Shown in pieces: positions 1-64,000 of a DNA stretch of 64,000 bases; the first letter of the stretch is position 1, and each line of letters begins with the position of its first letter. The notes beneath the pieces were generated by a model that saw only the letters and a program-made list of their open reading frames with translations, made no database searches and was not told the origin of the DNA. The stretch is from assembly GCA_016929065.1 (NCBI GenBank), contig JAFGJO010000054.1, forward strand, positions 1 to 64,000, read 5' to 3'. The position numbers and the translations under genes were made by a program. The stretch is from Spirochaetales bacterium. GTDB taxonomy: Bacteria > Spirochaetota > Spirochaetia > SZUA-6 > RPPD01.

Positions 1-43
1 GGAACTGCACGGCAGTTCTCGCTCACCAAGCGAGTAAAAAAAA

Positions 44-69
44 GCCAGGCTTGCGCCTGGCTTTTTTTT
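44..69. terminator. Bidirectional intrinsic terminator
   Basis: A perfect 7-bp stem, GCCAGGC at 44-50 and GCCTGGC at 55-61, closes a four-base loop. An A-run lies before it (36-43) and a T-run after it (62-69), so it can stop transcription in both directions. On the minus strand it lies directly behind the tRNA-Asn gene and would end that transcript. Confidence 0.85.
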
Positions 70-70
70 A

Positions 71-143
71 CTCCCCCGGACAGACTCGAACTGCCGACCT
101 AGTGATTAACAGTCACCCGCTCTACCGACTGAGCTACAGGGGA
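71..143 (-). tRNA. tRNA-Asn (anticodon GTT)
   Basis: Reading the minus strand, a 73-base cloverleaf is visible. The acceptor stem starts TCCCCTG and pairs with the 3' end, with G as discriminator base. The D arm contains AGCTCAGTCGGTAGAGC, the anticodon loop is CTGTTAATC with anticodon GTT, and the T arm carries GTTCGAGTC. The CCA end is not encoded, so it must be added by CCA nucleotidyltransferase. The gene is followed at once by the terminator at 44-69. Confidence 0.95.
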
Positions 144-210
144 ATGTGAAACACTAATATAATGGTTTTTTTAAAAATGTCAAGCCGGAGAATTCTCTTT
201 ATGGAACAAA

Positions 211-1200
211 TTAATCAAGCCCGGCAACAGGGGCAACTGCGCCGCATTTTCGGCAGTTTTTGCCCTGTATACCGTCCAGACTCACCGTATACCCCCGGCG
301 TCCCACAAGCACTGAGCCGCAGCTGATACACAAGGTATCTGTGGATTCTCCCCCCGCATTGCCGATGTAGACATAGGTCAGGTATTTCCGGGCGACATCT
401 GCCAGCTTTTTCACCGAATACACCGGGGTAGCCGCAATATCATACTTATAGGTGGGATAATAACAGGATAAATGGAAAGGCATATTTTTATCAAGAGAAG
501 CCAGGAACTGTGCGATTTCCTCCATTTCCCGGACAGAATCATTTTTCCCCGGGATGATCAGTGTGGTTACTTCAAGATGGATGCGTCCGGCCGCCATTTC
601 AATGAATTTCTTCACCGGGGCGAGTTTTCCCTTTATTTCCTCTTTGTAAAAATCCGGGTTAAATGATTTCAAATCGATATTGGCGGCATCCATGGCTGAA
701 AGCAGTTCTTCGGCCGGTTTTGGATTGACATACCCGTTTGAAACAAGGACATTCTTTAATCCCTTCGCCCGGGCGATAGACGCTGTATCAAGAACATACT
801 CCAGATGAACAATCGGTTCCGAATAGGTATAGGCGATGGCAAATGATTGTTCCTTGAGCGCCATATCCACAAGATTTTGCGGTGAGACCGGACGGGCATG
901 GGTGGAAACAGACTGTGATATTGCAAAATTCTGGCAGAACGGGCATTTAAAGGAACACCCAAGGAATCCGACAGAAAGAATATTTTTTCCCGGATAAAAA
1001 TGGTAGAGCGGTTTTTTTTCGATCGGATCGAGCGCGATGGCAGTACACATCCCGTAATACGGCAGGCTCAAGATCCCGGCGTTATTTTTGCGGACCTGGC
1101 AAATTCCGGAGTCCCCGGATTCAATTCTGCAGTTGTTCGGACACAATTCACAAAGGAGTATATTGCCTGGTTTCCTGGAATAAAACTGCGCCTTGCTCAT
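211..1200 (-). CDS. amrS: AmmeMemoRadiSam-type radical SAM enzyme
   Basis: This 329-residue protein belongs to the radical SAM family related to pyruvate formate-lyase activating enzyme (COG1180). The AdoMet [4Fe-4S] cluster motif CxxxCxxC is at Cys82, Cys86 and Cys89 (GCSFKCPFCQN). Extra cysteines near the N-terminus (17, 20, 24, 34) match the CxxCxxxC entry segment of the AmmeMemoRadiSam subgroup. A C-terminal zinc-ribbon-like pair, CxxC at 291-294 and at 316-319, is also visible. Members of this subgroup are usually found beside AMMECR1 and MEMO1 homologues, but neither is in this window, so the enzyme looks orphaned here. The substrate is not established. No clear Shine-Dalgarno sequence precedes the chosen ATG, so the start is less certain than the family. 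Confidence 0.85.
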   Translation of the reverse strand: MSKAQFYSRKPGNILLCELCPNNCRIESGDSGICQVRKNNAGILSLPYYGMCTAIALDPIEKKPLYHFYPGKNILSVGFLGCSFKCPFCQNFAISQSVSTHARPVSPQNLVDMALKEQSFAIAYTYSEPIVHLEYVLDTASIARAKGLKNVLVSNGYVNPKPAEELLSAMDAANIDLKSFNPDFYKEEIKGKLAPVKKFIEMAAGRIHLEVTTLIIPGKNDSVREMEEIAQFLASLDKNMPFHLSCYYPTYKYDIAATPVYSVKKLADVARKYLTYVYIGNAGGESTDTLCISCGSVLVGRRGYTVSLDGIQGKNCRKCGAVAPVAGLD

Positions 1201-1269
1201 TGAAATTTATCATACCCAAGGCGAGTGTTTCCTGCAAGGGAAAGCCGAAAAATTATTCTTCGGCAAGAA

Positions 1270-2946
1270 TCATTTTTCGTGGAGAATAACTGCGCCTGTC
1301 CATGAATCCGCGGGCGGCTGCTCCATGAATTTGACACACCGCGCTTTCAGCATCTGGGACGGGTAATCATCCGGCCGCATCGACAGAACTTTGTCATACA
1401 TTGCCACCGCCTGTTTCCAGTTTCGGGACAGATACTGTTCAAACGCGGCAGTTGCCGTTTCAACAAATGACCGCTCTGCTTGACCGGCCGTTTCGGAAAT
1501 CGCGACCAGCTCGTAAATGCCGATACTCTTTGTCTTTCCCTTTACCACGACACGGTCCATGATCCGTGCAAGTATTCTGTCTTTGACAAGATTGTAGGTT
1601 GTTTCACTGATCAGTAAATGGGTCTTGTACATCTTGTTCACCGATTCAAGCCGGCTCGCCAGATTCACCGGATCACCCATAACAGTATAGTTCAGCCGCT
1701 GATCGAATCCTATGTTTCCCACCAAGACCTCTCCGGTATTAATCCCGATCCGGGTAAACAGCGGCGGCTTCCCGGCCGCCTCCTGCTCCCGGTTAAAATC
1801 ATTTAAAAAATCGCGGCATTCAATCGCGGATTTGCAGGCATAAAACGCATGATCATCCAGTTCACCCGGGGCGCCCCAAAATGCCATAATCGCATCTCCG
1901 ATGTATTTGTCGACAGTCCCCCGGTTTTTCATGATGATGCTGGTCATCCCGCTGAAATACCGCGCCATTGCCTCGATCAGCTGATCGGGCGGCAGCTTCT
2001 CCGAGAAGGTGGTAAATCCCTGGATATCGCTGAAATAGATCGTCAGCTCGCGCTTTTCCGCACCAAGACGGGCTTCCTTGTTCAGGGTAATGAGCTCGGC
2101 GACAAGATCCGCGGGCACATATTTCTTGAAAGACCGCAGGCTGGCTTTCATATTGATGATCGCGCCGTTCATGCTCAAGATTTCCTTGAAGGCCGATTTT
2201 ATCCGGACATCCTCATTGATCTGGAATTTGGTGATACTCGCCATATCTCCTTCGAGTACCCGCAGCGGCATGGTAATCCGTCTGGATACGCCGATGCTGA
2301 TAATCACCACCAAAAGGCTCACGCCCGCTGCTACGGCCAAAAGAACCAGAAGACTGGTCATTTCATTCTCGACTATTTTTTGTGCAGACATATCGATTCC
2401 GAGAATTCCGTCCATCGTCCCGTCCGATTTGTAAATCGGGGCAAAACCTGAAAGCCATGTGCCCCATTGGTCGGTTGCAAAATCATATTCGACCATGACT
2501 TTGTCTCCGGCCTCAAAAACCTCAAACATTGTAGGGGTCGGATCATCGTATACTTCGCCGATATGACTTTTTTCTTCCTCATCGTCCTCTGCGTCAACAA
2601 CAAAAATAAACTTTCCATCACTGTTTTTCCGCATCGTATATACATACTGGATGTCCAGGGACATGGCACGGATCTCCTGCAGGGACTTCTGTATTTTTTT
2701 ATACGCCGCTGATGTTTCCTGATCCGGTGAAACAAGTGAATAATGATCATCTCCGTCAATTAAAAGAGAGCCCACGCCGACGGTATTGTGCATCTGCTTG
2801 CGGAGATCATCCCGCATGATACTGCGCAAAAAAATAAAAACAAACGCACACAGACAGATGGTCGTAAAAATAACCAGAATAATAAACGCGCTTGAAATTC
2901 CAAGGTTGATGCTGATTCCGGAATTATTTTTTTTTACCACCGCCAT
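1270..2946 (-). CDS. Membrane adenylate cyclase, class III, with extracytoplasmic sensor and HAMP
   Basis: The 558-residue protein has a transmembrane helix near residues 15-40, an extracytoplasmic sensor of about 150 residues, a second helix near 198-220, a HAMP linker and a class III cyclase domain from about 290 to 480. The metal-binding aspartates are in YFSDIQGF and IGDAIMAFWG. The adenine-selecting lysine (VDKYIGD), the aspartate in MGDPVNLASRLE, and the Asn and Arg of that motif are all present, so cAMP synthesis is expected. The C-terminal 80 residues form a short TPR-like tail ending in a PP-x-DSW segment, which is shared with the cyclase at 47230-49440. It stands alone on the minus strand and a GGGGAA ribosome site precedes its ATG. 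The ligand of the sensor is unknown. Confidence 0.9.
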   Translation of the reverse strand: MAVVKKNNSGISINLGISSAFIILVIFTTICLCAFVFIFLRSIMRDDLRKQMHNTVGVGSLLIDGDDHYSLVSPDQETSAAYKKIQKSLQEIRAMSLDIQYVYTMRKNSDGKFIFVVDAEDDEEEKSHIGEVYDDPTPTMFEVFEAGDKVMVEYDFATDQWGTWLSGFAPIYKSDGTMDGILGIDMSAQKIVENEMTSLLVLLAVAAGVSLLVVIISIGVSRRITMPLRVLEGDMASITKFQINEDVRIKSAFKEILSMNGAIINMKASLRSFKKYVPADLVAELITLNKEARLGAEKRELTIYFSDIQGFTTFSEKLPPDQLIEAMARYFSGMTSIIMKNRGTVDKYIGDAIMAFWGAPGELDDHAFYACKSAIECRDFLNDFNREQEAAGKPPLFTRIGINTGEVLVGNIGFDQRLNYTVMGDPVNLASRLESVNKMYKTHLLISETTYNLVKDRILARIMDRVVVKGKTKSIGIYELVAISETAGQAERSFVETATAAFEQYLSRNWKQAVAMYDKVLSMRPDDYPSQMLKARCVKFMEQPPADSWTGAVILHEK

Positions 2947-3075
2947 TGTGTTTTCCCCATTTCCTGTAAATTATCTCTTCATACGGGACTGTTTCATGCA
3001 TACCGTGTAGATGCCATTCCCTGAATTTATTCTAAGATACGCATGGAGTGCAGTCAACAAATTAAAATCACGCGA

Positions 3076-3624
3076 TCATTGCTGATGTTCTGCATTCATG
3101 ACCAGATGGGTGCGTACCCATTGGCTTTTTTGAATAAACCGGGCGGCAAGGAGGCCGAGTAGAACAGAAGAAATAGTCCCGACAACCAGAAACGGCGGTG
3201 CAATAAACCAGGCGCCTTCACCGAAGACGAGCAGGCCGGCGATCCACAGCTGCACACAGTTGCTGGTGAATGCACCGATCACGCTGATCCCCACAAGAGA
3301 CAGCCGCTTCTTTATGATTGCCGCGGTGCCCGCCATGACAAGAAAGCTTGATATTCCTCCGGCAATGGAAAACAGAAATGTATAGGAGAAAAGCGAACCT
3401 GAAAAAAGGCCCATCACCATAATTTTTATAAAAACAAGAAGAAACAGGTCGCGAAACCGCAATGACCGCAGAGCGATAAGAATGGGCAAATTGGCAATTC
3501 CAAGCCGCAGAAACGGAAGCGGTTTCGGGATAACGAGTTCAATGGTAGCAAGAAAAACTGCAAATCCCACAAGCAGTGCGATGAGCGTTTCCCGGTCAAT
3601 AGCTTTCTGCGTCGATTCCGTCAT
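3076..3624 (-). CDS. Gx transporter family membrane protein (HepS_I-like)
   Basis: The 182-residue protein is very hydrophobic, with about five membrane segments starting at residue 14 and a small polar C-terminus. It matches the pattern of the family once named heptaprenyl diphosphate synthase component I and now Gx transporter (PF07456), with the conserved stretch PKPLPFLRLGIANLPILIAL. The gene overlaps the NusG domain II gene by 29 bases, and this pairing recurs in Firmicutes and spirochaetes. The family resembles the membrane S-components of ECF transporters, but no substrate is proven. It is the last gene of the trpS-to-Gx operon. The pairing suggests a shared membrane or redox function, which is inference. 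Confidence 0.8.
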   Translation of the reverse strand: MTESTQKAIDRETLIALLVGFAVFLATIELVIPKPLPFLRLGIANLPILIALRSLRFRDLFLLVFIKIMVMGLFSGSLFSYTFLFSIAGGISSFLVMAGTAAIIKKRLSLVGISVIGAFTSNCVQLWIAGLLVFGEGAWFIAPPFLVVGTISSVLLGLLAARFIQKSQWVRTHLVMNAEHQQ

Positions 3625-3985
3625 TGGTCGTTCCCTTTATTCTGATAAGCACATGATTCGGCAGACAGGCAATCCAGTTATTTTCCTCTTTAATGGTCCC
3701 CGATCGAACACAGATTTTCTCGGGACAGTCAGAGGAAACCACCTCGGCCATTCCGTCATGCACATGAATGACTGTTTCTCCTGCCGGCCCCCGGAGGGAT
3801 ATAGTCTGTTCTTTCTCGAGTGAAACAAACTGTTCCTTGTCCGCAGAACGGATATATAACTGCAGCCTGCCGCCCTGTTTTCCATAAATAAAAAAAGCAA
3901 GCGTTCCAATGAAAATCAGAACGCCTGCTATGACCATACCATCAAAAAAAGTAATGAAAAACGGGCTTTTCCGTTTCTGTTTCAT
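3596..3985 (-). CDS. NusG domain II-containing membrane-anchored protein
   Basis: The 129-residue protein has a basic N-terminus (MKQKRKSPF), one membrane helix at about residues 13-30 and an extracytoplasmic beta-rich domain. The domain contains the block CPEKICVRSGTIKEENNWIA and then CLPNHVLI. This arrangement of two cysteine motifs in a small beta domain is typical of NusG_II (PF07009). Despite the name it is not a transcription factor. The ATG overlaps the metK stop codon by one base (TAATG), so translation is probably coupled. It also overlaps the downstream Gx transporter gene. The function is not known; proteins of this type are often found with Gx transporters and flavin-linked membrane proteins. 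Confidence 0.85.
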   Translation of the reverse strand: MKQKRKSPFFITFFDGMVIAGVLIFIGTLAFFIYGKQGGRLQLYIRSADKEQFVSLEKEQTISLRGPAGETVIHVHDGMAEVVSSDCPEKICVRSGTIKEENNWIACLPNHVLIRIKGTTNDGIDAESY

Positions 3986-5148
3986 TATTTCACTGCATCT
4001 TTAAGCTCTGCTGTTTTATTGGTCTTTTCCCAGGAGAACTTGTCTCTGCCGAAATGGCCGTATGCAGCGGTTTCCCGGTATACCGGCTTTTTAAGATCGA
4101 GCGTTTTGATAATCCCGCCCGGCCTCATGTCAAAAACCTTGCGGATCGCCTGCTCTATCTTCTCGTCCGGCTGCGATCCTGTTCCATAGGTACACACATA
4201 CAGGGAAACAGGCTCCGCAACACCAATCGCATATGCGAGCTGTACTTCACACTTGTCCGCTATACCTGCTGCAACAACATTTTTTGCAATATAGCGCGCC
4301 ATATATGCGGCAGAACGATCAACCTTTGAGGGGTCTTTTCCCGAGAACGCCCCGCCGCCGTGACTTGCCATCCCGCCGTAGGTATCCACAATAATTTTGC
4401 GTCCGGTAAGGCCGGAATCACCATGCGGACCGCCGATGACAAAACGGCCGGTCGGATTGATATGATAGACAACATCACCGGTCAAGAGATCCGCCGGCAG
4501 GGACTTTTTGATGACGTCCTCTATCAGGCTTTCCCGAAGTGTTTCATAGCTCACTTCCTCATCATGCTGATGCGAAAGGACAACAGTCGTGATCCTTTTC
4601 GGCTTTCCGCCTTCATATTGCACGGTCACCTGGCATTTGCCGTCTGGACGCAGAAAAGCAAGATTTTTGTTTTTGCGTTCCTGTGACGCCTTCATCATGA
4701 TCTGATGTGAATACTGAATCGGAGCCGGCATCAGCTCCGGAGTGTCTTTACATGCGTACCCGAACATCATCCCCTGGTCTCCGGCGCCCTGTTCTTTGTG
4801 CAGGCCCTGCCCTTCGGTTACCCCCTGGGAAATATCCGGTGACTGTTTGTGGACAGCCGGCAGTACTGCGCATGAATCGCAGTCGATGCCGAAATCAGGA
4901 TTGTCATATCCGATAAACCGCAGCTGTTCGCGGGCAATTGTCTGATAATCAATCGACGCATTGGTCGTGATTTCACCGCCGATCACAACAAGACCGGTGG
5001 TTGTAAAGGTTTCACACGCAACCCGTGAATCGGGGTCCTGACGCAAAGCCTCGTCAAGGACAGCGTCTGAAATCTGGTCACACACTTTGTCGGGATGTCC
5101 TTCGCCGACACTTTCAGATGTAAATATAAAATTCTCTCGATAAGCCAA
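3985..5148 (-). CDS. metK: S-adenosylmethionine synthetase
   Basis: This 387-residue enzyme makes S-adenosylmethionine from methionine and ATP in the cytoplasm. Family landmarks are all present: ATP-binding GEGHPDK near residue 15, [12 protein letters not shown] in the middle domain, and the phosphate-binding [19 protein letters not shown] near residue 260. Length and order match bacterial MetK. The start codon is TTG at 5146-5148, supported by a strong AGGAGG six bases upstream and by the reading (M)[16 protein letters not shown]. No SAM riboswitch was recognised in the short gap before it. The gene lies inside the trpS operon, 26 bases after the unknown 124-residue protein and overlapping the NusG_II gene. 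Confidence 0.97.
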
Positions 5149-5174
5149 TGGGATCCTCCTGTATATATCAGCTT

Positions 5175-5549
5175 TTATTCTGTTTCCCTTTTATTTGAAA
5201 AAAAGGCGGTATCTTTCAGTATATTTAAGGTATCTTCAACAACGAACGGTTCATAGCGCACACCCAGGCTCCCCTTTTTTACCCATATCCGCACCATCTT
5301 TATTGAATCGCCGGATTCAGCCACAATCTGGGGCAGGTCATCAACCTGTTCAATATCATCGATCTTGAACTCGAAAAAATTTGTATGCGAGGAAAACGGA
5401 TCGGTAATAAGAATCAGTTTTTCCTTGTCATACGGATGTTTTTTTGGTGCTCCGGTGAACGCAACATAGTCTTTTGAAAACCGCTTGAATTTCGAATATT
5501 TCAGTATTTCATGGAGTGGTTCCGCACTCAAATAGTTTTTAATGCTCAT
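5175..5549 (-). CDS. Conserved-looking protein of unknown function
   Basis: A 124-residue cytoplasmic protein with no signal peptide or membrane segment. It begins [20 protein letters not shown] and contains a mixed alpha/beta pattern, with a run of beta strands around residues 40-95 that includes [17 protein letters not shown] and [18 protein letters not shown] do not recognise the family. Its ATG overlaps the stop of the phosphofructokinase gene by four bases (ATGA), and metK follows after 26 bases. It is therefore translated in the middle of a housekeeping operon, which argues that it is a real gene. A regulatory role linked to phosphofructokinase is possible, but nothing in the sequence proves it. 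Confidence 0.7.
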
Positions 5550-6898
5550 TCCTGTGCTCCGTCATTTTTCATGGTAAACGGCTGGCCGGTTGCCTCAACG
5601 ACCGTGAGCCACAATTCATCCTCGGGCGATAATGACTTCCTGGATGAATTGGCAAGTTTCAGCGGAACAAGAGTAAACTCTCCGTTCCACCGGCCGACAA
5701 CAATACCGGTATATCCTGACATTCCGGCATGCACTGCGTTCTGTGCCAGCTGCATACAGTAAATGGCATCGTGCGCGTTTGCCGGTACAGACCGGATCAG
5801 ATAACTCGGATCAATATATTTCATGCTGAGCTCAATATTTTCTTTTTTGAAAAATGCAGAAATCTGATCCCGCAGGAATATTCCAATATCCTGAAGCATC
5901 ATATTTCCGGATTCATCCCTCTTCTGCATGGCCTCGGGGAACAGATCCTGGCCGGCACCCTCGGCAACCACAATTACCGCATGGCCGCGATGCAGCAGCC
6001 GTTTTTTTAATGCTGCAAAAAAACCGTTGGGACCTTCGAGATCAAACGGCAATTCCGGGATAAGGACAAAGTTCACTTCGTTGAGGGCGAGCGCCGCATT
6101 CGCCGCGATGAATCCCGAATGGCGGCCCATCAGTTTTACCAGCCCGACACCGTTCGGATATCCTACAGCCTCGGTGTGCGCAGTACGGATAGCTTCCACA
6201 GCTACCGAGAATGCGGTTTCCAGGCCAAATGTTTTTTCGATATATGATATGTCGTTGTCGATCGTTTTGGGAATCCCCACAACGGCTATCGGCAGTTTTC
6301 TTTTTTCAACTTCCCTGTAAATCTCTTCGGCCCCATGGAGTGTCCCGTCACCGCCAATGGTGAAGAGAATTGAAATATTCATCCGTTCCATGCAGTCGAC
6401 AATCTCGCCGATATCCTGGGGCCCGCGGGAGGAACCGATAAAACTTCCGCCCATCTCGTGGATTCCCTTCACTGCCTCCGGGGTGAGCATCACCGGCTCG
6501 AGCGCGTATTTGGAAACAAATCCGCGGTAGCCGTGCCGCATGCCGAAAATGGTGCGAACCTGGTAGCGGTAATACAGCTCCATGACCAGTGAACGGATCA
6601 CATTATTCAGACCGGGGCAAAGTCCGCCGCAGGTAACAATTGCCACCCGCGTTTTGGATGGATCAAAAAAAATAGTATTGCGCGGACCGGCTTTAATAAA
6701 TGCCGGCAGATATCCGTTTTTCTTTATTGCCGCTTCGATTTTTTTTGCATCGAGCTCAAGAACAACGGATTCTGCGTCTTCAATATAATTGGCAATATTG
6801 TCGCCGAATACCTGGGAAAGCCCCAGCGGTGACGGGATTTTTGGAGGTCCCAGAGAATCAATTTCAAGGTCATGGCTGGTCAGTTCTAAATTTTCCAT
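5546..6898 (-). CDS. 6-phosphofructokinase, long group (probably ATP-dependent)
   Basis: A 450-residue glycolytic enzyme that phosphorylates fructose 6-phosphate. The phosphate-donor loop reads GGDGT, the catalytic loop PKTIDND, and the sugar-phosphate motifs GRHSGF and EGAGQDL are present. The glycine after GGD is the residue of ATP-using enzymes; PPi-using ones have Asp there. The lysine in PKTIDND, where bacterial ATP enzymes have Gly, is the residue of the PPi and trypanosome/plant group. The donor is therefore best predicted as ATP with a PPi-like active site. The chosen ATG (MENLELTSHD) overlaps the trpS end by 13 bases; the reading frame stays open 21 codons further upstream. The protein has about 90 N-terminal residues before the Rossmann core, as in the long clade. 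Its stop overlaps the next gene by four bases. Confidence 0.9.
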   Translation of the reverse strand: MENLELTSHDLEIDSLGPPKIPSPLGLSQVFGDNIANYIEDAESVVLELDAKKIEAAIKKNGYLPAFIKAGPRNTIFFDPSKTRVAIVTCGGLCPGLNNVIRSLVMELYYRYQVRTIFGMRHGYRGFVSKYALEPVMLTPEAVKGIHEMGGSFIGSSRGPQDIGEIVDCMERMNISILFTIGGDGTLHGAEEIYREVEKRKLPIAVVGIPKTIDNDISYIEKTFGLETAFSVAVEAIRTAHTEAVGYPNGVGLVKLMGRHSGFIAANAALALNEVNFVLIPELPFDLEGPNGFFAALKKRLLHRGHAVIVVAEGAGQDLFPEAMQKRDESGNMMLQDIGIFLRDQISAFFKKENIELSMKYIDPSYLIRSVPANAHDAIYCMQLAQNAVHAGMSGYTGIVVGRWNGEFTLVPLKLANSSRKSLSPEDELWLTVVEATGQPFTMKNDGAQE

Positions 6899-7875
6899 AA
6901 TGGCTTGAGCCCCATTTTCTCCTTGACTTCCCGAATTGTTGCCGCAGCTGCCTGCCGGCATGCCTGAGCATTCGTATCGAGTTTGTCACGGATCTCCTGT
7001 GGTTTTGATTGTAGAGTATAATATTTTTCACGAAGCGGGTCAAACTCATTCATCACGTTTTCAAGAAGCTTTTTTTTGCAGTCAATACACCCGATTCCCG
7101 CGGTGCTGCAGCCTTCATGGATTTCTTTCTGTTCTGCCTCCGGCGAGAACAACACGTGGTAGGACCAGAGCGTGCATTTTTCGGGTGTCCCCGGATCGGT
7201 CCGTTTGATCCGGGCAGGATCGGTCGCCGCCGGCCGCAGTTTCTCCCATATCTCTTCCCGCGATTCAAACAGGGCAATGGAGTTGCCTTTGCTTTTGCTC
7301 ATTTTTGCCGAACCGTCAAGGCCCACGATTCGCGGTGTTTTGGTAAGAAGTGCATCCGGTTCGGGAAAGACATCTCCATAGCGCCGGTTAAAATAACGTG
7401 ACACCTCCCGGGTCAGCTCGATATGCTGGACCTGGTCCTCGCCCACCGGCACCACCTCTGCCTTATAGATCAAAATATCCGCAGCCTGAAGGACCGGGTA
7501 ATCAAGAAGGCCGACATTGATATTTTTTCGGTGCTGCTGGGATTTGTCTTTGTACTGCGTCATGCGTTCAAGTTCGCCGATCGGTGTGACGGAATTGAAA
7601 ATCCAGGTGAGATCTGCATGCCCGGGGACTTCGGACTGCACAAACAGCCGGGAGGTGTCCGGATTGATGCCGCAGGCGATCAATCCGCAGGCGAGATCAA
7701 ATATCTTTTTCTGCATCTCTGCGGGTTCATATTCAATGGTAATTGCGTGATAATCCACGATGGAAAAATATGATTTATAGGAATCCTGAAGCATTACCCA
7801 GTTTTTTACTGCGCCGAAATAATTTCCCATATGCAGTTCGCCGGTCGGCTGGATTCCGGTAAATAAGGTTTTCAC
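6886..7875 (-). CDS. trpS: Tryptophanyl-tRNA synthetase
   Basis: A 329-residue class I aminoacyl-tRNA synthetase that charges tRNA-Trp. The HIGH-type motif appears as HMGN at residues 15-18 after TGIQPTGEL, and the KMSKS motif is at 192-196 (SAKMSKSKGN). Length fits bacterial TrpS. The start is GTG at 7873-7875, with a GGGAG ribosome site about eight bases upstream. It is the first gene of a minus-strand operon running trpS, phosphofructokinase, an unknown protein, metK, NusG_II and Gx transporter. A near-consensus promoter is seen at 7905-7933. Confidence 0.97.
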   Translation of the reverse strand: MKTLFTGIQPTGELHMGNYFGAVKNWVMLQDSYKSYFSIVDYHAITIEYEPAEMQKKIFDLACGLIACGINPDTSRLFVQSEVPGHADLTWIFNSVTPIGELERMTQYKDKSQQHRKNINVGLLDYPVLQAADILIYKAEVVPVGEDQVQHIELTREVSRYFNRRYGDVFPEPDALLTKTPRIVGLDGSAKMSKSKGNSIALFESREEIWEKLRPAATDPARIKRTDPGTPEKCTLWSYHVLFSPEAEQKEIHEGCSTAGIGCIDCKKKLLENVMNEFDPLREKYYTLQSKPQEIRDKLDTNAQACRQAAAATIREVKEKMGLKPLWKI

Positions 7876-7904
7876 AATATTGTCTCCCTGTTCAGTGTGT
7901 ATTC

Positions 7905-7933
7905 AAAATAATCGACGGACGATAGATTGTCAA
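7905..7933 (-). promoter_or_regulatory. Sigma-70 type promoter of the trpS operon
   Basis: On the minus strand the -35 box is a perfect TTGACA (7928-7933), followed by a 17-base spacer and the -10 box TATTTT (7905-7910). Transcription would begin near 7898, leaving a short leader of about 22 bases that holds the GGGAG ribosome site of trpS. Confidence 0.7.
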
Positions 7934-8079
7934 TATAAAGAGACCCGTCTTGTCTGAAAACAATTGATAAAAATACGGTTTTCGTGAAAGAAAAAGTGCA
8001 AAACAAGGGCTATATTGTGTTGAAGAATGCAAGGCCGAACTTGAAATTTGGTGAGAAGGATGTTATTTCGGAGGAAGAT

Positions 8080-8436
8080 ATGAAAAAGAAAAGATTGGTA
8101 CAGAGTTTTATGTTCATTGCCCTTTTGGGGATGATCCTGACATTTTCGGGCTGTCCGTATTTTATCGGCCTGACGATCCAGGTCAACAACAACACCGGAA
8201 GCAGCGTGAATGCATATGTGGAATACGGCAATCACAGCGAATCATGGACATATACAATCGCACCATCAGATTATGAAATTATTTCAGTGGATTATTTTTT
8301 TGAAGAGGAATATGACCATATAAGTATTGTGGTAATGGATGGTATGGACCGATGGAGATCTGACGGAATTATCGGTGATACAGCCTGGACCATTGTTGCA
8401 GATTATCCGCAGGATTTCACCCGCACATTCCCGTAG
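8080..8436 (+). CDS. Small exported lipoprotein of unknown function
   Basis: A 118-residue protein starting MKKKRLVQSF, with a hydrophobic signal helix and a lipobox-like FSGC at residues 24-27, so the mature protein would be lipidated at Cys27. The remainder is a small beta-rich domain rich in acidic and aromatic residues (VNNNTGSSVNAYVEYG). The reading frame is open upstream to 7984, but the ATG at 8080 has a GGAGGA ribosome site and gives a proper signal peptide, so it is preferred. It stands alone between the divergent trpS operon and the convergent 1600-residue gene. No family was recognised. Confidence 0.7.
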   Translation: MKKKRLVQSFMFIALLGMILTFSGCPYFIGLTIQVNNNTGSSVNAYVEYGNHSESWTYTIAPSDYEIISVDYFFEEEYDHISIVVMDGMDRWRSDGIIGDTAWTIVADYPQDFTRTFP

Positions 8437-8472
8437 GGGAATTTTCCGTCAATAAAACAGAATTTTTGTTTC

Positions 8473-8503
8473 AAAAAAGGCAGTTTCTTTTCAGAGGCTG
8501 CCT
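8473..8503 (-). terminator. Intrinsic terminator for the 1600-residue protein gene
   Basis: AGGCAG (8478-8483) pairs with CTGCCT (8498-8503) around a 14-base loop. Read on the minus strand the hairpin is followed by a run of T (opposite 8473-8478). It lies between two convergent genes. Confidence 0.5.
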
Positions 8504-8560
8504 GATTTTGGTATATAATAATTGATACTCTCAACAAAAGGGAAAAAACAGTAACACAGT

Positions 8561-11500
8561 TTAAAAACTGAAGTTCAGCTCAAGGGTGAGCCGCAGACCG
8601 GTTGAATAAACATTATCCTGGTATGTATGGGACGGAGATGCTTCCCAGTCAAAACCAAAGGCGATTTCCCCGCGCAGGAACCCGAACTCAGGATATTGAA
8701 TTGATGTTTCATGTTTGATGATCACGGTGAGCGGGTGTGAACTGATCTGCTCTGAAGAATCTGCATACAGGATTTCCACCCCTTCTTTGTGGGCGAGGTA
8801 TCCTGTTCTTGCAACTTCCTTATCAATCAGCGGGAGTTCAATGCCGTTCTCCGGCTTCACCTTCCAGGTAAAATCCAGCATTCCTTTTTCGGATATTTTG
8901 AAGTATTCGGTATTTTCAATATTCAGAATATTTTTCACCGTGAACATGTTGCCGTCGACAGTTTCAAAGGTATAGGCCCCCTCTGTTGAAAACAATACGG
9001 ATGCAAGGCTCCTGTCTTCGCGCAGCTGCCAGGTGGTCTGAAATGATGTGGAGAATGTGTCGATTGCATAGAATGAAAACCAATTCAGGGAACTTTTTAG
9101 ACCAAAAACATTGATGGCATTAAACAGGAGCTGGAACGAAATTGTCTCAAACGCATTAAACAAAGCATCTTCAAGTACATATTCCCGTCCGTACAACACG
9201 TTCACCTTTGAAGGGACAATCAGATTGAGCGGAGAAGACCCGAACTTGCGGGTAAGGCTGAATACAATCTCCGGTTTGTAACTTGTCCGGTGAATCCCGT
9301 CAACACTCTGCAGAAAGTATTCGGCCATATCATCTGAAATGATCTCATACAACGGGAACGAAGCAAAAAAATAGCCATGGACCGGATACTGGGAAAAATG
9401 GAAGGCATAATCATCCCCCAGACTTCCGGTGTCATCGAGCGTCTGTTCACTTGACAAGGTTCGCGAATAACTTGTTTCAAACAAGATATCGCCGATGGCG
9501 ACCGGGACAGTAAAAAGCAGTTTTCGGGAATCTTTCTGGATATGTGACAGTTCGGTAATCGTAAAACTGTTGAAACCGGTTGTGTAGGACAATTTCAGAG
9601 AGACAATGTCTCCCCGCCACTCATGCACCATGGCCGTTGACCAGTTCCTCGAGACAGGATTGCTGCCCTCATACGGCACGAGAAAGCTGAATCCGTTTGC
9701 CCACGCCTCTCCATACCATTGATCAGCAACGGGAAAACTGCCCTCTGACTGGCCTGAATTTGTTTGTATTGACAAATGGTACGGGAGAAGACCGCTCATC
9801 GTCAGTACTGAATTCCAGGACTGGGTGAGCAGCGGACCTGCAACGGTTGCATTTGAAGCAGCAGAAAATGAAAAAATCTTTTCAAGCAGCAGCCGCACAC
9901 TGTTTTCCCGTGACCATTCCTGGCCGCCGGCTCTGCTTTTCAGGGTAAAACTGTCGGTCAACATGACAGGAAACGAAGTATTCGGAAACACAAGCCGATG
10001 CGCGCCTTCAAATGTCCAGGAATCTCCGCTGCCAAGCGCGGTAAAATCCGCCTCCACACCGAGAAAAAACAAACCGAATTGTGCATGGGAATACGACCGG
10101 ATGCCGATATCCTCCTGCGGCCGTGAATACAATGTTGCGAACCCGTCGGTTTTGACAACAAGATTTTCACGGAGAATCACATCTGACAAGGCCGTGACCT
10201 CTCCGACAAAAAGCACTGCGCCGGGCAGTCTGTATTCACCTGTCATGGTGAGTGCTGCACCAAACCGTCCCTCCGGATCGGTGAGATGGATTTCATCGAC
10301 CAGCAGTGTTCCCGAGGAGGTATCGGAGATTCCGATGTCCAGTTTTTGAATCGACCCAAATTCAGGATCGATGGTCACCGCTGCACTGACAAGGTTTCCG
10401 TTGATGCGGACCTCCTGCCTGTCAAAATCCATTTCCAGTTTCTGCCAGGCCCCGGATGCAATGCCCGCCTGATCAACAGAAATAACAGCATCGTGCCCAA
10501 ACATGTCGCCCGCTGTCAAATCGAGCGGATTGTCCAGTACCGCCGGAGTATACACATACAACACGAGCGTTTTGTACTGAATCCCGTCGGAGCCGCTTCC
10601 GAAACTTGTTGTCACCTGCCAGTCAGCAAAATTGTCTGCACCCGTCCACGTTATTTCCAGAACTTCCTGTGAGTCGCCTGTGGAGTGGAATACATCATTC
10701 ACTTCGGGAAAAGCAGTCACAAGCGGGATTGCGGGCTGTATTGATGCAAGCGACTCACGCACCTCTTTTACCGTGAACGATGAATAACCGGATGATGCGT
10801 CTGCCCACACAGAAGTCCCTGCCAGGGTAATTCTGTCGATCAGCAAACGCCCCGATGCGGCCGCACCGTTTGCCACAACCACGACACGGATGCTTCTGAC
10901 CTTTTTTAACGCTTCCTGATCCACCACAGAGAGGTTGTCAATATAATTCTGCCATCCGGTCACCCCGGTAAAACTGATGACCGAAGCAGTGTAGACAAAA
11001 CCTGATTCCTCGGCATCAAGAAACCCGTTGCCGTCCACATCCTCGGAATTGACAATAGTATTGCCCTGATTTTTCGGTCCGCCTCCCACGAAAAGGTTCG
11101 CGGCGTTGTCTGTATCGTTAAAGACAAATCCTCCCGACACCGGCGACACTTCCGCATCAAGGATTGCGTCGTTGTCTGTATCTTCGTCCAGCGCGCCGAG
11201 CTGTATGTATACATCAAAATTCCCCAAGACTTCCACCGCCCGCAGGGAAGTGATGATTGAGCGTATGTTTGAAAGATCGGCTGTACCGCTATTTACGGTG
11301 AACGGGATCTGAAATCCGGCCCAGTCATTATCCGAATCAAGTTCAAAATCAAGGACGAGGCTCTCCCCTCTTGACGAGACTGAATTCCCGGCAACCAGAT
11401 ACGGCCCCGGTTTGGAATTGTCCTGGTACGCCCATATCTGGGAGGCAGGAGGGCTCCAGGTATAGGGCATGAGCTGAAAATTGCCGAATGCGTCATATTC

Positions 11501-13363
11501 CCGAAAATCCCTGTAGAGTATTCTCCCCCGGCTGTTCAAACCGGGAATGTTGCCCGGAACTGCCGAGGGATAGGAGTATGATTCATTCGGTTCGATGACG
11601 ATGCCATGTCCTTCCATCCCCGCAAGCCGGAGGATTCCGGTCGTGTCGGGATGCGCGTAGGAGACTGCACCGGCTATCCGGTATGACAGGTTTTCTGCTG
11701 CTCCATACATGCTTGAGGACAAAAGCAGTGCTCCGGTCCGGGACCATGCAGCCTCGGTATATGCACCGGGAAGCATATTCCACCGCAGCCCAAGGGCGAT
11801 ATCAGCGGAAAAAAGGGGGTCAATCCTAAACCGGTTTCCCCATGCAAACAGTATGTCACCCGCGTTTTTTTCTGCCACACTGACGCGATAAAATATTTCG
11901 ATAAGGTCGTACGGATAAATCGGAGCGGTAAACTCGACAGTCCCTGCCGTATAATTAAGGGTAAACCGTGTCTCTTCCTGTCCGTTTCTCCTCACCCGGA
12001 CTGAACCGGGAACCACATTCGATGAAAGAGAATAGCTCGTCGTGCCGGTCGGTACTTTCGCATAGATTTCGTAATCAGTATACACCGGAATATGTTCACG
12101 GACCGGGCCATAGAACTGATGCAGGGGATCGTCAAACGGGTAATGGTTGCGGAAGTTTGTGCGGGGATTCGAGTCAACATAAGCGGTAAAAAAGGTACGT
12201 TCCGGCTCTACACGGAAATAGACCGGGGAGAGAAGAGTGTATGAACTTTCCGGCGCACCCCTGGGAATAGTTTTGATTGCAACTGTCGAAACATCTTCCG
12301 GCGCTGCAACACCGATATCATAGGCCGTAAGCATCTCGAAGGGAGAAAACTCTCCCGGTTCCCACAACAGCAGACAGGTTTGCGCATTGATGACAAGCTG
12401 GCGGTTTGCCATATTGTCACCGAGCCACGTCTGTCCCCAGTCAAAATCTGATCCCGGGCTGGCAGTATCGATAAAGCTGCCGGAGACACCCGGCAGGGCA
12501 TTTGTGCCCAGGGCCGCATCACCAACCGTGTTCGCTCCTACCGTGTAGTGTACAGCTATTCTGCCCTTATGTTCGACAAGAATATATAAAAAACCGTTTT
12601 CAGCATCCTGTGCAATCTCCTGCACGTTTGCCTTTCGGTATTTTCGCCCCTCAGCATCAAAGGAGGAGCCGTTCTTGTCTTCAAAATAGACCGCAAGGTT
12701 TTCAACAGCCGGATCAGGAAGCATAAAATACCGGCCATGCAGATATTCTTCGGGGGAATAAAACTTTTCCGCGACCTCCCGTGTTCCGGAAAAAACTTTC
12801 TTTTCCTCGCGGGTGGAATCATACCGCAGAAGCAGTTCATGAGTTGAAAACGAAGATTGAAAAAGAGCGCTGGCGCCAATCGAGGAGACACTCTGTGAGG
12901 GTGTATCAATAAAATCATATTCACTGATGCGCGTATCCTTGTTTCCGATCAGCACCTTCTGTACAAACTCACCCGGTTTGCCCGTATACCCCAAAAGAAT
13001 CGTATTGTCCTCCGCACGGGAAAGTACGCTGACTTCAAGAAAAAATCTGTCCGCATAGGAAACAGTAAACGTGAGATCGGGAACCTGTTCAAAATAAAAG
13101 CCATCGGAGAACAAGGGGAAACTTGCGGGAAACACCACTGCATCACTCGGCCCAAGCCGCAGGCCCATACCAAATGAAGCGAAGGCACGCCAGGAACCCT
13201 GCAGTAAAAGCTCAATATCCTCATCGCCGAATTGGGTTGAATACAGGGAGACCGGATCATCTTCCTGTACAGCAGGAACAGCCGGTTCCTGTGAAAAACA
13301 CGGCAGAGAAATACAGATGAGAAAAAACAGTATTAGCAGAGAGCGCATGATGATTCTTTTCAC
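8561..13363 (-). CDS. Very large exported, probably outer-membrane, beta-rich protein (SprA-like features)
   Basis: A 1600-residue protein with a signal peptide (about residues 1-24, ending CFSQ) and a C-terminus of amphipathic beta strands ending in phenylalanine (RLTLELNFSF), as in outer-membrane barrels. The body is beta-rich without cytoplasmic motifs. Around residue 470-500 is a segment of the type NYTAGTVEFTAPIYPYDLIE that recalls repeated strands in SprA-like surface proteins. Around residues 730-790 there are two acidic Ca-binding-like loops, DTDNDAILDAE and DVDGNGFLDAEE. Two lectin/jelly-roll-like stretches follow (LLIDRITLAG, LLVDEIHLTD). Relation to SprA translocons is only suggestive. 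The GTG start lacks a clear ribosome site; an ATG five codons later (MRSLLILFF) is an alternative. It appears to be monocistronic. Confidence 0.75.
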   Translation of the reverse strand: MKRIIMRSLLILFFLICISLPCFSQEPAVPAVQEDDPVSLYSTQFGDEDIELLLQGSWRAFASFGMGLRLGPSDAVVFPASFPLFSDGFYFEQVPDLTFTVSYADRFFLEVSVLSRAEDNTILLGYTGKPGEFVQKVLIGNKDTRISEYDFIDTPSQSVSSIGASALFQSSFSTHELLLRYDSTREEKKVFSGTREVAEKFYSPEEYLHGRYFMLPDPAVENLAVYFEDKNGSSFDAEGRKYRKANVQEIAQDAENGFLYILVEHKGRIAVHYTVGANTVGDAALGTNALPGVSGSFIDTASPGSDFDWGQTWLGDNMANRQLVINAQTCLLLWEPGEFSPFEMLTAYDIGVAAPEDVSTVAIKTIPRGAPESSYTLLSPVYFRVEPERTFFTAYVDSNPRTNFRNHYPFDDPLHQFYGPVREHIPVYTDYEIYAKVPTGTTSYSLSSNVVPGSVRVRRNGQEETRFTLNYTAGTVEFTAPIYPYDLIEIFYRVSVAEKNAGDILFAWGNRFRIDPLFSADIALGLRWNMLPGAYTEAAWSRTGALLLSSSMYGAAENLSYRIAGAVSYAHPDTTGILRLAGMEGHGIVIEPNESYSYPSAVPGNIPGLNSRGRILYRDFREYDAFGNFQLMPYTWSPPASQIWAYQDNSKPGPYLVAGNSVSSRGESLVLDFELDSDNDWAGFQIPFTVNSGTADLSNIRSIITSLRAVEVLGNFDVYIQLGALDEDTDNDAILDAEVSPVSGGFVFNDTDNAANLFVGGGPKNQGNTIVNSEDVDGNGFLDAEESGFVYTASVISFTGVTGWQNYIDNLSVVDQEALKKVRSIRVVVVANGAAASGRLLIDRITLAGTSVWADASSGYSSFTVKEVRESLASIQPAIPLVTAFPEVNDVFHSTGDSQEVLEITWTGADNFADWQVTTSFGSGSDGIQYKTLVLYVYTPAVLDNPLDLTAGDMFGHDAVISVDQAGIASGAWQKLEMDFDRQEVRINGNLVSAAVTIDPEFGSIQKLDIGISDTSSGTLLVDEIHLTDPEGRFGAALTMTGEYRLPGAVLFVGEVTALSDVILRENLVVKTDGFATLYSRPQEDIGIRSYSHAQFGLFFLGVEADFTALGSGDSWTFEGAHRLVFPNTSFPVMLTDSFTLKSRAGGQEWSRENSVRLLLEKIFSFSAASNATVAGPLLTQSWNSVLTMSGLLPYHLSIQTNSGQSEGSFPVADQWYGEAWANGFSFLVPYEGSNPVSRNWSTAMVHEWRGDIVSLKLSYTTGFNSFTITELSHIQKDSRKLLFTVPVAIGDILFETSYSRTLSSEQTLDDTGSLGDDYAFHFSQYPVHGYFFASFPLYEIISDDMAEYFLQSVDGIHRTSYKPEIVFSLTRKFGSSPLNLIVPSKVNVLYGREYVLEDALFNAFETISFQLLFNAINVFGLKSSLNWFSFYAIDTFSTSFQTTWQLREDRSLASVLFSTEGAYTFETVDGNMFTVKNILNIENTEYFKISEKGMLDFTWKVKPENGIELPLIDKEVARTGYLAHKEGVEILYADSSEQISSHPLTVIIKHETSIQYPEFGFLRGEIAFGFDWEASPSHTYQDNVYSTGLRLTLELNFSF

Positions 13364-13664
13364 AATATCGGCCTGTTTTCAGCTTCAAACGAAAACAAAA
13401 ATACTCCTTCGCGGCTATTGCTGCATGATAACCGTAATATATTTTGCTGTTCATGGAAATACTTGTTATTATGGAAAAAAGCCGTTCTGTATGAATTCTA
13501 TCGTGAAGTTGGCAAAAAATCCAATAATGAAAACAGGAAAAGAAAAGAATATTTATAAGAAAAACAATGAAATCAGGAAAAGAAGAGAATGTTCAAAAGA
13601 AAAGAGGGTGTATATTAATTACGAATTTTTGATCAGAATCAATGTGATTATTTTCAACAAATGT
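13364..13664. other. AT-rich intergenic region
   Basis: About 300 bases lie between the divergent starts of the 1600-residue protein and the RRM protein. No convincing gene was seen; the frame open from 13317 is AT-rich and repetitive. The stretch is purine-rich on the plus strand and contains the imperfect direct repeat listed separately. The promoter of the RRM gene follows it. Confidence 0.5.
13526..13590 (+). repeat. Imperfect 25-bp purine-rich direct repeat
   Basis: Two copies, 13526-13550 and 13566-13590, differ at two positions and are 40 bases apart. The core reads CAGGAAAAGAA. They lie about 100 bases upstream of the RRM-protein promoter. They could be a duplicated protein-binding site or simple A/G-rich drift. 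Confidence 0.5.
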
Positions 13665-13693
13665 TTGGAAATATCGGAAAGTATTGATATAAT
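13665..13693 (+). promoter_or_regulatory. Promoter of the RRM-protein gene
   Basis: A perfect -10 box TATAAT (13688-13693) lies 17 bases behind a -35 box TTGGAA (13665-13670). Transcription would start near 13700, giving a leader of about 13 bases that contains GGAGCAGG as ribosome site for the ATG at 13713. Confidence 0.6.
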
Positions 13694-13712
13694 AATATGA
13701 TTGGAGCAGGAA

Positions 13713-14639
13713 ATGGAAAACAACAAATTATTCATCGGCAACCTTAATTTCAACACGACAAAAGAAGACATTGAAGCCCTGTGCAGGGAATTAGGGACAG
13801 TCGTGTCAGTTCGAATGAGAAAAAACAGCGGGCATGCCTTTGTGGAAATGGCAACGGCTGAAGAAGCACATGTGGTAATACAGGTTCTTGACAAAAAAAA
13901 ATATATGGACAGGGAATTGCGGGCTGCACTGGAACTCTCTACACGGAAAGCAAAGTCAAAAACAATTGCGGCACATAAAGAACGCAAAAAAGAAGAAAAT
14001 ATTTACAGAACACCGGCCTCCCGGGGAGATGATCTTAAACGGGAGAGAAAGCAGCCGGGCGCAATAAAAACTTTCCGCAAGACAGCGGGGACTGCAGGCG
14101 GGAAACCAACTTTCAAAAAAAGCCGTGACCGTGGGTATGAACATTACAACAAGGGCGAATTAAAAGACGATCGAAAAGGTTTCAGCGAGGAGCGCTCCCG
14201 TGATACACGAAAATCTTTCAATCCACCTGGTTTCCGGGATGATCGAAAAACCTACGGACGGAATTCCCATGACAATAGAAAACCATTTGGCAGGAATCGT
14301 CAGGATGATAAAAACAAACATTTTACCCCGTCTGGCTTCGGGGGGAGCCGAAAATCCTACAGCCAGAATTCTCAAGACAGCCAAAAAGGATATGGCCGGG
14401 AGCGTTCCCGCGACAATAGAAAACCATTCAAACCGGATGGTTCCCCGGATTATCGAAAAACTCAACAAAGCTTTCATGAAGACCAGGAGAGAAAACCATT
14501 CAGAAAACCTGCCGGAAAAAAACCTTTCGGAAATCACAGCGGAAAAAAACAGTTTGGAAAAGGTCCGGATTTTAAAAAGCCCGGTCAGGACAGAACCGGC
14601 CCGGCAAAAACCCGCAAGAAAAGAAAGCCCACTAAATAG
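13713..14639 (+). CDS. RRM-domain RNA-binding protein with long charged, repetitive tail
   Basis: A 308-residue protein. Residues 1-80 form an RNA recognition motif: RNP2 is LFIGNLNF and RNP1 is the degenerate GHAFVEM, with the usual alpha helix TKEDIEALCREL between. Bacterial RRM proteins are usually under 130 residues and consist of this domain plus a short tail. Here about 220 residues follow that are rich in Lys, Arg, Asp, Ser, Gly and Phe. They carry loose repeats of the form RDxRKxFxxxGF and DNRKPFGRN, and end in a Lys-rich stretch. The tail is predicted to be disordered and to bind RNA through Arg/Phe. The ATG at 13713 is chosen for its GGAGCAGG site; the frame is open four codons upstream. 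It is preceded by its own promoter. Confidence 0.85.
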   Translation: MENNKLFIGNLNFNTTKEDIEALCRELGTVVSVRMRKNSGHAFVEMATAEEAHVVIQVLDKKKYMDRELRAALELSTRKAKSKTIAAHKERKKEENIYRTPASRGDDLKRERKQPGAIKTFRKTAGTAGGKPTFKKSRDRGYEHYNKGELKDDRKGFSEERSRDTRKSFNPPGFRDDRKTYGRNSHDNRKPFGRNRQDDKNKHFTPSGFGGSRKSYSQNSQDSQKGYGRERSRDNRKPFKPDGSPDYRKTQQSFHEDQERKPFRKPAGKKPFGNHSGKKQFGKGPDFKKPGQDRTGPAKTRKKRKPTK

Positions 14640-14799
14640 AGCAGCCTGATCATTCTTTTTCAGGTTTCCCTGCTGTAATTTTCCCAAAAAAAACGGCTAT
14701 TAAGTAATATAATAGAAAAGACCGACAAATATAATAGAGAGCCGGCAGTTTTCGTTTTCGGCTGCATCTTGAATGTATTTTTTCACGACAAGAGGATTT

Positions 14800-15729
14800 A
14801 TGGATGTATTGACACAAAAAGGCACACAATTCATTGGCCGCCTTCTTGAAAATCCGGCAATAGCAACACTTTCCCCGCTTCAGAAGGAACTGCAAATTCT
14901 TGAATTCCTGGGAGCGCACCGGAACGAACTGTACCCCACCCTCAGTTCGAATCAGTTTTTCCCGGGAAAACCGGAGGGCGAGATTTTTGCAATTCTGTTG
15001 TCTTCGCTGTACCTGGTCATTAACCAGTCACTTGATCCGGCTCTCAAACATATCGTTTCCGCCCAGATAGATTTTTCCTTTATAAAGCATTTTTCCACAT
15101 CACAACCGGCACCCGAGTCGGTTCGCCAGAGCGTCCTCATGTTCCTGAAAAAGCTGTTAACCCGGCCGCTTGCGCGCAGAACTGCAACCGGGCCCCTCAC
15201 TGCTCTGGAACTCGGCCTTGTCGACCGTTATCTGGATCACGGCCTGTCGCGCCGTGAATACATGTGTATGGAACTGGAAAAAGTGCAGCGGTTGCGCATG
15301 GAATCGGTTGAAATCAAAAACTATATCAAGACAACACTGCTTTTAAAACCGGCCATAGCGCTTCCGCTCGCCGAAGCAGATATGAACAACCAGGAGCTGC
15401 GCGGTGCAACCGTGCAGCCGGTATTCGCGGAAAGAGTGCACACGCTCATAAAAAATGATTTAAAACTCCTTCCCGATGAGGTGCAGAAGAGCGCATTGAA
15501 TGCGAATCTCTCCTATGAGGAAAACCGCGAACTGGAGGCAACCTCCCGAATCGCTGCGATTCTCTCGGCCAGGGCCGCATATGCAAAACAGTTTACAAAA
15601 ATCGACCGGGGAGCGGACACTCCGGATAAAAGCTGGTTTTCCATCGCCAGACGCAATGCGAAGTTTTACGGCTTCGATTTGAAAATGTGTGAAGAATTTT
15701 ACAAAATAGCATCAGATTTTGGATATTAG
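14800..15729 (+). CDS. Unknown helical protein upstream of the voltage-sensor gene
   Basis: A 309-residue soluble, mostly alpha-helical protein beginning MDVLTQKGTQFIGRLLENPA. No signal peptide, membrane segment or catalytic motif was recognised. The ATG at 14800 has an AGAGGA ribosome site; nine further codons are open upstream but lack one. The stop lies only eight bases before the voltage-sensor membrane protein, so the two are probably one transcript, followed by the DUF503 gene. It may be a cytoplasmic partner of that membrane protein, which is inference from position only. Confidence 0.7.
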   Translation: MDVLTQKGTQFIGRLLENPAIATLSPLQKELQILEFLGAHRNELYPTLSSNQFFPGKPEGEIFAILLSSLYLVINQSLDPALKHIVSAQIDFSFIKHFSTSQPAPESVRQSVLMFLKKLLTRPLARRTATGPLTALELGLVDRYLDHGLSRREYMCMELEKVQRLRMESVEIKNYIKTTLLLKPAIALPLAEADMNNQELRGATVQPVFAERVHTLIKNDLKLLPDEVQKSALNANLSYEENRELEATSRIAAILSARAAYAKQFTKIDRGADTPDKSWFSIARRNAKFYGFDLKMCEEFYKIASDFGY

Positions 15730-15737
15730 AGGCATAT

Positions 15738-16895
15738 ATGAAAAAAGACCGGATACAGATTTTTGAGATCGTGGTATTTAGCGCAATACTTCTTGTTTTG
15801 GTGCAGACATTTCTGGAGGACTTTGCCTCGCTCATGGGATGGATGCGGACGCCCAGAGAAATTCTTGTCTGGACCGGCTTCGCCTTTGATTTGTTTTTTA
15901 CCATAGAATTTCTGACACGGCTGTACTGGGCGTTCACCGAAAAACGTGTCAAACAGTATTTTTTCCATGAACGCGGCTGGATAGATTTTGCCGCATCGGT
16001 TCCCCTGCTGATGCTGAATTCCGGCCCGTCTGTTTTTGCTCTTGTATCCGCAACCGCCTCAGTTGTGATGATCAGCGGCATTCTGAATGTACTAAAAGTG
16101 CTGAAGGTCGTTCGCATTGCCCGCGTGCTCAGATTTTTGCGTATCATAAAACTGTTCCGTAATATCAAGTACGCCGATTCAAAAATGACACAGCGACATA
16201 TGATGCGCATCACAACACTTATTATTACGACCGTGGTAATTGTCATATTCGGTTTTTCTATTCTGCAAAATACCCTGTTAGCGGAAACGCACTCCCAGAC
16301 TGCAAGTACCGTTGTCTGGCGTCAAATTGTCGCTGCCAATAATGCTGCGCATTCTCCAGCAGGCGTGCGTACAGTACTCACACTCTATGCAAAAACAGAA
16401 TCCCTTGTATGGGAAATCAGTGATCCAACCGGCAAAGCTGTATATTCCCGATATTCACCGACTGAAATCCAGGAACGTTTTATAAAAAGCAGCGATTATG
16501 AACATTTCTTCGATCCAAAAACAGGAATCACCGCTGTTCTTGACACCCGGCCGGTGCTGTACCAGGAGGCAATCCAGAATCTGCTGTTTTTCAGCCTCGT
16601 GGTCATTCTTGTCGGAGTTCTTGTTTTTCTTTACAGTCCCCATTTTGCCCTGACTGTGAGTGATCCTGTTCTGATTATGAAAAACGGGATGAAGGACCCG
16701 CACTACAATCTTGAAATCAAGATTCCGGCTCTTTACAAGGATGACGATGTCTATGAACTGGCCGAAGAATACAATGAAGTGTTTCTGCCGTTAAAGGACA
16801 GGGATCTTACGGCGGGGAAGTCGGAAAAAGATGCGGGCGGACTCTCACTCAAACTGGAGGACCTTGATTTTCTCTCTGATGAAAAGAATCAATAG
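15738..16895 (+). CDS. Voltage-sensor-domain membrane protein without a pore, with HAMP-like end
   Basis: A 385-residue membrane protein. Four N-terminal helices match the voltage-sensor part of the Ion_trans family: S1 about 7-28, S2 about 37-63, S3 with GWIDFAASVPLL about 75-92, and S4 with basic residues spaced every third or fourth position (LKVLKVVRIARVLRFLRI, about 113-135). A fifth helix (about 153-176) is then followed by about 95 extracytoplasmic residues instead of a pore loop; there is no TVGYG-like selectivity filter. A sixth helix (about 275-300) leads into a segment containing DPVLIMKNGMK that looks like a HAMP linker, ending in an acidic tail. It may transmit membrane voltage to the cytoplasm rather than conduct ions. 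It lies in a probable operon with its two neighbours. Confidence 0.75.
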   Translation: MKKDRIQIFEIVVFSAILLVLVQTFLEDFASLMGWMRTPREILVWTGFAFDLFFTIEFLTRLYWAFTEKRVKQYFFHERGWIDFAASVPLLMLNSGPSVFALVSATASVVMISGILNVLKVLKVVRIARVLRFLRIIKLFRNIKYADSKMTQRHMMRITTLIITTVVIVIFGFSILQNTLLAETHSQTASTVVWRQIVAANNAAHSPAGVRTVLTLYAKTESLVWEISDPTGKAVYSRYSPTEIQERFIKSSDYEHFFDPKTGITAVLDTRPVLYQEAIQNLLFFSLVVILVGVLVFLYSPHFALTVSDPVLIMKNGMKDPHYNLEIKIPALYKDDDVYELAEEYNEVFLPLKDRDLTAGKSEKDAGGLSLKLEDLDFLSDEKNQ

Positions 16896-16944
16896 GGATC
16901 TCCGCTTGCGTTGAAAATCATTTTCTGACACACTTCACATTGAT

Positions 16945-17235
16945 ATGGTCATTTCGATTCTTCAGCTTATTATTGAACTGCCGGAAAGCTCGTCATTAAA
17001 AGACAAACGTCGGGAAATTAAATCTCTTAAGGAAAAACTCATCCGGCAGTTTAAATTGAGCGTCGCGGAAGTGGATTTACTGAACTCAATCTCATTCGGC
17101 CACCTCGCCGCTGCGATTGTTTCCAATTCCCGGCAGTTTGGAGAATCTGTCTTGCACAAGGCCATCAGTTTTGCCGAGAAAAATGTTGTCGGAAGAGTCG
17201 TTGATGTGCAGGTCTTTTCCGAGAAATATGATTAG
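16945..17235 (+). CDS. DUF503 family small protein (YlxP-like)
   Basis: A 96-residue protein with the family opening VISILQLIIELPESSSLKDKR and the following helix RREIKSLKEKLIRQF. The middle (VDLLNSISFGHLAAAIVSN) and the end VVDVQVFSEKYD also match DUF503. In Firmicutes, YlxP lies beside rbfA and infB and has been linked to ribosome assembly, but that context is absent here. The gene follows the voltage-sensor gene by about 50 bases and may be its last operon member. The exact function is unknown. Confidence 0.85.
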   Translation: MVISILQLIIELPESSSLKDKRREIKSLKEKLIRQFKLSVAEVDLLNSISFGHLAAAIVSNSRQFGESVLHKAISFAEKNVVGRVVDVQVFSEKYD

Positions 17236-17294
17236 AATTTCGAGAAAGAAAGTCCGCCTACAGCCCACAAGGAGTGTATAATTTCTATTCTTTT

Positions 17295-17324
17295 CATCTC
17301 TGTGTTCTTCGTGGAATTTGTGAG
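17295..17324 (+). repeat. Dispersed CTCTGTG-type intergenic repeat, copy 1
   Basis: The segment contains ATCTCTGTGTTCTTCGTGG followed by AATTTGTGAGAT. It matches the loose pattern TCTCTGTGTNCTCTGTG...GTGAGA that recurs at 20726-20764 and, as an inverted pair, at 25901-26070. It sits between two convergent genes. Confidence 0.5.
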
Positions 17325-17345
17325 ATATTTTGAAAGAAGATCATG

Positions 17346-18050
17346 TTACAATTTTTCTTCTTTGGGGACCAGATAAATATCCTTCACATTCAGTATGTGA
17401 TTTATTTTAAAATAATCCTGTACACCGCTTTCACAAACAAGTGATACATCAAAAAAGTGCTTGAGTTCTTCATACTCCCCGTTCGCGACAACGACCTCAA
17501 GTTCGAAGGTTGTTTTTTCCCCCTCCTTTTTTCCTCTAATGGGTTTCGGCCAAAAGTAAAAATTACCGGCAGTGTTCTCAACGATCGAATACGGATTCTG
17601 CCAATTGGGTTCTATCATTTCAACCTTTTTACCGTTATGCCGAATCAGCACATCAATATTATATACCGGGGCGAAATTGATACTGTTGAAGATGCGGCCC
17701 TTGATAATCGGAAAATTGAAATAATACCCGTCTTTTGGTTCTGCATATTTCCGTTTCTCGTCATAATGAGGGCGTTTCACTGTCAGGATCCGCTGAATAC
17801 CCTGATGTACCAGAGTAAACAGGTCGGCATCACGCTGCAGTTTTTCCAGATAATCTATATCAAGATACGCCAACCCGCGTCCGGACACCATATACAGCGG
17901 ATCGATCCTGTTGAGCACATAGCAGGCGACATCCAGCCGGAATTCCTCCGCGAGCGCAATTTCTCCCTCTGGATGTCTGTCGCCGTATTCACGAAGAATC
18001 TCGTCAATTTTATCAAGAACAATTTCTTCGAGAAGGTTGTGAATTCGCAT
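17346..18050 (-). CDS. ComFB-domain protein
   Basis: A 234-residue protein whose first 100 residues match the late competence protein ComFB family (PF10719). The helix NLLEEIVLDKIDEILREYG is followed by an Asp-Val-x-x-Tyr-Val-Leu-Asn segment (RLDVACYVLNRIDPLY) and then VSGRGLAYLD. The cysteines that precede this segment in many members are absent. The last 130 residues (after PHYDEKR) are beta-rich and not recognised; they include FNFPIIKGRIFNSINF. Cyanobacterial and Bacillus ComFB proteins have been linked to cyclic-nucleotide binding, so a receptor role is possible here. A strong AAGGAGG precedes the ATG. It lies 38 bases behind the 143-residue gene, and both follow the phosphoesterase gene. 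Confidence 0.75.
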   Translation of the reverse strand: MRIHNLLEEIVLDKIDEILREYGDRHPEGEIALAEEFRLDVACYVLNRIDPLYMVSGRGLAYLDIDYLEKLQRDADLFTLVHQGIQRILTVKRPHYDEKRKYAEPKDGYYFNFPIIKGRIFNSINFAPVYNIDVLIRHNGKKVEMIEPNWQNPYSIVENTAGNFYFWPKPIRGKKEGEKTTFELEVVVANGEYEELKHFFDVSLVCESGVQDYFKINHILNVKDIYLVPKEEKL

Positions 18051-18088
18051 CGGATCCTCCTTGACGGTGACTTTCTCTTTCTATTCTA

Positions 18089-18520
18089 TTACTCTTCTTT
18101 TGTAATCTCAAGTACACCGGTAAGCGTATCAACACACTCCGAGAAATCTTTCAGGCTCTGGCGAAGCGAATAGTAGTTCAGCCCTGCATAATACAATTTA
18201 TCAAAAACTGAAAATCCAATTTCCTTGTCGGCATCCTCAAGATTGATATAACAGCCGTAATCATAACAAATCTTGAGCATCTGTTCGAGACGGTGTTTCA
18301 GAAAGTCAGCCATTTCCACCGAGAAGAGAAACGTGAAAGAGAGTTCAATAAAGCGGCATTGTTCATCAAGATGTACCTCTGCCTGAAACCCCTCTTCATT
18401 TTCAAAAGAAGCAGAATACAGCGGCCCCTTTTTTTCACTGTCAACTATTTTATACCCGAGTTCACGAAACAATACCCGCACCCGGCGTATCCGTTCTGCC
18501 AATCGTTTTGATTTTTTCAT
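18089..18520 (-). CDS. Unknown small cytoplasmic protein
   Basis: A 143-residue protein with a basic N-terminus (MKKSKRLAERIRRVRVLF), then alternating beta strands and helices. It contains YDYGCYINLEDADKEIGFSV followed by a long helix with YYSLRQSLKDF. The shape recalls the YbjN or secretion-chaperone fold, where two helices pack on a sheet, but I could not assign a family. It starts four bases after the stop of the phosphoesterase and precedes the ComFB gene by 38 bases, so the three are probably co-transcribed. Confidence 0.65.
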   Translation of the reverse strand: MKKSKRLAERIRRVRVLFRELGYKIVDSEKKGPLYSASFENEEGFQAEVHLDEQCRFIELSFTFLFSVEMADFLKHRLEQMLKICYDYGCYINLEDADKEIGFSVFDKLYYAGLNYYSLRQSLKDFSECVDTLTGVLEITKEE

Positions 18521-18524
18521 TCTG

Positions 18525-19259
18525 CTACCTTCCCACAGAGAGTCTTGATGCCAGGACCTCCGGAAGACCTTTCATTAATATTTTCCGCTGCGTTTCTTCA
18601 ATATTATATGGAACGCGAACCAGTTCAAAACTGTTTTTTTCATCATCCAACACGCCGAAACTCGCCCGGCAGTCTTCATCGCGCGGCTGGCCGACCGATC
18701 CGGGGTTGATCAGGTATCGTTTTGACCGGCTGAGGGTAACCGGCTTCTCAGTCAGAATCAGGTGATCCTGATCGTCAATCACCACAGGAACATGCGTGTG
18801 GCCGAAAAAACAAATCCAAGAATTCGGCATGTTCTCATCAAGAAACGTAAAGCTTTCTTCTGCTGACTCCGGGGAATGCAGATATGCATCCTCATCGAAC
18901 GGAGTCCCGTGACACAGCACAATGCCTTCCGGTTCCTCTTTTGGTCCTTCTGTCAGCGTTTTAAGACAGGTCTTTTCGTTGCCGGACAGAACTTTACGGG
19001 TCCACCGGATGGCGTCCCGGGCATAATGATTAAACCGCTTTTCATGAAACATGTTGAAAACGGCCTTGTCATGATTTCCGCGGACAATGCAGGAAGCATT
19101 ATCATTTACCCACTGAATGCACAATGCCGGATCAGCATTATATCCGACAATATCACCCAGGCAGAGGATTTTGTCAATCCTCATCGTCTGGAGTTTCTGC
19201 CTGACCGCATACAGTGCCTCGAGATTTGAATGGATATCGCTCAGAATGGCATAACGCAT
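18525..19259 (-). CDS. Calcineurin-like metallophosphoesterase (YfcE/diadenosine-type)
   Basis: A 244-residue two-metal phosphoesterase. Family motifs in order are SDIHSN near residue 7, GDIVGYN near 36, RGNHDK near 60, CHGTPF near 117 and FGHTHVP near 153. This pattern fits the small YfcE/PrpE-like group of enzymes that cleave phosphodiesters or nucleotide polyphosphates; the substrate is not shown. Given the neighbouring ComFB protein and the adenylate cyclases in this window, cyclic-nucleotide breakdown is possible but unproven. First gene of a three-gene minus-strand cluster. Confidence 0.88.
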   Translation of the reverse strand: MRYAILSDIHSNLEALYAVRQKLQTMRIDKILCLGDIVGYNADPALCIQWVNDNASCIVRGNHDKAVFNMFHEKRFNHYARDAIRWTRKVLSGNEKTCLKTLTEGPKEEPEGIVLCHGTPFDEDAYLHSPESAEESFTFLDENMPNSWICFFGHTHVPVVIDDQDHLILTEKPVTLSRSKRYLINPGSVGQPRDEDCRASFGVLDDEKNSFELVRVPYNIEETQRKILMKGLPEVLASRLSVGR

Positions 19260-19376
19260 GATACTGCCTCAATAGTACTCTACTTTTATAGTGGAAGCAA
19301 GCGGAAAGAGACAATCAAAGAATTTACTGAAAACAGGGAATGAAATTATGATGCTGAAATACAGCTGGTCTGCTGA

Positions 19377-20678
19377 TCAGAGCTGTAATCCGCTCTCCAA
19401 ACATATTTTTTGAGCCTGCAGCAGCAGATTCTCATCGTTTCTGACATACACCCTGATATATCGGAGTGACTCGGTGAATGCAGTCACTGTCTCCGGGCGG
19501 AATACACTCCCCGCGTGTTTAAAAGAAACAAGCCCGTCTGGAAGAGCAATCGGCAAATCTATTTCAAAGGAGATGCGTTCCGGCAGATCGATGATTACAT
19601 CATGTTCTCCCACCGGACGTTTGGCCATCACCTGCAGTTCCCGTGAGAAGGCCGCTTCCTTTTTTCTGCACGTTGAAAGATCTTCCAGCTCGCTGTGCGA
19701 CCGGTTGTGCGGGTCAAATGGAAATAGTGCAACCTGCTTATACAGCTGTCGGGAAAAGACCTCACCGATTAGTTCCAGCGGCGGGTACTGATATGATGCG
19801 AGAAGCTGCAAAAAAGAAGTATCCGTGAGATGATACAGTTTCTCGCGGGGGAAAATATTGTTTTCCACTGCAAGAAACAGCGCCTTTTTTATCATTGCAG
19901 TTGCTATCCGTACTGTTTTGTGCCAGTACACGGTCTTGTACATGAGATATTTGGAAAACAAAATATTCTCAACGGCTGTTAATCCTTTTTGCGAAAGTGC
20001 AAATCCGTTCTGCCTGTCAAAAATAATTTCACTTAAAAAGAAATCGACGTCCTGGATCCCGTAGGGAACTCCGCAGCAGAATGCGTCACGGTTCAGATAA
20101 TCCAGCTTGTCGGGGTCGAGGACCCCGGAAAGGAGTTTCCTGTAAATCGATATTTCTTCATTATCCTTCACCGGCAATGAGGTATCAACAATGGAAGCAA
20201 CAAGCCTGGGTGCAACCTTCAGATCATTTTTCAGGACTTCGAATACCGGCTTCTCCAGAACGATCTCGCCGGTCAGCTCCTCGTGGTCACGGACACCAAG
20301 ATTTTTTAAAGCATGCGCATATGGGTAGTGCCCCAGATCGTGGAGGAGCGCCGCAGCAAAAAATGCCTTTACCCCTTCGAACGTGAACACGTCACCGCCG
20401 CCCTTTCCAAGCAGGCCGTAAATAATCCTCTTTGCAGTGTGAAAGGTCCCCAGGCTGTGGGCAAGGCGTGTGTGGGTTGCGCCGGGATAGACAAGATATG
20501 CCGGGCCAAGTTGTTTGATATCATTCAGGTCCTGAAACGGCTTGAGTGAAACAATCTTTGCCAGCGCGTCTGAAAGATAGATGTGTTTCCATATTGGATC
20601 ACGTATGGGTTCGGTGTAGTCATTATCGAGGTGAAAAAGTATTTTGTCATACATTGGCATTATAAAAAAGAGTCTCAT
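19377..20678 (-). CDS. HD-domain phosphohydrolase (dNTPase-like)
   Basis: A 433-residue protein of the COG1078 HD superfamily. The metal-binding His and Asp appear in THTRLAHSLGTFHTA near residue 60, ALLHDLGHYPYAHALK near residue 112 and, further on, DPDKLDYLNRDAF near residue 190. The opening IRDPIWKHIYLSD and the salvage-type C-terminal half fit SAMHD1/dGTPase relatives that hydrolyse nucleotides. The exact substrate is unknown. The first ATG has no good ribosome site; the ATG codons at residues 7 and 9 (MPMYDKILFH) are alternatives. It is flanked by short intergenic gaps and seems to be transcribed alone. Confidence 0.85.
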   Translation of the reverse strand: MRLFFIMPMYDKILFHLDNDYTEPIRDPIWKHIYLSDALAKIVSLKPFQDLNDIKQLGPAYLVYPGATHTRLAHSLGTFHTAKRIIYGLLGKGGGDVFTFEGVKAFFAAALLHDLGHYPYAHALKNLGVRDHEELTGEIVLEKPVFEVLKNDLKVAPRLVASIVDTSLPVKDNEEISIYRKLLSGVLDPDKLDYLNRDAFCCGVPYGIQDVDFFLSEIIFDRQNGFALSQKGLTAVENILFSKYLMYKTVYWHKTVRIATAMIKKALFLAVENNIFPREKLYHLTDTSFLQLLASYQYPPLELIGEVFSRQLYKQVALFPFDPHNRSHSELEDLSTCRKKEAAFSRELQVMAKRPVGEHDVIIDLPERISFEIDLPIALPDGLVSFKHAGSVFRPETVTAFTESLRYIRVYVRNDENLLLQAQKICLESGLQL

Positions 20679-20725
20679 AAATGGAGAGAAAAATCAATGA
20701 CGAAACTATAAAAGTGGTTATTTTC

Positions 20726-20764
20726 TATCTCTCCGCGTCCTCTGTGACTCTGCGTGAAATTCTC
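20726..20764 (+). repeat. Dispersed CTCTGTG-type intergenic repeat, copy 2
   Basis: The stretch holds ATCTCTCCGCGTCCTCTG followed by TGACTCTGCGTGAAATTC. It fits the same pattern as 17295-17324 and 25901-26070. It lies between the end of ligA and the start of the HD-domain gene. Confidence 0.55.
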
Positions 20765-22825
<2,061 letters not shown>

Positions 22826-22916
22826 TCATGGATTGTACCACTGTTGACCAGACTGTCAAGCTGGATTAAAACCAGACACCCAGCTTCAATTTTGGCCCAA
22901 GCATGACAAAATCATT

Positions 22917-23459
22917 TTAATTATTATAGTCAAATCCAAGTCCGATGGTAAAACGGTCCAGAACCAGCTCTGCTGATGTTGAGATGACGATAAAAACGAG
23001 TGAGCCGTCAATGCTGAACCATGAGTCAACCGAATACATGAGATTTTCCAGGATAAACAGCCGTGCCCGGGAACCAAATGACATAAATTGATAATCCGCA
23101 TCCGGATCAAATTCTTCATGGGGTGTTGTCGGCCGGGAGGTATACGAAGGGCTACCGCACCTGTCCTCTGCCACCCTTTCAACAACGACCTGACACATTC
23201 CTTTCAACAATTCTCCCAGGCAATTCCCGATGCACTCTCCCCAGCCGCTGCCAGAATCATCGTCATCACTTCCCTTTTGTTTGTCCCGGGCTTCTTTTTC
23301 TTTTTTTGTTCTGGCACGATAATCCTCGAAAGATTCAGAAAACACCGGCGACACAAAAAGCTGCACACTTAACGCCGTGAACACCATCACAATTTTTTTT
23401 TTTATGCTTTTGGAGTTGCTGCATGCAAAATAAAAAAGCAAAATACTTTTTTTTATCAC
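22917..23459 (-). CDS. Exported acidic/cysteine-containing protein, probably cut short by an in-frame stop
   Basis: About 180 residues with a hydrophobic leader ending FVSPVFSES, a charged linker (KKEKEARDKQKGSDDDDS), a cysteine patch (GECIGNCLGELLKGMC) and C-terminal amphipathic strands (DRFTIGLGFDYNN). After the TAA stop at 22917-22919 the same frame stays open for 16 codons and ends in LGPKLKLGVWF and a second stop at 22866-22868. That is a typical final outer-membrane strand with terminal Phe. The first stop therefore looks like a nonsense mutation or a readthrough site. The start is uncertain: the listed frame begins at a GTG before an 11-base A tract (23393-23403), and MVFTALSVQLF after the tract is an alternative. 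No family was recognised. Confidence 0.55.
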   Translation of the reverse strand: MIKKSILLFYFACSNSKSIKKKIVMVFTALSVQLFVSPVFSESFEDYRARTKKEKEARDKQKGSDDDDSGSGWGECIGNCLGELLKGMCQVVVERVAEDRCGSPSYTSRPTTPHEEFDPDADYQFMSFGSRARLFILENLMYSVDSWFSIDGSLVFIVISTSAELVLDRFTIGLGFDYNN

Positions 23460-23554
23460 CAGTGCGAGTCATCTTCGAGCACCGGGGACAAAAAATATTT
23501 TGCTCTATTTTATTCAACAGGAAATTATAACAGCTGACAAATCTCAATTATAAA

Positions 23555-23580
23555 AAAAGGCCGCCTTCAGACGGCCTTTT
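23555..23580. terminator. Bidirectional intrinsic terminator
   Basis: AAAAGGCCG (23555-23563) pairs with CGGCCTTTT (23572-23580) around an 8-base loop, with A and T runs on both sides. On the minus strand it closes the SPOR-domain gene, whose TAA stop lies inside the T-run. Confidence 0.85.
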
Positions 23581-23582
23581 TT

Positions 23583-25202
23583 TTATTCTACATAGCGTAT
23601 AAAGGCATCTTTATAACCATTTGCTTTAAAAAGATACAGCACGGTTCCGCCTTCATCCCGCTTGAGCGGCCCGACAACAACCTTGTAGACAGAGTATCCG
23701 CCCGCCGACGCAGTAATGATTTCCATTGGATAGTTCTTGTGCATTCCGGCGACCTGTTCCGCCTCCGCAATTGTTTTATATACTCCCAGCTGAAGATAAT
23801 AATTTTTCTTCGCCAAAGAATCGAGATTTTCGGGAACCATCACCGGCGTTGTTGTCCGGGGTGTATACACATCACGGTCTGTTGATGGCGGCCGCGGTCC
23901 GGTCGGGACGAGGGCCAGTTCTGTTTTTGTGATCACGGTCGTACGATCAACCATATCGGGAATGGTGGTGTCCGGTAGAACTTCATCCTTTGATTTCATT
24001 TCCGGATAATTGTGATCTTTCATCACAAAATCTTCGTGGTCATAACCAGGACTTCGGCGTTCATCAACTGATGCGTTCTCACGGCCCTTCACCTCCGGCA
24101 GGTTGGGGTCTTTCATGGCGAGCTCTTCAGTGTTATAACCGGGCATTGTCCGTTCATCCACCGTTGCACGGTCGCCGGTGCGGACTTCCGGATAATTATA
24201 ATCCTTTAATGCAAATTCTTCATCGTCACGGCCGACAAGCGTCCGTTCATCCACCGTTGCACGATCGCCGGTGCGTACCGTCGGAGAATCATGATCTTTT
24301 AAAACAAGTGATTCCCGTTCACGGTCCATACGCTGGATTTCTTCGACTGTGGGAATGTCCTTTTCCTGCAATTCTGCATCGAGCAGAGCAACCTCCGGAC
24401 CGGTATAGTCATTGCCCGGCCGGCGCACACTTGTTATATCTGCCTTTTCCCGATCAAGGCTTTTTGGTTCAACCAGGATCGCAACAACATCTTCATCGGG
24501 CATATTCGGCCGTACAATCGCATTCGGATTTCCCCGCTCCTTTTCCTGCACTTTTGCTTCATCGAGTTTTGTTATTGCAGAATCACGGGTATCATATTTC
24601 GGTTGTTTCCGGTCATTGACACTCAGTGTTGCATCCTCATGCGGTTTTACAAACAAATCCTTTTGAGGATTGCGGTCTGCAAGCGGATCGCGGGATTTTA
24701 CAATTGTCACATCAGGCTGGGTGACCGTCACATCAGGCTGGGTGACCGTCACATCAGGCTGGGTGGTATCAGTTGTATCCTTCTGAATATCCCGTAAATT
24801 CGGAGTGCCCGCCGATGGATTCACATCACTGTCCGGGTTATAGACAAATTCATTCGGCATGCCGGTGAGATCATTACTGATCCCGATAATCTGTGTTTCC
24901 ACCGGGATGATATCGGTTGTTTTCATTCCAAGCACCGTCGCGGCATTCGCTGAAAGAAGAAGAAAAAGTCCTGCACTCCCGTCAATACGCTTTTTTATGG
25001 TGACATTGACACTCTTCCCGTTTTCAAGATTCATGACGGTAACCAGTGTATTCTCCGGAAAAGAATTGCTTGCAGCGTACAGCCCATCGGAGCCAAATTC
25101 ACCCTGATGTGCTACAGCTGCATTTCCCTGCCAGCTTTCTTCTGCAGTTACCATGACAGCACAAGAAAAAACTAATATGAGACAAATAATGATTCGTTTC
25201 AT
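23583..25202 (-). CDS. Exported repeat protein with C-terminal SPOR domain
   Basis: A 539-residue secreted protein. It has a signal peptide (MKRIIICLILVFSCAVMVTA), an N-terminal RlpA-like beta region (residues about 22-110: ASNSFPENTLVTVMNLENGK) and a long low-complexity middle. The middle holds three VTQPDVT repeats (about residues 147-168) and about four tandem acidic repeats of roughly 40 residues with the core RATVDERTxxG...LKDxNxPEV (residues about 300-405). The last 75 residues form a SPOR domain (YYLQLGVYKTIAEAEQVAG), which binds peptidoglycan lacking stem peptides. It is probably a wall-binding envelope protein of cell division or elongation sites. The terminator at 23555 follows. Confidence 0.85.
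   Translation of the reverse strand: MKRIIICLILVFSCAVMVTAEESWQGNAAVAHQGEFGSDGLYAASNSFPENTLVTVMNLENGKSVNVTIKKRIDGSAGLFLLLSANAATVLGMKTTDIIPVETQIIGISNDLTGMPNEFVYNPDSDVNPSAGTPNLRDIQKDTTDTTQPDVTVTQPDVTVTQPDVTIVKSRDPLADRNPQKDLFVKPHEDATLSVNDRKQPKYDTRDSAITKLDEAKVQEKERGNPNAIVRPNMPDEDVVAILVEPKSLDREKADITSVRRPGNDYTGPEVALLDAELQEKDIPTVEEIQRMDRERESLVLKDHDSPTVRTGDRATVDERTLVGRDDEEFALKDYNYPEVRTGDRATVDERTMPGYNTEELAMKDPNLPEVKGRENASVDERRSPGYDHEDFVMKDHNYPEMKSKDEVLPDTTIPDMVDRTTVITKTELALVPTGPRPPSTDRDVYTPRTTTPVMVPENLDSLAKKNYYLQLGVYKTIAEAEQVAGMHKNYPMEIITASAGGYSVYKVVVGPLKRDEGGTVLYLFKANGYKDAFIRYVE
24706..24764 (-). repeat. 21-bp coding minisatellite
   Basis: A 21-base unit (plus-strand start GTCACATCAGGCTGGGTGAC) is present in two full copies and one nearly full copy, with no differences. 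It encodes VTQPDVT in the SPOR-domain protein. Such exact repeats can change copy number by slippage without shifting frame. Confidence 0.85.
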
Positions 25203-25336
25203 GGCCTTTTTCCTCCTTTTTTAATTTTCGGCATATTTACCTGCATAAGTATAAATTTTACTGCATTTTCACAGTATTTCCACTATAAATCAGATTTCCG
25301 GTATAACAGAAATCTGTTCCATATTGTTTTTTTTCA

Positions 25337-25837
25337 TCATTTTCCCGACACAATTACCGGGATCGACTTTTCTGCAATATCACGGCCAAGAAATAGCCCG
25401 CATTGCTTTAGAGAAATATCACTTTCCCTGCCTTTATTGGAGAACTCGGCGGTTCCCTTGAATAAAAGCTCTCCGGAATCAACATTAAAAACGAAATATT
25501 CCCCGGTACTGTAGATCCTGAATTTTTTCCCCGGCAATTCTTCTTTTTCTGAGGCTATTGATACCGCAATAAGGTATTCAGCCCCGCCGTGCTGCGCAGT
25601 AAAGATAACCGATGACAGATTTTCCCGGGTAATAATGTCATTATCTATCCCTTCTTTACCATTATCAAACACAATGTGGCCCTGGTCAAAGAGTACTTCA
25701 AAAATCCCGTCCCGGGCATCAGAGAGAAACTCTCCCTTTTCCCCGTTACAGGTTTCTTCTATATAAATAAAAACAGTCCGGGCGAACATCATCCCGGTCA
25801 TAAAAAATAACAAGAGTACACAAACGAGTTTTTTCAC
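25337..25837 (-). CDS. Small exported protein of unknown function
   Basis: A 166-residue protein starting at a GTG (25835-25837) with AGGGAG about six bases upstream; this gives the signal peptide VKKLVCVLLLFFMTGMMFA. The open frame continues 13 codons upstream to 25876 without a ribosome site. The mature part is a beta-rich domain with VFIYIEETCNGEKGEF and TGEYFVFNVDSGELLFKGTA. It precedes the SPOR-domain gene by about 130 bases on the same strand. No family was recognised. Confidence 0.65.
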   Translation of the reverse strand: MKKLVCVLLLFFMTGMMFARTVFIYIEETCNGEKGEFLSDARDGIFEVLFDQGHIVFDNGKEGIDNDIITRENLSSVIFTAQHGGAEYLIAVSIASEKEELPGKKFRIYSTGEYFVFNVDSGELLFKGTAEFSNKGRESDISLKQCGLFLGRDIAEKSIPVIVSGK

Positions 25838-25900
25838 GGGCAGTCTCCCTTTCTTACAGTATCGGAGAACTGGCAATTTTCTGAATTGGTATTTTAAGAA

Positions 25901-26070
25901 GAGAAAGTTCTCACAAAGGCACAGAGTACACAGAGAACAAAGTGAGTAAATTACCGGAAATTAAACAATTTCGAATTTCTCACTATAAAGGAGACCGGCG
26001 GTCGTGCAAATTGCGGATGTTTTCAATATTCAGCTGCTCTTCCTCCGTGTCTCCGCGGTCTCTGTGTGAT
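25901..26070. repeat. Inverted pair of CTCTGTG-type repeats
   Basis: The left arm (25901-25946) reads CTCTGTGTACTCTGTGCC on the minus strand; the right arm (26037-26070) reads CTCCGTGTCTCCGCGGTCTC on the plus strand and ends CTGTGTGATA. The arms share the pattern of the single copies at 17295 and 20726, and enclose about 90 bases with no gene. The arrangement looks like a small non-coding mobile or structural element between two minus-strand genes. Confidence 0.55.
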
Positions 26071-26085
26071 ATAATTCCAAACATT

Positions 26086-29000
26086 TTACAGCTGCACCTT
26101 GCCCTTGATAAATCGCGGGAAATACACTGTCTGTCCGTCAACAGTATGGGGTTCAAAGAGCTCGGAAATAATCAACGGGAAAAGCTCCTTGTCCCGGCGT
26201 ATTGAGTCCAGCAGATCAAGATGATGATTGCCGGAGATATCTTTTCGCAATATACCTTCTATGGCATGACGCAATACTTCCCGGGTGTAATACTGCTTTT
26301 TTCCTTCAAAGGGAATAAAAAAATCAGACTTTTGTTTGTACATCCGCTTGATATACGAAGAGATAAGCGGTGCATATGACTGGGAAATGTATTTTCTTGC
26401 GACCTCGGAATATTTCTGGACCTTTTGTTTTTCCGTTTTTTTGGAAGCGGGTGCTTTGCCTTTTTTGCTGCCGAAAAACGATTCACGCCGGGGTTCCCGG
26501 GACCGGGAAATCTGCCCGTTTTTCCTGTCTTCACTCCTGTCCTTACCTGAGGGTGAAGGATGTTCTCCCGGTTTTTCTTCCTGCGGGCTTTCTGCGGATT
26601 TTTTTTGAGCCCGAAGCGATGCGGCTGCCTTCTTTCGGGGATCAGCCTTTTTGAACATGTCACGGGGATTGAGCAATTGTTCGAGTTCCCGGAGCAGCTC
26701 GGTCCGCTCCTCTTTCGATGAAACACCGAGCATGACAAGCTGCTGGTCAAAGGCCATGCTGCTTCGGATATGGTCCCATGCTGCCTTGAGAATCCGGGGA
26801 TCAATGCCCACTGTCTTTGTGTTCATCAGCTCATCAAATAATCGATGAATCAATGGCTTGAGCATCCCCTTTCCAAGCACCAGGCCCCTGTCAGGAACAT
26901 ATACAAACGATCCCTGCTTTGCAAGTTCCGGAATGATTTTTTTCAGCCGGGGCATCTCTTCTCCGGAAAATCCGTATGCAGTGCCGAATGCATCGATCGT
27001 CGTGCAATCCGGCTGGGTTTCAAGTGCGTGTAAAAGCCCTGCCATTCCGCCCTCTTTTACATGATGCGGTTCCGGCTGGGCAGCAGGTTCTGCTGGAGGC
27101 GGAATCTGTTTTTCTGCAGCAGCGATGATTTCCGATTTCTTTTCCAAGAGCGTACTCTGCACGGTTTCACGAACCTTTTTATTTTTGGAGATGACATCAT
27201 TCCAGGTACACACCGAAAGGAATTTGGCCATGTCCCGGTGACGTCCCTCCCCGGCCATTTTCCCTGCTTCTTCCTGTATCAGGGAAGCAGCTTCTTCGGC
27301 GCGGGCATCCTGGATTAATAGCTCGGCACGGCGCACTATTTTTTTCTCATCTTCCTCAATATCTGCCCCCAGCTTCATGAGAGCCTCTTCAAAGGAAAGC
27401 TGCTGCTTTGGTTCTTTTTTTTCTTTTGTGCTTGCCGCTGTCGTCTTTGCCTCTTGCTGCTGGTTTTTTTCCTGTTCCGTTTTGTGCGGTTCTTTTTGTG
27501 ACGCATCACTTTCCGGCGCCTTTTTATCCTTGGGTTCTGCTGTATCCTTCCGGATTTTTGGCATTGCAGCTGATTCTGCCTGTTGTGTGGTCATGCGTTC
27601 TGTTTTTATAGCAGATTCGACAGGCGGTGTCTTTTGCCTTTTCGTTACAGAAGAAAAATGTGAAACCGCCTTCGGCGAGGAGAGATTTTTCTTTATGTAT
27701 GATTTTATTTTCGAATCCTCAATACCATGTGCCCGGAATTTTTCTTCTACAGACCGGCATTCCCGGTCATACGCATCATTATCCATTGCGTTACAGACAC
27801 CAGACTTGTTTTCCCTGCTTTTTTCAAGCAGCAGAAATGTGTTTTTTGAAAATACCGCTTTCGTTTCCGGCTGGTATATTTTTTGCCGTGCCTGGAGTTC
27901 CATCTCCTTGAAAGAAAACATCTGTGCAACCGCAGGAATATTATAGGCGTCACTCCCGAACAACTGTATTTTTTGTATCAATTCCAGCTGTTCGGATACC
28001 GGCAGGGCTGTATTTCTGCCCAGAAATTCCCCGATATTTTCAGTTAAAAGTCCATCGCGTATTTGTGCACAGTACGGCCAATACAGGCGCATCTGCGGAT
28101 TTTTCAGAAGCTCATTGATGCAGCTCATCTTGCCTTCACGGGTCTCATTCCCGTTGATCATCTTCCACATATCAGATATCTTTATTTTTCTGTTTTCGTA
28201 TTCTGCAGCAATCCGCTCACGCTGTATGTCCAGAAGTGATTTAAGGGCATGAAAAATTTCTTTTTTATTTTCAGCCAGGTAGGCGATAAAATCATCGATC
28301 AGTTTTATTTTGACCTCATAATCCTGCTGCGCATCAAGGACGCGGTACAATGAAGCAAGTATTTTAAAACGGTCGATGCTGCTTTTTTCCAAAGCACGCA
28401 CTGTCCAGTCTTCCACCGATTCTGAGTCGGCGGCCATCAACAGTTTTGATGCAGCAGTCATCCGGATGGTTTCATCACCAACGGCAGAGAGAGCCTTTTG
28501 TGCAGCCTCGCTACGGGCAGTATCGTCCTGCGTGCTGCCTGCTGCGATTATTTTTTCAAGTTCGGCATCAGCTTCACTGTTGAGTTTCTCCACCTCCCGG
28601 AACTGTGCGATTTCCTTTCCGACAATTTCCTCTATTTCTTGCAGCTGACTCAATGCCGTGCGCTGATACGCCAGTTCGGTTTTTACCAAATCAGCATTCC
28701 TCCCCCGGTCTTTTTCATGATTGCCGATAAATTCACTGCGCAGTTCTTTTTCCTTGCTGCATTGGTGCAACAGCTGTTCAAAAAACGTGATATTATCTTC
28801 AACCGCATGAAAGAGGATATAATCACGGACCGCATTCATGACAATATCAACAGTAACTTCATCTGAAACAACGGGATCGGGAATCTTTAACGGCTGGATA
28901 TCCGGCATGGTATTCAGATATTCCAAGGCTTTCGCCAGTGACGCAGGGACAGATTCTTCCGATTCAATCACTTTTTCACAGGAACGTTTTTTATCGGCAA

Positions 29001-31395
29001 TATATTCATTATTTTGGGCAAGACGGTGGGTCCGGAGAAAACTGTCAATTTCCTTAATATCAAGTTTTGCAGGATCAGATTTCTTTTTCCCGAACGCCTC
29101 AACAAACCGGATCATCGCCTCAAGACGTTCTATCGTGGTTTTTTCAAGCCCTATTTCTTTTTGAAGCCGGCCTGCCTGCGCTGAATCCTTTATTACCCCG
29201 GAAGCCTCGCTTTCCATTTTCGATACCAGTTTCCGCCGCAGGGAAAGCTCCTCGGTTCCGCGTTCAATGAAGTAGTCAACTTTATCTTCACTGTTTACTG
29301 CTTCGCTTATTTCACTTTTAATGGCCTGGGATGATTTTAAAAGCAATGAATCAGCAAAGGTCATCAGCTCATGGCGTTCCCGAATGTATTCTTCGATGGT
29401 CCGACAGGCATCGATATGACAGTACTGGAAAAGGATTTTCAGCACATCTTCCCCGGCAGGAACGTATTTGTCAATTTTAAACCGGTGAACGGCATTCTTG
29501 AAATCAAGGAAGGTAGCGATTCCTGTAACGTTTTTGTTGAACCGCGTACTGCTTTCACGGTCCAGAATCTTCAAAACAAATGTATTGCCATACCGTCTCG
29601 CTTCCAGCCTGTATTTTCCCGCCTGTATTTCCGGTGCAACAAATTCCCCTGCGCCGAGCCGCGAGACAAACTGGCCGCGTAATCGCCTCTCGGCCGCTCC
29701 CCAGGACAGATATTTTTCCAGTTCCCTTTTCACCGCTGCCGGCTCATTTTTATACTGGCTCATGAACCCGTACACGTCCTCACGGGTCATGGTGCTCAGT
29801 TTTTTGGAAAGACAGACTCCGTCTGATTTTCGGATCTGCAGAAAATAGTTTTTCAGAAACTCCAGGGTGAGTTTCGCGTTCAGCAGAAAATAATAATCGA
29901 TCAGACTGCTTGACAGTTTCCCGGCAAACGCCAGATCCATCGCAGGATTTATCTTCTTGTTGATCTCTATAAATGCCTCAGGAGATATCATTTTTTCTTC
30001 GGCAATATGCTTCACGACCGAATGAAGCAGCGAATATCTTTTTCCGCCGGGTTTTGCCACCAGTTCATCAATATTTTTTTTGAAATGGACAGTGAAATCG
30101 GCGATACGCGCCTGTATTTTTTTTGCATCGTTTTCAAGCATGATATCGATTTCGGAGAATGAAAAGCTTTTTCGAAGCTGAACAAGAACAGTCTCAAGAA
30201 ATTTGTTTTCTATTTTAAACTGCACTTCCTTGATTTGCCGGCAAACATACTGATACACCGCATTTGCTTCAGGAATCTGCTTTGCGGTTTCAACACACAA
30301 TTTGTATTTATCGGTAAACCCGATGTTATATGCATAGACGAGCCGGAGCTGGCCGTCGAAATCCCGGGGGAGATGAATATCCTGTCCTTTTTTTTCAAGG
30401 TCCTGCTCAACAGAAATTATTGTTCTGTCCAGTTCATCAGACATGCCGTTTGGAATCGGAGCATCATGCATCCATTTTTTGAAAAGCTGGCGGTTTAAAG
30501 GGAACTTAATAAGTTTTAATATATTCACCAAAGGCGCATTGAGCAGAAGATCGAAAAGCCCGGCCACTTCATCAATATAGGCGCCGCCCGCTTCGGTAAA
30601 TGCTGCTGATTTGGAAAGGAATGTCCCAAGATCACGGACCCCTGCAAGTTCGGCGAGTTCTTTTCTGCCTGCTTCAATGCTGGAATCATGTTCATCCTGT
30701 GCCCCGGCCTCGTCAAGCAATGCATTGAGCAGTTCTTCCATAGGCTTGAGATGATTTTTAAACCGGGGATCGAGCAGCAAATAGCTTTGAATAACTTTCC
30801 GCATCGATCTGCGGGAAAGCAATTTTTTGTTTTCATTAAAAACCGATTTGATTGTTTCGTCGGAGACACCGAGCGACTTTATTTTTTCGGCGATCGCAAT
30901 TGAATGTGCACAATTAAAAATAAATGCAGCGTGGACACGTTTTACCGGATGGGAGTCGCGGAGACCCGACAGCTGCTCTGCAGTCCGAAGCAGGGCCGTT
31001 CCCTCGTTTTGTTTTACCATCGGAACAAGGTTTCCCATAACGATCTCTGGAAACTGTTTTCCGTTTCTGTCTCTTGAAAGAATTTTCCTGGCGGCCTCGC
31101 GGGCCATTCGTGATATATCCCGGTCGATCGCTGCGAGCCTGCCGGACAATCCAATCCTTTCAAAAAACGTGAGCGAGGCAAGGGCCTTGCTCCCCTCTTC
31201 AATGCAAATCTGTCTGTCTTCAAGGGACGACAAAGCATCAACGACTGCTGCGAGTTTTGCCTTTGGATGTTCATCAAAATATGCCTTGAGCAGGCTGGCC
31301 TTTTGAGAATGTGCTGTCACATGGGAGAACTCTCCTGCAAACTCCCGCAGAGACAAAAATGCTGAAGGACGCGAATGCGTTGTCTCATGATTCAT
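26086..31395 (-). CDS. Giant helical cytoplasmic protein of unknown function
   Basis: A 1769-residue protein with no signal peptide or membrane segment. Residues 1 to about 1260 are almost wholly alpha-helical, with heptad-rich stretches near 720-790 and 935-985. Around 1265-1355 comes a Lys/Glu/Gln/Ala linker (TEQEKNQQQEAKTTAASTKE). A second helical block (about 1360-1610) follows, then a basic, Ser/Pro-rich linker with RSEDRKNGQISRSREPRRES. The final 80 residues form a compact domain that includes YIKRMYKQKSDFFIPFEGKK. No ATPase, nuclease or DNA-binding motif was found, so it is not an SMC or AAA protein. It faces the GntR-trpBA operon across a 170-base divergent region. No function can be given. 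Confidence 0.75.
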   Translation of the reverse strand: MNHETTHSRPSAFLSLREFAGEFSHVTAHSQKASLLKAYFDEHPKAKLAAVVDALSSLEDRQICIEEGSKALASLTFFERIGLSGRLAAIDRDISRMAREAARKILSRDRNGKQFPEIVMGNLVPMVKQNEGTALLRTAEQLSGLRDSHPVKRVHAAFIFNCAHSIAIAEKIKSLGVSDETIKSVFNENKKLLSRRSMRKVIQSYLLLDPRFKNHLKPMEELLNALLDEAGAQDEHDSSIEAGRKELAELAGVRDLGTFLSKSAAFTEAGGAYIDEVAGLFDLLLNAPLVNILKLIKFPLNRQLFKKWMHDAPIPNGMSDELDRTIISVEQDLEKKGQDIHLPRDFDGQLRLVYAYNIGFTDKYKLCVETAKQIPEANAVYQYVCRQIKEVQFKIENKFLETVLVQLRKSFSFSEIDIMLENDAKKIQARIADFTVHFKKNIDELVAKPGGKRYSLLHSVVKHIAEEKMISPEAFIEINKKINPAMDLAFAGKLSSSLIDYYFLLNAKLTLEFLKNYFLQIRKSDGVCLSKKLSTMTREDVYGFMSQYKNEPAAVKRELEKYLSWGAAERRLRGQFVSRLGAGEFVAPEIQAGKYRLEARRYGNTFVLKILDRESSTRFNKNVTGIATFLDFKNAVHRFKIDKYVPAGEDVLKILFQYCHIDACRTIEEYIRERHELMTFADSLLLKSSQAIKSEISEAVNSEDKVDYFIERGTEELSLRRKLVSKMESEASGVIKDSAQAGRLQKEIGLEKTTIERLEAMIRFVEAFGKKKSDPAKLDIKEIDSFLRTHRLAQNNEYIADKKRSCEKVIESEESVPASLAKALEYLNTMPDIQPLKIPDPVVSDEVTVDIVMNAVRDYILFHAVEDNITFFEQLLHQCSKEKELRSEFIGNHEKDRGRNADLVKTELAYQRTALSQLQEIEEIVGKEIAQFREVEKLNSEADAELEKIIAAGSTQDDTARSEAAQKALSAVGDETIRMTAASKLLMAADSESVEDWTVRALEKSSIDRFKILASLYRVLDAQQDYEVKIKLIDDFIAYLAENKKEIFHALKSLLDIQRERIAAEYENRKIKISDMWKMINGNETREGKMSCINELLKNPQMRLYWPYCAQIRDGLLTENIGEFLGRNTALPVSEQLELIQKIQLFGSDAYNIPAVAQMFSFKEMELQARQKIYQPETKAVFSKNTFLLLEKSRENKSGVCNAMDNDAYDRECRSVEEKFRAHGIEDSKIKSYIKKNLSSPKAVSHFSSVTKRQKTPPVESAIKTERMTTQQAESAAMPKIRKDTAEPKDKKAPESDASQKEPHKTEQEKNQQQEAKTTAASTKEKKEPKQQLSFEEALMKLGADIEEDEKKIVRRAELLIQDARAEEAASLIQEEAGKMAGEGRHRDMAKFLSVCTWNDVISKNKKVRETVQSTLLEKKSEIIAAAEKQIPPPAEPAAQPEPHHVKEGGMAGLLHALETQPDCTTIDAFGTAYGFSGEEMPRLKKIIPELAKQGSFVYVPDRGLVLGKGMLKPLIHRLFDELMNTKTVGIDPRILKAAWDHIRSSMAFDQQLVMLGVSSKEERTELLRELEQLLNPRDMFKKADPRKKAAASLRAQKKSAESPQEEKPGEHPSPSGKDRSEDRKNGQISRSREPRRESFFGSKKGKAPASKKTEKQKVQKYSEVARKYISQSYAPLISSYIKRMYKQKSDFFIPFEGKKQYYTREVLRHAIEGILRKDISGNHHLDLLDSIRRDKELFPLIISELFEPHTVDGQTVYFPRFIKGKVQL

Positions 31396-31525
31396 CGCCT
31401 GTGCCCCTGTTGGAGTATGCGGAGAGACATCGATCCCCTGTCTATGGAAATGTGATACATAATCATTCTTCCTTCAATGATAAGAGATAAAATAAAGAAA
31501 ACAAGAAACAAATTAAATTGCAACT

Positions 31526-31558
31526 TGTCTTGACATCTTTACAACTTTCTGTTATATT
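31526..31558 (+). promoter_or_regulatory. Promoter and likely operator of the gntR-trpBA operon
   Basis: A perfect -35 box TTGACA (31530-31535), a 17-base spacer and a -10 box TATATT (31553-31558) are present. The -35 box overlaps a perfect inverted repeat TGTC-TT-GACA (31526-31535), which resembles the TGGTCTAGACCA sites of HutC/DasR-type GntR proteins. Transcription would begin at or next to the ATG at 31566, giving a leaderless message. Confidence 0.65.
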
Positions 31559-31565
31559 TTATTCC

Positions 31566-32288
31566 ATGATACACCAGCAATCGCCGGTACCGTTATACCG
31601 GCAGCTCGCCCTCACCATCGAACAACAAATCGATGCAGGTGTTTATACACCCGGCGGCCGGATTCCGTCTGAACACGACCTGGTCCGGGCCTACTCACTC
31701 GGTCGGCCGACAGTCCGACAGGCTCTTGAGTATCTTGTCCGGCAGGGCCGGGTCATCAAAATACAGGGAAAGGGAACGTTTGTCTGCGAAAAAACCGAGG
31801 CAATCGACCTTTTTTCTTTGGCAGGAACGAGCGCGGCCTTTCTCGAAAAAGGGATTTCAGTGGAACGGCGGCTTTTGGGCAATGCGCATATCATTTCGGT
31901 TTCCGGAACCAGACAGCAACCTTTTTCCGGCAAAGATGCCCTGTTCCTCCAGCGTATCTTTTTTGTCAAAAAGAATCCGATTCTGGCTGACGAACTGTGG
32001 ATCGACCATCTTTTTTTCCCCGGAATCGAAACAACAGATTTTTCCGATACATCGTTGTCCGCGGTAATCAGACAGCGATATTTCATGACGCCTGATACGT
32101 GTGCACAGACATTCAGTCTTGAGGTCCCGCCCGATTCGTTCCGGAAAAAGCTGCAGACAGGCGATAATCAGCCGTTGCTGCTGGTAAAACGATCGCTTGG
32201 CTTCGGCGGGCATGCACACGCAATATATTCACATCTGTGGTGCAGAACAGACATGTATCAGTTTTCACAAACAATAAAAGGAAAATAA
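31566..32288 (+). CDS. GntR-family regulator, HutC/UTRA type
   Basis: A 240-residue regulator. The N-terminal winged helix begins PVPLYRQLALTIEQQIDAG and carries the recognition part SEHDLVRAYSLGRPTVRQAL. A UTRA ligand domain follows from about residue 85 (LQRIFFVKKNPILADELWID), as in HutC and DasR regulators. The ATG at 31566 is chosen because it gives the normal N-terminus; the open frame upstream to 31518 crosses the promoter. A likely operator overlaps the -35 box, so it may control itself and the trpB-trpA genes that follow after 9 bases. UTRA domains often bind small sugars or amino acid derivatives; the ligand here is unknown. Confidence 0.88.
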   Translation: MIHQQSPVPLYRQLALTIEQQIDAGVYTPGGRIPSEHDLVRAYSLGRPTVRQALEYLVRQGRVIKIQGKGTFVCEKTEAIDLFSLAGTSAAFLEKGISVERRLLGNAHIISVSGTRQQPFSGKDALFLQRIFFVKKNPILADELWIDHLFFPGIETTDFSDTSLSAVIRQRYFMTPDTCAQTFSLEVPPDSFRKKLQTGDNQPLLLVKRSLGFGGHAHAIYSHLWCRTDMYQFSQTIKGK

Positions 32289-32297
32289 GGAGGCTCT

Positions 32298-33533
32298 ATG
32301 GCAGCCCATAAAGGATATTTTGGAGAATTCGGAGGACAATTTCTTCCAGAAATTCTGCATGCAACGATCACCGGACTGGAACAGGTCTTTGAAACGGCAA
32401 AACACGACCCGGGATTCTGGAAAGAGTATGAGACGCTCATGCAGAACTACTCATGCCGGCCCACACCCCTCACCTTTGCAGAGAACCTTACAAAATATTT
32501 TAACGGGGCGCAAATCTGGGTCAAGCGCGAAGACCTCAACCACACAGGATCACACAAACTTAACAACGTCATGGGACAGGGATTGCTTGTCAAACGGATG
32601 AAAAAAACACGCGTCATCGCCGAGACTGGTGCAGGGCAGCACGGGGTTGCCACTGCAACCATGGCGGCAAAATTCGGATTTGAATGCACGATTTACATGG
32701 GCGAGGTCGATGTCCTGCGCCAGCGGCCGAATGTGTTCTGGATGGAGCGGCTTGGCGCGACGGTGGTACCGGTAAAAACAGGGAGCCGTATCCTGAAAGA
32801 TGCGATCAATGAAGCGCTCCGCGACTGGGTGGGCAATATGGACACTACACACTATGTGCTTGGTACTGCCTGCGGGGCCCACCCGTTCCCTGAAATGGTG
32901 ACATGGTTTCAGTCAATTGTCGGTATTGAAACGAAAAAACAGATACTCGAAGCGACAGGAAAACTTCCCGACCGTGTGTATGCATGTGTCGGCGGCGGGT
33001 CAAATGCCATGGGAATATTCTCGGGATTCCTGAAGGATACAGCAGTCGAATGTGTGGGAATTGAAGCAGGCGGCCGGGGCATCGCCACCGGAGAGCATGC
33101 AACCCGTCTGGCTTCTCCTGATGCGAGTATCGGTGTGTCACAGGGCTATAAGACTTTTTTTCTACAAGACGATGACGGCCAGATGAAGGAAACCCATTCG
33201 GTTGCAGCCGGCCTTGATTATGTGGGCGTTTCACCGATTTTAAGTCATTTAAAAGAAACCGGCCGCGTGCGGTTTGAATCAGCAACAGATGCCGAGGTCA
33301 TAACTGCTCTCTCTTTGGCGGTCAAAAAAGAAGGCCTCATTCCGGCGCTTGAATCGTCTCATGCGTTTGCCGGCGCATTCCGGGAAGTATCACAGATGGC
33401 CCCCGAACAAATTATCATTATCAATCAGTCGGGCCGCGGCGACAAAGACATTTTTACGATTGCCGATGCATTACATGATCCAAAATGGAGAGACTATATC
33501 AAAGACAAGGCGGGAGAATACAATGCTTCGTGA
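32298..33533 (+). CDS. trpB: Tryptophan synthase beta chain
   Basis: A 411-residue PLP enzyme that joins indole and serine to make tryptophan. It opens GYFGEFGGQFLPEIL, as usual for TrpB, and the PLP lysine lies in HTGSHKLNN. The glycine-rich phosphate loop is CVGGGSNAMG and the catalytic Glu is in AETGAGQHGVA. Length is normal for the TrpB1 class. An AGGAGG site lies six bases before the ATG. It overlaps trpA by 11 bases, so the alpha and beta chains should be made together. No other trp genes are present in the window; the pair follows a GntR regulator. Confidence 0.97.
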   Translation: MAAHKGYFGEFGGQFLPEILHATITGLEQVFETAKHDPGFWKEYETLMQNYSCRPTPLTFAENLTKYFNGAQIWVKREDLNHTGSHKLNNVMGQGLLVKRMKKTRVIAETGAGQHGVATATMAAKFGFECTIYMGEVDVLRQRPNVFWMERLGATVVPVKTGSRILKDAINEALRDWVGNMDTTHYVLGTACGAHPFPEMVTWFQSIVGIETKKQILEATGKLPDRVYACVGGGSNAMGIFSGFLKDTAVECVGIEAGGRGIATGEHATRLASPDASIGVSQGYKTFFLQDDDGQMKETHSVAAGLDYVGVSPILSHLKETGRVRFESATDAEVITALSLAVKKEGLIPALESSHAFAGAFREVSQMAPEQIIIINQSGRGDKDIFTIADALHDPKWRDYIKDKAGEYNAS

Positions 33534-34284
33534 CTATATTGAAAAGAAAAGGGTTGAAAAAAAGATACTCATCATGACACACATTGTCATCGGTGCTCCT
33601 GATCTGGAGACCTCATATCAGACCGTCAAAGCAATGGTTGAAGCTGGCGTTGATATAATGGAACTCCAGATTCCTTTTTCCGAACCGGTTGCAGACGGGC
33701 CGGTAATTTTGGCTGCCAATCAAACCGCCCTGGACAGGAAAGTTACTGTCGGGCAGTGTATTGATTTCGCAGAGCGTGTCGCAAAAGAGTTTCCCGTTCC
33801 ATTTCTGTTTATGAGCTATTACAATATTGTTTTCAAATACGGGGTGAATAAATTTGCAGAAATGATGAGTGCAAAGGGATTGAAAGGCGCAATCGTCCCG
33901 GACCTCCCTCATGAAGAAGCAGCACAATATCTTGCGGCGATGAAAAAATACCATCTTGATCCCATTTTTCTATATGCACCCACCACATCCGATTCACGGA
34001 TGAAAGAGATATCCTCCCATGCGTCCGGGTTTATCTATTGTGTGGCGCGCAAGGGCGTGACCGGTGTTGACACCAGCTTTTCTTCTGATCTTGATGAGTA
34101 CCTCCAACGCGCCCATACTTCGACAGATCTGCCTTTGGCTCTCGGCTTTGGTGTACAGGAAAAAGCTGATGTGGATTTCCTGAAAGGAAAAGCTGATATT
34201 GCAATCATCGGGACGCAGAGTCTGCGCGTGCTTGCAGAAAAAGGGGTTGCCGGCGTGAAAAAGTTTATTGCGGGAATGCAGTAA
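33523..34284 (+). CDS. trpA: Tryptophan synthase alpha chain (divergent)
   Basis: A 253-residue TIM-barrel enzyme that releases indole from indole-3-glycerol phosphate. The two catalytic acids are kept: Glu in MELQIPFSEP and Asp in VADGP. The surrounding motif is divergent, because family members usually read ELGIPFSDPLADGP. The phosphate-binding GVTGVD and GFGVQ motifs are present, but the usual GSA near the end is replaced by IIGTQSLRV. The protein is also about 15 residues shorter than typical. The ATG at 33523 (MLRDYIEKKR) has GGGAG upstream and overlaps trpB by 11 bases. The changes may reflect altered activity or subunit contact, but the residues needed for catalysis remain. Confidence 0.92.
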   Translation: MLRDYIEKKRVEKKILIMTHIVIGAPDLETSYQTVKAMVEAGVDIMELQIPFSEPVADGPVILAANQTALDRKVTVGQCIDFAERVAKEFPVPFLFMSYYNIVFKYGVNKFAEMMSAKGLKGAIVPDLPHEEAAQYLAAMKKYHLDPIFLYAPTTSDSRMKEISSHASGFIYCVARKGVTGVDTSFSSDLDEYLQRAHTSTDLPLALGFGVQEKADVDFLKGKADIAIIGTQSLRVLAEKGVAGVKKFIAGMQ

Positions 34285-34573
34285 GGATAAAAGGACTCTC
34301 GCCTGAAATACGTAAAGGCCGAAAAAGAAAAAACCGATTGAAATGAATGCCTTCGAGGGCTATACTTTGATCATGATTATCTTGCGTTTCGCACAGCCAT
34401 CCTGCAGAATGGCTGATTCATAAAAATAAAGATGAGGAATCTGCCATTGAACTTCAAACCGTCTACCCCTCTCCTGTCAATGCTGAAAAAAAGATATTTC
34501 ATTGTAAAACTGAAACCAGGTGATTTTTTATTGAAACATGCTGCACAGGATTTTATGGAGAAGAGAAAAATTC
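34285..34573. other. Intergenic region with possible coding remnants
   Basis: This gap of nearly 300 bases separates trpA from the nucleotidyltransferase gene. Short frames read like protein fragments, for example LYFDHDYLAFRTAILQNG in one frame (about 34345-34411) and ESAIELQTVYPSPVNAEKK in another (about 34436-34525), each ended by a stop. No intact start, ribosome site or terminator was seen. It may be the remains of a decayed gene. Confidence 0.35.
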
Positions 34574-35077
34574 ATGGAAGAAACCGAACTCTTTAAATTG
34601 CTTGAACAAAAAGAGATGCCCTTTGTCCTGATCGGGGGGACAGCCTTGTCGGTGTACGGGTCGCTTCGCGTAACGATCGACACAGATATTGCGATAAGGA
34701 CCCTGGATGTCGACCATATAATTGCTGTATTTTATGAATGTGGATACAAAATGGTTACCAGTGTCGATAAAAACCAGTTTCCTGTTTTCACGGATACCGC
34801 GCAAACGGCAATCAGGTTTGCTGAAAAAAACAACTGGGGTTTTCTTAAATTCATTGGACACGCTCTGGAATTCGATGCGCTCTATGATATTCCCATTCCG
34901 TTCGCCCAATTATACAAGGATGCGGAAATAAGGACAATCGAAGACATCAATATTCGGATCGCGTCTCTAAAACATCTTAAAATCATGAAAGAAAAATCCC
35001 TGCTGACTCGTGATGATCCGGAAAAGAAAAAAATGGATGAACTCGATCTGAAATTTATCCGCACACTCATGCAGTGA
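34574..35077 (+). CDS. Nucleotidyltransferase-fold protein (AbiEii/DUF6036-like)
   Basis: A 167-residue protein with the nucleotidyltransferase signature GGTALSVYGSLRVTIDTDIA near residues 20-40. The Gly-Gly-Thr-Ala and Asp-x-Asp pattern fits the small NTase families used in AbiEii, MNT and related toxin-antitoxin systems. The C-terminal half has ASLKHLKIMKEKSLLTRDDP, a pattern shared by this group. The ATG at 34574 is chosen over the earlier frame start for its AGAGAA site. No HEPN or antitoxin partner is adjacent, so it is not part of a complete pair here. The substrate is unknown. Confidence 0.75.
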   Translation: MEETELFKLLEQKEMPFVLIGGTALSVYGSLRVTIDTDIAIRTLDVDHIIAVFYECGYKMVTSVDKNQFPVFTDTAQTAIRFAEKNNWGFLKFIGHALEFDALYDIPIPFAQLYKDAEIRTIEDINIRIASLKHLKIMKEKSLLTRDDPEKKKMDELDLKFIRTLMQ

Positions 35078-35182
35078 CAGGTGTTACAGAACAAACAGAA
35101 ATCCTGAACTTTTTGGCTTTGCCGATTGCCGACGTGCGTGAAACATGTTTTGCCCCTTCCTTATTCACCTGAAAATCATTAT

Positions 35183-35188
35183 TATAAT
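35183..35188 (+). promoter_or_regulatory. -10 box close to the M28 peptidase start
   Basis: A perfect TATAAT lies at 35183-35188, only 11 bases before the ATG at 35200; the upstream -35 region is weak. If used, the message would have a leader of about five bases. No ribosome site precedes the ATG. Confidence 0.4.
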
Positions 35189-35199
35189 AGATACAATAT

Positions 35200-36732
35200 A
35201 TGAAAACAGCTATAAAACGGATTATTCCCTTCATTATCGCAGCTGCAGCTGCCTGCATGTTTTTTAGTGTGTTCTTTGTTTATCTGCTGGCAATAGCCTA
35301 TCCTCCGTATACCCTGTATCAGCACGAACAATACCTTGCATCCGATAACCTGGACGGCCGTTTTGTGGGAACAGCGGGAATCTTCGAGGCAGAGGAATAT
35401 ATTGCCGGGCAGTTTGCACGCGCGGGCATTGATCCGCTGCCCGGTGACGATGATTTTTACCAGGAGTTCACACTTCAACGGTTTGGGTTTGACCGCGGAA
35501 AAACATCATGTTCCATAACCGGTAAACCGGGATCATTCACTATCTCACTTGGGGAGAATTATCGGCCGCTTCCGTTCTCTGATGAGGGTGCTGCAGCCGG
35601 CCCCCTGGTGTTTGCAGGATACGGGATCACCTCCAAAGACGATAACTGGGATGATTACAACGGAATAGACATCAAGGGAAAAATAGCGGTGGTATTCCGG
35701 GGGGAGCCCAAAACCGTATTTAGCGGAACCAGGCCGTCCCGTCACTCCTTTTTCCAGACAAAGGCAAAAAATGCACATTCTCACGGGGCAGCAGGTTTGA
35801 TCATCATCACGACCCCCTTTAATAATGACCGCGGCGAAGATTTCAGACTGGATGAGCGCTACTTTCTTCCCGGAGCGGTTGTTTCCCCGCGCAAACCTGT
35901 TCCGAACAGGAGTTTTCCCTCGATCCAGATATCAACAAATCTGGCAGATAAATTTTTTTCCAGCATGGGAACAACAATCGATAAATGCATAAGGGAGCTC
36001 GACAACAAAACTCCTGCCTCTGAGTTTATCCTGAAAGACTTTTCCGCCGACATTCAGGTATCCATGCTGGAACAGCCGGAAAATATGACTGCCCGCAATG
36101 TGGCCGGGTTTCTTCCCGGCAACGATCCGGAATTGAAAAACGAGTGGATTGTCGTGGGTGCGCACCACGACCACCTTGGTTCCTACGATGGAACCGGCGA
36201 CACAATCTTTAACGGCGCAGACGACAATGCCAGCGGGACAGCAGGGGTGATTGAACTGGCAAGATATTTTGCACCCCGTCAGAATGAATTAAAACGGAGC
36301 ATGGTCTTTGTGACGTTTTCCGCAGAAGAGGTATGGCTGCACGGGTCTGCCGCGTTTCTTGAAAAAGAGCTTCCCGCCGGAGTAAAGATTGCCGCCATGT
36401 GCAACCTGGACATGATCGGCCGCAACCCGGACGGACCGCTGGAAATAATCCGCAGGACCCCCCTCCCCCATTTCACAAAAATTGTCAACGAAGCACAGGC
36501 AAAAACCGGCCAGTTCATTTATTATTATTCTCTTGATTCTGATTATTTCAGCGATGACATGAGTTTTGTAAAAAAGAAAATCCCCACATTATTCTTTTTC
36601 TCGGGGACCCATGAAGATTATCATACTGTTGACGATGAATCCGACAGAATTCTCTATAATGTTTTTTATAAACGGATTGAATATATAAAAGAAATCATCA
36701 GGTTATTGGCCCGCGAGAACCTTTTTGATTAG
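35200..36732 (+). CDS. Membrane-anchored M28 family metallopeptidase with PA domain
   Basis: A 510-residue zinc aminopeptidase-like enzyme. A basic N-terminus and one hydrophobic helix (about residues 8-32) export it, either as an anchor or as a signal. A protease-associated domain (GPLVFAGYGITSKDDNWDDY, then GAAGLIIITTP) covers about residues 125-285. The peptidase core has the zinc ligands in AHHDHLG, the bridging Asp in GADDNASGTAG, Glu-Glu in SAEEVWLHG, Asp in NLDMIGRN and His in EDYHTVDDES. All five sites are intact, so it should be active outside the cytoplasm. It is alone in its transcript, with a -10 box at 35183. Confidence 0.92.
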   Translation: MKTAIKRIIPFIIAAAAACMFFSVFFVYLLAIAYPPYTLYQHEQYLASDNLDGRFVGTAGIFEAEEYIAGQFARAGIDPLPGDDDFYQEFTLQRFGFDRGKTSCSITGKPGSFTISLGENYRPLPFSDEGAAAGPLVFAGYGITSKDDNWDDYNGIDIKGKIAVVFRGEPKTVFSGTRPSRHSFFQTKAKNAHSHGAAGLIIITTPFNNDRGEDFRLDERYFLPGAVVSPRKPVPNRSFPSIQISTNLADKFFSSMGTTIDKCIRELDNKTPASEFILKDFSADIQVSMLEQPENMTARNVAGFLPGNDPELKNEWIVVGAHHDHLGSYDGTGDTIFNGADDNASGTAGVIELARYFAPRQNELKRSMVFVTFSAEEVWLHGSAAFLEKELPAGVKIAAMCNLDMIGRNPDGPLEIIRRTPLPHFTKIVNEAQAKTGQFIYYYSLDSDYFSDDMSFVKKKIPTLFFFSGTHEDYHTVDDESDRILYNVFYKRIEYIKEIIRLLARENLFD

Positions 36733-36747
36733 ATGTTTACAGAAAAA

Positions 36748-36769
36748 CCGGCAGCAGTATCGCTGCCGG
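36748..36769 (-). terminator. Intrinsic terminator for the DUF6263 gene
   Basis: CCGGCAGC (36748-36755) and GCTGCCGG (36762-36769) form an 8-bp stem with a six-base loop. Read on the minus strand it is followed by TTTTTCT. It lies between convergent genes; on the plus strand no T-run follows. Confidence 0.75.
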
Positions 36770-36792
36770 CAACAATTCAACTATTGCGATTT

Positions 36793-37692
36793 TCAGTTAT
36801 TTGTCCAGTTTTTCGAAACAGCCACTGTCCAGACACTCATCCCCATGACATCCATGCCAAATTTCATTGAAATATACGATTTGAGAATTTGTCCTTTTGT
36901 CACATCATATAAAATCCAGCCGTCCATGCCGCCGTCTTCAAGATTTGCTTCTTCCATGGATAACACACCGATTGGTTTCAATAAAACCTGTGTTTTGTCT
37001 TTCGAAATGGCCAGCACTTCATACTTCATGGATACGGTCAAGGCACCCACACCCTGAACTTCCTGTTCAATCGTGCCGGCGTCATAGATATCCCCCGCTT
37101 TCACCGGTTTTTCGGGTAAAGCCATATAGGTGTTTTTGGTCATCTCCTTCAAACTCGACTCGAGTTCGTCAATTGTCATGCTGGATGATTCTGCATCAAG
37201 CTTGTCACGCATCATGGAGACATCAACATTGACAATATTTCCCTCCGGGGTCACATCCATAAAAAAGGGATTGTCAAGCAATACCTCAACTCCCTTGAAT
37301 TCCTCGCGATCACGGTCCCCGGGAATATCGGAATCAAGTGACATTGCATACATTCCGTCTGCCGACATTGCAATCCGTTCCATTGTAATCCTGGTTGTTG
37401 CGGTTCCAGCCGGAGTCACGGCATCGATGGTATAGTTCATCCGTATATCCATGATCATGGTCATATTAATATTCCCTTCAGCACCGGTCATATCCATGTC
37501 AATTTCATTTGAACTGTAAAAAATATACTCATCGCCCTTTGTAAATTTGTTCCGAAGCAGTACCGCGTCCTTTGTTGTTTCTGCAAAAACCGGAGCAGTC
37601 TCGCTCATTTCTACCGTAACTTCTTCTGCAGTCAAGCTGCCGAGACAAACAAACAGCATGAGCGCAACAAACAATAACTTCATATCTTTCAT
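36793..37692 (-). CDS. Exported DUF6263-like protein
   Basis: A 299-residue secreted protein with signal peptide MKDMKLLFVALMLFVCLGSL ending near residue 22. The mature part is beta-rich and contains LLRNKFTKGDEYIFYSS, then a Met-rich segment (GAEGNINMTMIMDIRMNYTI) and WILYDVTKGQILKSYISMK near the end. This layout matches the DUF6263 family of uncharacterised exported proteins. A GGGAGG site lies before the ATG. The hairpin at 36748-36769 would end the transcript. It is not clearly in an operon. Confidence 0.75.
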   Translation of the reverse strand: MKDMKLLFVALMLFVCLGSLTAEEVTVEMSETAPVFAETTKDAVLLRNKFTKGDEYIFYSSNEIDMDMTGAEGNINMTMIMDIRMNYTIDAVTPAGTATTRITMERIAMSADGMYAMSLDSDIPGDRDREEFKGVEVLLDNPFFMDVTPEGNIVNVDVSMMRDKLDAESSSMTIDELESSLKEMTKNTYMALPEKPVKAGDIYDAGTIEQEVQGVGALTVSMKYEVLAISKDKTQVLLKPIGVLSMEEANLEDGGMDGWILYDVTKGQILKSYISMKFGMDVMGMSVWTVAVSKNWTNN

Positions 37693-37755
37693 GTATCCTC
37701 CCGTCTATCCTCAATATATAACAAGAGTCAAATATAGTGCCGGGAGAGTGAAAAA

Positions 37756-37953
37756 TCAACAATCCCTGTACAGAATATTACAAAAATTTACTTTAGCCGT
37801 ATACGTCGAAATTGAAGTGACCTTTAAATTATTCCCGCCGCTGTCAATTTCAACAAAAAGACGGTTGCAGGACTTTTTAACCCTTCCGTAATCCACCTGA
37901 AACAGAACCCAGCCGCTCATTTCTGTGGTCTTGATATTATTACTGAATTTCAT
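37756..37953 (-). pseudogene. Possible gene remnant or very small gene
   Basis: A 65-codon frame with protein-like content (MKFSNNIKTTEMSGWVLFQV at its start) lies between the DUF6263 and YejA genes. The coding-like reading continues about 15 residues upstream (NTYSRNQPAIIIE) without a usable start codon. No ribosome site is seen. It could be the tail of a gene that lost its front. Confidence 0.3.
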
Positions 37954-38029
37954 TTCGATGATGATTGCCGGCTGGTTGCGCGAGTAAGTATTTTTTACTA
38001 TGATGAGACATACGAAAGCGGGAGGACCC

Positions 38030-39937
38030 ATGATAAAAACGATTGTTCTGTTTATAACGGTCATCAGTATGTGTATCAATTTCATCGCATGTGATTCAAA
38101 CAATACCGTCAACCTTGTCGGTGTGCAGCATGAGTTCAACGAAAAAAAAATACTTCCGTTGTATGAAAAAGAACCATGGACTCCGGGTCCCAAACATGGC
38201 GATGCCCTTGTGGGAAACCTGAAATACAAACAGGGATTCGCACACTTTGATTATGTTAATCCGAATGCACCTGTCGGGGGCACACTTGTACTGTCGTCAC
38301 AGCTGAGTTTCGACAGTTTTAATCCGGTGACAATAAAAGGGACAACCCCGGACGGGATCGACCTGCTTTTTGAAACCCTGATGACCAGCTCCCTTGATGA
38401 ACCCGCGTCGATGTACGGCCTTATCGCCGAGACGATCGAGTATCCCATGGATAAAAGCCGGGTGACGTTTGTCATACGCAAGGAGGCCAAATGGCATGAC
38501 GGAAAACCGATCACTGTTGATGATGTGATTTATTCGTTTAATGTACAGCGGAAAAACATGCCGCTTACGGCACAATACTATAAGGATGTACAGGAGGTCA
38601 AAAAAACAGCTGACCGCCAGGTGACATTTTTTCTAAAACCGGGGTCCAATCCGGAACTGCCCCACATTCTGGGCCAGTTGACTGTTATCCCCAAACACTA
38701 TTTTGAAAAAAGAAATACAAATGATATCTTTCTTGAGCCGCCCCTGGGGTCCGGCCAGTATACGATCAAGGAATTTGATCTTGGCCGGTCAATCACCTAC
38801 GAACGAAACCCTGATTACTGGGGTTGGGATCTTGCAGTGAACAAGGGCATGTATAATTTTCAGACAATCCAGTACAAGGTATACCTTGATCCTGAGGTCA
38901 TGTTCCAGGCATTCAAGGCCGGCGAGTTTGATTTCCGGGATGAAAATACTGCCTCAAAATGGGCCACAGAATATAATTCCCTGCAATTTACAGATGGCTC
39001 ATTCAAGCGGGAACTTATTGCCGATGACAGCCCGGTAGGAATGCAGGCACTCGCGTTCAATATCCGCCGCGATTTGTTTACAAACGCGAAAGTGCGGGAA
39101 GGCTTTTCCTATCTCTTCGATTTTGAATTTACAAACAAGCAAATTTTCTACAATATGTATAAACGGACAAAAAGCTTCTATGAAAATTCTGTATTTGCTT
39201 CGTATCTGGGCGGATTGCCCGGAGACGACGAATTAAAATATCTGAATCCGTTCAAAAACCAGATCCCGCCCGAGGTATTCACAAAAGTGTACGAGCCGCC
39301 GAAAACAGACGGATCAGGAAATATCCGCCAGAATATGAAAACAGCTTTGGCGTTTTTCAACGAAGCCGGATGGGAAATCAAAGACGGCAAACTTGTGGAC
39401 AAAAACGGAAATCAAATGAAGTTTGAAATTCTCATATATGACCAGGGGGCCGCAAGAATTCTGGAATCATTTATTGAAAACCTGAAAAAAGCGGGAATTG
39501 ATGCCGGCTACCGCCAGATAGACTACACCCATTGGATAAGCCAGGTCCAGAAATTTGATTATGACATGATTTCATTTCTCTTCGGCCAGAGTTTTTCACC
39601 GGGGAATGAACAGCGGTATTACTGGGGGTCATCCGAAGCAGATGTCAACGGCAGCCGTAATTTTATCGGTATAAAAAATCCGGTTGTCGATTCTCTTATC
39701 GAATCGGTCATCAGCGCCCCGAATTTTCAGGAATTAAAAGCAGCCACCCGCGCACTTGACCGTGTACTTTTATGGAATCATTATGTGATCCCCGAATGGC
39801 ACATTAATTATTACCGCATTGCCTATAAAAATAAATTCGGTCAACCGGATACTTCCGGGATTCCGTTATTCGTCGTACAGTACAATTACGTCTGTATATT
39901 AACCTGGTGGGAAGACCCCGAAAAAACAAAACAATAA
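38030..39937 (+). CDS. yejA: Peptide-binding lipoprotein of a YejABEF-type importer
   Basis: A 635-residue solute-binding protein of the SBP_bac_5 family. The signal peptide ends in a lipobox FIAC, so Cys18 should be lipidated. The YejA-like features are HGDALVGNLKYKQGFAHFDY, NPNAPVGGTL and the central YERNPDYWGWDLAVNKGMYN. It captures short peptides and passes them to the permease encoded next; in Escherichia coli the YejABEF system also takes up microcin C. The ATG at 38030 has GGGAGG upstream; the frame is open ten codons earlier. It heads a four-gene operon with yejB, yejE and yejF. Confidence 0.93.
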   Translation: MIKTIVLFITVISMCINFIACDSNNTVNLVGVQHEFNEKKILPLYEKEPWTPGPKHGDALVGNLKYKQGFAHFDYVNPNAPVGGTLVLSSQLSFDSFNPVTIKGTTPDGIDLLFETLMTSSLDEPASMYGLIAETIEYPMDKSRVTFVIRKEAKWHDGKPITVDDVIYSFNVQRKNMPLTAQYYKDVQEVKKTADRQVTFFLKPGSNPELPHILGQLTVIPKHYFEKRNTNDIFLEPPLGSGQYTIKEFDLGRSITYERNPDYWGWDLAVNKGMYNFQTIQYKVYLDPEVMFQAFKAGEFDFRDENTASKWATEYNSLQFTDGSFKRELIADDSPVGMQALAFNIRRDLFTNAKVREGFSYLFDFEFTNKQIFYNMYKRTKSFYENSVFASYLGGLPGDDELKYLNPFKNQIPPEVFTKVYEPPKTDGSGNIRQNMKTALAFFNEAGWEIKDGKLVDKNGNQMKFEILIYDQGAARILESFIENLKKAGIDAGYRQIDYTHWISQVQKFDYDMISFLFGQSFSPGNEQRYYWGSSEADVNGSRNFIGIKNPVVDSLIESVISAPNFQELKAATRALDRVLLWNHYVIPEWHINYYRIAYKNKFGQPDTSGIPLFVVQYNYVCILTWWEDPEKTKQ

Positions 39938-39952
39938 CCGGAAGAGCATGCG

Positions 39953-41038
39953 ATGAGTAAATATATTTTCAAGCGACTGCTTTTAATTATTCCGACACTT
40001 TTGGGAATTATGGTTGTAAATTTTATTGTCATCCAAGCTGCACCCGGCGGACCGGTCGAACAGGCTCTACTTTCTGCGAAATACAGTCAAGGCGACGGAG
40101 AAGTAGTAAAAAGTACACAAAATATCAAAAGCGGTGTAACGGATACCGGCGCGGCGAGCTACCGGGGCGCACAGGGTCTGGATCCCGAGTTTATCAAAAA
40201 AATCGAAACAATGTACGGATTCGACAAACCGCCGATGGAACGATTTTTTCTCATGATGTGGCGGTATATTCGTTTTGATTTTGACGACAGTTTTTTCCGC
40301 GGCAGAAATGTTCTGGAGCTCATCATTGAACGGCTGCCTGTATCAATCTCACTCGGATTGTGGACAACGCTTATTGTTTACCTTGTTTCAATTCCACTGG
40401 GGATTCTCAAGGCAGTCCGCCACGGCAGCAAATTTGATGCGTGGACAAGCGGAGTCATTGCGGTATTTTATGCGATCCCCTCATTTCTTTTCGCACTGCT
40501 GTTGATCACACTCCTTGCAGCCGGAAACCCTCTGAAACTCTTTCCATTACGGGGACTAGTCTCTGAAAACTGGAACAGCCTGCCGTGGTGGGAACAAATC
40601 GGTGACTACCTGTGGCATATGGTGCTGCCCGTACTGGCAATGGTACTGGGAGGATTTGCAGGGCTCACATTCCTGACAAAAAATTCATTTCTTGAAGAAA
40701 TCAACAAACAATATGTCATCACCGCCCGGGCAAAAGGAGTGATGCCGAAAAAAATTCTTTACGGCCATGTGTTTCGGAATGCGATGCTGATTGTCATATC
40801 CGGCTTTCCCGGCTCGCTGATTCGGATATTATTTACCGGTGCCCTTCTGATCGAAATTATTTTCTCCCTGGACGGGATAGGGCTTTTGGGGTACACCGCA
40901 ATATTGAAACGGGATTATCCCATCATTTTTGGAGAGCTGTATTTTTTTACCCTCCTGGGCCTTTTGATCAAACTGGTGAATGACCTTATGTACCGGGCTG
41001 TTGATCCGCGGATAGATTTTGAATCGAGGGAGTTGTAA
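39953..41038 (+). CDS. yejB: Peptide ABC transporter permease YejB
   Basis: A 361-residue inner-membrane permease. It starts [20 protein letters not shown], as in the DppB/YejB group, with a further five membrane helices and the EAA-type coupling loop near residue 255 ([20 protein letters not shown]). The long loop after the first helix (about residues 30-125) is typical of YejB. It follows yejA by 15 bases and its stop abuts the yejE start (TAAATG). Confidence 0.95.
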
Positions 41039-42082
41039 ATGAAATCAGGAATTCTCCCTCACTTCTCTCCGCTGACAAAACGCCGAATCTCAAATTTCAA
41101 ATCAAACAGGCGCGCTTTTGTTGCCCTGTGGGCCTTGGCTATTATCTTTATCCTTTCATTATGCGCAGAGCTTATTGCCAACAACAAACCGCTTGTGGTC
41201 ATGCATAAAGGAAATCTCTATTTTCCCGTTTTTGCCTCATACCCGGAAACCACATTCGGCGGGGAATTTGAAACAGAGACCGACTACCGGGACCCGGTTG
41301 TCGAATCCCTGATTAGTGACAATGGGTGGGCGGTCTGGCCGTTGATTCACTTCAGCTATAATACCATAAACACACGGATCAGTGTCCCTTACCCCGCTCC
41401 GCCGTCGGGAGAAAACCTCTTGGGCACCGATGACCGCGGACGCGATGTCCTTGCCCAGATTATTTATGGCATCCGCACGTCCCTTTTGTTCGGAATGCTG
41501 TTAACATTAATCAGTCCTGTGCTGGGCATCATGATCGGCGCAATAATGGGATATTTTGGCGGATTCGTCGATATTTTTTTCCAGCGGATACTGGAAATTT
41601 ATGAAAGTGTTCCACAGCTGTTTTTACTGATCATCATCACCAGCATGATCACCCCGAGTTTCTGGCTGCTGTTTTTCATCATCGCGGTATTTGAGTGGAC
41701 GATGTTTGTGGGGCTTGTACGCGCAGAGTTTCTGCGTGCACGGAATTTTGAATACGTCAAGGCAGCCCGCGCATTGGGAGTGGGACATATTTCAACCATG
41801 TTCCGGCATATTCTGCCCAATGCACTCACTTCGACACTCACCTTTATCCCGTTCATTCTTTCCGGCTCGATTTTGACGCTCGCCATCCTGGATTTGCTGG
41901 GATTCGGGCTCCCGGCCTCAGAACCGTCACTTGGCCGTATCCTCTCGCAGGGACGGACAAATCTTGCAGCCCCATGGCTTTCTTTGACCGGGTTTTTTAC
42001 AATTGCGATTCTTCTGGCGCTGATGATCTTCATTGGTGAAGGGATTCGTGATGCATTCGATACGAAGAAAACTTTTAAGTAG
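41039..42082 (+). CDS. yejE: Peptide ABC transporter permease YejE
   Basis: A 347-residue permease of the DppC/YejE group. It has an N-terminal helix (ALWALAIIFILSLCAELIAN), an extended periplasmic segment that includes SVPYPAPPSGENLLGTDDRG, and a five-helix core. The coupling motif is FEYVKAARALGVGHISTMFR near residue 235. It begins directly after the yejB stop and is followed by yejF after 16 bases. Together with YejB it forms the membrane channel. Confidence 0.95.
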   Translation: MKSGILPHFSPLTKRRISNFKSNRRAFVALWALAIIFILSLCAELIANNKPLVVMHKGNLYFPVFASYPETTFGGEFETETDYRDPVVESLISDNGWAVWPLIHFSYNTINTRISVPYPAPPSGENLLGTDDRGRDVLAQIIYGIRTSLLFGMLLTLISPVLGIMIGAIMGYFGGFVDIFFQRILEIYESVPQLFLLIIITSMITPSFWLLFFIIAVFEWTMFVGLVRAEFLRARNFEYVKAARALGVGHISTMFRHILPNALTSTLTFIPFILSGSILTLAILDLLGFGLPASEPSLGRILSQGRTNLAAPWLSLTGFFTIAILLALMIFIGEGIRDAFDTKKTFK

Positions 42083-42098
42083 AGGGGAATTCGAATAA

Positions 42099-43700
42099 AT
42101 GTCCTTGGTTGAAATAACAGACCTTTCCATCTCGTTTCATACACACAAGGGAGTATTTTCCGCAGTAAAAAATATCTCCCTGTCGATCACCAAAGGTGAG
42201 TGCCTCGCTTTGGTGGGTGAATCCGGTGCCGGTAAATCAGTTACTGCACATTCAATCCTTCGTCTGCTTCCGCAGCCTGAATCATTTTATCCAACGGGAA
42301 GCATCCTGTTTCATGACGTGGACATGCTGAAAGCAGACGAAATCACTCTTCAGAAAATCCGCGGCAACAGGATCACCATGATTTTTCAGGAGCCCATGAC
42401 CTCGCTGAATCCGCTCCACACCATTATTAAACAGGTGGCGGAATCGCTTATCATCCATCAAGGCCTTTCAAAGCAGGATGCCGAGGCAAAGGCAATCGAA
42501 CTGCTCCATGATGTGCAGTTCCCCGAGGCAGAATCCCGGGCAAAGGCCCTGCCCCATGAACTCTCCGGCGGACAGCGTCAGCGCGTTATGATCGCGATGG
42601 CCCTGGCCAATAATCCCGAACTGCTGATCGCCGATGAACCCACAACAGCACTTGATGTGACCATTCAGGCGGAATTGTTAAAACTCCTGAAAGCGCTGCA
42701 GAAAAAATATGGCATGGCATTGCTTCTTATCACCCACGACCTGGGGATCGTCCGAAAAATCGCAGACCGGGCTGCCATCATGAGAAACGGCATCATTATC
42801 GAACAGGATACCGTGAACAATATTTTTTCCGCACCAAAAGAAGAATATACCCGGGAATTGATCGGTTCAGAGCCATCGGGCAAACCCGTCTTTCCTGTAA
42901 ACGCTGCAAAAACGCTGCTCCAGGCAGGCCCTCTCTCGGTCTCGTTCCCCATGAAAAAAACCTTTTTCGGCCGGCCGACAGAGTGGCTCAATGCGGTGAA
43001 AAATGCCGAAATTTTGATCACCGAAGGAACCACACTCGGTATCGTCGGTGAATCGGGTTCCGGAAAAACAACACTCGCCTTTGCTTTGCTGCGGCTGGTA
43101 AAAAGCAAGGGGCCTGTAGTATTCCAGAAAAAACATATCGATTCCCTGAAATCAGGAGAGATCCGACCGCTTCGCAGGGAAATGCAAATTGTGTTTCAGG
43201 ACCCGTTCGGCAGCCTGAATCCACGGCTGACAATCGGGAAAATTGTCGGCGAAGGACTTGAAGCGCATGATATTACCCGAAAAGAAGAAAAGAAGAGGCA
43301 GCTGGTAGAAACAGTACTCACCGAGGTAGGCATTGATCCGGATGCGTATGACCGGTATCCCCATGAGTTCTCCGGCGGACAGCGCCAGCGCATCAGTATT
43401 GCCCGGGCTCTTGTCCTTAAACCCCGTCTGGTTGTCCTGGACGAGCCGACCTCCTCGCTTGACCTGACCGTTCAGGCCCAGATTATCGACTTGCTCCGCG
43501 AACTGCAGAACAAACACCATCTTACCTTTATTTTTATCAGTCATGACCTTCGGGTTGTCCGCGCTCTCTCGCATTTTGTCGCAGTTATGGAAAAAGGGAT
43601 CATTGTGGAACAGGGGCCGGCAGATATCATTTTTGACAAACCGGAACATCCCTATACACAAAAACTCATCGAGGCTGCATTCCTTTTTAGCCAGACCTGA
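42099..43700 (+). CDS. yejF: Peptide ABC transporter ATPase YejF (two ABC domains)
   Basis: A 533-residue ATPase with two full ABC modules in one chain. Module 1 has Walker A GESGAGKS, signature LSGGQRQR and Walker B LLIADEPT; module 2 has GESGSGKT, FSGGQRQR and LVVLDEPT. Each half ends in an oligopeptide-type tail (EEYTRELIGSEP and EHPYTQKLIEAA). The fusion of the two ATPases is characteristic of YejF. It powers the YejBE channel and is the last gene of the operon. A hairpin with a T-run follows at 43702-43757. Confidence 0.96.
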   Translation: MSLVEITDLSISFHTHKGVFSAVKNISLSITKGECLALVGESGAGKSVTAHSILRLLPQPESFYPTGSILFHDVDMLKADEITLQKIRGNRITMIFQEPMTSLNPLHTIIKQVAESLIIHQGLSKQDAEAKAIELLHDVQFPEAESRAKALPHELSGGQRQRVMIAMALANNPELLIADEPTTALDVTIQAELLKLLKALQKKYGMALLLITHDLGIVRKIADRAAIMRNGIIIEQDTVNNIFSAPKEEYTRELIGSEPSGKPVFPVNAAKTLLQAGPLSVSFPMKKTFFGRPTEWLNAVKNAEILITEGTTLGIVGESGSGKTTLAFALLRLVKSKGPVVFQKKHIDSLKSGEIRPLRREMQIVFQDPFGSLNPRLTIGKIVGEGLEAHDITRKEEKKRQLVETVLTEVGIDPDAYDRYPHEFSGGQRQRISIARALVLKPRLVVLDEPTSSLDLTVQAQIIDLLRELQNKHHLTFIFISHDLRVVRALSHFVAVMEKGIIVEQGPADIIFDKPEHPYTQKLIEAAFLFSQT

Positions 43701-43701
43701 G

Positions 43702-43757
43702 CCGGCAGTACTATGAATACGCTCCTGCTGTTCCAGCATGATCGGCCGGTTTTTTTG
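43702..43757 (+). terminator. Possible terminator behind the yej operon
   Basis: CCGGC (43702-43706) can pair with GCCGG (43745-43749), enclosing an inner TGCTG/CAGCA hairpin, and eight T follow at 43750-43757. The large loop makes it less certain than a simple hairpin. Confidence 0.35.
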
Positions 43758-43793
43758 CTTTTCATTTTCAGGAAAATCAACTAACATTAAAGT

Positions 43794-44786
43794 ATGACCC
43801 CGAATGAAATCCTCCGAAGTATTGCAGAAAGTTTTCAGAAAAGTTCAAGCGAGATATTGTTAACAGTGGTATTGTTTGTCTCCTTTATTGGTATTATTTC
43901 CTTATTATTCATATTGAGACGTCAATATGAAAAAGGAAAACTCCGCACCATTCTGAAAGACCGTTATGCCGCCCTGATCGTGCAATACTCCCTGACAATC
44001 CAGGAACAGGAATTGATTGAAGATATGTCGCGGCACCTGAATACACCGGAAAAAAAGTATCTGCTTTTTACCAATGAACATGTATTCAACAATTGTCTTT
44101 TTGAACTGAAAAAGCACCGGAACGTCAACAAACAGGTACTTGACTCATTACTTGTAAAACTGCAGTTCAAACTCTTTGAACAATACCATCTGCCGCGAAC
44201 AAGCAGGGAATTCCTTCCCGAAAAACACTTCATGCTTGTGTACGGCAATAAACAGAAAGTAAAATGCCTGGTTGATGCGCAGACCCAGGATTCACTCACT
44301 GCTGTTGCAGACCCCGACAGTCCGCTCCCGGGTATTGGAGAATCAGTAAGTATTTACACCTACAATGCGTTGGGAATTATCCATTTCCCCTCGGTGGTCC
44401 AGGACAAAAAGGCAAACGTATTGAAACTCGCGCATTCCGACAGCCTGGAAGCACTGCAGCGGCGGCAGTATTTCCGCAAAGAAGTGCAGATGCCAATTTA
44501 TATTCATTCCGAAAGTTCGGCAGATCCTCCGCAGCCCTCTGTCATCCTCGACCTCTCGGCCGGCGGGATGAGCGTGGAAAATCCTGATAAAAAATTCAAA
44601 AAAGGCGATGATGTCAAAATTACCATGCACGGGAAAAATACTATGGGTTTTGATTTATACGGTGAGGTAGTCCGCACCTCTAAAAAAGGGGAAACAGCCC
44701 ATATTGTTTTTGGCCATTTTTCCAGTGCACAGAAAGATGATATCATCAGGTTTCTCAATACAAAAGTAAACTCCGAACCAAAATAG
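43794..44786 (+). CDS. PilZ-domain c-di-GMP receptor
   Basis: A 330-residue protein with one N-terminal membrane helix (about 20-41), a helical region and a C-terminal PilZ domain. The c-di-GMP motif is complete: RQYFR near residue 225 matches RxxxR and DLSAGGMS near residue 250 matches DxSxxG. A second, YcgR-like beta domain (about residues 135-220) precedes PilZ. This suits a protein that reads c-di-GMP at the membrane and affects motility or secretion. In spirochaetes, PilZ proteins influence motility and virulence. No flagellar gene adjoins it, and no ribosome site is obvious. Confidence 0.88.
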   Translation: MTPNEILRSIAESFQKSSSEILLTVVLFVSFIGIISLLFILRRQYEKGKLRTILKDRYAALIVQYSLTIQEQELIEDMSRHLNTPEKKYLLFTNEHVFNNCLFELKKHRNVNKQVLDSLLVKLQFKLFEQYHLPRTSREFLPEKHFMLVYGNKQKVKCLVDAQTQDSLTAVADPDSPLPGIGESVSIYTYNALGIIHFPSVVQDKKANVLKLAHSDSLEALQRRQYFRKEVQMPIYIHSESSADPPQPSVILDLSAGGMSVENPDKKFKKGDDVKITMHGKNTMGFDLYGEVVRTSKKGETAHIVFGHFSSAQKDDIIRFLNTKVNSEPK

Positions 44787-44862
44787 TTTTTGAAAAATCT
44801 TTATTGACTTGCAGCATTCCTGTATTACCCGAATGTATTACTTATTTATCCTTGCAGCACAA

Positions 44863-44891
44863 TTGACAACACACCATTCCTCCCCTATTAT
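44863..44891 (+). promoter_or_regulatory. Promoter of the cysteine synthase gene
   Basis: TTGACA (44863-44868), a 17-base spacer and TATTAT (44886-44891) form a near-consensus promoter. Transcription would begin near 44898, leaving about 25 leader bases that contain AGGAT before the ATG at 44923. Confidence 0.7.
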
Positions 44892-44922
44892 TCATAAAAC
44901 AGAATTAAAACACAGGATAAAT

Positions 44923-45819
44923 ATGAAACGGCAGATAGATAATATTCTTGAAAGTATAGGGAACACCCCTCTTGTAAAATTGAATCACCTTTCCCCCGCC
45001 GGATCATCTCTCGCCGCAAAGTATGAGGGGACCAATCCCACCGGGAGCATCAAAGACCGGATTGCCCTCAAGATGATTGAACAGGCCGAAAAAGAGGGAA
45101 AACTTGACAAAAACAAAATTATTATCGAGCCGACAAGCGGAAACACCGGTATCGCTCTTGCGATGATTGGATGCGTAAAAGGATATGGTGTCGAGATAGT
45201 GATGAGCAGGGCTGTCTCTGTAGAACGGCAACAGATGATTGCTGCATTCGGCGCCGGGATAACCCTCACGCCCGCAGAAGAAGGAACTGACGGCGCCATC
45301 CACAAAGCGCGCGAGCTCGTTGCCGCCCAACCGGATAAATATTTCATGCCCGACCAGTTTTCCAATGAATACAACAAACTTGCACATTACAAAACAACAG
45401 CTGAAGAAATCTGGCAACAGACCGGCGGTGATATCAATTATTTTGTTTCATCGCTTGGGACCTCCGGCACCATCATGGGAGTAAGCGCATATTTAAAAGA
45501 AAAAAATCCGGATATCAAAATTGTCTGCGCGCACCCGGTACGCGGGCATTATATTCAGGGGCTGAAAAACATGGAAGAGGCGATCGTTCCGGCCATCTAT
45601 GACCCGTCAAAAATAGATATCCAGATCATGGTCGATTCCGAAACAGCGTTTGATTACACCCGCTGTATTGTCAAAAAGGAAGGAATTTTTGCTGGTATGA
45701 GCTCTGGTGCGGCTTTGTATGCAGCATTACAGGTAGCGGGAAAAAACAACGGCAGCTTTGTGATAATCTTCCCCGACCGCGGTGAAAAATATTTGAGCAC
45801 AGGACTTTTTGCATCATGA
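44923..45819 (+). CDS. cysK: Cysteine synthase (O-acetylserine sulfhydrylase)
   Basis: A 298-residue PLP enzyme that makes cysteine from O-acetylserine and sulfide. The opening ESIGNTPLVKLNHL, PLP lysine in GSIKDR (Lys44) and substrate loop PTSGNTGIAL are typical. The phosphate loop reads SLGTSGTIMG, slightly different from the more common GTGGT. It is shorter than many CysK proteins and could instead be the CysM type. The ATG at 44923 is chosen by the normal N-terminus and the AGGAT site; the open frame to 44809 crosses the promoter. Its stop overlaps the next gene by four bases (ATGA). Confidence 0.9.
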   Translation: MKRQIDNILESIGNTPLVKLNHLSPAGSSLAAKYEGTNPTGSIKDRIALKMIEQAEKEGKLDKNKIIIEPTSGNTGIALAMIGCVKGYGVEIVMSRAVSVERQQMIAAFGAGITLTPAEEGTDGAIHKARELVAAQPDKYFMPDQFSNEYNKLAHYKTTAEEIWQQTGGDINYFVSSLGTSGTIMGVSAYLKEKNPDIKIVCAHPVRGHYIQGLKNMEEAIVPAIYDPSKIDIQIMVDSETAFDYTRCIVKKEGIFAGMSSGAALYAALQVAGKNNGSFVIIFPDRGEKYLSTGLFAS

Positions 45820-46703
45820 AACACACACAAAGAACTCTTTCCTTTCATTTCGGTGTCCCCGGCTGTATTCTTGGTATACTCTGTATGGTGCTGGTCTCCT
45901 GCCCGTTTATCGACAGGGAATATGACCCGTTTTTTCTGGATGAAGACAGGCCGTATTTTGAGTATAACGCAGCATCAGATTATTATTACTGCCTGCCATG
46001 GAACTACAGCAGGGAATGGAATTCACGCAGAGAGTATCCCCTTGTCATATTTCTTCACGGGTCGGGCGGTGCTGGAAATATTTCATATTTGAATTATCTC
46101 GGCTACCAGGATCCCGACTCCACGTACATTAACCAGATCGCCTATAATTTCCAGACGACACACCCTTCATTTGTGCTTATTCCGCAGACTGCCGGTTCAT
46201 GGAACAACCAGATACTGATGAGTGAAATTGAATCGTTCAAAGCCGCATACCGTATCAATGAGCAGCGGATTTATGTCATAGGATACTCAATGGGCGGCTC
46301 AGGCAGCTATTCTCTTGCCAACGCGTATTGCGATGACAACGGCAGTCTTTTTGCCGGCATTGTCCGGCTGGCAGGCCAAAGCCAGATATCTGTCAGGGAC
46401 GCGATCGCTGAACATACCGCAGTATGGATGCATACCGGTCTCGAGGATGAGGCGATCAGGATTACCACCACAAGAGAAGCCTATGATTTTCTTAAAAATC
46501 ATCCTGTAAACCTGCACGCAGAGGAATCGGTTGCGGTCTACGATGTGAATGGAAAATCTGTTGCAACAAAAACACTCACCCGCGGAAAAAATGAAGTGGC
46601 AAAGATATCCGAATATGCGGACACGGGCCATGGGATTGTCATGCTTCCCGCGCAGGACCCCGAAATCATGGAATGGCTTTTCGAACAACAAATTGTCTAT
46701 TGA
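45816..46703 (+). CDS. Lipoprotein alpha/beta hydrolase
   Basis: A 295-residue exported esterase-like protein. The signal peptide ends in LVSC, so lipidation at about Cys29 is likely. The fold is alpha/beta hydrolase: oxyanion motif FLHGSGGAG, nucleophile elbow GYSMGGSGS (Ser near 162) and a late His in DTGHGIVM. It resembles PHB-depolymerase or feruloyl-esterase relatives of the LpqC type; the substrate is unknown. The ATG overlaps the stop of the cysteine synthase gene by four bases, so the two are translationally linked, though no shared pathway is evident. Confidence 0.82.
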   Translation: MKHTQRTLSFHFGVPGCILGILCMVLVSCPFIDREYDPFFLDEDRPYFEYNAASDYYYCLPWNYSREWNSRREYPLVIFLHGSGGAGNISYLNYLGYQDPDSTYINQIAYNFQTTHPSFVLIPQTAGSWNNQILMSEIESFKAAYRINEQRIYVIGYSMGGSGSYSLANAYCDDNGSLFAGIVRLAGQSQISVRDAIAEHTAVWMHTGLEDEAIRITTTREAYDFLKNHPVNLHAEESVAVYDVNGKSVATKTLTRGKNEVAKISEYADTGHGIVMLPAQDPEIMEWLFEQQIVY

Positions 46704-46712
46704 TAATTTTAT

Positions 46713-46741
46713 TTGACAATCACTCTCAGACATCGTACGAT
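46713..46741 (+). promoter_or_regulatory. Promoter with start codon close behind
   Basis: TTGACA (46713-46718), a 17-base spacer and TACGAT (46736-46741) precede the ATG at 46752. The predicted transcription start is only a few bases before the ATG. Confidence 0.5.
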
Positions 46742-46751
46742 ATTAACTGAA

Positions 46752-47222
46752 ATGAAAAAACATATCATTACCGGTATAAAACAGGCAGACGGATCGATTA
46801 TCCGCCTCCCGGAAACAGGAGACCAAAAATCATTCTCTATCGCACTTACTCCGGCACATTTGCGTCAGAGAAAAATAAAACTCGTCTTTCTATCCCTGTC
46901 CGGGCCTGGAAAAAACCATCATACCATCGACCGCGTTTCCATCCGGATAAATAAAAATACAATTCAGGATAACGGAACCGTCAAACTGCATTGCAGATAT
47001 GTAAACAATACTATTTGTCTTTCTGTATACGATGCACAGGGCGAACAGCTGCCTGTAGCGATGTTTTCAAACAAGGGCATCTCGAGAGCAGGAATTGTAT
47101 TCAAAATCGCTGCCGGGATTGTCTATGCTGCAGCGATTGCCGCGTTGATGATCTTTCTCGCCGAAAAAACCATCCCCGGTGTTGATGTATTGAAAACTCT
47201 GGGGTTCAGGCTTCCCTTTTAA
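46752..47222 (+). CDS. Small tail-anchored protein of unknown function
   Basis: A 156-residue protein beginning MKKHIITGIKQADGSIIRLP. Its first 115 residues are a beta-rich, basic domain (LRQRKIKLVFLSLSGPGKNH). A single membrane helix follows (IVFKIAAGIVYAAAIAALMI, about 116-138), with a short tail ending FRLPF. The ATG is placed 10 bases after a -10 box, and no ribosome site is visible. It is convergent with the cyclase gene at 47230, only seven bases away. No family was recognised. Confidence 0.6.
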   Translation: MKKHIITGIKQADGSIIRLPETGDQKSFSIALTPAHLRQRKIKLVFLSLSGPGKNHHTIDRVSIRINKNTIQDNGTVKLHCRYVNNTICLSVYDAQGEQLPVAMFSNKGISRAGIVFKIAAGIVYAAAIAALMIFLAEKTIPGVDVLKTLGFRLPF

Positions 47223-47229
47223 CGCACCC

Positions 47230-49440
47230 CTATTTTGTTTTCATGGACGTCACCCCTGACCAGTCCTTGGGCGGCGGATTCACCATATACTTTCGCGCAA
47301 AATAAATAAATATTTTTGACGGATAATCTTCAGAGCGTTTCATGGAAATTACTTTGGTGAACGCATCGATTGCCTCTTTCCATTTTCGCTCCAGATACAG
47401 CACGCGGCCATTCTCATACGCCTTCACCCAGTCAAACCGGTCCAGCTCCGCGACATCATCGCGGATGGCAAGCAGTTCATAGATTGATTCCGGTGTGGAT
47501 TTTCCATATACGGCCACCCGGTCGAGCTTTCGGGCAATAATATGCTCTGCCGCCTCACGGTAGGTTGTCTCTCCCATCATGATACTTGTGCGGTATACCT
47601 TGTTCAGGCTCTCAAGACGGCTGGCAAGATTGACCGGATCACCCAGGACGGTATAGTTCAGCCGTTTTTCAGACCCGACATTCCCGACAAACACTTTCCC
47701 GGTGTTTAACCCGATGCGGGCGGCAAACTGCGGTTTGCCCTCGGTTTCCCACCGGGCATTCAATTTGCCCAATGCCTTCTGGTAGTTGATGGCCGCTGTA
47801 CATGCAGATAATGCATGATTTGGATTTTCCCGCGGCGCACCCCAGAACGCCATTACGGCATCGCCGATATACTTGTCGATCGCTCCTTCTGTTTTCAGAA
47901 TAACATCCGACATACTGCCAAGATATTCTGCAAGCTGGGGAATAAGCCTGTTTCCCTCTTTCTCGAATATTTTAGTAAACGAGACAAGATCACTGAAAAA
48001 TATCGACAGTTCACGTTCTTCCCCGCCGAGTTCCGCTGCAATCCCGGCCGAGAACAGTTCCTGCACCAGTTCGGTCGGCAGGTATTTCTGGAACGATAAC
48101 AACCCCTGTGTCATCTGGTTCATGCTGGCCGAAAGATCATCAATCTCTTTTATCCTTGAGGGAACCGGTACCATTTTATCCAGATGAAATGTTTCAACAT
48201 GAACGAGCTGATCGGTAATGCGTAAAAGCGGCTTGACAATAATCATCCGTGCAACACGGATAATGATAAATGAAACAATAATGAACAATGCTCCGACAAT
48301 CCCCATCAGATACAGCATGTTCCGGTCAATTTCTGCAAGATAATCCGAATCGGGGATTATAGTAGCCAGCACCCAGTCAAGCCTTCCGGCCGGCATAAAC
48401 GTAATAAAATAATTCCGGCCATCCCGCTCATCATAAAACCTCAAGGGTAACGGCGCCTTAATGGTATTCAGGGCTATTTTGTTTTTGTTCATTGCGTTTT
48501 TAATAATTTTAAGGAAATTGTCATCCACATTGTCAATGGTGATGAGACGCAAATTTGTCAATTCACCCTTTTCATTTTTTTCCTGAATGGCGAACAGCTG
48601 TTCCGGTTTTTGACTTGCAATCAGTTCAGCTTTTGTATTAATGATAAAGGCACTCCCTGTCTTTCCAATCGTCTGATCTTGTAAATATAAAGAAATATCC
48701 TCCAGCTCGAATGCCACAGAAATCACCGCGTAGGTCCGCCCGTCCAATGAAAGGGATATTGCGGTGTTCAGTCCCGGTTTCTTGGTTGAATCGAACGGAT
48801 ACACATCAGTCCAGATATCGGTTACTTCCTGCAATGCGGGTTCAAACCACGGCCTGTCAGGAGCATAATATTTATAGGGGAATGTACTGGTCGATTCAAA
48901 CACATACTCGTTTCCCTTTTTTACGAAGATGTCTTTGGTCCGCACACCTGTTTTTATGACCGGATCCCATGTATTATTTATAATATTGATCTGATCTTTG
49001 TCCGGTTCGCGCTGTACTCCGAAAAAGCGTCCATCCGGGTATCCCAGGCTGATCCAGGTAAACCACGAATTGGATTTCAGCAGACTGAAATAATACAGCT
49101 CCTTTTCTTTTTTGTTGTTTATATCAACTATTTTTTTTTCAAATGATTCTTTTATGACATGCTGCGTTATTATCGCACGGTCGAATATTCGGGAAATCTC
49201 ACCATTAACACTTCGTGACACCTGTTCATTGATCGTAGTGACAAGAGCAAATATATTTTCCCTGAACATGATCTGGATCGGGATGAAAATAATCGCTCCG
49301 ATTATCAGAATAGTGATAATCATGAACCAGACCAGACTGATTTGAATTCGGACCCGGAACCCCTTATTATCCGGTTTGCGGGATTCTTTTTTTCTGGATA
49401 ATACAACTGTCTCTTCCATTGATTGTTCTGTTGTGTTCAT
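47230..49440 (-). CDS. Membrane adenylate cyclase with large Cache-type sensor
   Basis: A 736-residue protein. Two membrane helices (about 29-51 and 375-400) flank an extracytoplasmic sensor of some 320 residues that looks like a double Cache domain (WFTWISLGYPDGRFFG, then RPWFEPALQEV). A HAMP linker follows, and the class III cyclase domain spans about 470-660. Catalytic residues are intact: FFSDLVSF, DKYIGDAVMAFWGAP and LGDPVNLASRLE. The final 75 residues (LYLERKWKEAIDAFTKVISM, then PPPKDW) form a TPR-like tail shared with the cyclase at 1270-2946. It is the last of four overlapping genes and probably the output of that operon. Its ATG overlaps the binding-protein stop (ATGA). Confidence 0.92.
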   Translation of the reverse strand: MNTTEQSMEETVVLSRKKESRKPDNKGFRVRIQISLVWFMIITILIIGAIIFIPIQIMFRENIFALVTTINEQVSRSVNGEISRIFDRAIITQHVIKESFEKKIVDINNKKEKELYYFSLLKSNSWFTWISLGYPDGRFFGVQREPDKDQINIINNTWDPVIKTGVRTKDIFVKKGNEYVFESTSTFPYKYYAPDRPWFEPALQEVTDIWTDVYPFDSTKKPGLNTAISLSLDGRTYAVISVAFELEDISLYLQDQTIGKTGSAFIINTKAELIASQKPEQLFAIQEKNEKGELTNLRLITIDNVDDNFLKIIKNAMNKNKIALNTIKAPLPLRFYDERDGRNYFITFMPAGRLDWVLATIIPDSDYLAEIDRNMLYLMGIVGALFIIVSFIIIRVARMIIVKPLLRITDQLVHVETFHLDKMVPVPSRIKEIDDLSASMNQMTQGLLSFQKYLPTELVQELFSAGIAAELGGEERELSIFFSDLVSFTKIFEKEGNRLIPQLAEYLGSMSDVILKTEGAIDKYIGDAVMAFWGAPRENPNHALSACTAAINYQKALGKLNARWETEGKPQFAARIGLNTGKVFVGNVGSEKRLNYTVLGDPVNLASRLESLNKVYRTSIMMGETTYREAAEHIIARKLDRVAVYGKSTPESIYELLAIRDDVAELDRFDWVKAYENGRVLYLERKWKEAIDAFTKVISMKRSEDYPSKIFIYFARKYMVNPPPKDWSGVTSMKTK

Positions 49441-50594
49441 TTTTGTCCCCGACGCAGTTTTCCTTCATAGTCATAGATAATTGATGCCCGCTCAAAAAAA
49501 CTGAACGGTATTTTCAGACCGATTGCCTTCACCCGCCTGAAATTGATTGCAATGTCCGGAGGGCTGACAATTCCCACCGGCATTTCGCCTGGCTTTGCTT
49601 TACCGGAAAGTATCTGCCACGCGTAAAACGCGGCCAGCTGGGCATTGCTTTCAAAGCCGACGCCAATCGACATTGCCGCGCTGGCATCCCCTTCATCAAC
49701 AACATCGGTTGCAAGGCTCAACACAGGAATCTTCCCCGCATTCTGTGCAATCGTCGCGATATCGGAAAACACTTCCGTACTCCCGGTAATCCAGAATATG
49801 CTTTTTTTCAGCTCTGGATCACGGCGTTTCAGCATAATATAGGCCTCGGACACTTTTTCCCGCAGTTCCTGTTTTGCCGTCGCCCGGTTTTCCACAACCA
49901 GCTCATGAACAGCAATACTTGTCCCTGCACATGCTTCAGCAAGCGGTTTTACCTGCGCATTATAGGCGCTCGTGTTCTGCCGTGCATATAATACCACAAT
50001 ATTGCGAAGATCCGGAACCAATGTCCGTAAATATTCCAGCTGAATGGTGGTCGGCATATCGAGCGAGGTATACGCAATATTTGTATTGCTCCCTGTCTCA
50101 TAGTTTTGCATTTGGTCAAGCAGCACCGGATCTTTTGCACATATTGTCACGACCGGTATTTTCCCGGCCCCTCGGTAATTTTTATGGATGAAGCCTGCGC
50201 TGTCAGAGCCCATGGCAAAGATAAGGTCCATTTTTTCTTTTTCAGCCAGCCGCATTGCCTCCATCCCCTTTTCATCTTCCTTGCCGTAAAAGTATAATAA
50301 AAATGATGCATCCATCTTTTTCTGCTGAAAATACAGGAGTATCTGCTCAAGTTCGGTATCATATGCCGATGATTTTTTAGGGAAAAGAACAAATATTTTT
50401 TTCAGCGGCTGGGCACTCATGGTCTGTTTCGGCACAAGCAAGACCTGCATTCCGTCTGCCGATGCATTTTTTAAATTAAAAAACTGTTTTCCTGTTTCTT
50501 TCAAAGAGACCCAACTCTGCCAGGAATCTGCCTGAGCGAACGCCGAAAAGGGAAGAAGCAAACAGCACAACATTATCGCGATGATTGTTTTCAT
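49437..50594 (-). CDS. ABC-type substrate-binding protein, ABC_sub_bind family, without a transporter
   Basis: A 385-residue secreted binding protein. Signal peptide MKTIIAIMLCCLLLPFSAFA, then two Rossmann-like lobes of the PF04392 (ABC_sub_bind) type: KIFVLFPKKSSAYDTELEQI, VVTICAKDPVLLD, NIVVLYARQNTSAYNAQVKP and, near the end, FRRVKAIGLKIPFSFFERA. Members are thought to bind amino acids or small aromatic ligands. No permease or ATPase is adjacent, so it probably serves a sensor rather than a transporter. It overlaps its upstream neighbour (sensor-MFS) and the downstream cyclase by four bases each, which suggests it presents a ligand to one of their sensor domains. Confidence 0.88.
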   Translation of the reverse strand: MKTIIAIMLCCLLLPFSAFAQADSWQSWVSLKETGKQFFNLKNASADGMQVLLVPKQTMSAQPLKKIFVLFPKKSSAYDTELEQILLYFQQKKMDASFLLYFYGKEDEKGMEAMRLAEKEKMDLIFAMGSDSAGFIHKNYRGAGKIPVVTICAKDPVLLDQMQNYETGSNTNIAYTSLDMPTTIQLEYLRTLVPDLRNIVVLYARQNTSAYNAQVKPLAEACAGTSIAVHELVVENRATAKQELREKVSEAYIMLKRRDPELKKSIFWITGSTEVFSDIATIAQNAGKIPVLSLATDVVDEGDASAAMSIGVGFESNAQLAAFYAWQILSGKAKPGEMPVGIVSPPDIAINFRRVKAIGLKIPFSFFERASIIYDYEGKLRRGQK

Positions 50595-53023
50595 GTATCC
50601 CTCCTTTCCGGTTCATGCGGAAATACCGGTATTGTTTTTCCCCTGGGAATGAAAAACAATATTCCGCCCAGAAGAGCCGCAGCACCAACCCAGCTCAAAA
50701 AAAACGGATTCATCGCCAGGCCGTAGACCAGAGGCCCGATCACAAGCGGTCCGGCAACATGGCCAATTCGTTCAAGAAACCGGTACATCGAGGTGACCGA
50801 GCTCACCCCGCCGGTCCGCGCGACCCGTGTATTGGCGATGTGGGTCACCACCGGAGCATGAATGCAGCCGTGGCCAAGGCCCAGAACAACCATACCGCCG
50901 ATAAACAGCATCGTGGTCAACAGCGGATTTCCGTTAAACAGGTCATGTCCTGCAAACCCCATCCCATATAATGCAAGCCCGCCGACCTGTGAACCAAAAA
51001 ACAGAATGCCTCTGCTTTTCCCGTACCGGTCGATAATCGGTGAAATTATTTTTGTAGAAAAGAGCACAGCCGCCGAATAAAAAATTAATATCTGGCCGAT
51101 GTCTTCTTTTATATACCCTTTATTATTCAGTAACAGAGGCAAGGCAAACCCATTGACGCCGGTCAGAACTGCTTTGGTCGCAAGCCCGATAAAAAATATG
51201 GTGCGGACAAATTCAAGATCACCGAACGATTTGAAAAAAGTCCTGAACATTCCACCGGTTTTCTTTTTTTTCGCCGCCTCCATCCGGGGCAGTTTTGAAA
51301 CAAAAAATACAATGTACAGCATTACAAACACTGCGATCCCGGCTGCGAGCAAAAAGACCCCTTCATCATCGATCATTGTCACCAGAAGAGCACCCAATGC
51401 AGTACCGGAAATAATGCCGCCATTATATCCAAACACAATAATTCCCGACCCCTGTGTTTTTTTCCGCGCGGTGGCCGTACGCAGGATATATGATTGTATA
51501 CTGATAAAAAGGATCCCCTGTCCAAGGCCTGCAAGGACCCTGGATGCGATGATGATGTAAAAATCCTTTACAAAAGCCAGAAGAGCATAACTTGCAACAC
51601 AAAACAAAATTCCGATGATTAACAGCCATTTAATACTGCCCCGTTCGGCAAGTCTGCCGGTGGGCAGAAGACTGAATACAAACGCGGCAAAATAAATCGT
51701 AAACAGCCATGATGATGCCTCAACACCAAAGACCGACTGCCGGGCAATGTCCTGAAAAAACTGGGGAAGAAATGACATGAACAATCCTTCCATGAATACT
51801 GCCAGAAAATACAGGGGCCCAATGAGTTCTAATTTAAGATCCCCTGTTGCCTCTGCTGCAAGATCCTGTTCGCCAGTCTCGTTTTTCTTGCGTACCGCAA
51901 AAAGAATGTTGAGAAACAGGATTGAAAGAAAAATGCAGGAGACAAACAGCACAATAAAGTTTTTTCCGCTGCGGAATAATTGTTCATAGACCCTGTTCAG
52001 CGGCACACCGACAGAGATATTCATACTCAGGAATTTGTTGTCTGTTGGGGAAATGAGCGGTATTTCAAGGTTCATGATTTCCGGGGTAATGGGTATCTCT
52101 ACTGCCGGGACCGAAGTTGATTTTACCGAAAGGAGCGTATCCGGGCCCGATTTTAATGCAATATAATCGATATCGGGATTGATCTTCGTGTACTCAGCAA
52201 AGAGTGTGTCGATCCCGGTAAAGTCATCAAGATCAAGGTTCAGCTCCAATGCGCTGTTGAGCCGTTGGGACAATGACCGGGCAAGGGCTTTTGTCTTGTC
52301 CTGCACCCCCTCGGTATACAGGCTCACCAGTGAAAAGATGATCACGCCAGCGAGAAGTAAAAATGAAAGAGCAAAGAGGATCTGGATTCCCGCCTTTGAC
52401 CCCTTCCCTGTTTTTCGAAACAAAAATACAACAAGAAATCCAAACAATACAACAAGGCCAAGAGCCGCACCGCCAACCGGCAAAAACAGCCACAGGATCT
52501 TCTGATCGACATTTGTTTTATCAACTACCAGTTCAAGCGTCCCCACCCTGCCGCTCCGGCCGTTCAGGGCAAACCAGATGACATAATTGCTGCTGTTTTC
52601 AAATACTTCAGGAATATCCGAATCGGATGCGGATAAAGTCTGCAGAGTTGTTCTGGATTCCTTTACATCTTTTGCGACAGGCCGCACAGCGGTGGTTTCA
52701 TCCGGAACGGGGAAAATTACTTCGCGTGATTCATCCAGGATCCGCATATTCAGTATCGCCGGTTCTGCTTCATAGATTGTTTTCGTGGAGTCCTCGAATC
52801 CCGCATAGTGCTTGAGGGGGAAACCCAACAGCAGATAGGTTTTCACCGGATTCCTGACAACCTCTCCAAATGAAGCGACTTTTGTAAGATATTGTTTCCG
52901 GTATACCCGGTTTGCATCTCCTATACCGGTGTACAGCAATAACCCGAAAGAGAATATGAGCACGAGCAGGAAGGGCACGACGCTCAGGATTCGGCCGAGA
53001 AAGGATTGATTTTTCGCTATCAT
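50591..53023 (-). CDS. MFS transporter fused to two extracytoplasmic sensor modules
   Basis: An 810-residue membrane protein. The first 375 residues are laid out like a receptor: helix about 10-31, extracytoplasmic domain about 32-172, two helices about 174-235, a second extracytoplasmic domain about 236-345, and a helix about 348-370. A 12-helix MFS permease follows, from about residue 395 to the end, with the conserved loop signature TGRLAERGSIKWLL and the segment ASRVLAGLGQGILFI. The sensor modules look Cache-like but are too divergent to name. The start ATG overlaps the ligase stop by four bases and the stop overlaps the binding protein start by four bases. The ligand or cargo is unknown. 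Confidence 0.8.
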   Translation of the reverse strand: MIAKNQSFLGRILSVVPFLLVLIFSFGLLLYTGIGDANRVYRKQYLTKVASFGEVVRNPVKTYLLLGFPLKHYAGFEDSTKTIYEAEPAILNMRILDESREVIFPVPDETTAVRPVAKDVKESRTTLQTLSASDSDIPEVFENSSNYVIWFALNGRSGRVGTLELVVDKTNVDQKILWLFLPVGGAALGLVVLFGFLVVFLFRKTGKGSKAGIQILFALSFLLLAGVIIFSLVSLYTEGVQDKTKALARSLSQRLNSALELNLDLDDFTGIDTLFAEYTKINPDIDYIALKSGPDTLLSVKSTSVPAVEIPITPEIMNLEIPLISPTDNKFLSMNISVGVPLNRVYEQLFRSGKNFIVLFVSCIFLSILFLNILFAVRKKNETGEQDLAAEATGDLKLELIGPLYFLAVFMEGLFMSFLPQFFQDIARQSVFGVEASSWLFTIYFAAFVFSLLPTGRLAERGSIKWLLIIGILFCVASYALLAFVKDFYIIIASRVLAGLGQGILFISIQSYILRTATARKKTQGSGIIVFGYNGGIISGTALGALLVTMIDDEGVFLLAAGIAVFVMLYIVFFVSKLPRMEAAKKKKTGGMFRTFFKSFGDLEFVRTIFFIGLATKAVLTGVNGFALPLLLNNKGYIKEDIGQILIFYSAAVLFSTKIISPIIDRYGKSRGILFFGSQVGGLALYGMGFAGHDLFNGNPLLTTMLFIGGMVVLGLGHGCIHAPVVTHIANTRVARTGGVSSVTSMYRFLERIGHVAGPLVIGPLVYGLAMNPFFLSWVGAAALLGGILFFIPRGKTIPVFPHEPERRDT

Positions 53024-54201
53024 CTGGATACTCCCGACAAGGAAACAAGGCTGGTGATATGCGTAATATTTTTTGACCGGTACGACAACAGGTAATCCAG
53101 CCGGTCGGCAAACAGGCTCATGATCAGGTCGTTGTAGGACATCTCCTTCTGTGCAAGCCCGATGCAGGTAAGGCTGGTTACCTCTCCCGCAGGTTTTTTG
53201 AGATCGGGTTTTGGATTTGTTTCCAGCACAAAAAGCTCACCCGCTTCGTCTGCCCGGATATCAATTCGAACCAGGGTCTCCAGGAAAAAACTCGTATAAA
53301 TTGAATGAGCGAGTTTCGAAAGAGACTCGACAACTTTTTCTGAATTGCCGTCTCCAAGTACTGTGATGCGCTCATTGGTAATTGGTTTTTTATCCATGGA
53401 GGTAAACACCGGTTCATCCGCAGCAAGATTCCTCCGGACATGCGAAAAGGCAAAGGGGTGGTTCAACAGCTGGCAGTCGCCCTTTTTCGAGATTACCGGG
53501 CCGGTAATGGAAACACAGTATTCACTGCCGCCGACATATTTTTCGATGACAACCAGATTCTGGGTTGCCTCATATACTTCATTGACAGCATCGAATAAAT
53601 CATTAACGGAAGGCACATAGGTCACATGAAGTGAGGCCCTCCCGCTTGTCGGTTTGACAATAAATGGGCCAGTATAGTCGCCAAACACAGCATGAATTTC
53701 GCTGGTATCCTTTGCAGCATTTGCTTCCAGTGCTGACCTTGACCAGACAAGAAACGGTGCTGTTTTGATGTTGAATTTCTGCAGCATTGTCTTGAAAATA
53801 TGCTTGTTGTCCAGAATTGCCGCATTCATGGGATTATGGCCGATATAGGGAACCCCGGCCATTTCGAGCATTGCCGAAGCATGAGCAGTCGGAATATACC
53901 CCTGTACTCCGCCGGTGTTCAGCCATGCAAGGTGAATATCCATGACCTCAAGATTCGGCAGCAGGCTCATATCATCGGGCATGACAAAGACATTCTGAAA
54001 TCCAAGTTCAGAAAGGGCATTCGCTATATCATAGGCCACGGACTCATAACTTTTCCATGAACGCGGATTGCTCGTCTGGTAGCGCACTGCCTTTTCTTTG
54101 GATTTGTCACCCCCAAAAATCACTGCAATCCGCAGGGATTTTTTCAAGTGCTCAAGCACAAGACACAGGTCCTCGATTGAATAATCAGCTCTTTTCCGCA
54201 T
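53020..54201 (-). CDS. D-Ala-D-Ala-ligase-like ATP-grasp enzyme
   Basis: A 393-residue ATP-grasp ligase. It resembles D-alanine-D-alanine ligases: RIAVIFGGDKSKEKAV near the start, HNPMNAAILDNKHIFKTMLQ for the central domain, GPFIVKPTSGRASLHVTYV for the ATP loop, and the metal site ETNPKPDL. True Ddl has EINxxPGxT at this last site, so the substrate is probably different. The chosen ATG (MRKRADYSIEDL) has GGGGAG five bases upstream; the frame is open to 54333 without a ribosome site. It is the first gene of a four-gene operon whose next three genes overlap by ATGA each. A role in making an amide- or peptide-linked molecule is inference. Confidence 0.8.
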   Translation of the reverse strand: MRKRADYSIEDLCLVLEHLKKSLRIAVIFGGDKSKEKAVRYQTSNPRSWKSYESVAYDIANALSELGFQNVFVMPDDMSLLPNLEVMDIHLAWLNTGGVQGYIPTAHASAMLEMAGVPYIGHNPMNAAILDNKHIFKTMLQKFNIKTAPFLVWSRSALEANAAKDTSEIHAVFGDYTGPFIVKPTSGRASLHVTYVPSVNDLFDAVNEVYEATQNLVVIEKYVGGSEYCVSITGPVISKKGDCQLLNHPFAFSHVRRNLAADEPVFTSMDKKPITNERITVLGDGNSEKVVESLSKLAHSIYTSFFLETLVRIDIRADEAGELFVLETNPKPDLKKPAGEVTSLTCIGLAQKEMSYNDLIMSLFADRLDYLLSYRSKNITHITSLVSLSGVSR

Positions 54202-54390
54202 GGCTCTCCCCGAAATATTACTCAAACTCTTCCCTAAGCTTAATTGGTAATGATCTGGATTGCAAACTGCTTTTTTTACTTTTTTCCCCTGCAACCGGCC
54301 TGCCAGAGGCTTGATATTCAGCTGTCTTACCATGCTGTCCTGTCCATAATTATATACTATCAGGTCAGTTTTAAAACATCAAAAAATGTA

Positions 54391-54419
54391 TTGACTACAG
54401 ATCAAATGCGATGTACATC
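54391..54419 (+). promoter_or_regulatory. Weak candidate promoter of the pectinesterase gene
   Basis: TTGACT (54391-54396) lies 17 bases before TACATC (54414-54419), with a TG just before the -10. Only the -35 is close to consensus. Confidence 0.3.
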
Positions 54420-54447
54420 AAAAGAAATCATTATGGAGGCATTGTGC

Positions 54448-55512
54448 ATGAACAATATTTTTAAAAATACAGCCAGGAGAGCATGGGGCCTTGTCTTTTT
54501 GATTGTCAGTTTCAGTATTTCAGCCGAAGGTACCAAAACAGCGGATTACTCAAAAATCAAATTTGATCTCACTGTTGCAAAAGACGGAAGCGGGACACAG
54601 ACAACTGTTCAGGCAGCGATAGACGCGGTCCCCGACAATTCCAAAACACCGGTATTCATCCTGGTTAAGAACGGCATCTACAGGGAAGTGGTTAACGTAA
54701 ATTCGGCAAAACGGAATATCCGGCTGCTTGGCGAAAATGTTTCCAAAACAATCATCACCTTTGACAACTATCACGGGAAACTCCGCGCAGACGGTTCAAA
54801 ACATGGCACCACGGGAAGTTCTACTGTGTTTATTTACGGAAATGGTTTTTATGCGGAAAACATTACATTTGAGAACTCAACGGATGAATCAACGATCACC
54901 GATGACAAGCAGGCAGTATCCATCCGGACAGAGGCCGAAGAATTGATCTTTAAAAACTGCCGGTTTATCGGGAATCAGGATACAGTTTTCACACGCGGCG
55001 GCCGTCAGTATTTTGAAAACTGTTATATTGAGGGAGATGTGGATTTCATCTTTGGAGACGGCCCCGCCTGGTTTGAACAATGTGAAATTAAATCGCTTGA
55101 CCGTCCGGGAAGCACGAAAGGGTACCTTACCGCCGCGAGCACCCCGGAACGTCTGCCCTTCGGCCTGGTATTCAGCAAGTGCAAACTCACCGCTGCCGAG
55201 GGTGTCACAAAAAATACCGTTTTTCTGGGCCGTGCATGGCACCCCTCTTCCTATAATGAACCTGTCCGGGGGAGTACAGTATTCCTGTTCTGTGAAATGG
55301 GCGAGCATATAAAAACAGTGGGATGGACCTACATGGACGGTAAATACCCTGTAAAATCAGAACGACTTCGTGAATATAAAAGCACCGGCCCCGGCGGAAC
55401 CGGGATACATTCAAACCGCATACAGCTCACCGACGATGAAGCCAAAGAATACACACTGAAAAATGTCCTTGGCGGGAAAGACAACTGGGATCCGAAAAAA
55501 CCTGTTTACTGA
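54448..55512 (+). CDS. Secreted pectinesterase (pectin methylesterase)
   Basis: A 354-residue carbohydrate esterase family 8 enzyme that removes methyl groups from pectin. A signal peptide precedes AEGTKTADYSK. The catalytic core has FIGNQDTVF, GDVDFIFGDGPAWF with the second catalytic Asp, and FLGRAWH with the active-site Arg. The parallel beta-helix repeats (FYAENITFENS, LIFKNCRFIGN) are visible. The ATG at 54448 is chosen for its GGAGG at a good distance; an ATG five codons upstream overlaps that site. It is alone on the plus strand, without other pectin genes nearby. It points to plant-derived substrates in the habitat. Confidence 0.93.
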   Translation: MNNIFKNTARRAWGLVFLIVSFSISAEGTKTADYSKIKFDLTVAKDGSGTQTTVQAAIDAVPDNSKTPVFILVKNGIYREVVNVNSAKRNIRLLGENVSKTIITFDNYHGKLRADGSKHGTTGSSTVFIYGNGFYAENITFENSTDESTITDDKQAVSIRTEAEELIFKNCRFIGNQDTVFTRGGRQYFENCYIEGDVDFIFGDGPAWFEQCEIKSLDRPGSTKGYLTAASTPERLPFGLVFSKCKLTAAEGVTKNTVFLGRAWHPSSYNEPVRGSTVFLFCEMGEHIKTVGWTYMDGKYPVKSERLREYKSTGPGGTGIHSNRIQLTDDEAKEYTLKNVLGGKDNWDPKKPVY

Positions 55513-55530
55513 TTAAAAATAAAAATCTAT

Positions 55531-55563
55531 GGCAGCAGGCTATAATCCGCTGCCTTTTTTTTT
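55531..55563 (+). terminator. Intrinsic terminator of the pectinesterase gene
   Basis: GGCAGC (55531-55536) pairs with GCTGCC (55549-55554), extended by GG/CC with one bulged A, and nine T follow. The hairpin overlaps the last codons of the convergent histidine kinase gene. Confidence 0.85.
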
Positions 55564-57666
55564 CTGCAATATCGCAGATATTTTTTCAGCGAGTTCGGTG
55601 AGCTTGAACGGCTTGTGCAGAAAATCGTCTGCCCCCTGACGAAGCAGTACTTCGGGTTCATTGTGCATACTGTATCCGCTGACGATCAAAACCCTGCATG
55701 CAGGATTTATTTTTTTAATCAAGGTAAACACGTCTGTCCCGCTCATGACCGGCATCATGAGATCCATAACCACCAATGATATTTCTTCCCATTGCTGTTT
55801 ATAATAATCGACCGCTTCCCTGCTATTTTTAAAATACACAACGTCATACCCCATCCACATCAGCATTTTCGAGATTGTCCTGGCAACGATTGCTTCATCA
55901 TCGACAAGAAGTATTTTCCCCTTTCCCATACCGGGGGGTGCAGGGTCCTCAATGGCATTTACAACAACAGATGTTGATATTTGGACCGGAAGGAAAACAA
56001 AAAAAGAAGTCCCCTGACCAACACGGCTGTCCAGGTCGATAATACCCTGATGGCTGTTCACTATGTTATAGGCGGCAGACAGCCCCAATCCTGTCCCCTT
56101 CCCGGTTTTTTTTGTGGTATAGAATGGCTCAAAAATATGTTTTCTGATTGCTTCTTCGATTCCGACACCTGAATCCTTTATTTCCACAACAATATACTCG
56201 CCTGCAGGAAGAACATGGGTCAGGGGAAATGTTTTTTCAAATGAAGTATTCCGGAGTGTCGTGGATATGGACAAAGAACCGCCTGTCGGCATCGCGTCGC
56301 AGGCATTGATTGCGATATTCAGCAATGCATTATATAGCTGCGAGGCATCTCCGCTGATCATGCTGTGATTTGCTGCCAGATTCCGTGACAGCAATATGCG
56401 TTTGTCTACACTGTGTTCAAGCAGAGAGAGGATCTCATCAATTATTTTATGAATGTCGACAAGGTCAGATTTGATTCTGTCTTTTCTGGCGAATGAAAGC
56501 AGATTTTTGGTGGTCTCCGCAGCATGCTTCGCACTTAAAAAGATGTTTTCGGCGTAATCTGACAGTTCTGTATTGTCCTTGAGACGGAAACGAAGAAGCT
56601 CGGAAAGCCCCATGATTCCAGTAAGCTGGTTGTTAAAGTCATGCGCAATCCCGCCGGCAAGCTGGCCGATTGCCTCCATTTTTTGTGTCTGCCGGAGCTG
56701 TTCTTCGAGATGAAACTGCTTTGTAATATCTTTCAGAACGCTCAGGACAGAGACAATGTTCCTGTCTTCATCATACTCGGGATATGTTCTGGCTTCTATA
56801 ACCAGCAACCCGTTGGGAACCGGAACCTGAAACACATCGTGTGACGGCTTCCCGGTCGCAAATACCAGTTTGAGCACCCGGATACTTTCGGCTGCAACTT
56901 CTTCCGGCAAACCGACCTCCCGGTTTGTTTTGCCGATAAAAGTTTCCGGTTGCAGCCCTGCAATCTCCCGTACCTGATCACTGATAAACAGATATCGGGC
57001 ATCTTTATCAAAACGGGCAATGATATCCGGAATATTCCGGGTGAGCGAGAGATATTGCTCCTTTAACTGCTGCAATTCAGCAATTCGCACCTGTTCAATT
57101 ATATTCCGCTGTGCAGTGAAAAGAACTACATGAAGAGAAATCCCGATAAATATTGCAAAATAGGTATATATCTCGGGCTTGAGCTGCCCGTAAAAAAGGA
57201 CAATAAATAAAATAAACTCAAAAAGCAAAACACCGTTTACCAAAAGACCCTGTTTCGTATTCATGAAATAATAGGCGGAAATAAGCGGAAAAAACAGCAG
57301 GAGCATCCCCTTGACGGCTAAAAAATCAATATTTCCCGGGATGGAAAAAATAAAAAGAGAGACCGACGTGATCAAAATCAGCAGACAGCCAGAGATCATG
57401 TACAATCCCCGCCTGTTGAGCAGGTAACAAAAAGCAATGCCTGCGACAGTTGCACAGATAGTGTAAAAATTATGGTTCGGCTGCACACCCAAAACGAAAG
57501 ATGTTATCATGACCCCTAATCCCGCAAGAAACAGATGAATTTGAATGAACGACAGAATCCTCGACTTTTCAACGGTTTCGGTATCAGACACCCGTGCGAG
57601 CGGATCCAGGAACATTTTTTTGAAAGCGGTACGGCGGCGGGTAAAATCTCTGTTATTGCTCTTCAT
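55540..57666 (-). CDS. Hybrid sensor histidine kinase with PAS and receiver domains
   Basis: A 708-residue signalling protein. About six membrane helices occupy residues 40-200 without a large outer domain. A PAS domain follows (about 210-320: YLSLTRNIPDIIARFDKDAR), then the HisKA dimerisation helix with the phosphorylated His in GIAHDFNNQLTGIMGL, and the ATPase domain (DSGVGIEE, GKGTGLGLSAAYNIV). A C-terminal receiver domain carries the phosphorylation site in VVMDLMMPVMSG. The start is placed at the ATG (MKSNNRDF) rather than the TTG four codons upstream; neither has a clear ribosome site. No regulator gene lies next to it, so its output partner is unknown. Confidence 0.92.
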   Translation of the reverse strand: MKSNNRDFTRRRTAFKKMFLDPLARVSDTETVEKSRILSFIQIHLFLAGLGVMITSFVLGVQPNHNFYTICATVAGIAFCYLLNRRGLYMISGCLLILITSVSLFIFSIPGNIDFLAVKGMLLLFFPLISAYYFMNTKQGLLVNGVLLFEFILFIVLFYGQLKPEIYTYFAIFIGISLHVVLFTAQRNIIEQVRIAELQQLKEQYLSLTRNIPDIIARFDKDARYLFISDQVREIAGLQPETFIGKTNREVGLPEEVAAESIRVLKLVFATGKPSHDVFQVPVPNGLLVIEARTYPEYDEDRNIVSVLSVLKDITKQFHLEEQLRQTQKMEAIGQLAGGIAHDFNNQLTGIMGLSELLRFRLKDNTELSDYAENIFLSAKHAAETTKNLLSFARKDRIKSDLVDIHKIIDEILSLLEHSVDKRILLSRNLAANHSMISGDASQLYNALLNIAINACDAMPTGGSLSISTTLRNTSFEKTFPLTHVLPAGEYIVVEIKDSGVGIEEAIRKHIFEPFYTTKKTGKGTGLGLSAAYNIVNSHQGIIDLDSRVGQGTSFFVFLPVQISTSVVVNAIEDPAPPGMGKGKILLVDDEAIVARTISKMLMWMGYDVVYFKNSREAVDYYKQQWEEISLVVMDLMMPVMSGTDVFTLIKKINPACRVLIVSGYSMHNEPEVLLRQGADDFLHKPFKLTELAEKISAILQKKKGSGL

Positions 57667-57719
57667 GATACACAACAAATACTAATGATGAAGAGATATG
57701 CTGTCAATTGAATTATGCT

Positions 57720-58517
57720 TCATTCAGCATCTTTTGGTGCATGGGCGCGTGTGTAGGCATACGCGGCTGAAGCAGCCCATTTTCGGGGCAATATTCTGCG
57801 TGCAAAAAAAGTCATGATTTTATTGACCGCACCGTCAGTCACAGAAAGCCGTTTCCCCAGGGTTCGCAGGGCTGAATTGACGACATCTTCCGGTCTGCGA
57901 AGCCCCTTCTCTACCTCATAGCCGGCGATCTGCTGAAACTCCGTGGCGGTTGCGCCGGGCAGCACAGCAAGAACATCGATATGGAACGGCTTTAGCTCAA
58001 ACGCAAGGGCTTCGCTGAAAAACAAATCAAACACTTTTGTGGCTGCATAGACGCAATTCGCCGGTGTTGCCTGATTCGCGGCAATTGAACTCAGATTGAT
58101 AATCCCGCCCTTTTTTCTTTTTATCATTTGGGGCACAATGAGGTGAGTAAGGGCAACAGGAACCTGGCAATTAAGAGTGATCATCGTTTCATCGATGGCT
58201 GGATCAGTTTCAGCAAACATCCTGTTCAATCCGAATCCTGCATTGTTGATCAGCAGCCCGACTTCCCTCTTTCCAATCTTTTTCAGCAATCCGCTGACTG
58301 CTTTCGCTGCAGTCAGATCGACCGGAACAACACACACTTCTATGCTATACTTCTTCTCCAGAAGCTTTTTCTGCTCCAGGAGCTCTTTTTTTCTCCGTGC
58401 AGCCAGTACCAGGTTCAGCCCTTCCTCTGCGAGACGTTCTGCGAATGCCTTGCCGATTCCCGCCGAAGCACCGGTAATCAGGGCCCACGGTCCGTATTTT
58501 TCCCTTATCTTTTTCAT
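57720..58517 (-). CDS. Short-chain dehydrogenase/reductase
   Basis: A 265-residue NAD(P)-dependent oxidoreductase of the classical SDR type (COG0300). The cofactor loop is TGASAGIGKAFAERLAEEG, the structural motif NNAGFG is present, and the catalytic Tyr and Lys lie in YAATKVF, with the Ser before it in INLSSIAA. The substrate is not evident. The ATG overlaps the stop of the upstream B3/4-domain gene by four bases, so the two are co-translated. Confidence 0.9.
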   Translation of the reverse strand: MKKIREKYGPWALITGASAGIGKAFAERLAEEGLNLVLAARRKKELLEQKKLLEKKYSIEVCVVPVDLTAAKAVSGLLKKIGKREVGLLINNAGFGLNRMFAETDPAIDETMITLNCQVPVALTHLIVPQMIKRKKGGIINLSSIAANQATPANCVYAATKVFDLFFSEALAFELKPFHIDVLAVLPGATATEFQQIAGYEVEKGLRRPEDVVNSALRTLGKRLSVTDGAVNKIMTFFARRILPRKWAASAAYAYTRAHAPKDAE

Positions 58518-59245
58518 AATTCCTCCAGGTTGGCAAAGGTTACTGTTTTCGTTTCGCTTCTCTCCACGATACCAAAACTGCCCGTGTTGTCAATTGTATT
58601 AGTCAATAAAAAGACAAATTCCTTCAACAGCGCAGTCAGCTGCTGTTGGTAATTATCATTCACCGGATAATAGATACAAGCAGCAATACATTGTGTTGAT
58701 TCCTGTATTTTTGCGGCCATACTGTCTTTGACCGGCGTGACGATCGGACAACTTTCTGTATCGCTCACCGCACAGCCGGTGACAAGGTCATGAAGGGAAA
58801 GTAATTGCCCTGCTGAATTGAACACATACTCTTCCCTCTCCTTCCCCAGCCGGAACACAAACTCTCCCGCTTTTGCCCGCTGCATATCCCATAATGAGAC
58901 CGGTGCCATGGCAGACAAACTGATAAAATTATTCACATCAACCGGATAATTTATCCGCGGAAAATTTCCCTCTGCAGCAGTCCGTAACAGATACTCGCTT
59001 GACGGCTTCCCTCTTCCTGTCGGTTTATATATCCCGTTTCGAAGAAAGTCTCTGCACTGCAACCGTACAGCCTCTTCCCCTGCAGACAATGGTGCGGTCT
59101 TTCGCAGCTGCAGAAGCCGGGCCAGCCGTTCTTCGAACTGCGCCGAAGGCGCCCCGGCCGTGGAATACCGGACACAGCAGATGCCAAGGACAAGATCATT
59201 CCGGGGAATATCATGCGAAACAGTACAGGCTACCTCGTTTTCCAT
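58514..59245 (-). CDS. B3/B4 tRNA-binding-domain protein
   Basis: A 243-residue protein with the free-standing B3/4 domain otherwise found in phenylalanyl-tRNA synthetase beta chains (COG3382). The diagnostic core is KPTGRGKPSSEYLLR followed by NYPVDVNNFISLSAMAPVSL. Such proteins are suspected to edit mischarged tRNA or bind an amino-acid-like ligand, but the role is not proven. The C-terminal part includes STQCIAACIYYPVNDNYQQQ, which fits the family. It overlaps the SDR gene by four bases. The promoter was not identified. Confidence 0.85.
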   Translation of the reverse strand: MENEVACTVSHDIPRNDLVLGICCVRYSTAGAPSAQFEERLARLLQLRKTAPLSAGEEAVRLQCRDFLRNGIYKPTGRGKPSSEYLLRTAAEGNFPRINYPVDVNNFISLSAMAPVSLWDMQRAKAGEFVFRLGKEREEYVFNSAGQLLSLHDLVTGCAVSDTESCPIVTPVKDSMAAKIQESTQCIAACIYYPVNDNYQQQLTALLKEFVFLLTNTIDNTGSFGIVERSETKTVTFANLEEL

Positions 59246-59375
59246 ATTTTGAATTTGATCCTTTGGATATTCATGTTCAATAGACTGTACCCGAACAGAC
59301 TCTGTTTTTCAAGGGAAAGGAAGCATCCTGTAAAAAAACAAATCATGTTTTTCCGGTTATATTAATTATTGACAC

Positions 59376-59403
59376 TTGTAATTAATTAATGATCCATTAT
59401 AAT
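59376..59403 (+). promoter_or_regulatory. Promoter before the small exported protein gene
   Basis: TATAAT (59398-59403) lies 16 bases behind TTGTAA (59376-59381); a TTGACA at 59369 is too far away. The leader holds GAGGG before the ATG at 59422. Confidence 0.45.
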
Positions 59404-59421
59404 TTTTCCAAGAGGGTATGT

Positions 59422-59769
59422 ATGAAAATCTTTTTTCCACGTGTACTGATCATTTTTATTATGTTTTTTTTACTGCCGTGCATGATATTTGCAGATAAAA
59501 ATCTTGTCGGCGTATGGAAAAGTACTGATACTGAATGGGAAGAGTTCCTGTTTTTTGAAGCCGACGGCAGCGGGAAATGGCGAATGCCAATGGACCTTGA
59601 CGGAACTTTTTTCAGCTGGCAGGCTTCTCCCCAAAAAATCCTCACACTCACCTGGGGTCCCGCTGAACAGGTGAAGTATGAGTATTTTTTCACCAGCACC
59701 GGTATACTCATTTTGTTTCTGGATGCAGCTGACGGCCCGGTGATCATGTCATTTTCAAAGCAGAAATAA
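59422..59769 (+). CDS. Small exported protein of unknown function
   Basis: A 115-residue secreted protein. The signal peptide runs to about residue 25 (MKIFFPRVLIIFIMFFLLPC, then MIFA). The mature domain has the pattern LVGVWKSTDTEWEEFLFFEA and FTSTGILILFLDAADG, a small lipocalin-like beta barrel typical of exported proteins that measure cell envelope state. The cysteine at residue 20 is not in a clean lipobox. It is convergent with RtcB, five bases away. No family was assigned. Confidence 0.65.
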   Translation: MKIFFPRVLIIFIMFFLLPCMIFADKNLVGVWKSTDTEWEEFLFFEADGSGKWRMPMDLDGTFFSWQASPQKILTLTWGPAEQVKYEYFFTSTGILILFLDAADGPVIMSFSKQK

Positions 59770-59774
59770 CCCCG

Positions 59775-61010
59775 TTATCCCTTGACCACACCCAGCGGGG
59801 ACAGTTTTTCAACCGGGAAAATCAAATCACGTTCCTCATCAATAACCCTGTCGATATCCTTGTATGCCGGGGGTGCTTCTTCCAGGTCGTACAGCCCGTC
59901 TTTTGTTTCCCCGAACCGGGCTTTACGGCGGCGGAATCCGTCAAAGACAATACCGCGCATCACCTTTCTGCAGTCATCAACAGAGAGCGTTCGGCATGCT
60001 TCCATCCGCCCCATCCGGCGGCCCGCTCCATGAGAACACGACATAAATGATTCCGGATTCCCCAGCCCCTCCACAATATAGCTTGAGGTGCCCATGCTGC
60101 CGGGGATAATTCCCCGCTGCCCTTTCTGCGCACTGGTCGCACCCTTTCGGTGAACCCAGACTGTCCGGTTGAAGTGCTTTTCCTTTGCAGCAAAGTTATG
60201 ATGAATATTTGTTTCATTCTGGAACTCTGCTTTCGGGATAATAGTCATCACTGCTTCCTTGAAAACCTGCATCATCCGTCTTCTGTTTTCGAATGCATAG
60301 CAAAGCGCAAACTCCATATCACGAATATAGGCCTGTCCGGTGCCGGATTCCGGTTCAAGAAATGCAAGATCTTTTGATGGCAGCGGGTCTTTTTTTCTCT
60401 CGTTTTCAGTTTGCGCTGTTTTATGATATGCGGCAGCGATCCGGTATCCAAGGTTCCTTGAGCCGGAGTGCAGCATCAGCCACAAATACCCGGCATCGCT
60501 TTTTTGCAGTTCGATAAAATGGTTTCCCCCACCCAGGGTGCCAAGATTCAACCGGGCGAGTTCCAGGCATTTTTCATCGAGCCAGACAGGAGTGTCCTTT
60601 GCTCCGGGATACAGTTTGTTTGTTTCCAGGTACTCATCGAATACATTCCACTTTATTGGCCGTTTATGGGAATGCCCCTCTCCTGCCGGGACCTTGTACC
60701 GGACGATGGAAAGAATGTCTTTTATCTGGTTTTCGGATATTTCGATTGCCGGGATATTTGTTTCTACGGCAACCATTCCGCAGCCGATATCAACCCCCAC
60801 TGCATTGGGAATCACTGCATTTTCGCAGGCAAGTACGCCCCCAACAGGAATACCATACCCCTGATGACAGTCCGGCATGAGTGCAACATGATGAAAAACA
60901 CGGCTGTGACGTGCGCAATCTGCAGCCTGTTTCAAGGCACCTGCTTCAACTGCCGCACACCATGATTTTACCGGCACCCGGCACCCCTCATCCTTTGTTT
61001 CCCATTCCAT
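59775..61010 (-). CDS. rtcB: RNA ligase RtcB family protein
   Basis: A 411-residue RtcB that joins RNA 2',3'-cyclic phosphate or 3'-phosphate ends to 5'-OH ends using GTP and Mn. Metal ligands are in GVDIGCGMVAVE, GGGNHFIELQ and the His of MLHSGSRNLG. The guanylated His lies in SCSHGAGRRMGR. The segment VWVHRKGATSAQKGQRGIIP matches the nucleotide pocket. Length fits the uninterrupted enzyme. No archease or RtcA gene is nearby. It appears to be monocistronic on the minus strand. Confidence 0.93.
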   Translation of the reverse strand: MEWETKDEGCRVPVKSWCAAVEAGALKQAADCARHSRVFHHVALMPDCHQGYGIPVGGVLACENAVIPNAVGVDIGCGMVAVETNIPAIEISENQIKDILSIVRYKVPAGEGHSHKRPIKWNVFDEYLETNKLYPGAKDTPVWLDEKCLELARLNLGTLGGGNHFIELQKSDAGYLWLMLHSGSRNLGYRIAAAYHKTAQTENERKKDPLPSKDLAFLEPESGTGQAYIRDMEFALCYAFENRRRMMQVFKEAVMTIIPKAEFQNETNIHHNFAAKEKHFNRTVWVHRKGATSAQKGQRGIIPGSMGTSSYIVEGLGNPESFMSCSHGAGRRMGRMEACRTLSVDDCRKVMRGIVFDGFRRRKARFGETKDGLYDLEEAPPAYKDIDRVIDEERDLIFPVEKLSPLGVVKG

Positions 61011-61036
61011 GGCCGCACGCTCCCCCGTTGCTTTAT

Positions 61037-61092
61037 TGCTACAATTTTTTACAACATTTTACAACTAAAAAACAACCTCTTCTCTTTATAAT
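61037..61092 (+). promoter_or_regulatory. Phased direct repeats and -10 box before the kinase-regulator operon
   Basis: Four ACAA(C/T) boxes occur at 61041, 61051, 61061 and 61072, spaced 10-11 bases, with T-rich sequence between (TTTTTTACAACATTTTACAA). A perfect -10 TATAAT lies at 61087-61092 with no good -35 box. This arrangement resembles promoters switched on by OmpR/PhoB-type regulators. Confidence 0.5.
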
Positions 61093-61164
61093 AGTATATT
61101 TGGTATCAAGACGGCGACTGTTATCACCGGGAAAGGCTTGCAGTCAGTCCGCTGATTGGATATC

Positions 61165-63270
61165 ATGGATTTGAATATTATGAAGCTGAGCATTATACAA
61201 TTTATCCGGCGGCACACCCGATTATCACTCTTTTTTATTTTTCTCTGCGTAGTCTTTATACCGGGAGCAGTATTGGGCATACTCGCCTTCAGGGCGCTCG
61301 ACCGTGAGGAGGCATTTCTCGAAAAATCCATGCAGGCTTCACTGCGTACTGAAGTTTCAAGCACGGCATCCCTGATCCAGAATGAAATGGATTTGATTAC
61401 CGAAGACCTTGACCGGTCATTGGCGATTCCCGACAAATTTATCCCGTTTACCCGCCCCGAGAAACAGGCAATCGAAAATCCTCTTGTCGGGATTGTTTTC
61501 GCTGTTTCAAACAAAAAGGAAATTTTGTGGCCCAAAAACAGCAATACATTGAGTGAACAGGAAAAACTGTTTTTGTATTTCAATTCTGCTCTTTTCACCG
61601 ATTCAATTACGATTCCAATTGTCAAAAATATTACCCGGGAATACCGCGAAGAAATCATACAGTCCCCGAAAAATGATCTCGACAACACAAACGATATCTC
61701 GCTTGCGAAAGAAGAAACAAAACCCATCACCAACGATATTGCTGCACCAGGGGATGACGATGTCAATACGGCTGCGGAAGAAAGCGATGCAAAATATTCC
61801 GCGAATGAACGACGCAGTGTTGCTGCGGCCGACGAGGGGCTCGTGCAAACCGAAAATGACTATTTCAGGGGAATGGATTCATCGGTTCAGCGTGCGGAAC
61901 CCGCTTCCCCCTCCATATCGACATCCAAAACAAAAAAAGTTTTTTCACAGGAGAAGGAAGCAACCGAGGAAGTGATGAAAAATTTCGAGGAAAGTGCGCC
62001 CATCCGGGACAAGATTTATGAACAGGCGGAGAAGGCCGGAGCACAGGTACTCAAGCGCAATGTGGTTGTCGACGTATCGAAAAAGCCGGAAGAAAAAGAA
62101 GACCGCTCGGTCTTCATTCTTTCCCCGGGAACATTCAGTGATATCACCGCGAAAGAAAATCGGGGACTTTTTCCCAGAATTATCGGTGACAGATTCGAAC
62201 TGTTGTTCTGGAAAAAAACAAAAGAAGGCCATTTTTTGGGATGTGTCATCGATGAGGAGCTGCTGCAAGACCGGATTACCGCCATTCTTCCGGAATTGTC
62301 CAACTCACGGCGGATTCTCACTGTTCTGGATGAAAATGCCGAGCCCATCGCACAACCGGAAGGCATTGATATCAACTGGCGCCAGCCTTTTGTTGCACAG
62401 GAAATTCATGAAGCACTACCCCGCTGGGAAGTTGCCGCGTACATGAGTGATCCGGAATATATTCACACCGAAGCGGTCTCAACAACCAACACACTTTGGG
62501 TCATCATATCCGCCCTGCTGTTTTTCCTTCTTGTCGGCGGGGTTATTATTATTTCGTTTTTAATGCAGGAAATCCGTCTGGCCGAACAAAAAACCAGTTT
62601 TGTTGCAAATGTTTCCCATGAACTAAAAACCCCGCTCACCTCTATCCGGCTCTTTGCCGAGATGCTGGTCAGCGGCGTCAAAACCGCCCGGAAGAAACAG
62701 GATGAGTATCTCAGGCTCATGCTGACTGAAACCGAACGTCTCTCACGCCTTATTGGTAACGTGCTGGATTTCCAGGCCATGGCCCAGCATAAAAAACGGT
62801 ATAACAAGCGAACGTGTGATTTTGTCGCCTGCCTCAAACAGGCAGTTGACAGCGAAACACTGCGGCTGGAGAAGGAAGGTATCACCCTCCGGTTTACCAC
62901 CCGACTGAAAAAACTCATGGGTGAATTCTGTCCGGAATCATTGATGCGGGTCATCATCAATCTTGTTTCCAATGCAGAAAAGTATGCTGAGAGCGGCAAA
63001 GAAGTAACCATCAGCCTTCAGAAGGTGGAATCCAAAGCAATAATTCAGGTCATGGACCGGGGACCCGGTATCCCCGCATGGGCGGCAAAAAAAATATTCA
63101 AGGCCTTCTACCGGATTGATGATTCATCCGAGGCAAAATCCCAGGGCAGCGGGCTCGGGCTTGCAATTGTCAACAGAATCATCCGTGATCATAATGGGAC
63201 AATCACGGTTCAAAACCGTGAAGGCGGCGGCAGCTGTTTTACCATCAGCCTTCCGCTTTCCGGATCATAA
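61165..63270 (+). CDS. Sensor histidine kinase with long charged extracytoplasmic region
   Basis: A 701-residue kinase paired with the OmpR regulator after it. Helix one is about residues 20-42, helix two about 437-462. The 390 residues between carry a first sensor part, an acidic low-complexity stretch (about 170-290, with AAPGDDDVNTAAEESDAKYS) and a second sensor part (LFPRIIGDRFELLFWKK). No HAMP is clear; helix two leads almost directly to the HisKA domain, with the phosphorylated His in ANVSHELKTPLTSIRLFAEM. The ATPase motifs are NLVSNAEKY, DRGPGIPAW and SQGSGLGLAIVN. The start is one of several (TTG at 61156, ATG at 61165 or 61180), none with a good ribosome site. It ends 14 bases before the regulator gene. 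Confidence 0.92.
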   Translation: MDLNIMKLSIIQFIRRHTRLSLFFIFLCVVFIPGAVLGILAFRALDREEAFLEKSMQASLRTEVSSTASLIQNEMDLITEDLDRSLAIPDKFIPFTRPEKQAIENPLVGIVFAVSNKKEILWPKNSNTLSEQEKLFLYFNSALFTDSITIPIVKNITREYREEIIQSPKNDLDNTNDISLAKEETKPITNDIAAPGDDDVNTAAEESDAKYSANERRSVAAADEGLVQTENDYFRGMDSSVQRAEPASPSISTSKTKKVFSQEKEATEEVMKNFEESAPIRDKIYEQAEKAGAQVLKRNVVVDVSKKPEEKEDRSVFILSPGTFSDITAKENRGLFPRIIGDRFELLFWKKTKEGHFLGCVIDEELLQDRITAILPELSNSRRILTVLDENAEPIAQPEGIDINWRQPFVAQEIHEALPRWEVAAYMSDPEYIHTEAVSTTNTLWVIISALLFFLLVGGVIIISFLMQEIRLAEQKTSFVANVSHELKTPLTSIRLFAEMLVSGVKTARKKQDEYLRLMLTETERLSRLIGNVLDFQAMAQHKKRYNKRTCDFVACLKQAVDSETLRLEKEGITLRFTTRLKKLMGEFCPESLMRVIINLVSNAEKYAESGKEVTISLQKVESKAIIQVMDRGPGIPAWAAKKIFKAFYRIDDSSEAKSQGSGLGLAIVNRIIRDHNGTITVQNREGGGSCFTISLPLSGS

Positions 63271-63284
63271 CACAGGAGAGAGCC

Positions 63285-63992
63285 ATGGGAAAAGTAACAA
63301 TTCTGGTTGTTGAGGATGATGCAAGTATTGTCAGGGGCCTCACTGATTTACTGTCAAGCGAAGGCTATAGCGTACATGCAGCCCGAAACGGGAGGGAAGC
63401 GCTCGAACGGTACAGAGAGCTTTCGCCGACACTTATTCTCCTTGATCTGATGATGCCCGAAAAAAGCGGATATGAAGTCTGCCGCACTATCCGGAAAAGT
63501 GATGAAGATACTCCGATCATCATGCTCACTGCGAAAGGTGAAGAAACAGACAAGGTTGTCGGACTCGAACTGGGTGCCGATGATTATATTGTAAAGCCGT
63601 TCGGGATTCAGGAACTTCTTGCGCGCGTCCGGGCTCATTTGCGGCGGGCACAAACCAACGGAGCCAAAAAAACAAAGAAAAAACAAAATGACATCCCCTT
63701 TTCATTTGGAGATGTGCATATTGACCCGAAAACATTTATTGCACAGAAGGGAAAGAAAGAGTTTAAATTAAGCGCGCGGGAAGTGTTTCTGCTTCAGTAT
63801 TTTTATATGCATGAAGGAGAGGTCCTTGACCGGAATGAACTGCTTGATGAAGTGTGGGGAATTCAGTATGCGGGGACCACACGAACACTGGACCAGCATA
63901 TCGCAAAACTGCGACAGAAGATTGAGGATGATCCTGCGGCACCAAAGCATATTTTGACAGTGCATACGATTGGATACAAGTTCGAGAAATGA
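63285..63992 (+). CDS. OmpR/PhoB-family response regulator
   Basis: A 235-residue DNA-binding regulator. The receiver domain has the acidic pair in VVEDDAS, the phosphorylated Asp in LLDLMMPEKSG, Thr in MLTAKGEE and Lys in IVKPFGIQEL. The winged-helix domain (about 135-235) has SAREVFLLQYFYMHEGEVLD and TRTLDQHIAKLRQKIEDDP. An AGGAGAG site precedes the ATG. It is paired with the kinase just upstream. The phased boxes at 61037-61092 are a plausible target for self-regulation. Its stop overlaps a following ATG by ATGA. Confidence 0.95.
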   Translation: MGKVTILVVEDDASIVRGLTDLLSSEGYSVHAARNGREALERYRELSPTLILLDLMMPEKSGYEVCRTIRKSDEDTPIIMLTAKGEETDKVVGLELGADDYIVKPFGIQELLARVRAHLRRAQTNGAKKTKKKQNDIPFSFGDVHIDPKTFIAQKGKKEFKLSAREVFLLQYFYMHEGEVLDRNELLDEVWGIQYAGTTRTLDQHIAKLRQKIEDDPAAPKHILTVHTIGYKFEK

Positions 63993-64000
63993 AAAACGTA
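63989..64000 (+). CDS. Start of a following gene, cut by the window edge
   Basis: An ATG at 63989-63991 overlaps the regulator stop by four bases (ATGA) and reads MKNV before the window ends. The overlap suggests a third gene in the kinase-regulator operon, but nothing can be said about its product. Confidence 0.4.

Follow-up and report, generated by a model that had tools for sequence, protein, structure and literature searches.

Organization of the locus

The window, the whole 64,000-nucleotide stretch from a Spirochaetales bacterium that was analyzed (contig JAFGJO010000054.1), carries between positions 47230 and 54201 four minus-strand genes that, as judged from their sequences, form a conserved module. 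In the order of transcription, they are predicted to encode a ligase (LIGw), a permease of the major facilitator superfamily (sensor-MFS), a PF04392 binding protein and a cyclase:

53020 to 54201, minus strand: LIGw, 393 aa, ATP-grasp ligase of the Ddl superfamily with family-specific active-site motifs (PF07478, 3.8e-15)
50591 to 53023, minus strand: sensor-MFS, 810 aa, permease whose N-terminal part carries two extracytoplasmic Cache-type domains (MFS_1, 3.1e-36; topology; AlphaFold pLDDT 79.5)
52478 to 52933, minus strand: first extracytoplasmic Cache-like sensor of the permease, residues ~31 to 182 (model of residues 1 to 399, pLDDT 75.5; Foldseek matches WalK, LuxQ and KinD)
51959 to 52324, minus strand: second extracytoplasmic Cache-like sensor, residues ~234 to 355 (topology, model and Foldseek)
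50648 to 51856, minus strand: 12-TM MFS domain (Foldseek of the full model)
49437 to 50594, minus strand: PF04392 periplasmic binding protein, 385 aa, with signal peptide (PF04392, 1.1e-15)
47230 to 49440, minus strand: membrane cyclase, 736 aa, TM-Cache-TM-HAMP-class III adenylate/guanylate cyclase (Guanylate_cyc, 2.3e-21; HAMP, 1e-4)
47494 to 48012, minus strand: catalytic domain of the cyclase, residues 477 to 649 (Guanylate_cyc match; catalytic motifs)

The domain searches called for by the initial annotation thus gave a match for each protein. The start of LIGw was placed at the ATG at 54201, within a longer open reading frame that extends to 54333. Re-examination of the open reading frames confirmed identical 4-bp ATGA overlaps at all three junctions (53020 to 53023, 50591 to 50594 and 49437 to 49440), from which it had been concluded that the proteins are made in fixed proportion. 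Such overlaps are common in the window, where they occur at 6 of 35 same-strand junctions, including these three. In relatives, the ligase/MFS junction is mostly non-overlapping and the MFS/binding-protein junction often overlapping. We therefore abandoned the idea of fixed proportions, since an overlap does not by itself imply stoichiometry and that between ligase and MFS is absent from most relatives. What sets the locus apart from chance is its conserved neighborhood rather than its overlaps. The promoter scan was uninformative (18 found for 15.3 expected), and none of the terminator-like sites, which are in excess (20, against 10.0 in shuffled sequences), was tied to the four-gene operon.

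LIGw is distinct from Ddl

LIGw shares with Ddl the ATP-grasp fold and the ATP and metal residues, and Ddl is its best match in the PDB. The residues K183, E220, R312, D314, E327 and N329 are invariant in LIGw and, as read from an alignment, correspond to K144, E180, R255, D257, E270 and N272 in the numbering of DdlB. Its PF07478 match is nevertheless weak for a Ddl, and its scores of 82.2 bits (TIGR01205, cut-off 245.65) and 81.1 bits (PRK01372, cut-off 243) fall far short of the curated Ddl cut-offs. The motifs of the D-Ala pocket (Glu15 in the N-terminal part, HG..GEDG and GMT.HS) are not kept; LIGw has instead the family-specific invariant motifs NPR.WKSY, WLN.GGVQG, SMD..PIT and NPKPDL. 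In addition, a canonical Ddl is encoded elsewhere in the same genome. These three features bear out the earlier description of the enzyme as a ligase unlike true Ddl, and on their account we rejected a housekeeping or spare Ddl role for LIGw. LIGw is 41 to 49% identical to its Alphaproteobacteria and Vibrio copies, one of the latter being WP_004744264.

A permease with two putative sensor domains

The sensor-MFS scores above the MFS_1 cut-off (125.5 bits), and the AlphaFold model and Foldseek gave it a 12-TM fold. Ahead of this domain, topology and model place a TM-Cache-TM unit twice in succession. Neither sensor domain matches any Pfam family; Foldseek matched them best, with low TM-scores, to Cache/PDC sensors such as LuxQ, KinD, WalK and DcuS. 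The model thus agrees with the proposal of a permease carrying two sensor domains, each with a predicted Cache fold between TM helices. By Foldseek, the nearest solved folds of the MFS domain are the DHA1-type H+ antiporters VMAT, MdfA, NorA and SotB, and PepTSt peptide importers are also among its structural matches. Of the NCBIfam models, TIGR00880 and SotB-like ones score best, yet below cut-off.

An orphan binding protein and a cyclase

The binding protein passes the gathering cut-off of PF04392 (ABC_sub_bind; 58.1 bits versus 25.9), and 6HNI, 3LFT and 3LKV are its solved relatives. No ABC permease or ATPase gene was found among the neighbors of its gene, which led us to reject a role in a nearby ABC system and upholds the view of a binding protein without its own permease or ATPase. 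It has the fold and family of TrpX/CD0873-type proteins, and solved PF04392 members bind the aromatic amino acids Tyr, Phe or Trp (PMC6816091). It differs from them in its low score, its lack of ABC partners and its own conserved signatures. By contrast, strong PF04392 genes in related genomes mostly have a ~300-aa gene and then one more gene behind them, an ABC-like layout as judged by gene sizes and order. The other PF04392 gene of the same genome adjoins a histidine kinase gene, and the TM-Cache-TM region of that kinase matches the first MFS sensor.

The cyclase scores 76.7 bits with Guanylate_cyc and has TM helices at ~34 to 52 and ~376 to 394 by topology. It retains the catalytic motifs FSD, IDKYIGDA and YTVLGDPVNLASR (NLASR), and its Lys/Thr pattern suggests ATP as the substrate. 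Of its assignment as a Cache-type cAMP cyclase, the class III catalytic domain is borne out, together with a HAMP domain; the Cache part was detected through a dCache_1 match (1e-7) that lies below cut-off.

The neighborhood is conserved beyond spirochaetes

We found ligase, sensor-MFS and binding protein in the same order in eight Alphaproteobacteria loci and on Vibrio plasmids, where the set lies inside type VI secretion clusters. A ninth Alphaproteobacteria locus (L089) has LIGw followed by the MFS, with no binding protein called. LIGw occurs in at least 9 of 337 Alphaproteobacteria genomes. In eight of them the sensor-MFS follows it directly. The ninth (G496), with two ligases and no MFS match, was dropped as a counter-example, both of its ligases being at contig ends. 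The sensor-MFS was the next gene after a window-type ligase in every case in which the downstream DNA could be read. The pairwise identities of ligase, MFS and binding protein are correlated (Mantel r of 0.82 to 0.95; 0 of 2,000 permutations). The wider sensor-MFS family comprises at least 54 loci, with a PF04392 protein at most five genes away in 42 of 54. The collection scan used a six-sequence MFS alignment, an 11-sequence alignment being too divergent, and since the genome searches scored no more than the first few candidates in each genome, prevalence figures are lower bounds.

Scattering of the homologues without a conserved neighborhood, named beforehand as the finding that would speak against the set, was not observed. 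Conservation, to be sought in spirochaete genomes according to the initial annotation, extends to Alphaproteobacteria and Vibrio plasmids.

The ligase and the output enzyme are exchanged

The composition of the set varies. One locus (L016) keeps MFS, binding protein and cyclase without a ligase, in another (L040) no partner is seen beside the MFS, and a large Alphaproteobacteria branch (L096 to L112) consists mostly of loci that show no ligase. Branches of the sensor-MFS pair with different amide ligases (Ddl, GCS2 and ATP-grasp_4) and with amino acid racemases or epimerases (Ala_racemase_N and DAP_epimerase); every one of these partner enzymes acts on amino acids or forms amide bonds. Four spirochaete loci (L017, L019, L021 and L026) bring together a second Ddl, a racemase and a DHA1-like efflux protein. 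The output enzyme beside the sensor-MFS is a HAMP cyclase or a HAMP-SpoIIE phosphatase, and many loci have none nearby. Outside Spirochaetota, most LIGw loci lack the cyclase, which cannot be counted as a fixed member of the set, as had been assumed. Since different branches combine different ligases, racemases and outputs, the core of the module is the sensor-MFS together with the divergent, ABC-less PF04392 binding protein. This core is inherited across phyla together with an amide-bond-forming ligase; the ligase is the lineage-specific partner and the cyclase the exchangeable output.

A possible make-export-sense circuit

The gene set probably handles a small amino-acid-derived molecule, which it would make or handle, move and sense. 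Our preferred reading, to which we give somewhat less than an even chance, is a receptor-transporter module acting as a make-export-sense circuit or self-regulated secretion system; we infer its substrate, direction of transport and protein contacts. The cytoplasmic ligase would couple an amino acid with a second amine or carboxylate, or otherwise make or modify an amino-acid-derived compound, which the DHA1-like MFS would export by proton antiport. The periplasmic binding protein would capture the compound outside and dock on the MFS at its Cache sensors, perhaps also on the cyclase sensor, thereby adjusting transport. Within the operon, the Cache/HAMP cyclase would turn this state into cAMP. 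In other lineages, another amide ligase or a racemase takes the place of the ligase, and a HAMP-SpoIIE phosphatase that of the cyclase. The conserved order with correlated identities, the amino acid or amide chemistry of the partner enzymes, the exporter-like MFS fold, the likeness of the sensors to LuxQ and the amino acids bound by PF04392 relatives speak for this reading; the PepTSt matches, the loci that lack a ligase or all partners and the mostly cyclase-free LIGw loci of other phyla speak against it. The initial annotation had proposed that an amide-linked molecule is made, moved and sensed, with a report through cAMP. Its first part gains support because unrelated amide ligases and racemases or epimerases accompany the same sensor-MFS; the cyclase, being exchangeable, is not a fixed reporter. 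A more specific version is doubtful: the module would be a cell-to-cell or self-sensing circuit, including control of type VI secretion in Vibrio, in which the loaded binding protein docks on the MFS Cache domains, the outside level is converted into cAMP and a swap of ligase changes the molecule.

The strongest rival, although on the unlikely side, is uptake and assimilation. The binding protein would capture an amino-acid-like nutrient or a peptidoglycan fragment, the MFS would import it and the ligase would use it, for instance in making wall precursors or storage compounds, while its availability would be signaled by the cyclase. Binding proteins normally serve import, the PF04392 relatives are amino acid importers, peptide importers are found among the MFS matches, and the racemase and Ddl of the spirochaete operons fit wall chemistry. 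However, the nearest MFS folds are exporters, the partner enzymes are biosynthetic ligases rather than hydrolases, and we know of no MFS carrier that requires a binding protein.

Less probable still is self-protection, in which the sensor-MFS expels a toxic amino acid antimetabolite sensed by the binding protein, such as a D-cycloserine-like compound or a dipeptide, and the ligase or second Ddl is resistant or inactivating. The spirochaete loci with second Ddl, racemase and efflux protein, the resemblance to MdfA, NorA and SotB and the placing of the Vibrio copies within type VI secretion clusters are consistent with this. In the spirochaete branch that carries a full Ddl, this enzyme may be a spare one, but such a role is unlikely in the window because LIGw lacks the Ddl substrate motifs, and the GCS2 and ATP-grasp_4 ligases of other branches do not fit duplication of a target. 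It is quite improbable that the MFS is a receptor that controls the cyclase or phosphatase with the binding protein, as UhpC does for UhpB, the ligase product being an intracellular ligand. The presence in one operon of two sensor domains and of an output enzyme with HAMP, and the exchange of cyclase for SpoIIE, would suit such a role, but the MFS motif residues (R495, the motif-B glycines and D665) are invariant or nearly so, as in working carriers, and many loci lack an output enzyme. Common as ATGA overlaps are, a chance operon of unrelated genes is scarcely credible, as the set is found again, in unchanged order and with correlated divergence, in Alphaproteobacteria and on Vibrio plasmids.

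Comparison with known systems

The gene set is shared by bacteria that are only distantly related, and it is apparently undescribed. In agreement with the earlier note, we found no description of it in the open-access papers searched, and the Vibrio type VI secretion and genome papers searched for transporter or ligase terms do not contain them. If the make-export-sense reading is true, the small-molecule signals of these modules would form a new family, and the enzyme swapped in by each lineage (Ddl, GCS2, ATP-grasp_4 or racemase) would allow their chemistry to be predicted. Even if uptake or efflux is the true function, they would represent a new way of gating an MFS carrier. The proposal is directly testable, since the Vibrio strains whose plasmids carry the set, within type VI secretion clusters, can be cultured.

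LuxQ takes its input from a binding protein. As in LuxP-LuxQ and NspS-MbaA, an orphan periplasmic binding protein is encoded beside a membrane protein whose extracytoplasmic sensors are of the Cache/PDC type, and the top structural matches of the MFS sensors include LuxQ. By this analogy, gene adjacency and fold resemblance suggest that the binding protein may dock on the MFS sensors in the fashion of LuxP on LuxQ. Known pairs of binding protein and histidine kinase are encoded as neighbors in 10 of 11 cases, but neighboring genes whose products do not interact have also been shown (PMC11113362), which counts against docking. Our module departs from these systems in that an MFS permease, and not a kinase or GGDEF-EAL protein, carries the sensors, and in that a ligase belongs to the set.

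The MFS fold is that of DHA1 drug:H+ antiporters such as MdfA, NorA and SotB, and a ligase beside an MFS carrier presumably recalls bacilysin-type pairs; neither has two fused Cache sensors, a dedicated binding protein and a cyclase or phosphatase. UhpC-UhpB is a case of an MFS-fold protein serving in signaling, but Cache domains, a binding protein and a ligase are all lacking from the Uhp system. The survey of Cache-domain receptors by Upadhyay (2016; PMC4822843) includes Cache sensors on cyclases and SpoIIE phosphatases, as found here. Its output classes are MCP, histidine kinase, GGDEF/EAL, SpoIIE, cyclase, kinase, transcription factor and ion channel; MFS transporters are not among them, and the words transporter, MFS and permease do not appear in its text. 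A permease fused to two predicted Cache sensors, and accompanied by its own binding protein and an amide ligase, thus stands outside the receptor classes of that survey.

Operon organization and encoded proteins

The module consists of four genes, all on the minus strand:
53020-54201, minus strand, ligase of the Ddl-superfamily ATP-grasp type (LIGw)
50591-53023, minus strand, sensor-MFS, a permease with two N-terminal Cache-type sensors
49437-50594, minus strand, PF04392-type binding protein (SBP)
47230-49440, minus strand, cyclase

They overlap by ATGA at 53020-53023, 50591-50594 and 49437-49440, as the initial annotation had described. Such overlaps are frequent in the 64-kb window (6 of 35 same-strand junctions), which makes the overlap as such unremarkable and no argument for the fixed protein proportions deduced from it. 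The ligase most likely starts at the ATG at 54201, preceded by ggggagagcc; its frame is open further, up to 54333. A divergent pectinesterase gene (54244-55512) separates the operon from an upstream hybrid histidine kinase gene on the same strand (PAS-HisKA-HATPase-receiver, 55540-57678).

The ligase matches PF07478 (3.8e-15), and its nearest relatives are Ddl enzymes, although its score of 82 bits falls short of their 245.65 cut-off. The ATP-grasp residues of LIGw are invariant across 12 homologues, but the Ddl substrate motifs are absent, replaced by NPR.WKSY, WLN.GGVQG, GRAS, SMD..PIT and NPKPDL. The protein is thus indeed unlike true Ddl. A canonical Ddl is encoded elsewhere in the genome (C56, 5.6e-73).

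In the sensor-MFS, transmembrane segments predicted by hydropathy at residues 12-30, 183-201, 215-233 and 356-374 precede the MFS domain (MFS_1, 3.1e-36). The AlphaFold model (pLDDT 75.5 for residues 1-399, 79.5 overall) comprises two extracytoplasmic helix-plus-beta-sheet domains followed by a helical MFS domain, in agreement with the two sensors initially proposed. Foldseek related the N-terminal part to the Cache/PDC sensors of the WalK complex, Vibrio cholerae LuxQ, KinD, DctB, DcuS and TlpC, with low TM-scores that reflect the comparison of two arbitrarily arranged domains with a single one. The cyclase contains Guanylate_cyc (2.3e-21) and HAMP (1e-4) domains and a dCache_1 match under its cut-off (1e-7).

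Conservation of the ligase, permease and binding protein genes

The order LIGw-MFS-SBP is kept in L038, L039, L042, L088 and L090-L093, and L089 has LIGw-MFS with no SBP called. Relatives occur in Spirochaetaceae bin59 (CP070696), Alphaproteobacteria MAGs, Geminicoccaceae, Rhodospirillum, Azospirillum sp. SYSU D00513 and a Desulfobacteraceae MAG. LIGw was found in 9/337 Alphaproteobacteria genomes, and in eight of these a sensor-MFS gene follows it directly; in the ninth, both LIGw copies lie at contig ends. On plasmids of Vibrio tubiashii ATCC 19109, V. crassostreae, V. gigantis and V. europaeus, the three genes sit between the tssH and FHA/tssJ genes of T6SS clusters. In V. tubiashii p251 (L150, 9980-15161), they are followed by genes for an SBP_bac_3-like second binding protein and an FHA protein, and L151, L152 and L153 share this arrangement.

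Pairwise identities of the three proteins correlate (Mantel r 0.95, 0.82 and 0.91; 0/2000 permutations; 13 loci). All LIGw-linked MFS proteins fall in one 17-member clade (support 1.0), which includes three members without LIGw (L016, L040, L095). Identity of the window ligase to Alphaproteobacteria copies (0.41-0.49) is on a par with that to one copy of its own order (0.47), suggesting lateral transfer. The neighborhood is conserved for ligase, MFS and SBP, but the cyclase is exchangeable, with HAMP-SpoIIE elsewhere.

Exchange of partners in the sensor-MFS family

Profile searches detected sensor-MFS proteins in at least 12/286 genomes of the window's phylum, at least 28/337 Alphaproteobacteria genomes and at least 10/247 genomes of the phylum holding the Desulfobacteraceae MAG. 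Of 54 non-duplicate loci, 42 have a PF04392-type SBP gene no more than five genes away, and in 31 it is the immediate neighbor; several loci without a nearby SBP are cut contigs. Spirochaete loci L017, L019, L021 and L026 have a true Ddl together with an Ala_racemase_N protein, the latter being present in L023 and L024 as well. Partners in other branches are a GCS2 ligase (domain-tested in L094, with which L043 and L044 cluster), ATP-grasp_4 (L097, domain-tested, and L099) and a DAP epimerase (L045). Outputs are HAMP or Cache cyclases (most spirochaete loci, L091, L097, L099, L114) or HAMP-SpoIIE phosphatases (L104 and L122 by domain test, L095 and L105 by similarity). As partners differ by branch and outputs vary too, the stable core is sensor-MFS plus SBP, and two outputs, one of them the cyclase, can replace each other.

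Several loci carry further genes. In one Alphaproteobacteria branch (L096-L106), a gene of its own (about 255 aa), immediately ahead of the MFS gene, encodes the first TM-sensor-TM unit. Secretin genes (PF00263) lie inside or beside two unrelated loci (L033, 6808-8187; L096, 3795-5969). A SulP-like transporter with putative STAS and cyclic-nucleotide-binding domains directly follows the cyclase in L016 (12835-15114). A putative class I lysyl-tRNA synthetase gene lies between SBP and cyclase in L023 (3010-4668) and L024 (2230-3927), and in L095 a TauD-family dioxygenase gene (7081-7995) comes after a HAMP-SpoIIE-like gene and immediately precedes the sensor-MFS gene.

Proposed function

The SBP of the window matches PF04392 (1.1e-15). 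Relatives with solved structures (CD0873, VC_1101, SP1069) bind Tyr, Phe and Trp via a common amino/carboxyl mechanism (PMC6816091). The module SBPs form a divergent subgroup without ABC partners, consistent with the orphan status first assigned. In L023 (4679-7060) and L024 (3948-6332), the SBP is doubled in tandem in one chain of 793-794 aa, with two PF04392 stretches in L023. Receptor activation by binding proteins is documented, with adjacent genes in 10/11 known SBP-kinase pairs, and non-interacting adjacent pairs are likewise on record (PMC11113362). The genome's second PF04392 gene (L027, 5200-8325, C54) adjoins a hybrid histidine kinase gene. In its TM-Cache-TM part (sCache), that kinase matches the MFS profile at the first sensor.

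With the gene set, architecture, conservation and partner exchange of the module established, a circuit close to that initially suggested for an amide-linked molecule can be proposed. The ligase would make or modify an amino-acid-derived compound, the MFS would export it, the SBP would sense it outside and act on the Cache sensors, and the cyclase would report as cAMP. The direction of transport is the weakest point of this proposal. In Foldseek, the full sensor-MFS model matches VMAT, MdfA, NorA and SotB, and also PepTSt; the best NCBIfam models are efflux or sugar-efflux families, every one under cut-off. The module might instead mediate uptake and assimilation, or regulated efflux of an antimetabolite, or the MFS might act as a receptor only.

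Comparison with known systems

A survey of Cache proteins lists no transporter among their outputs, and the words transporter, MFS and permease are absent from its text (PMC4822843). In keeping with the initial annotation, no description of this gene set was found in the literature searched, which covered few subscription journals. What appears new is this set of genes together with the Cache-MFS architecture; the function is one that we infer rather than prove. LuxP/LuxQ-type and peptide-signal systems are defined by interactions that go beyond gene-level evidence; the module is known from genes and models, and we therefore keep it apart from both.
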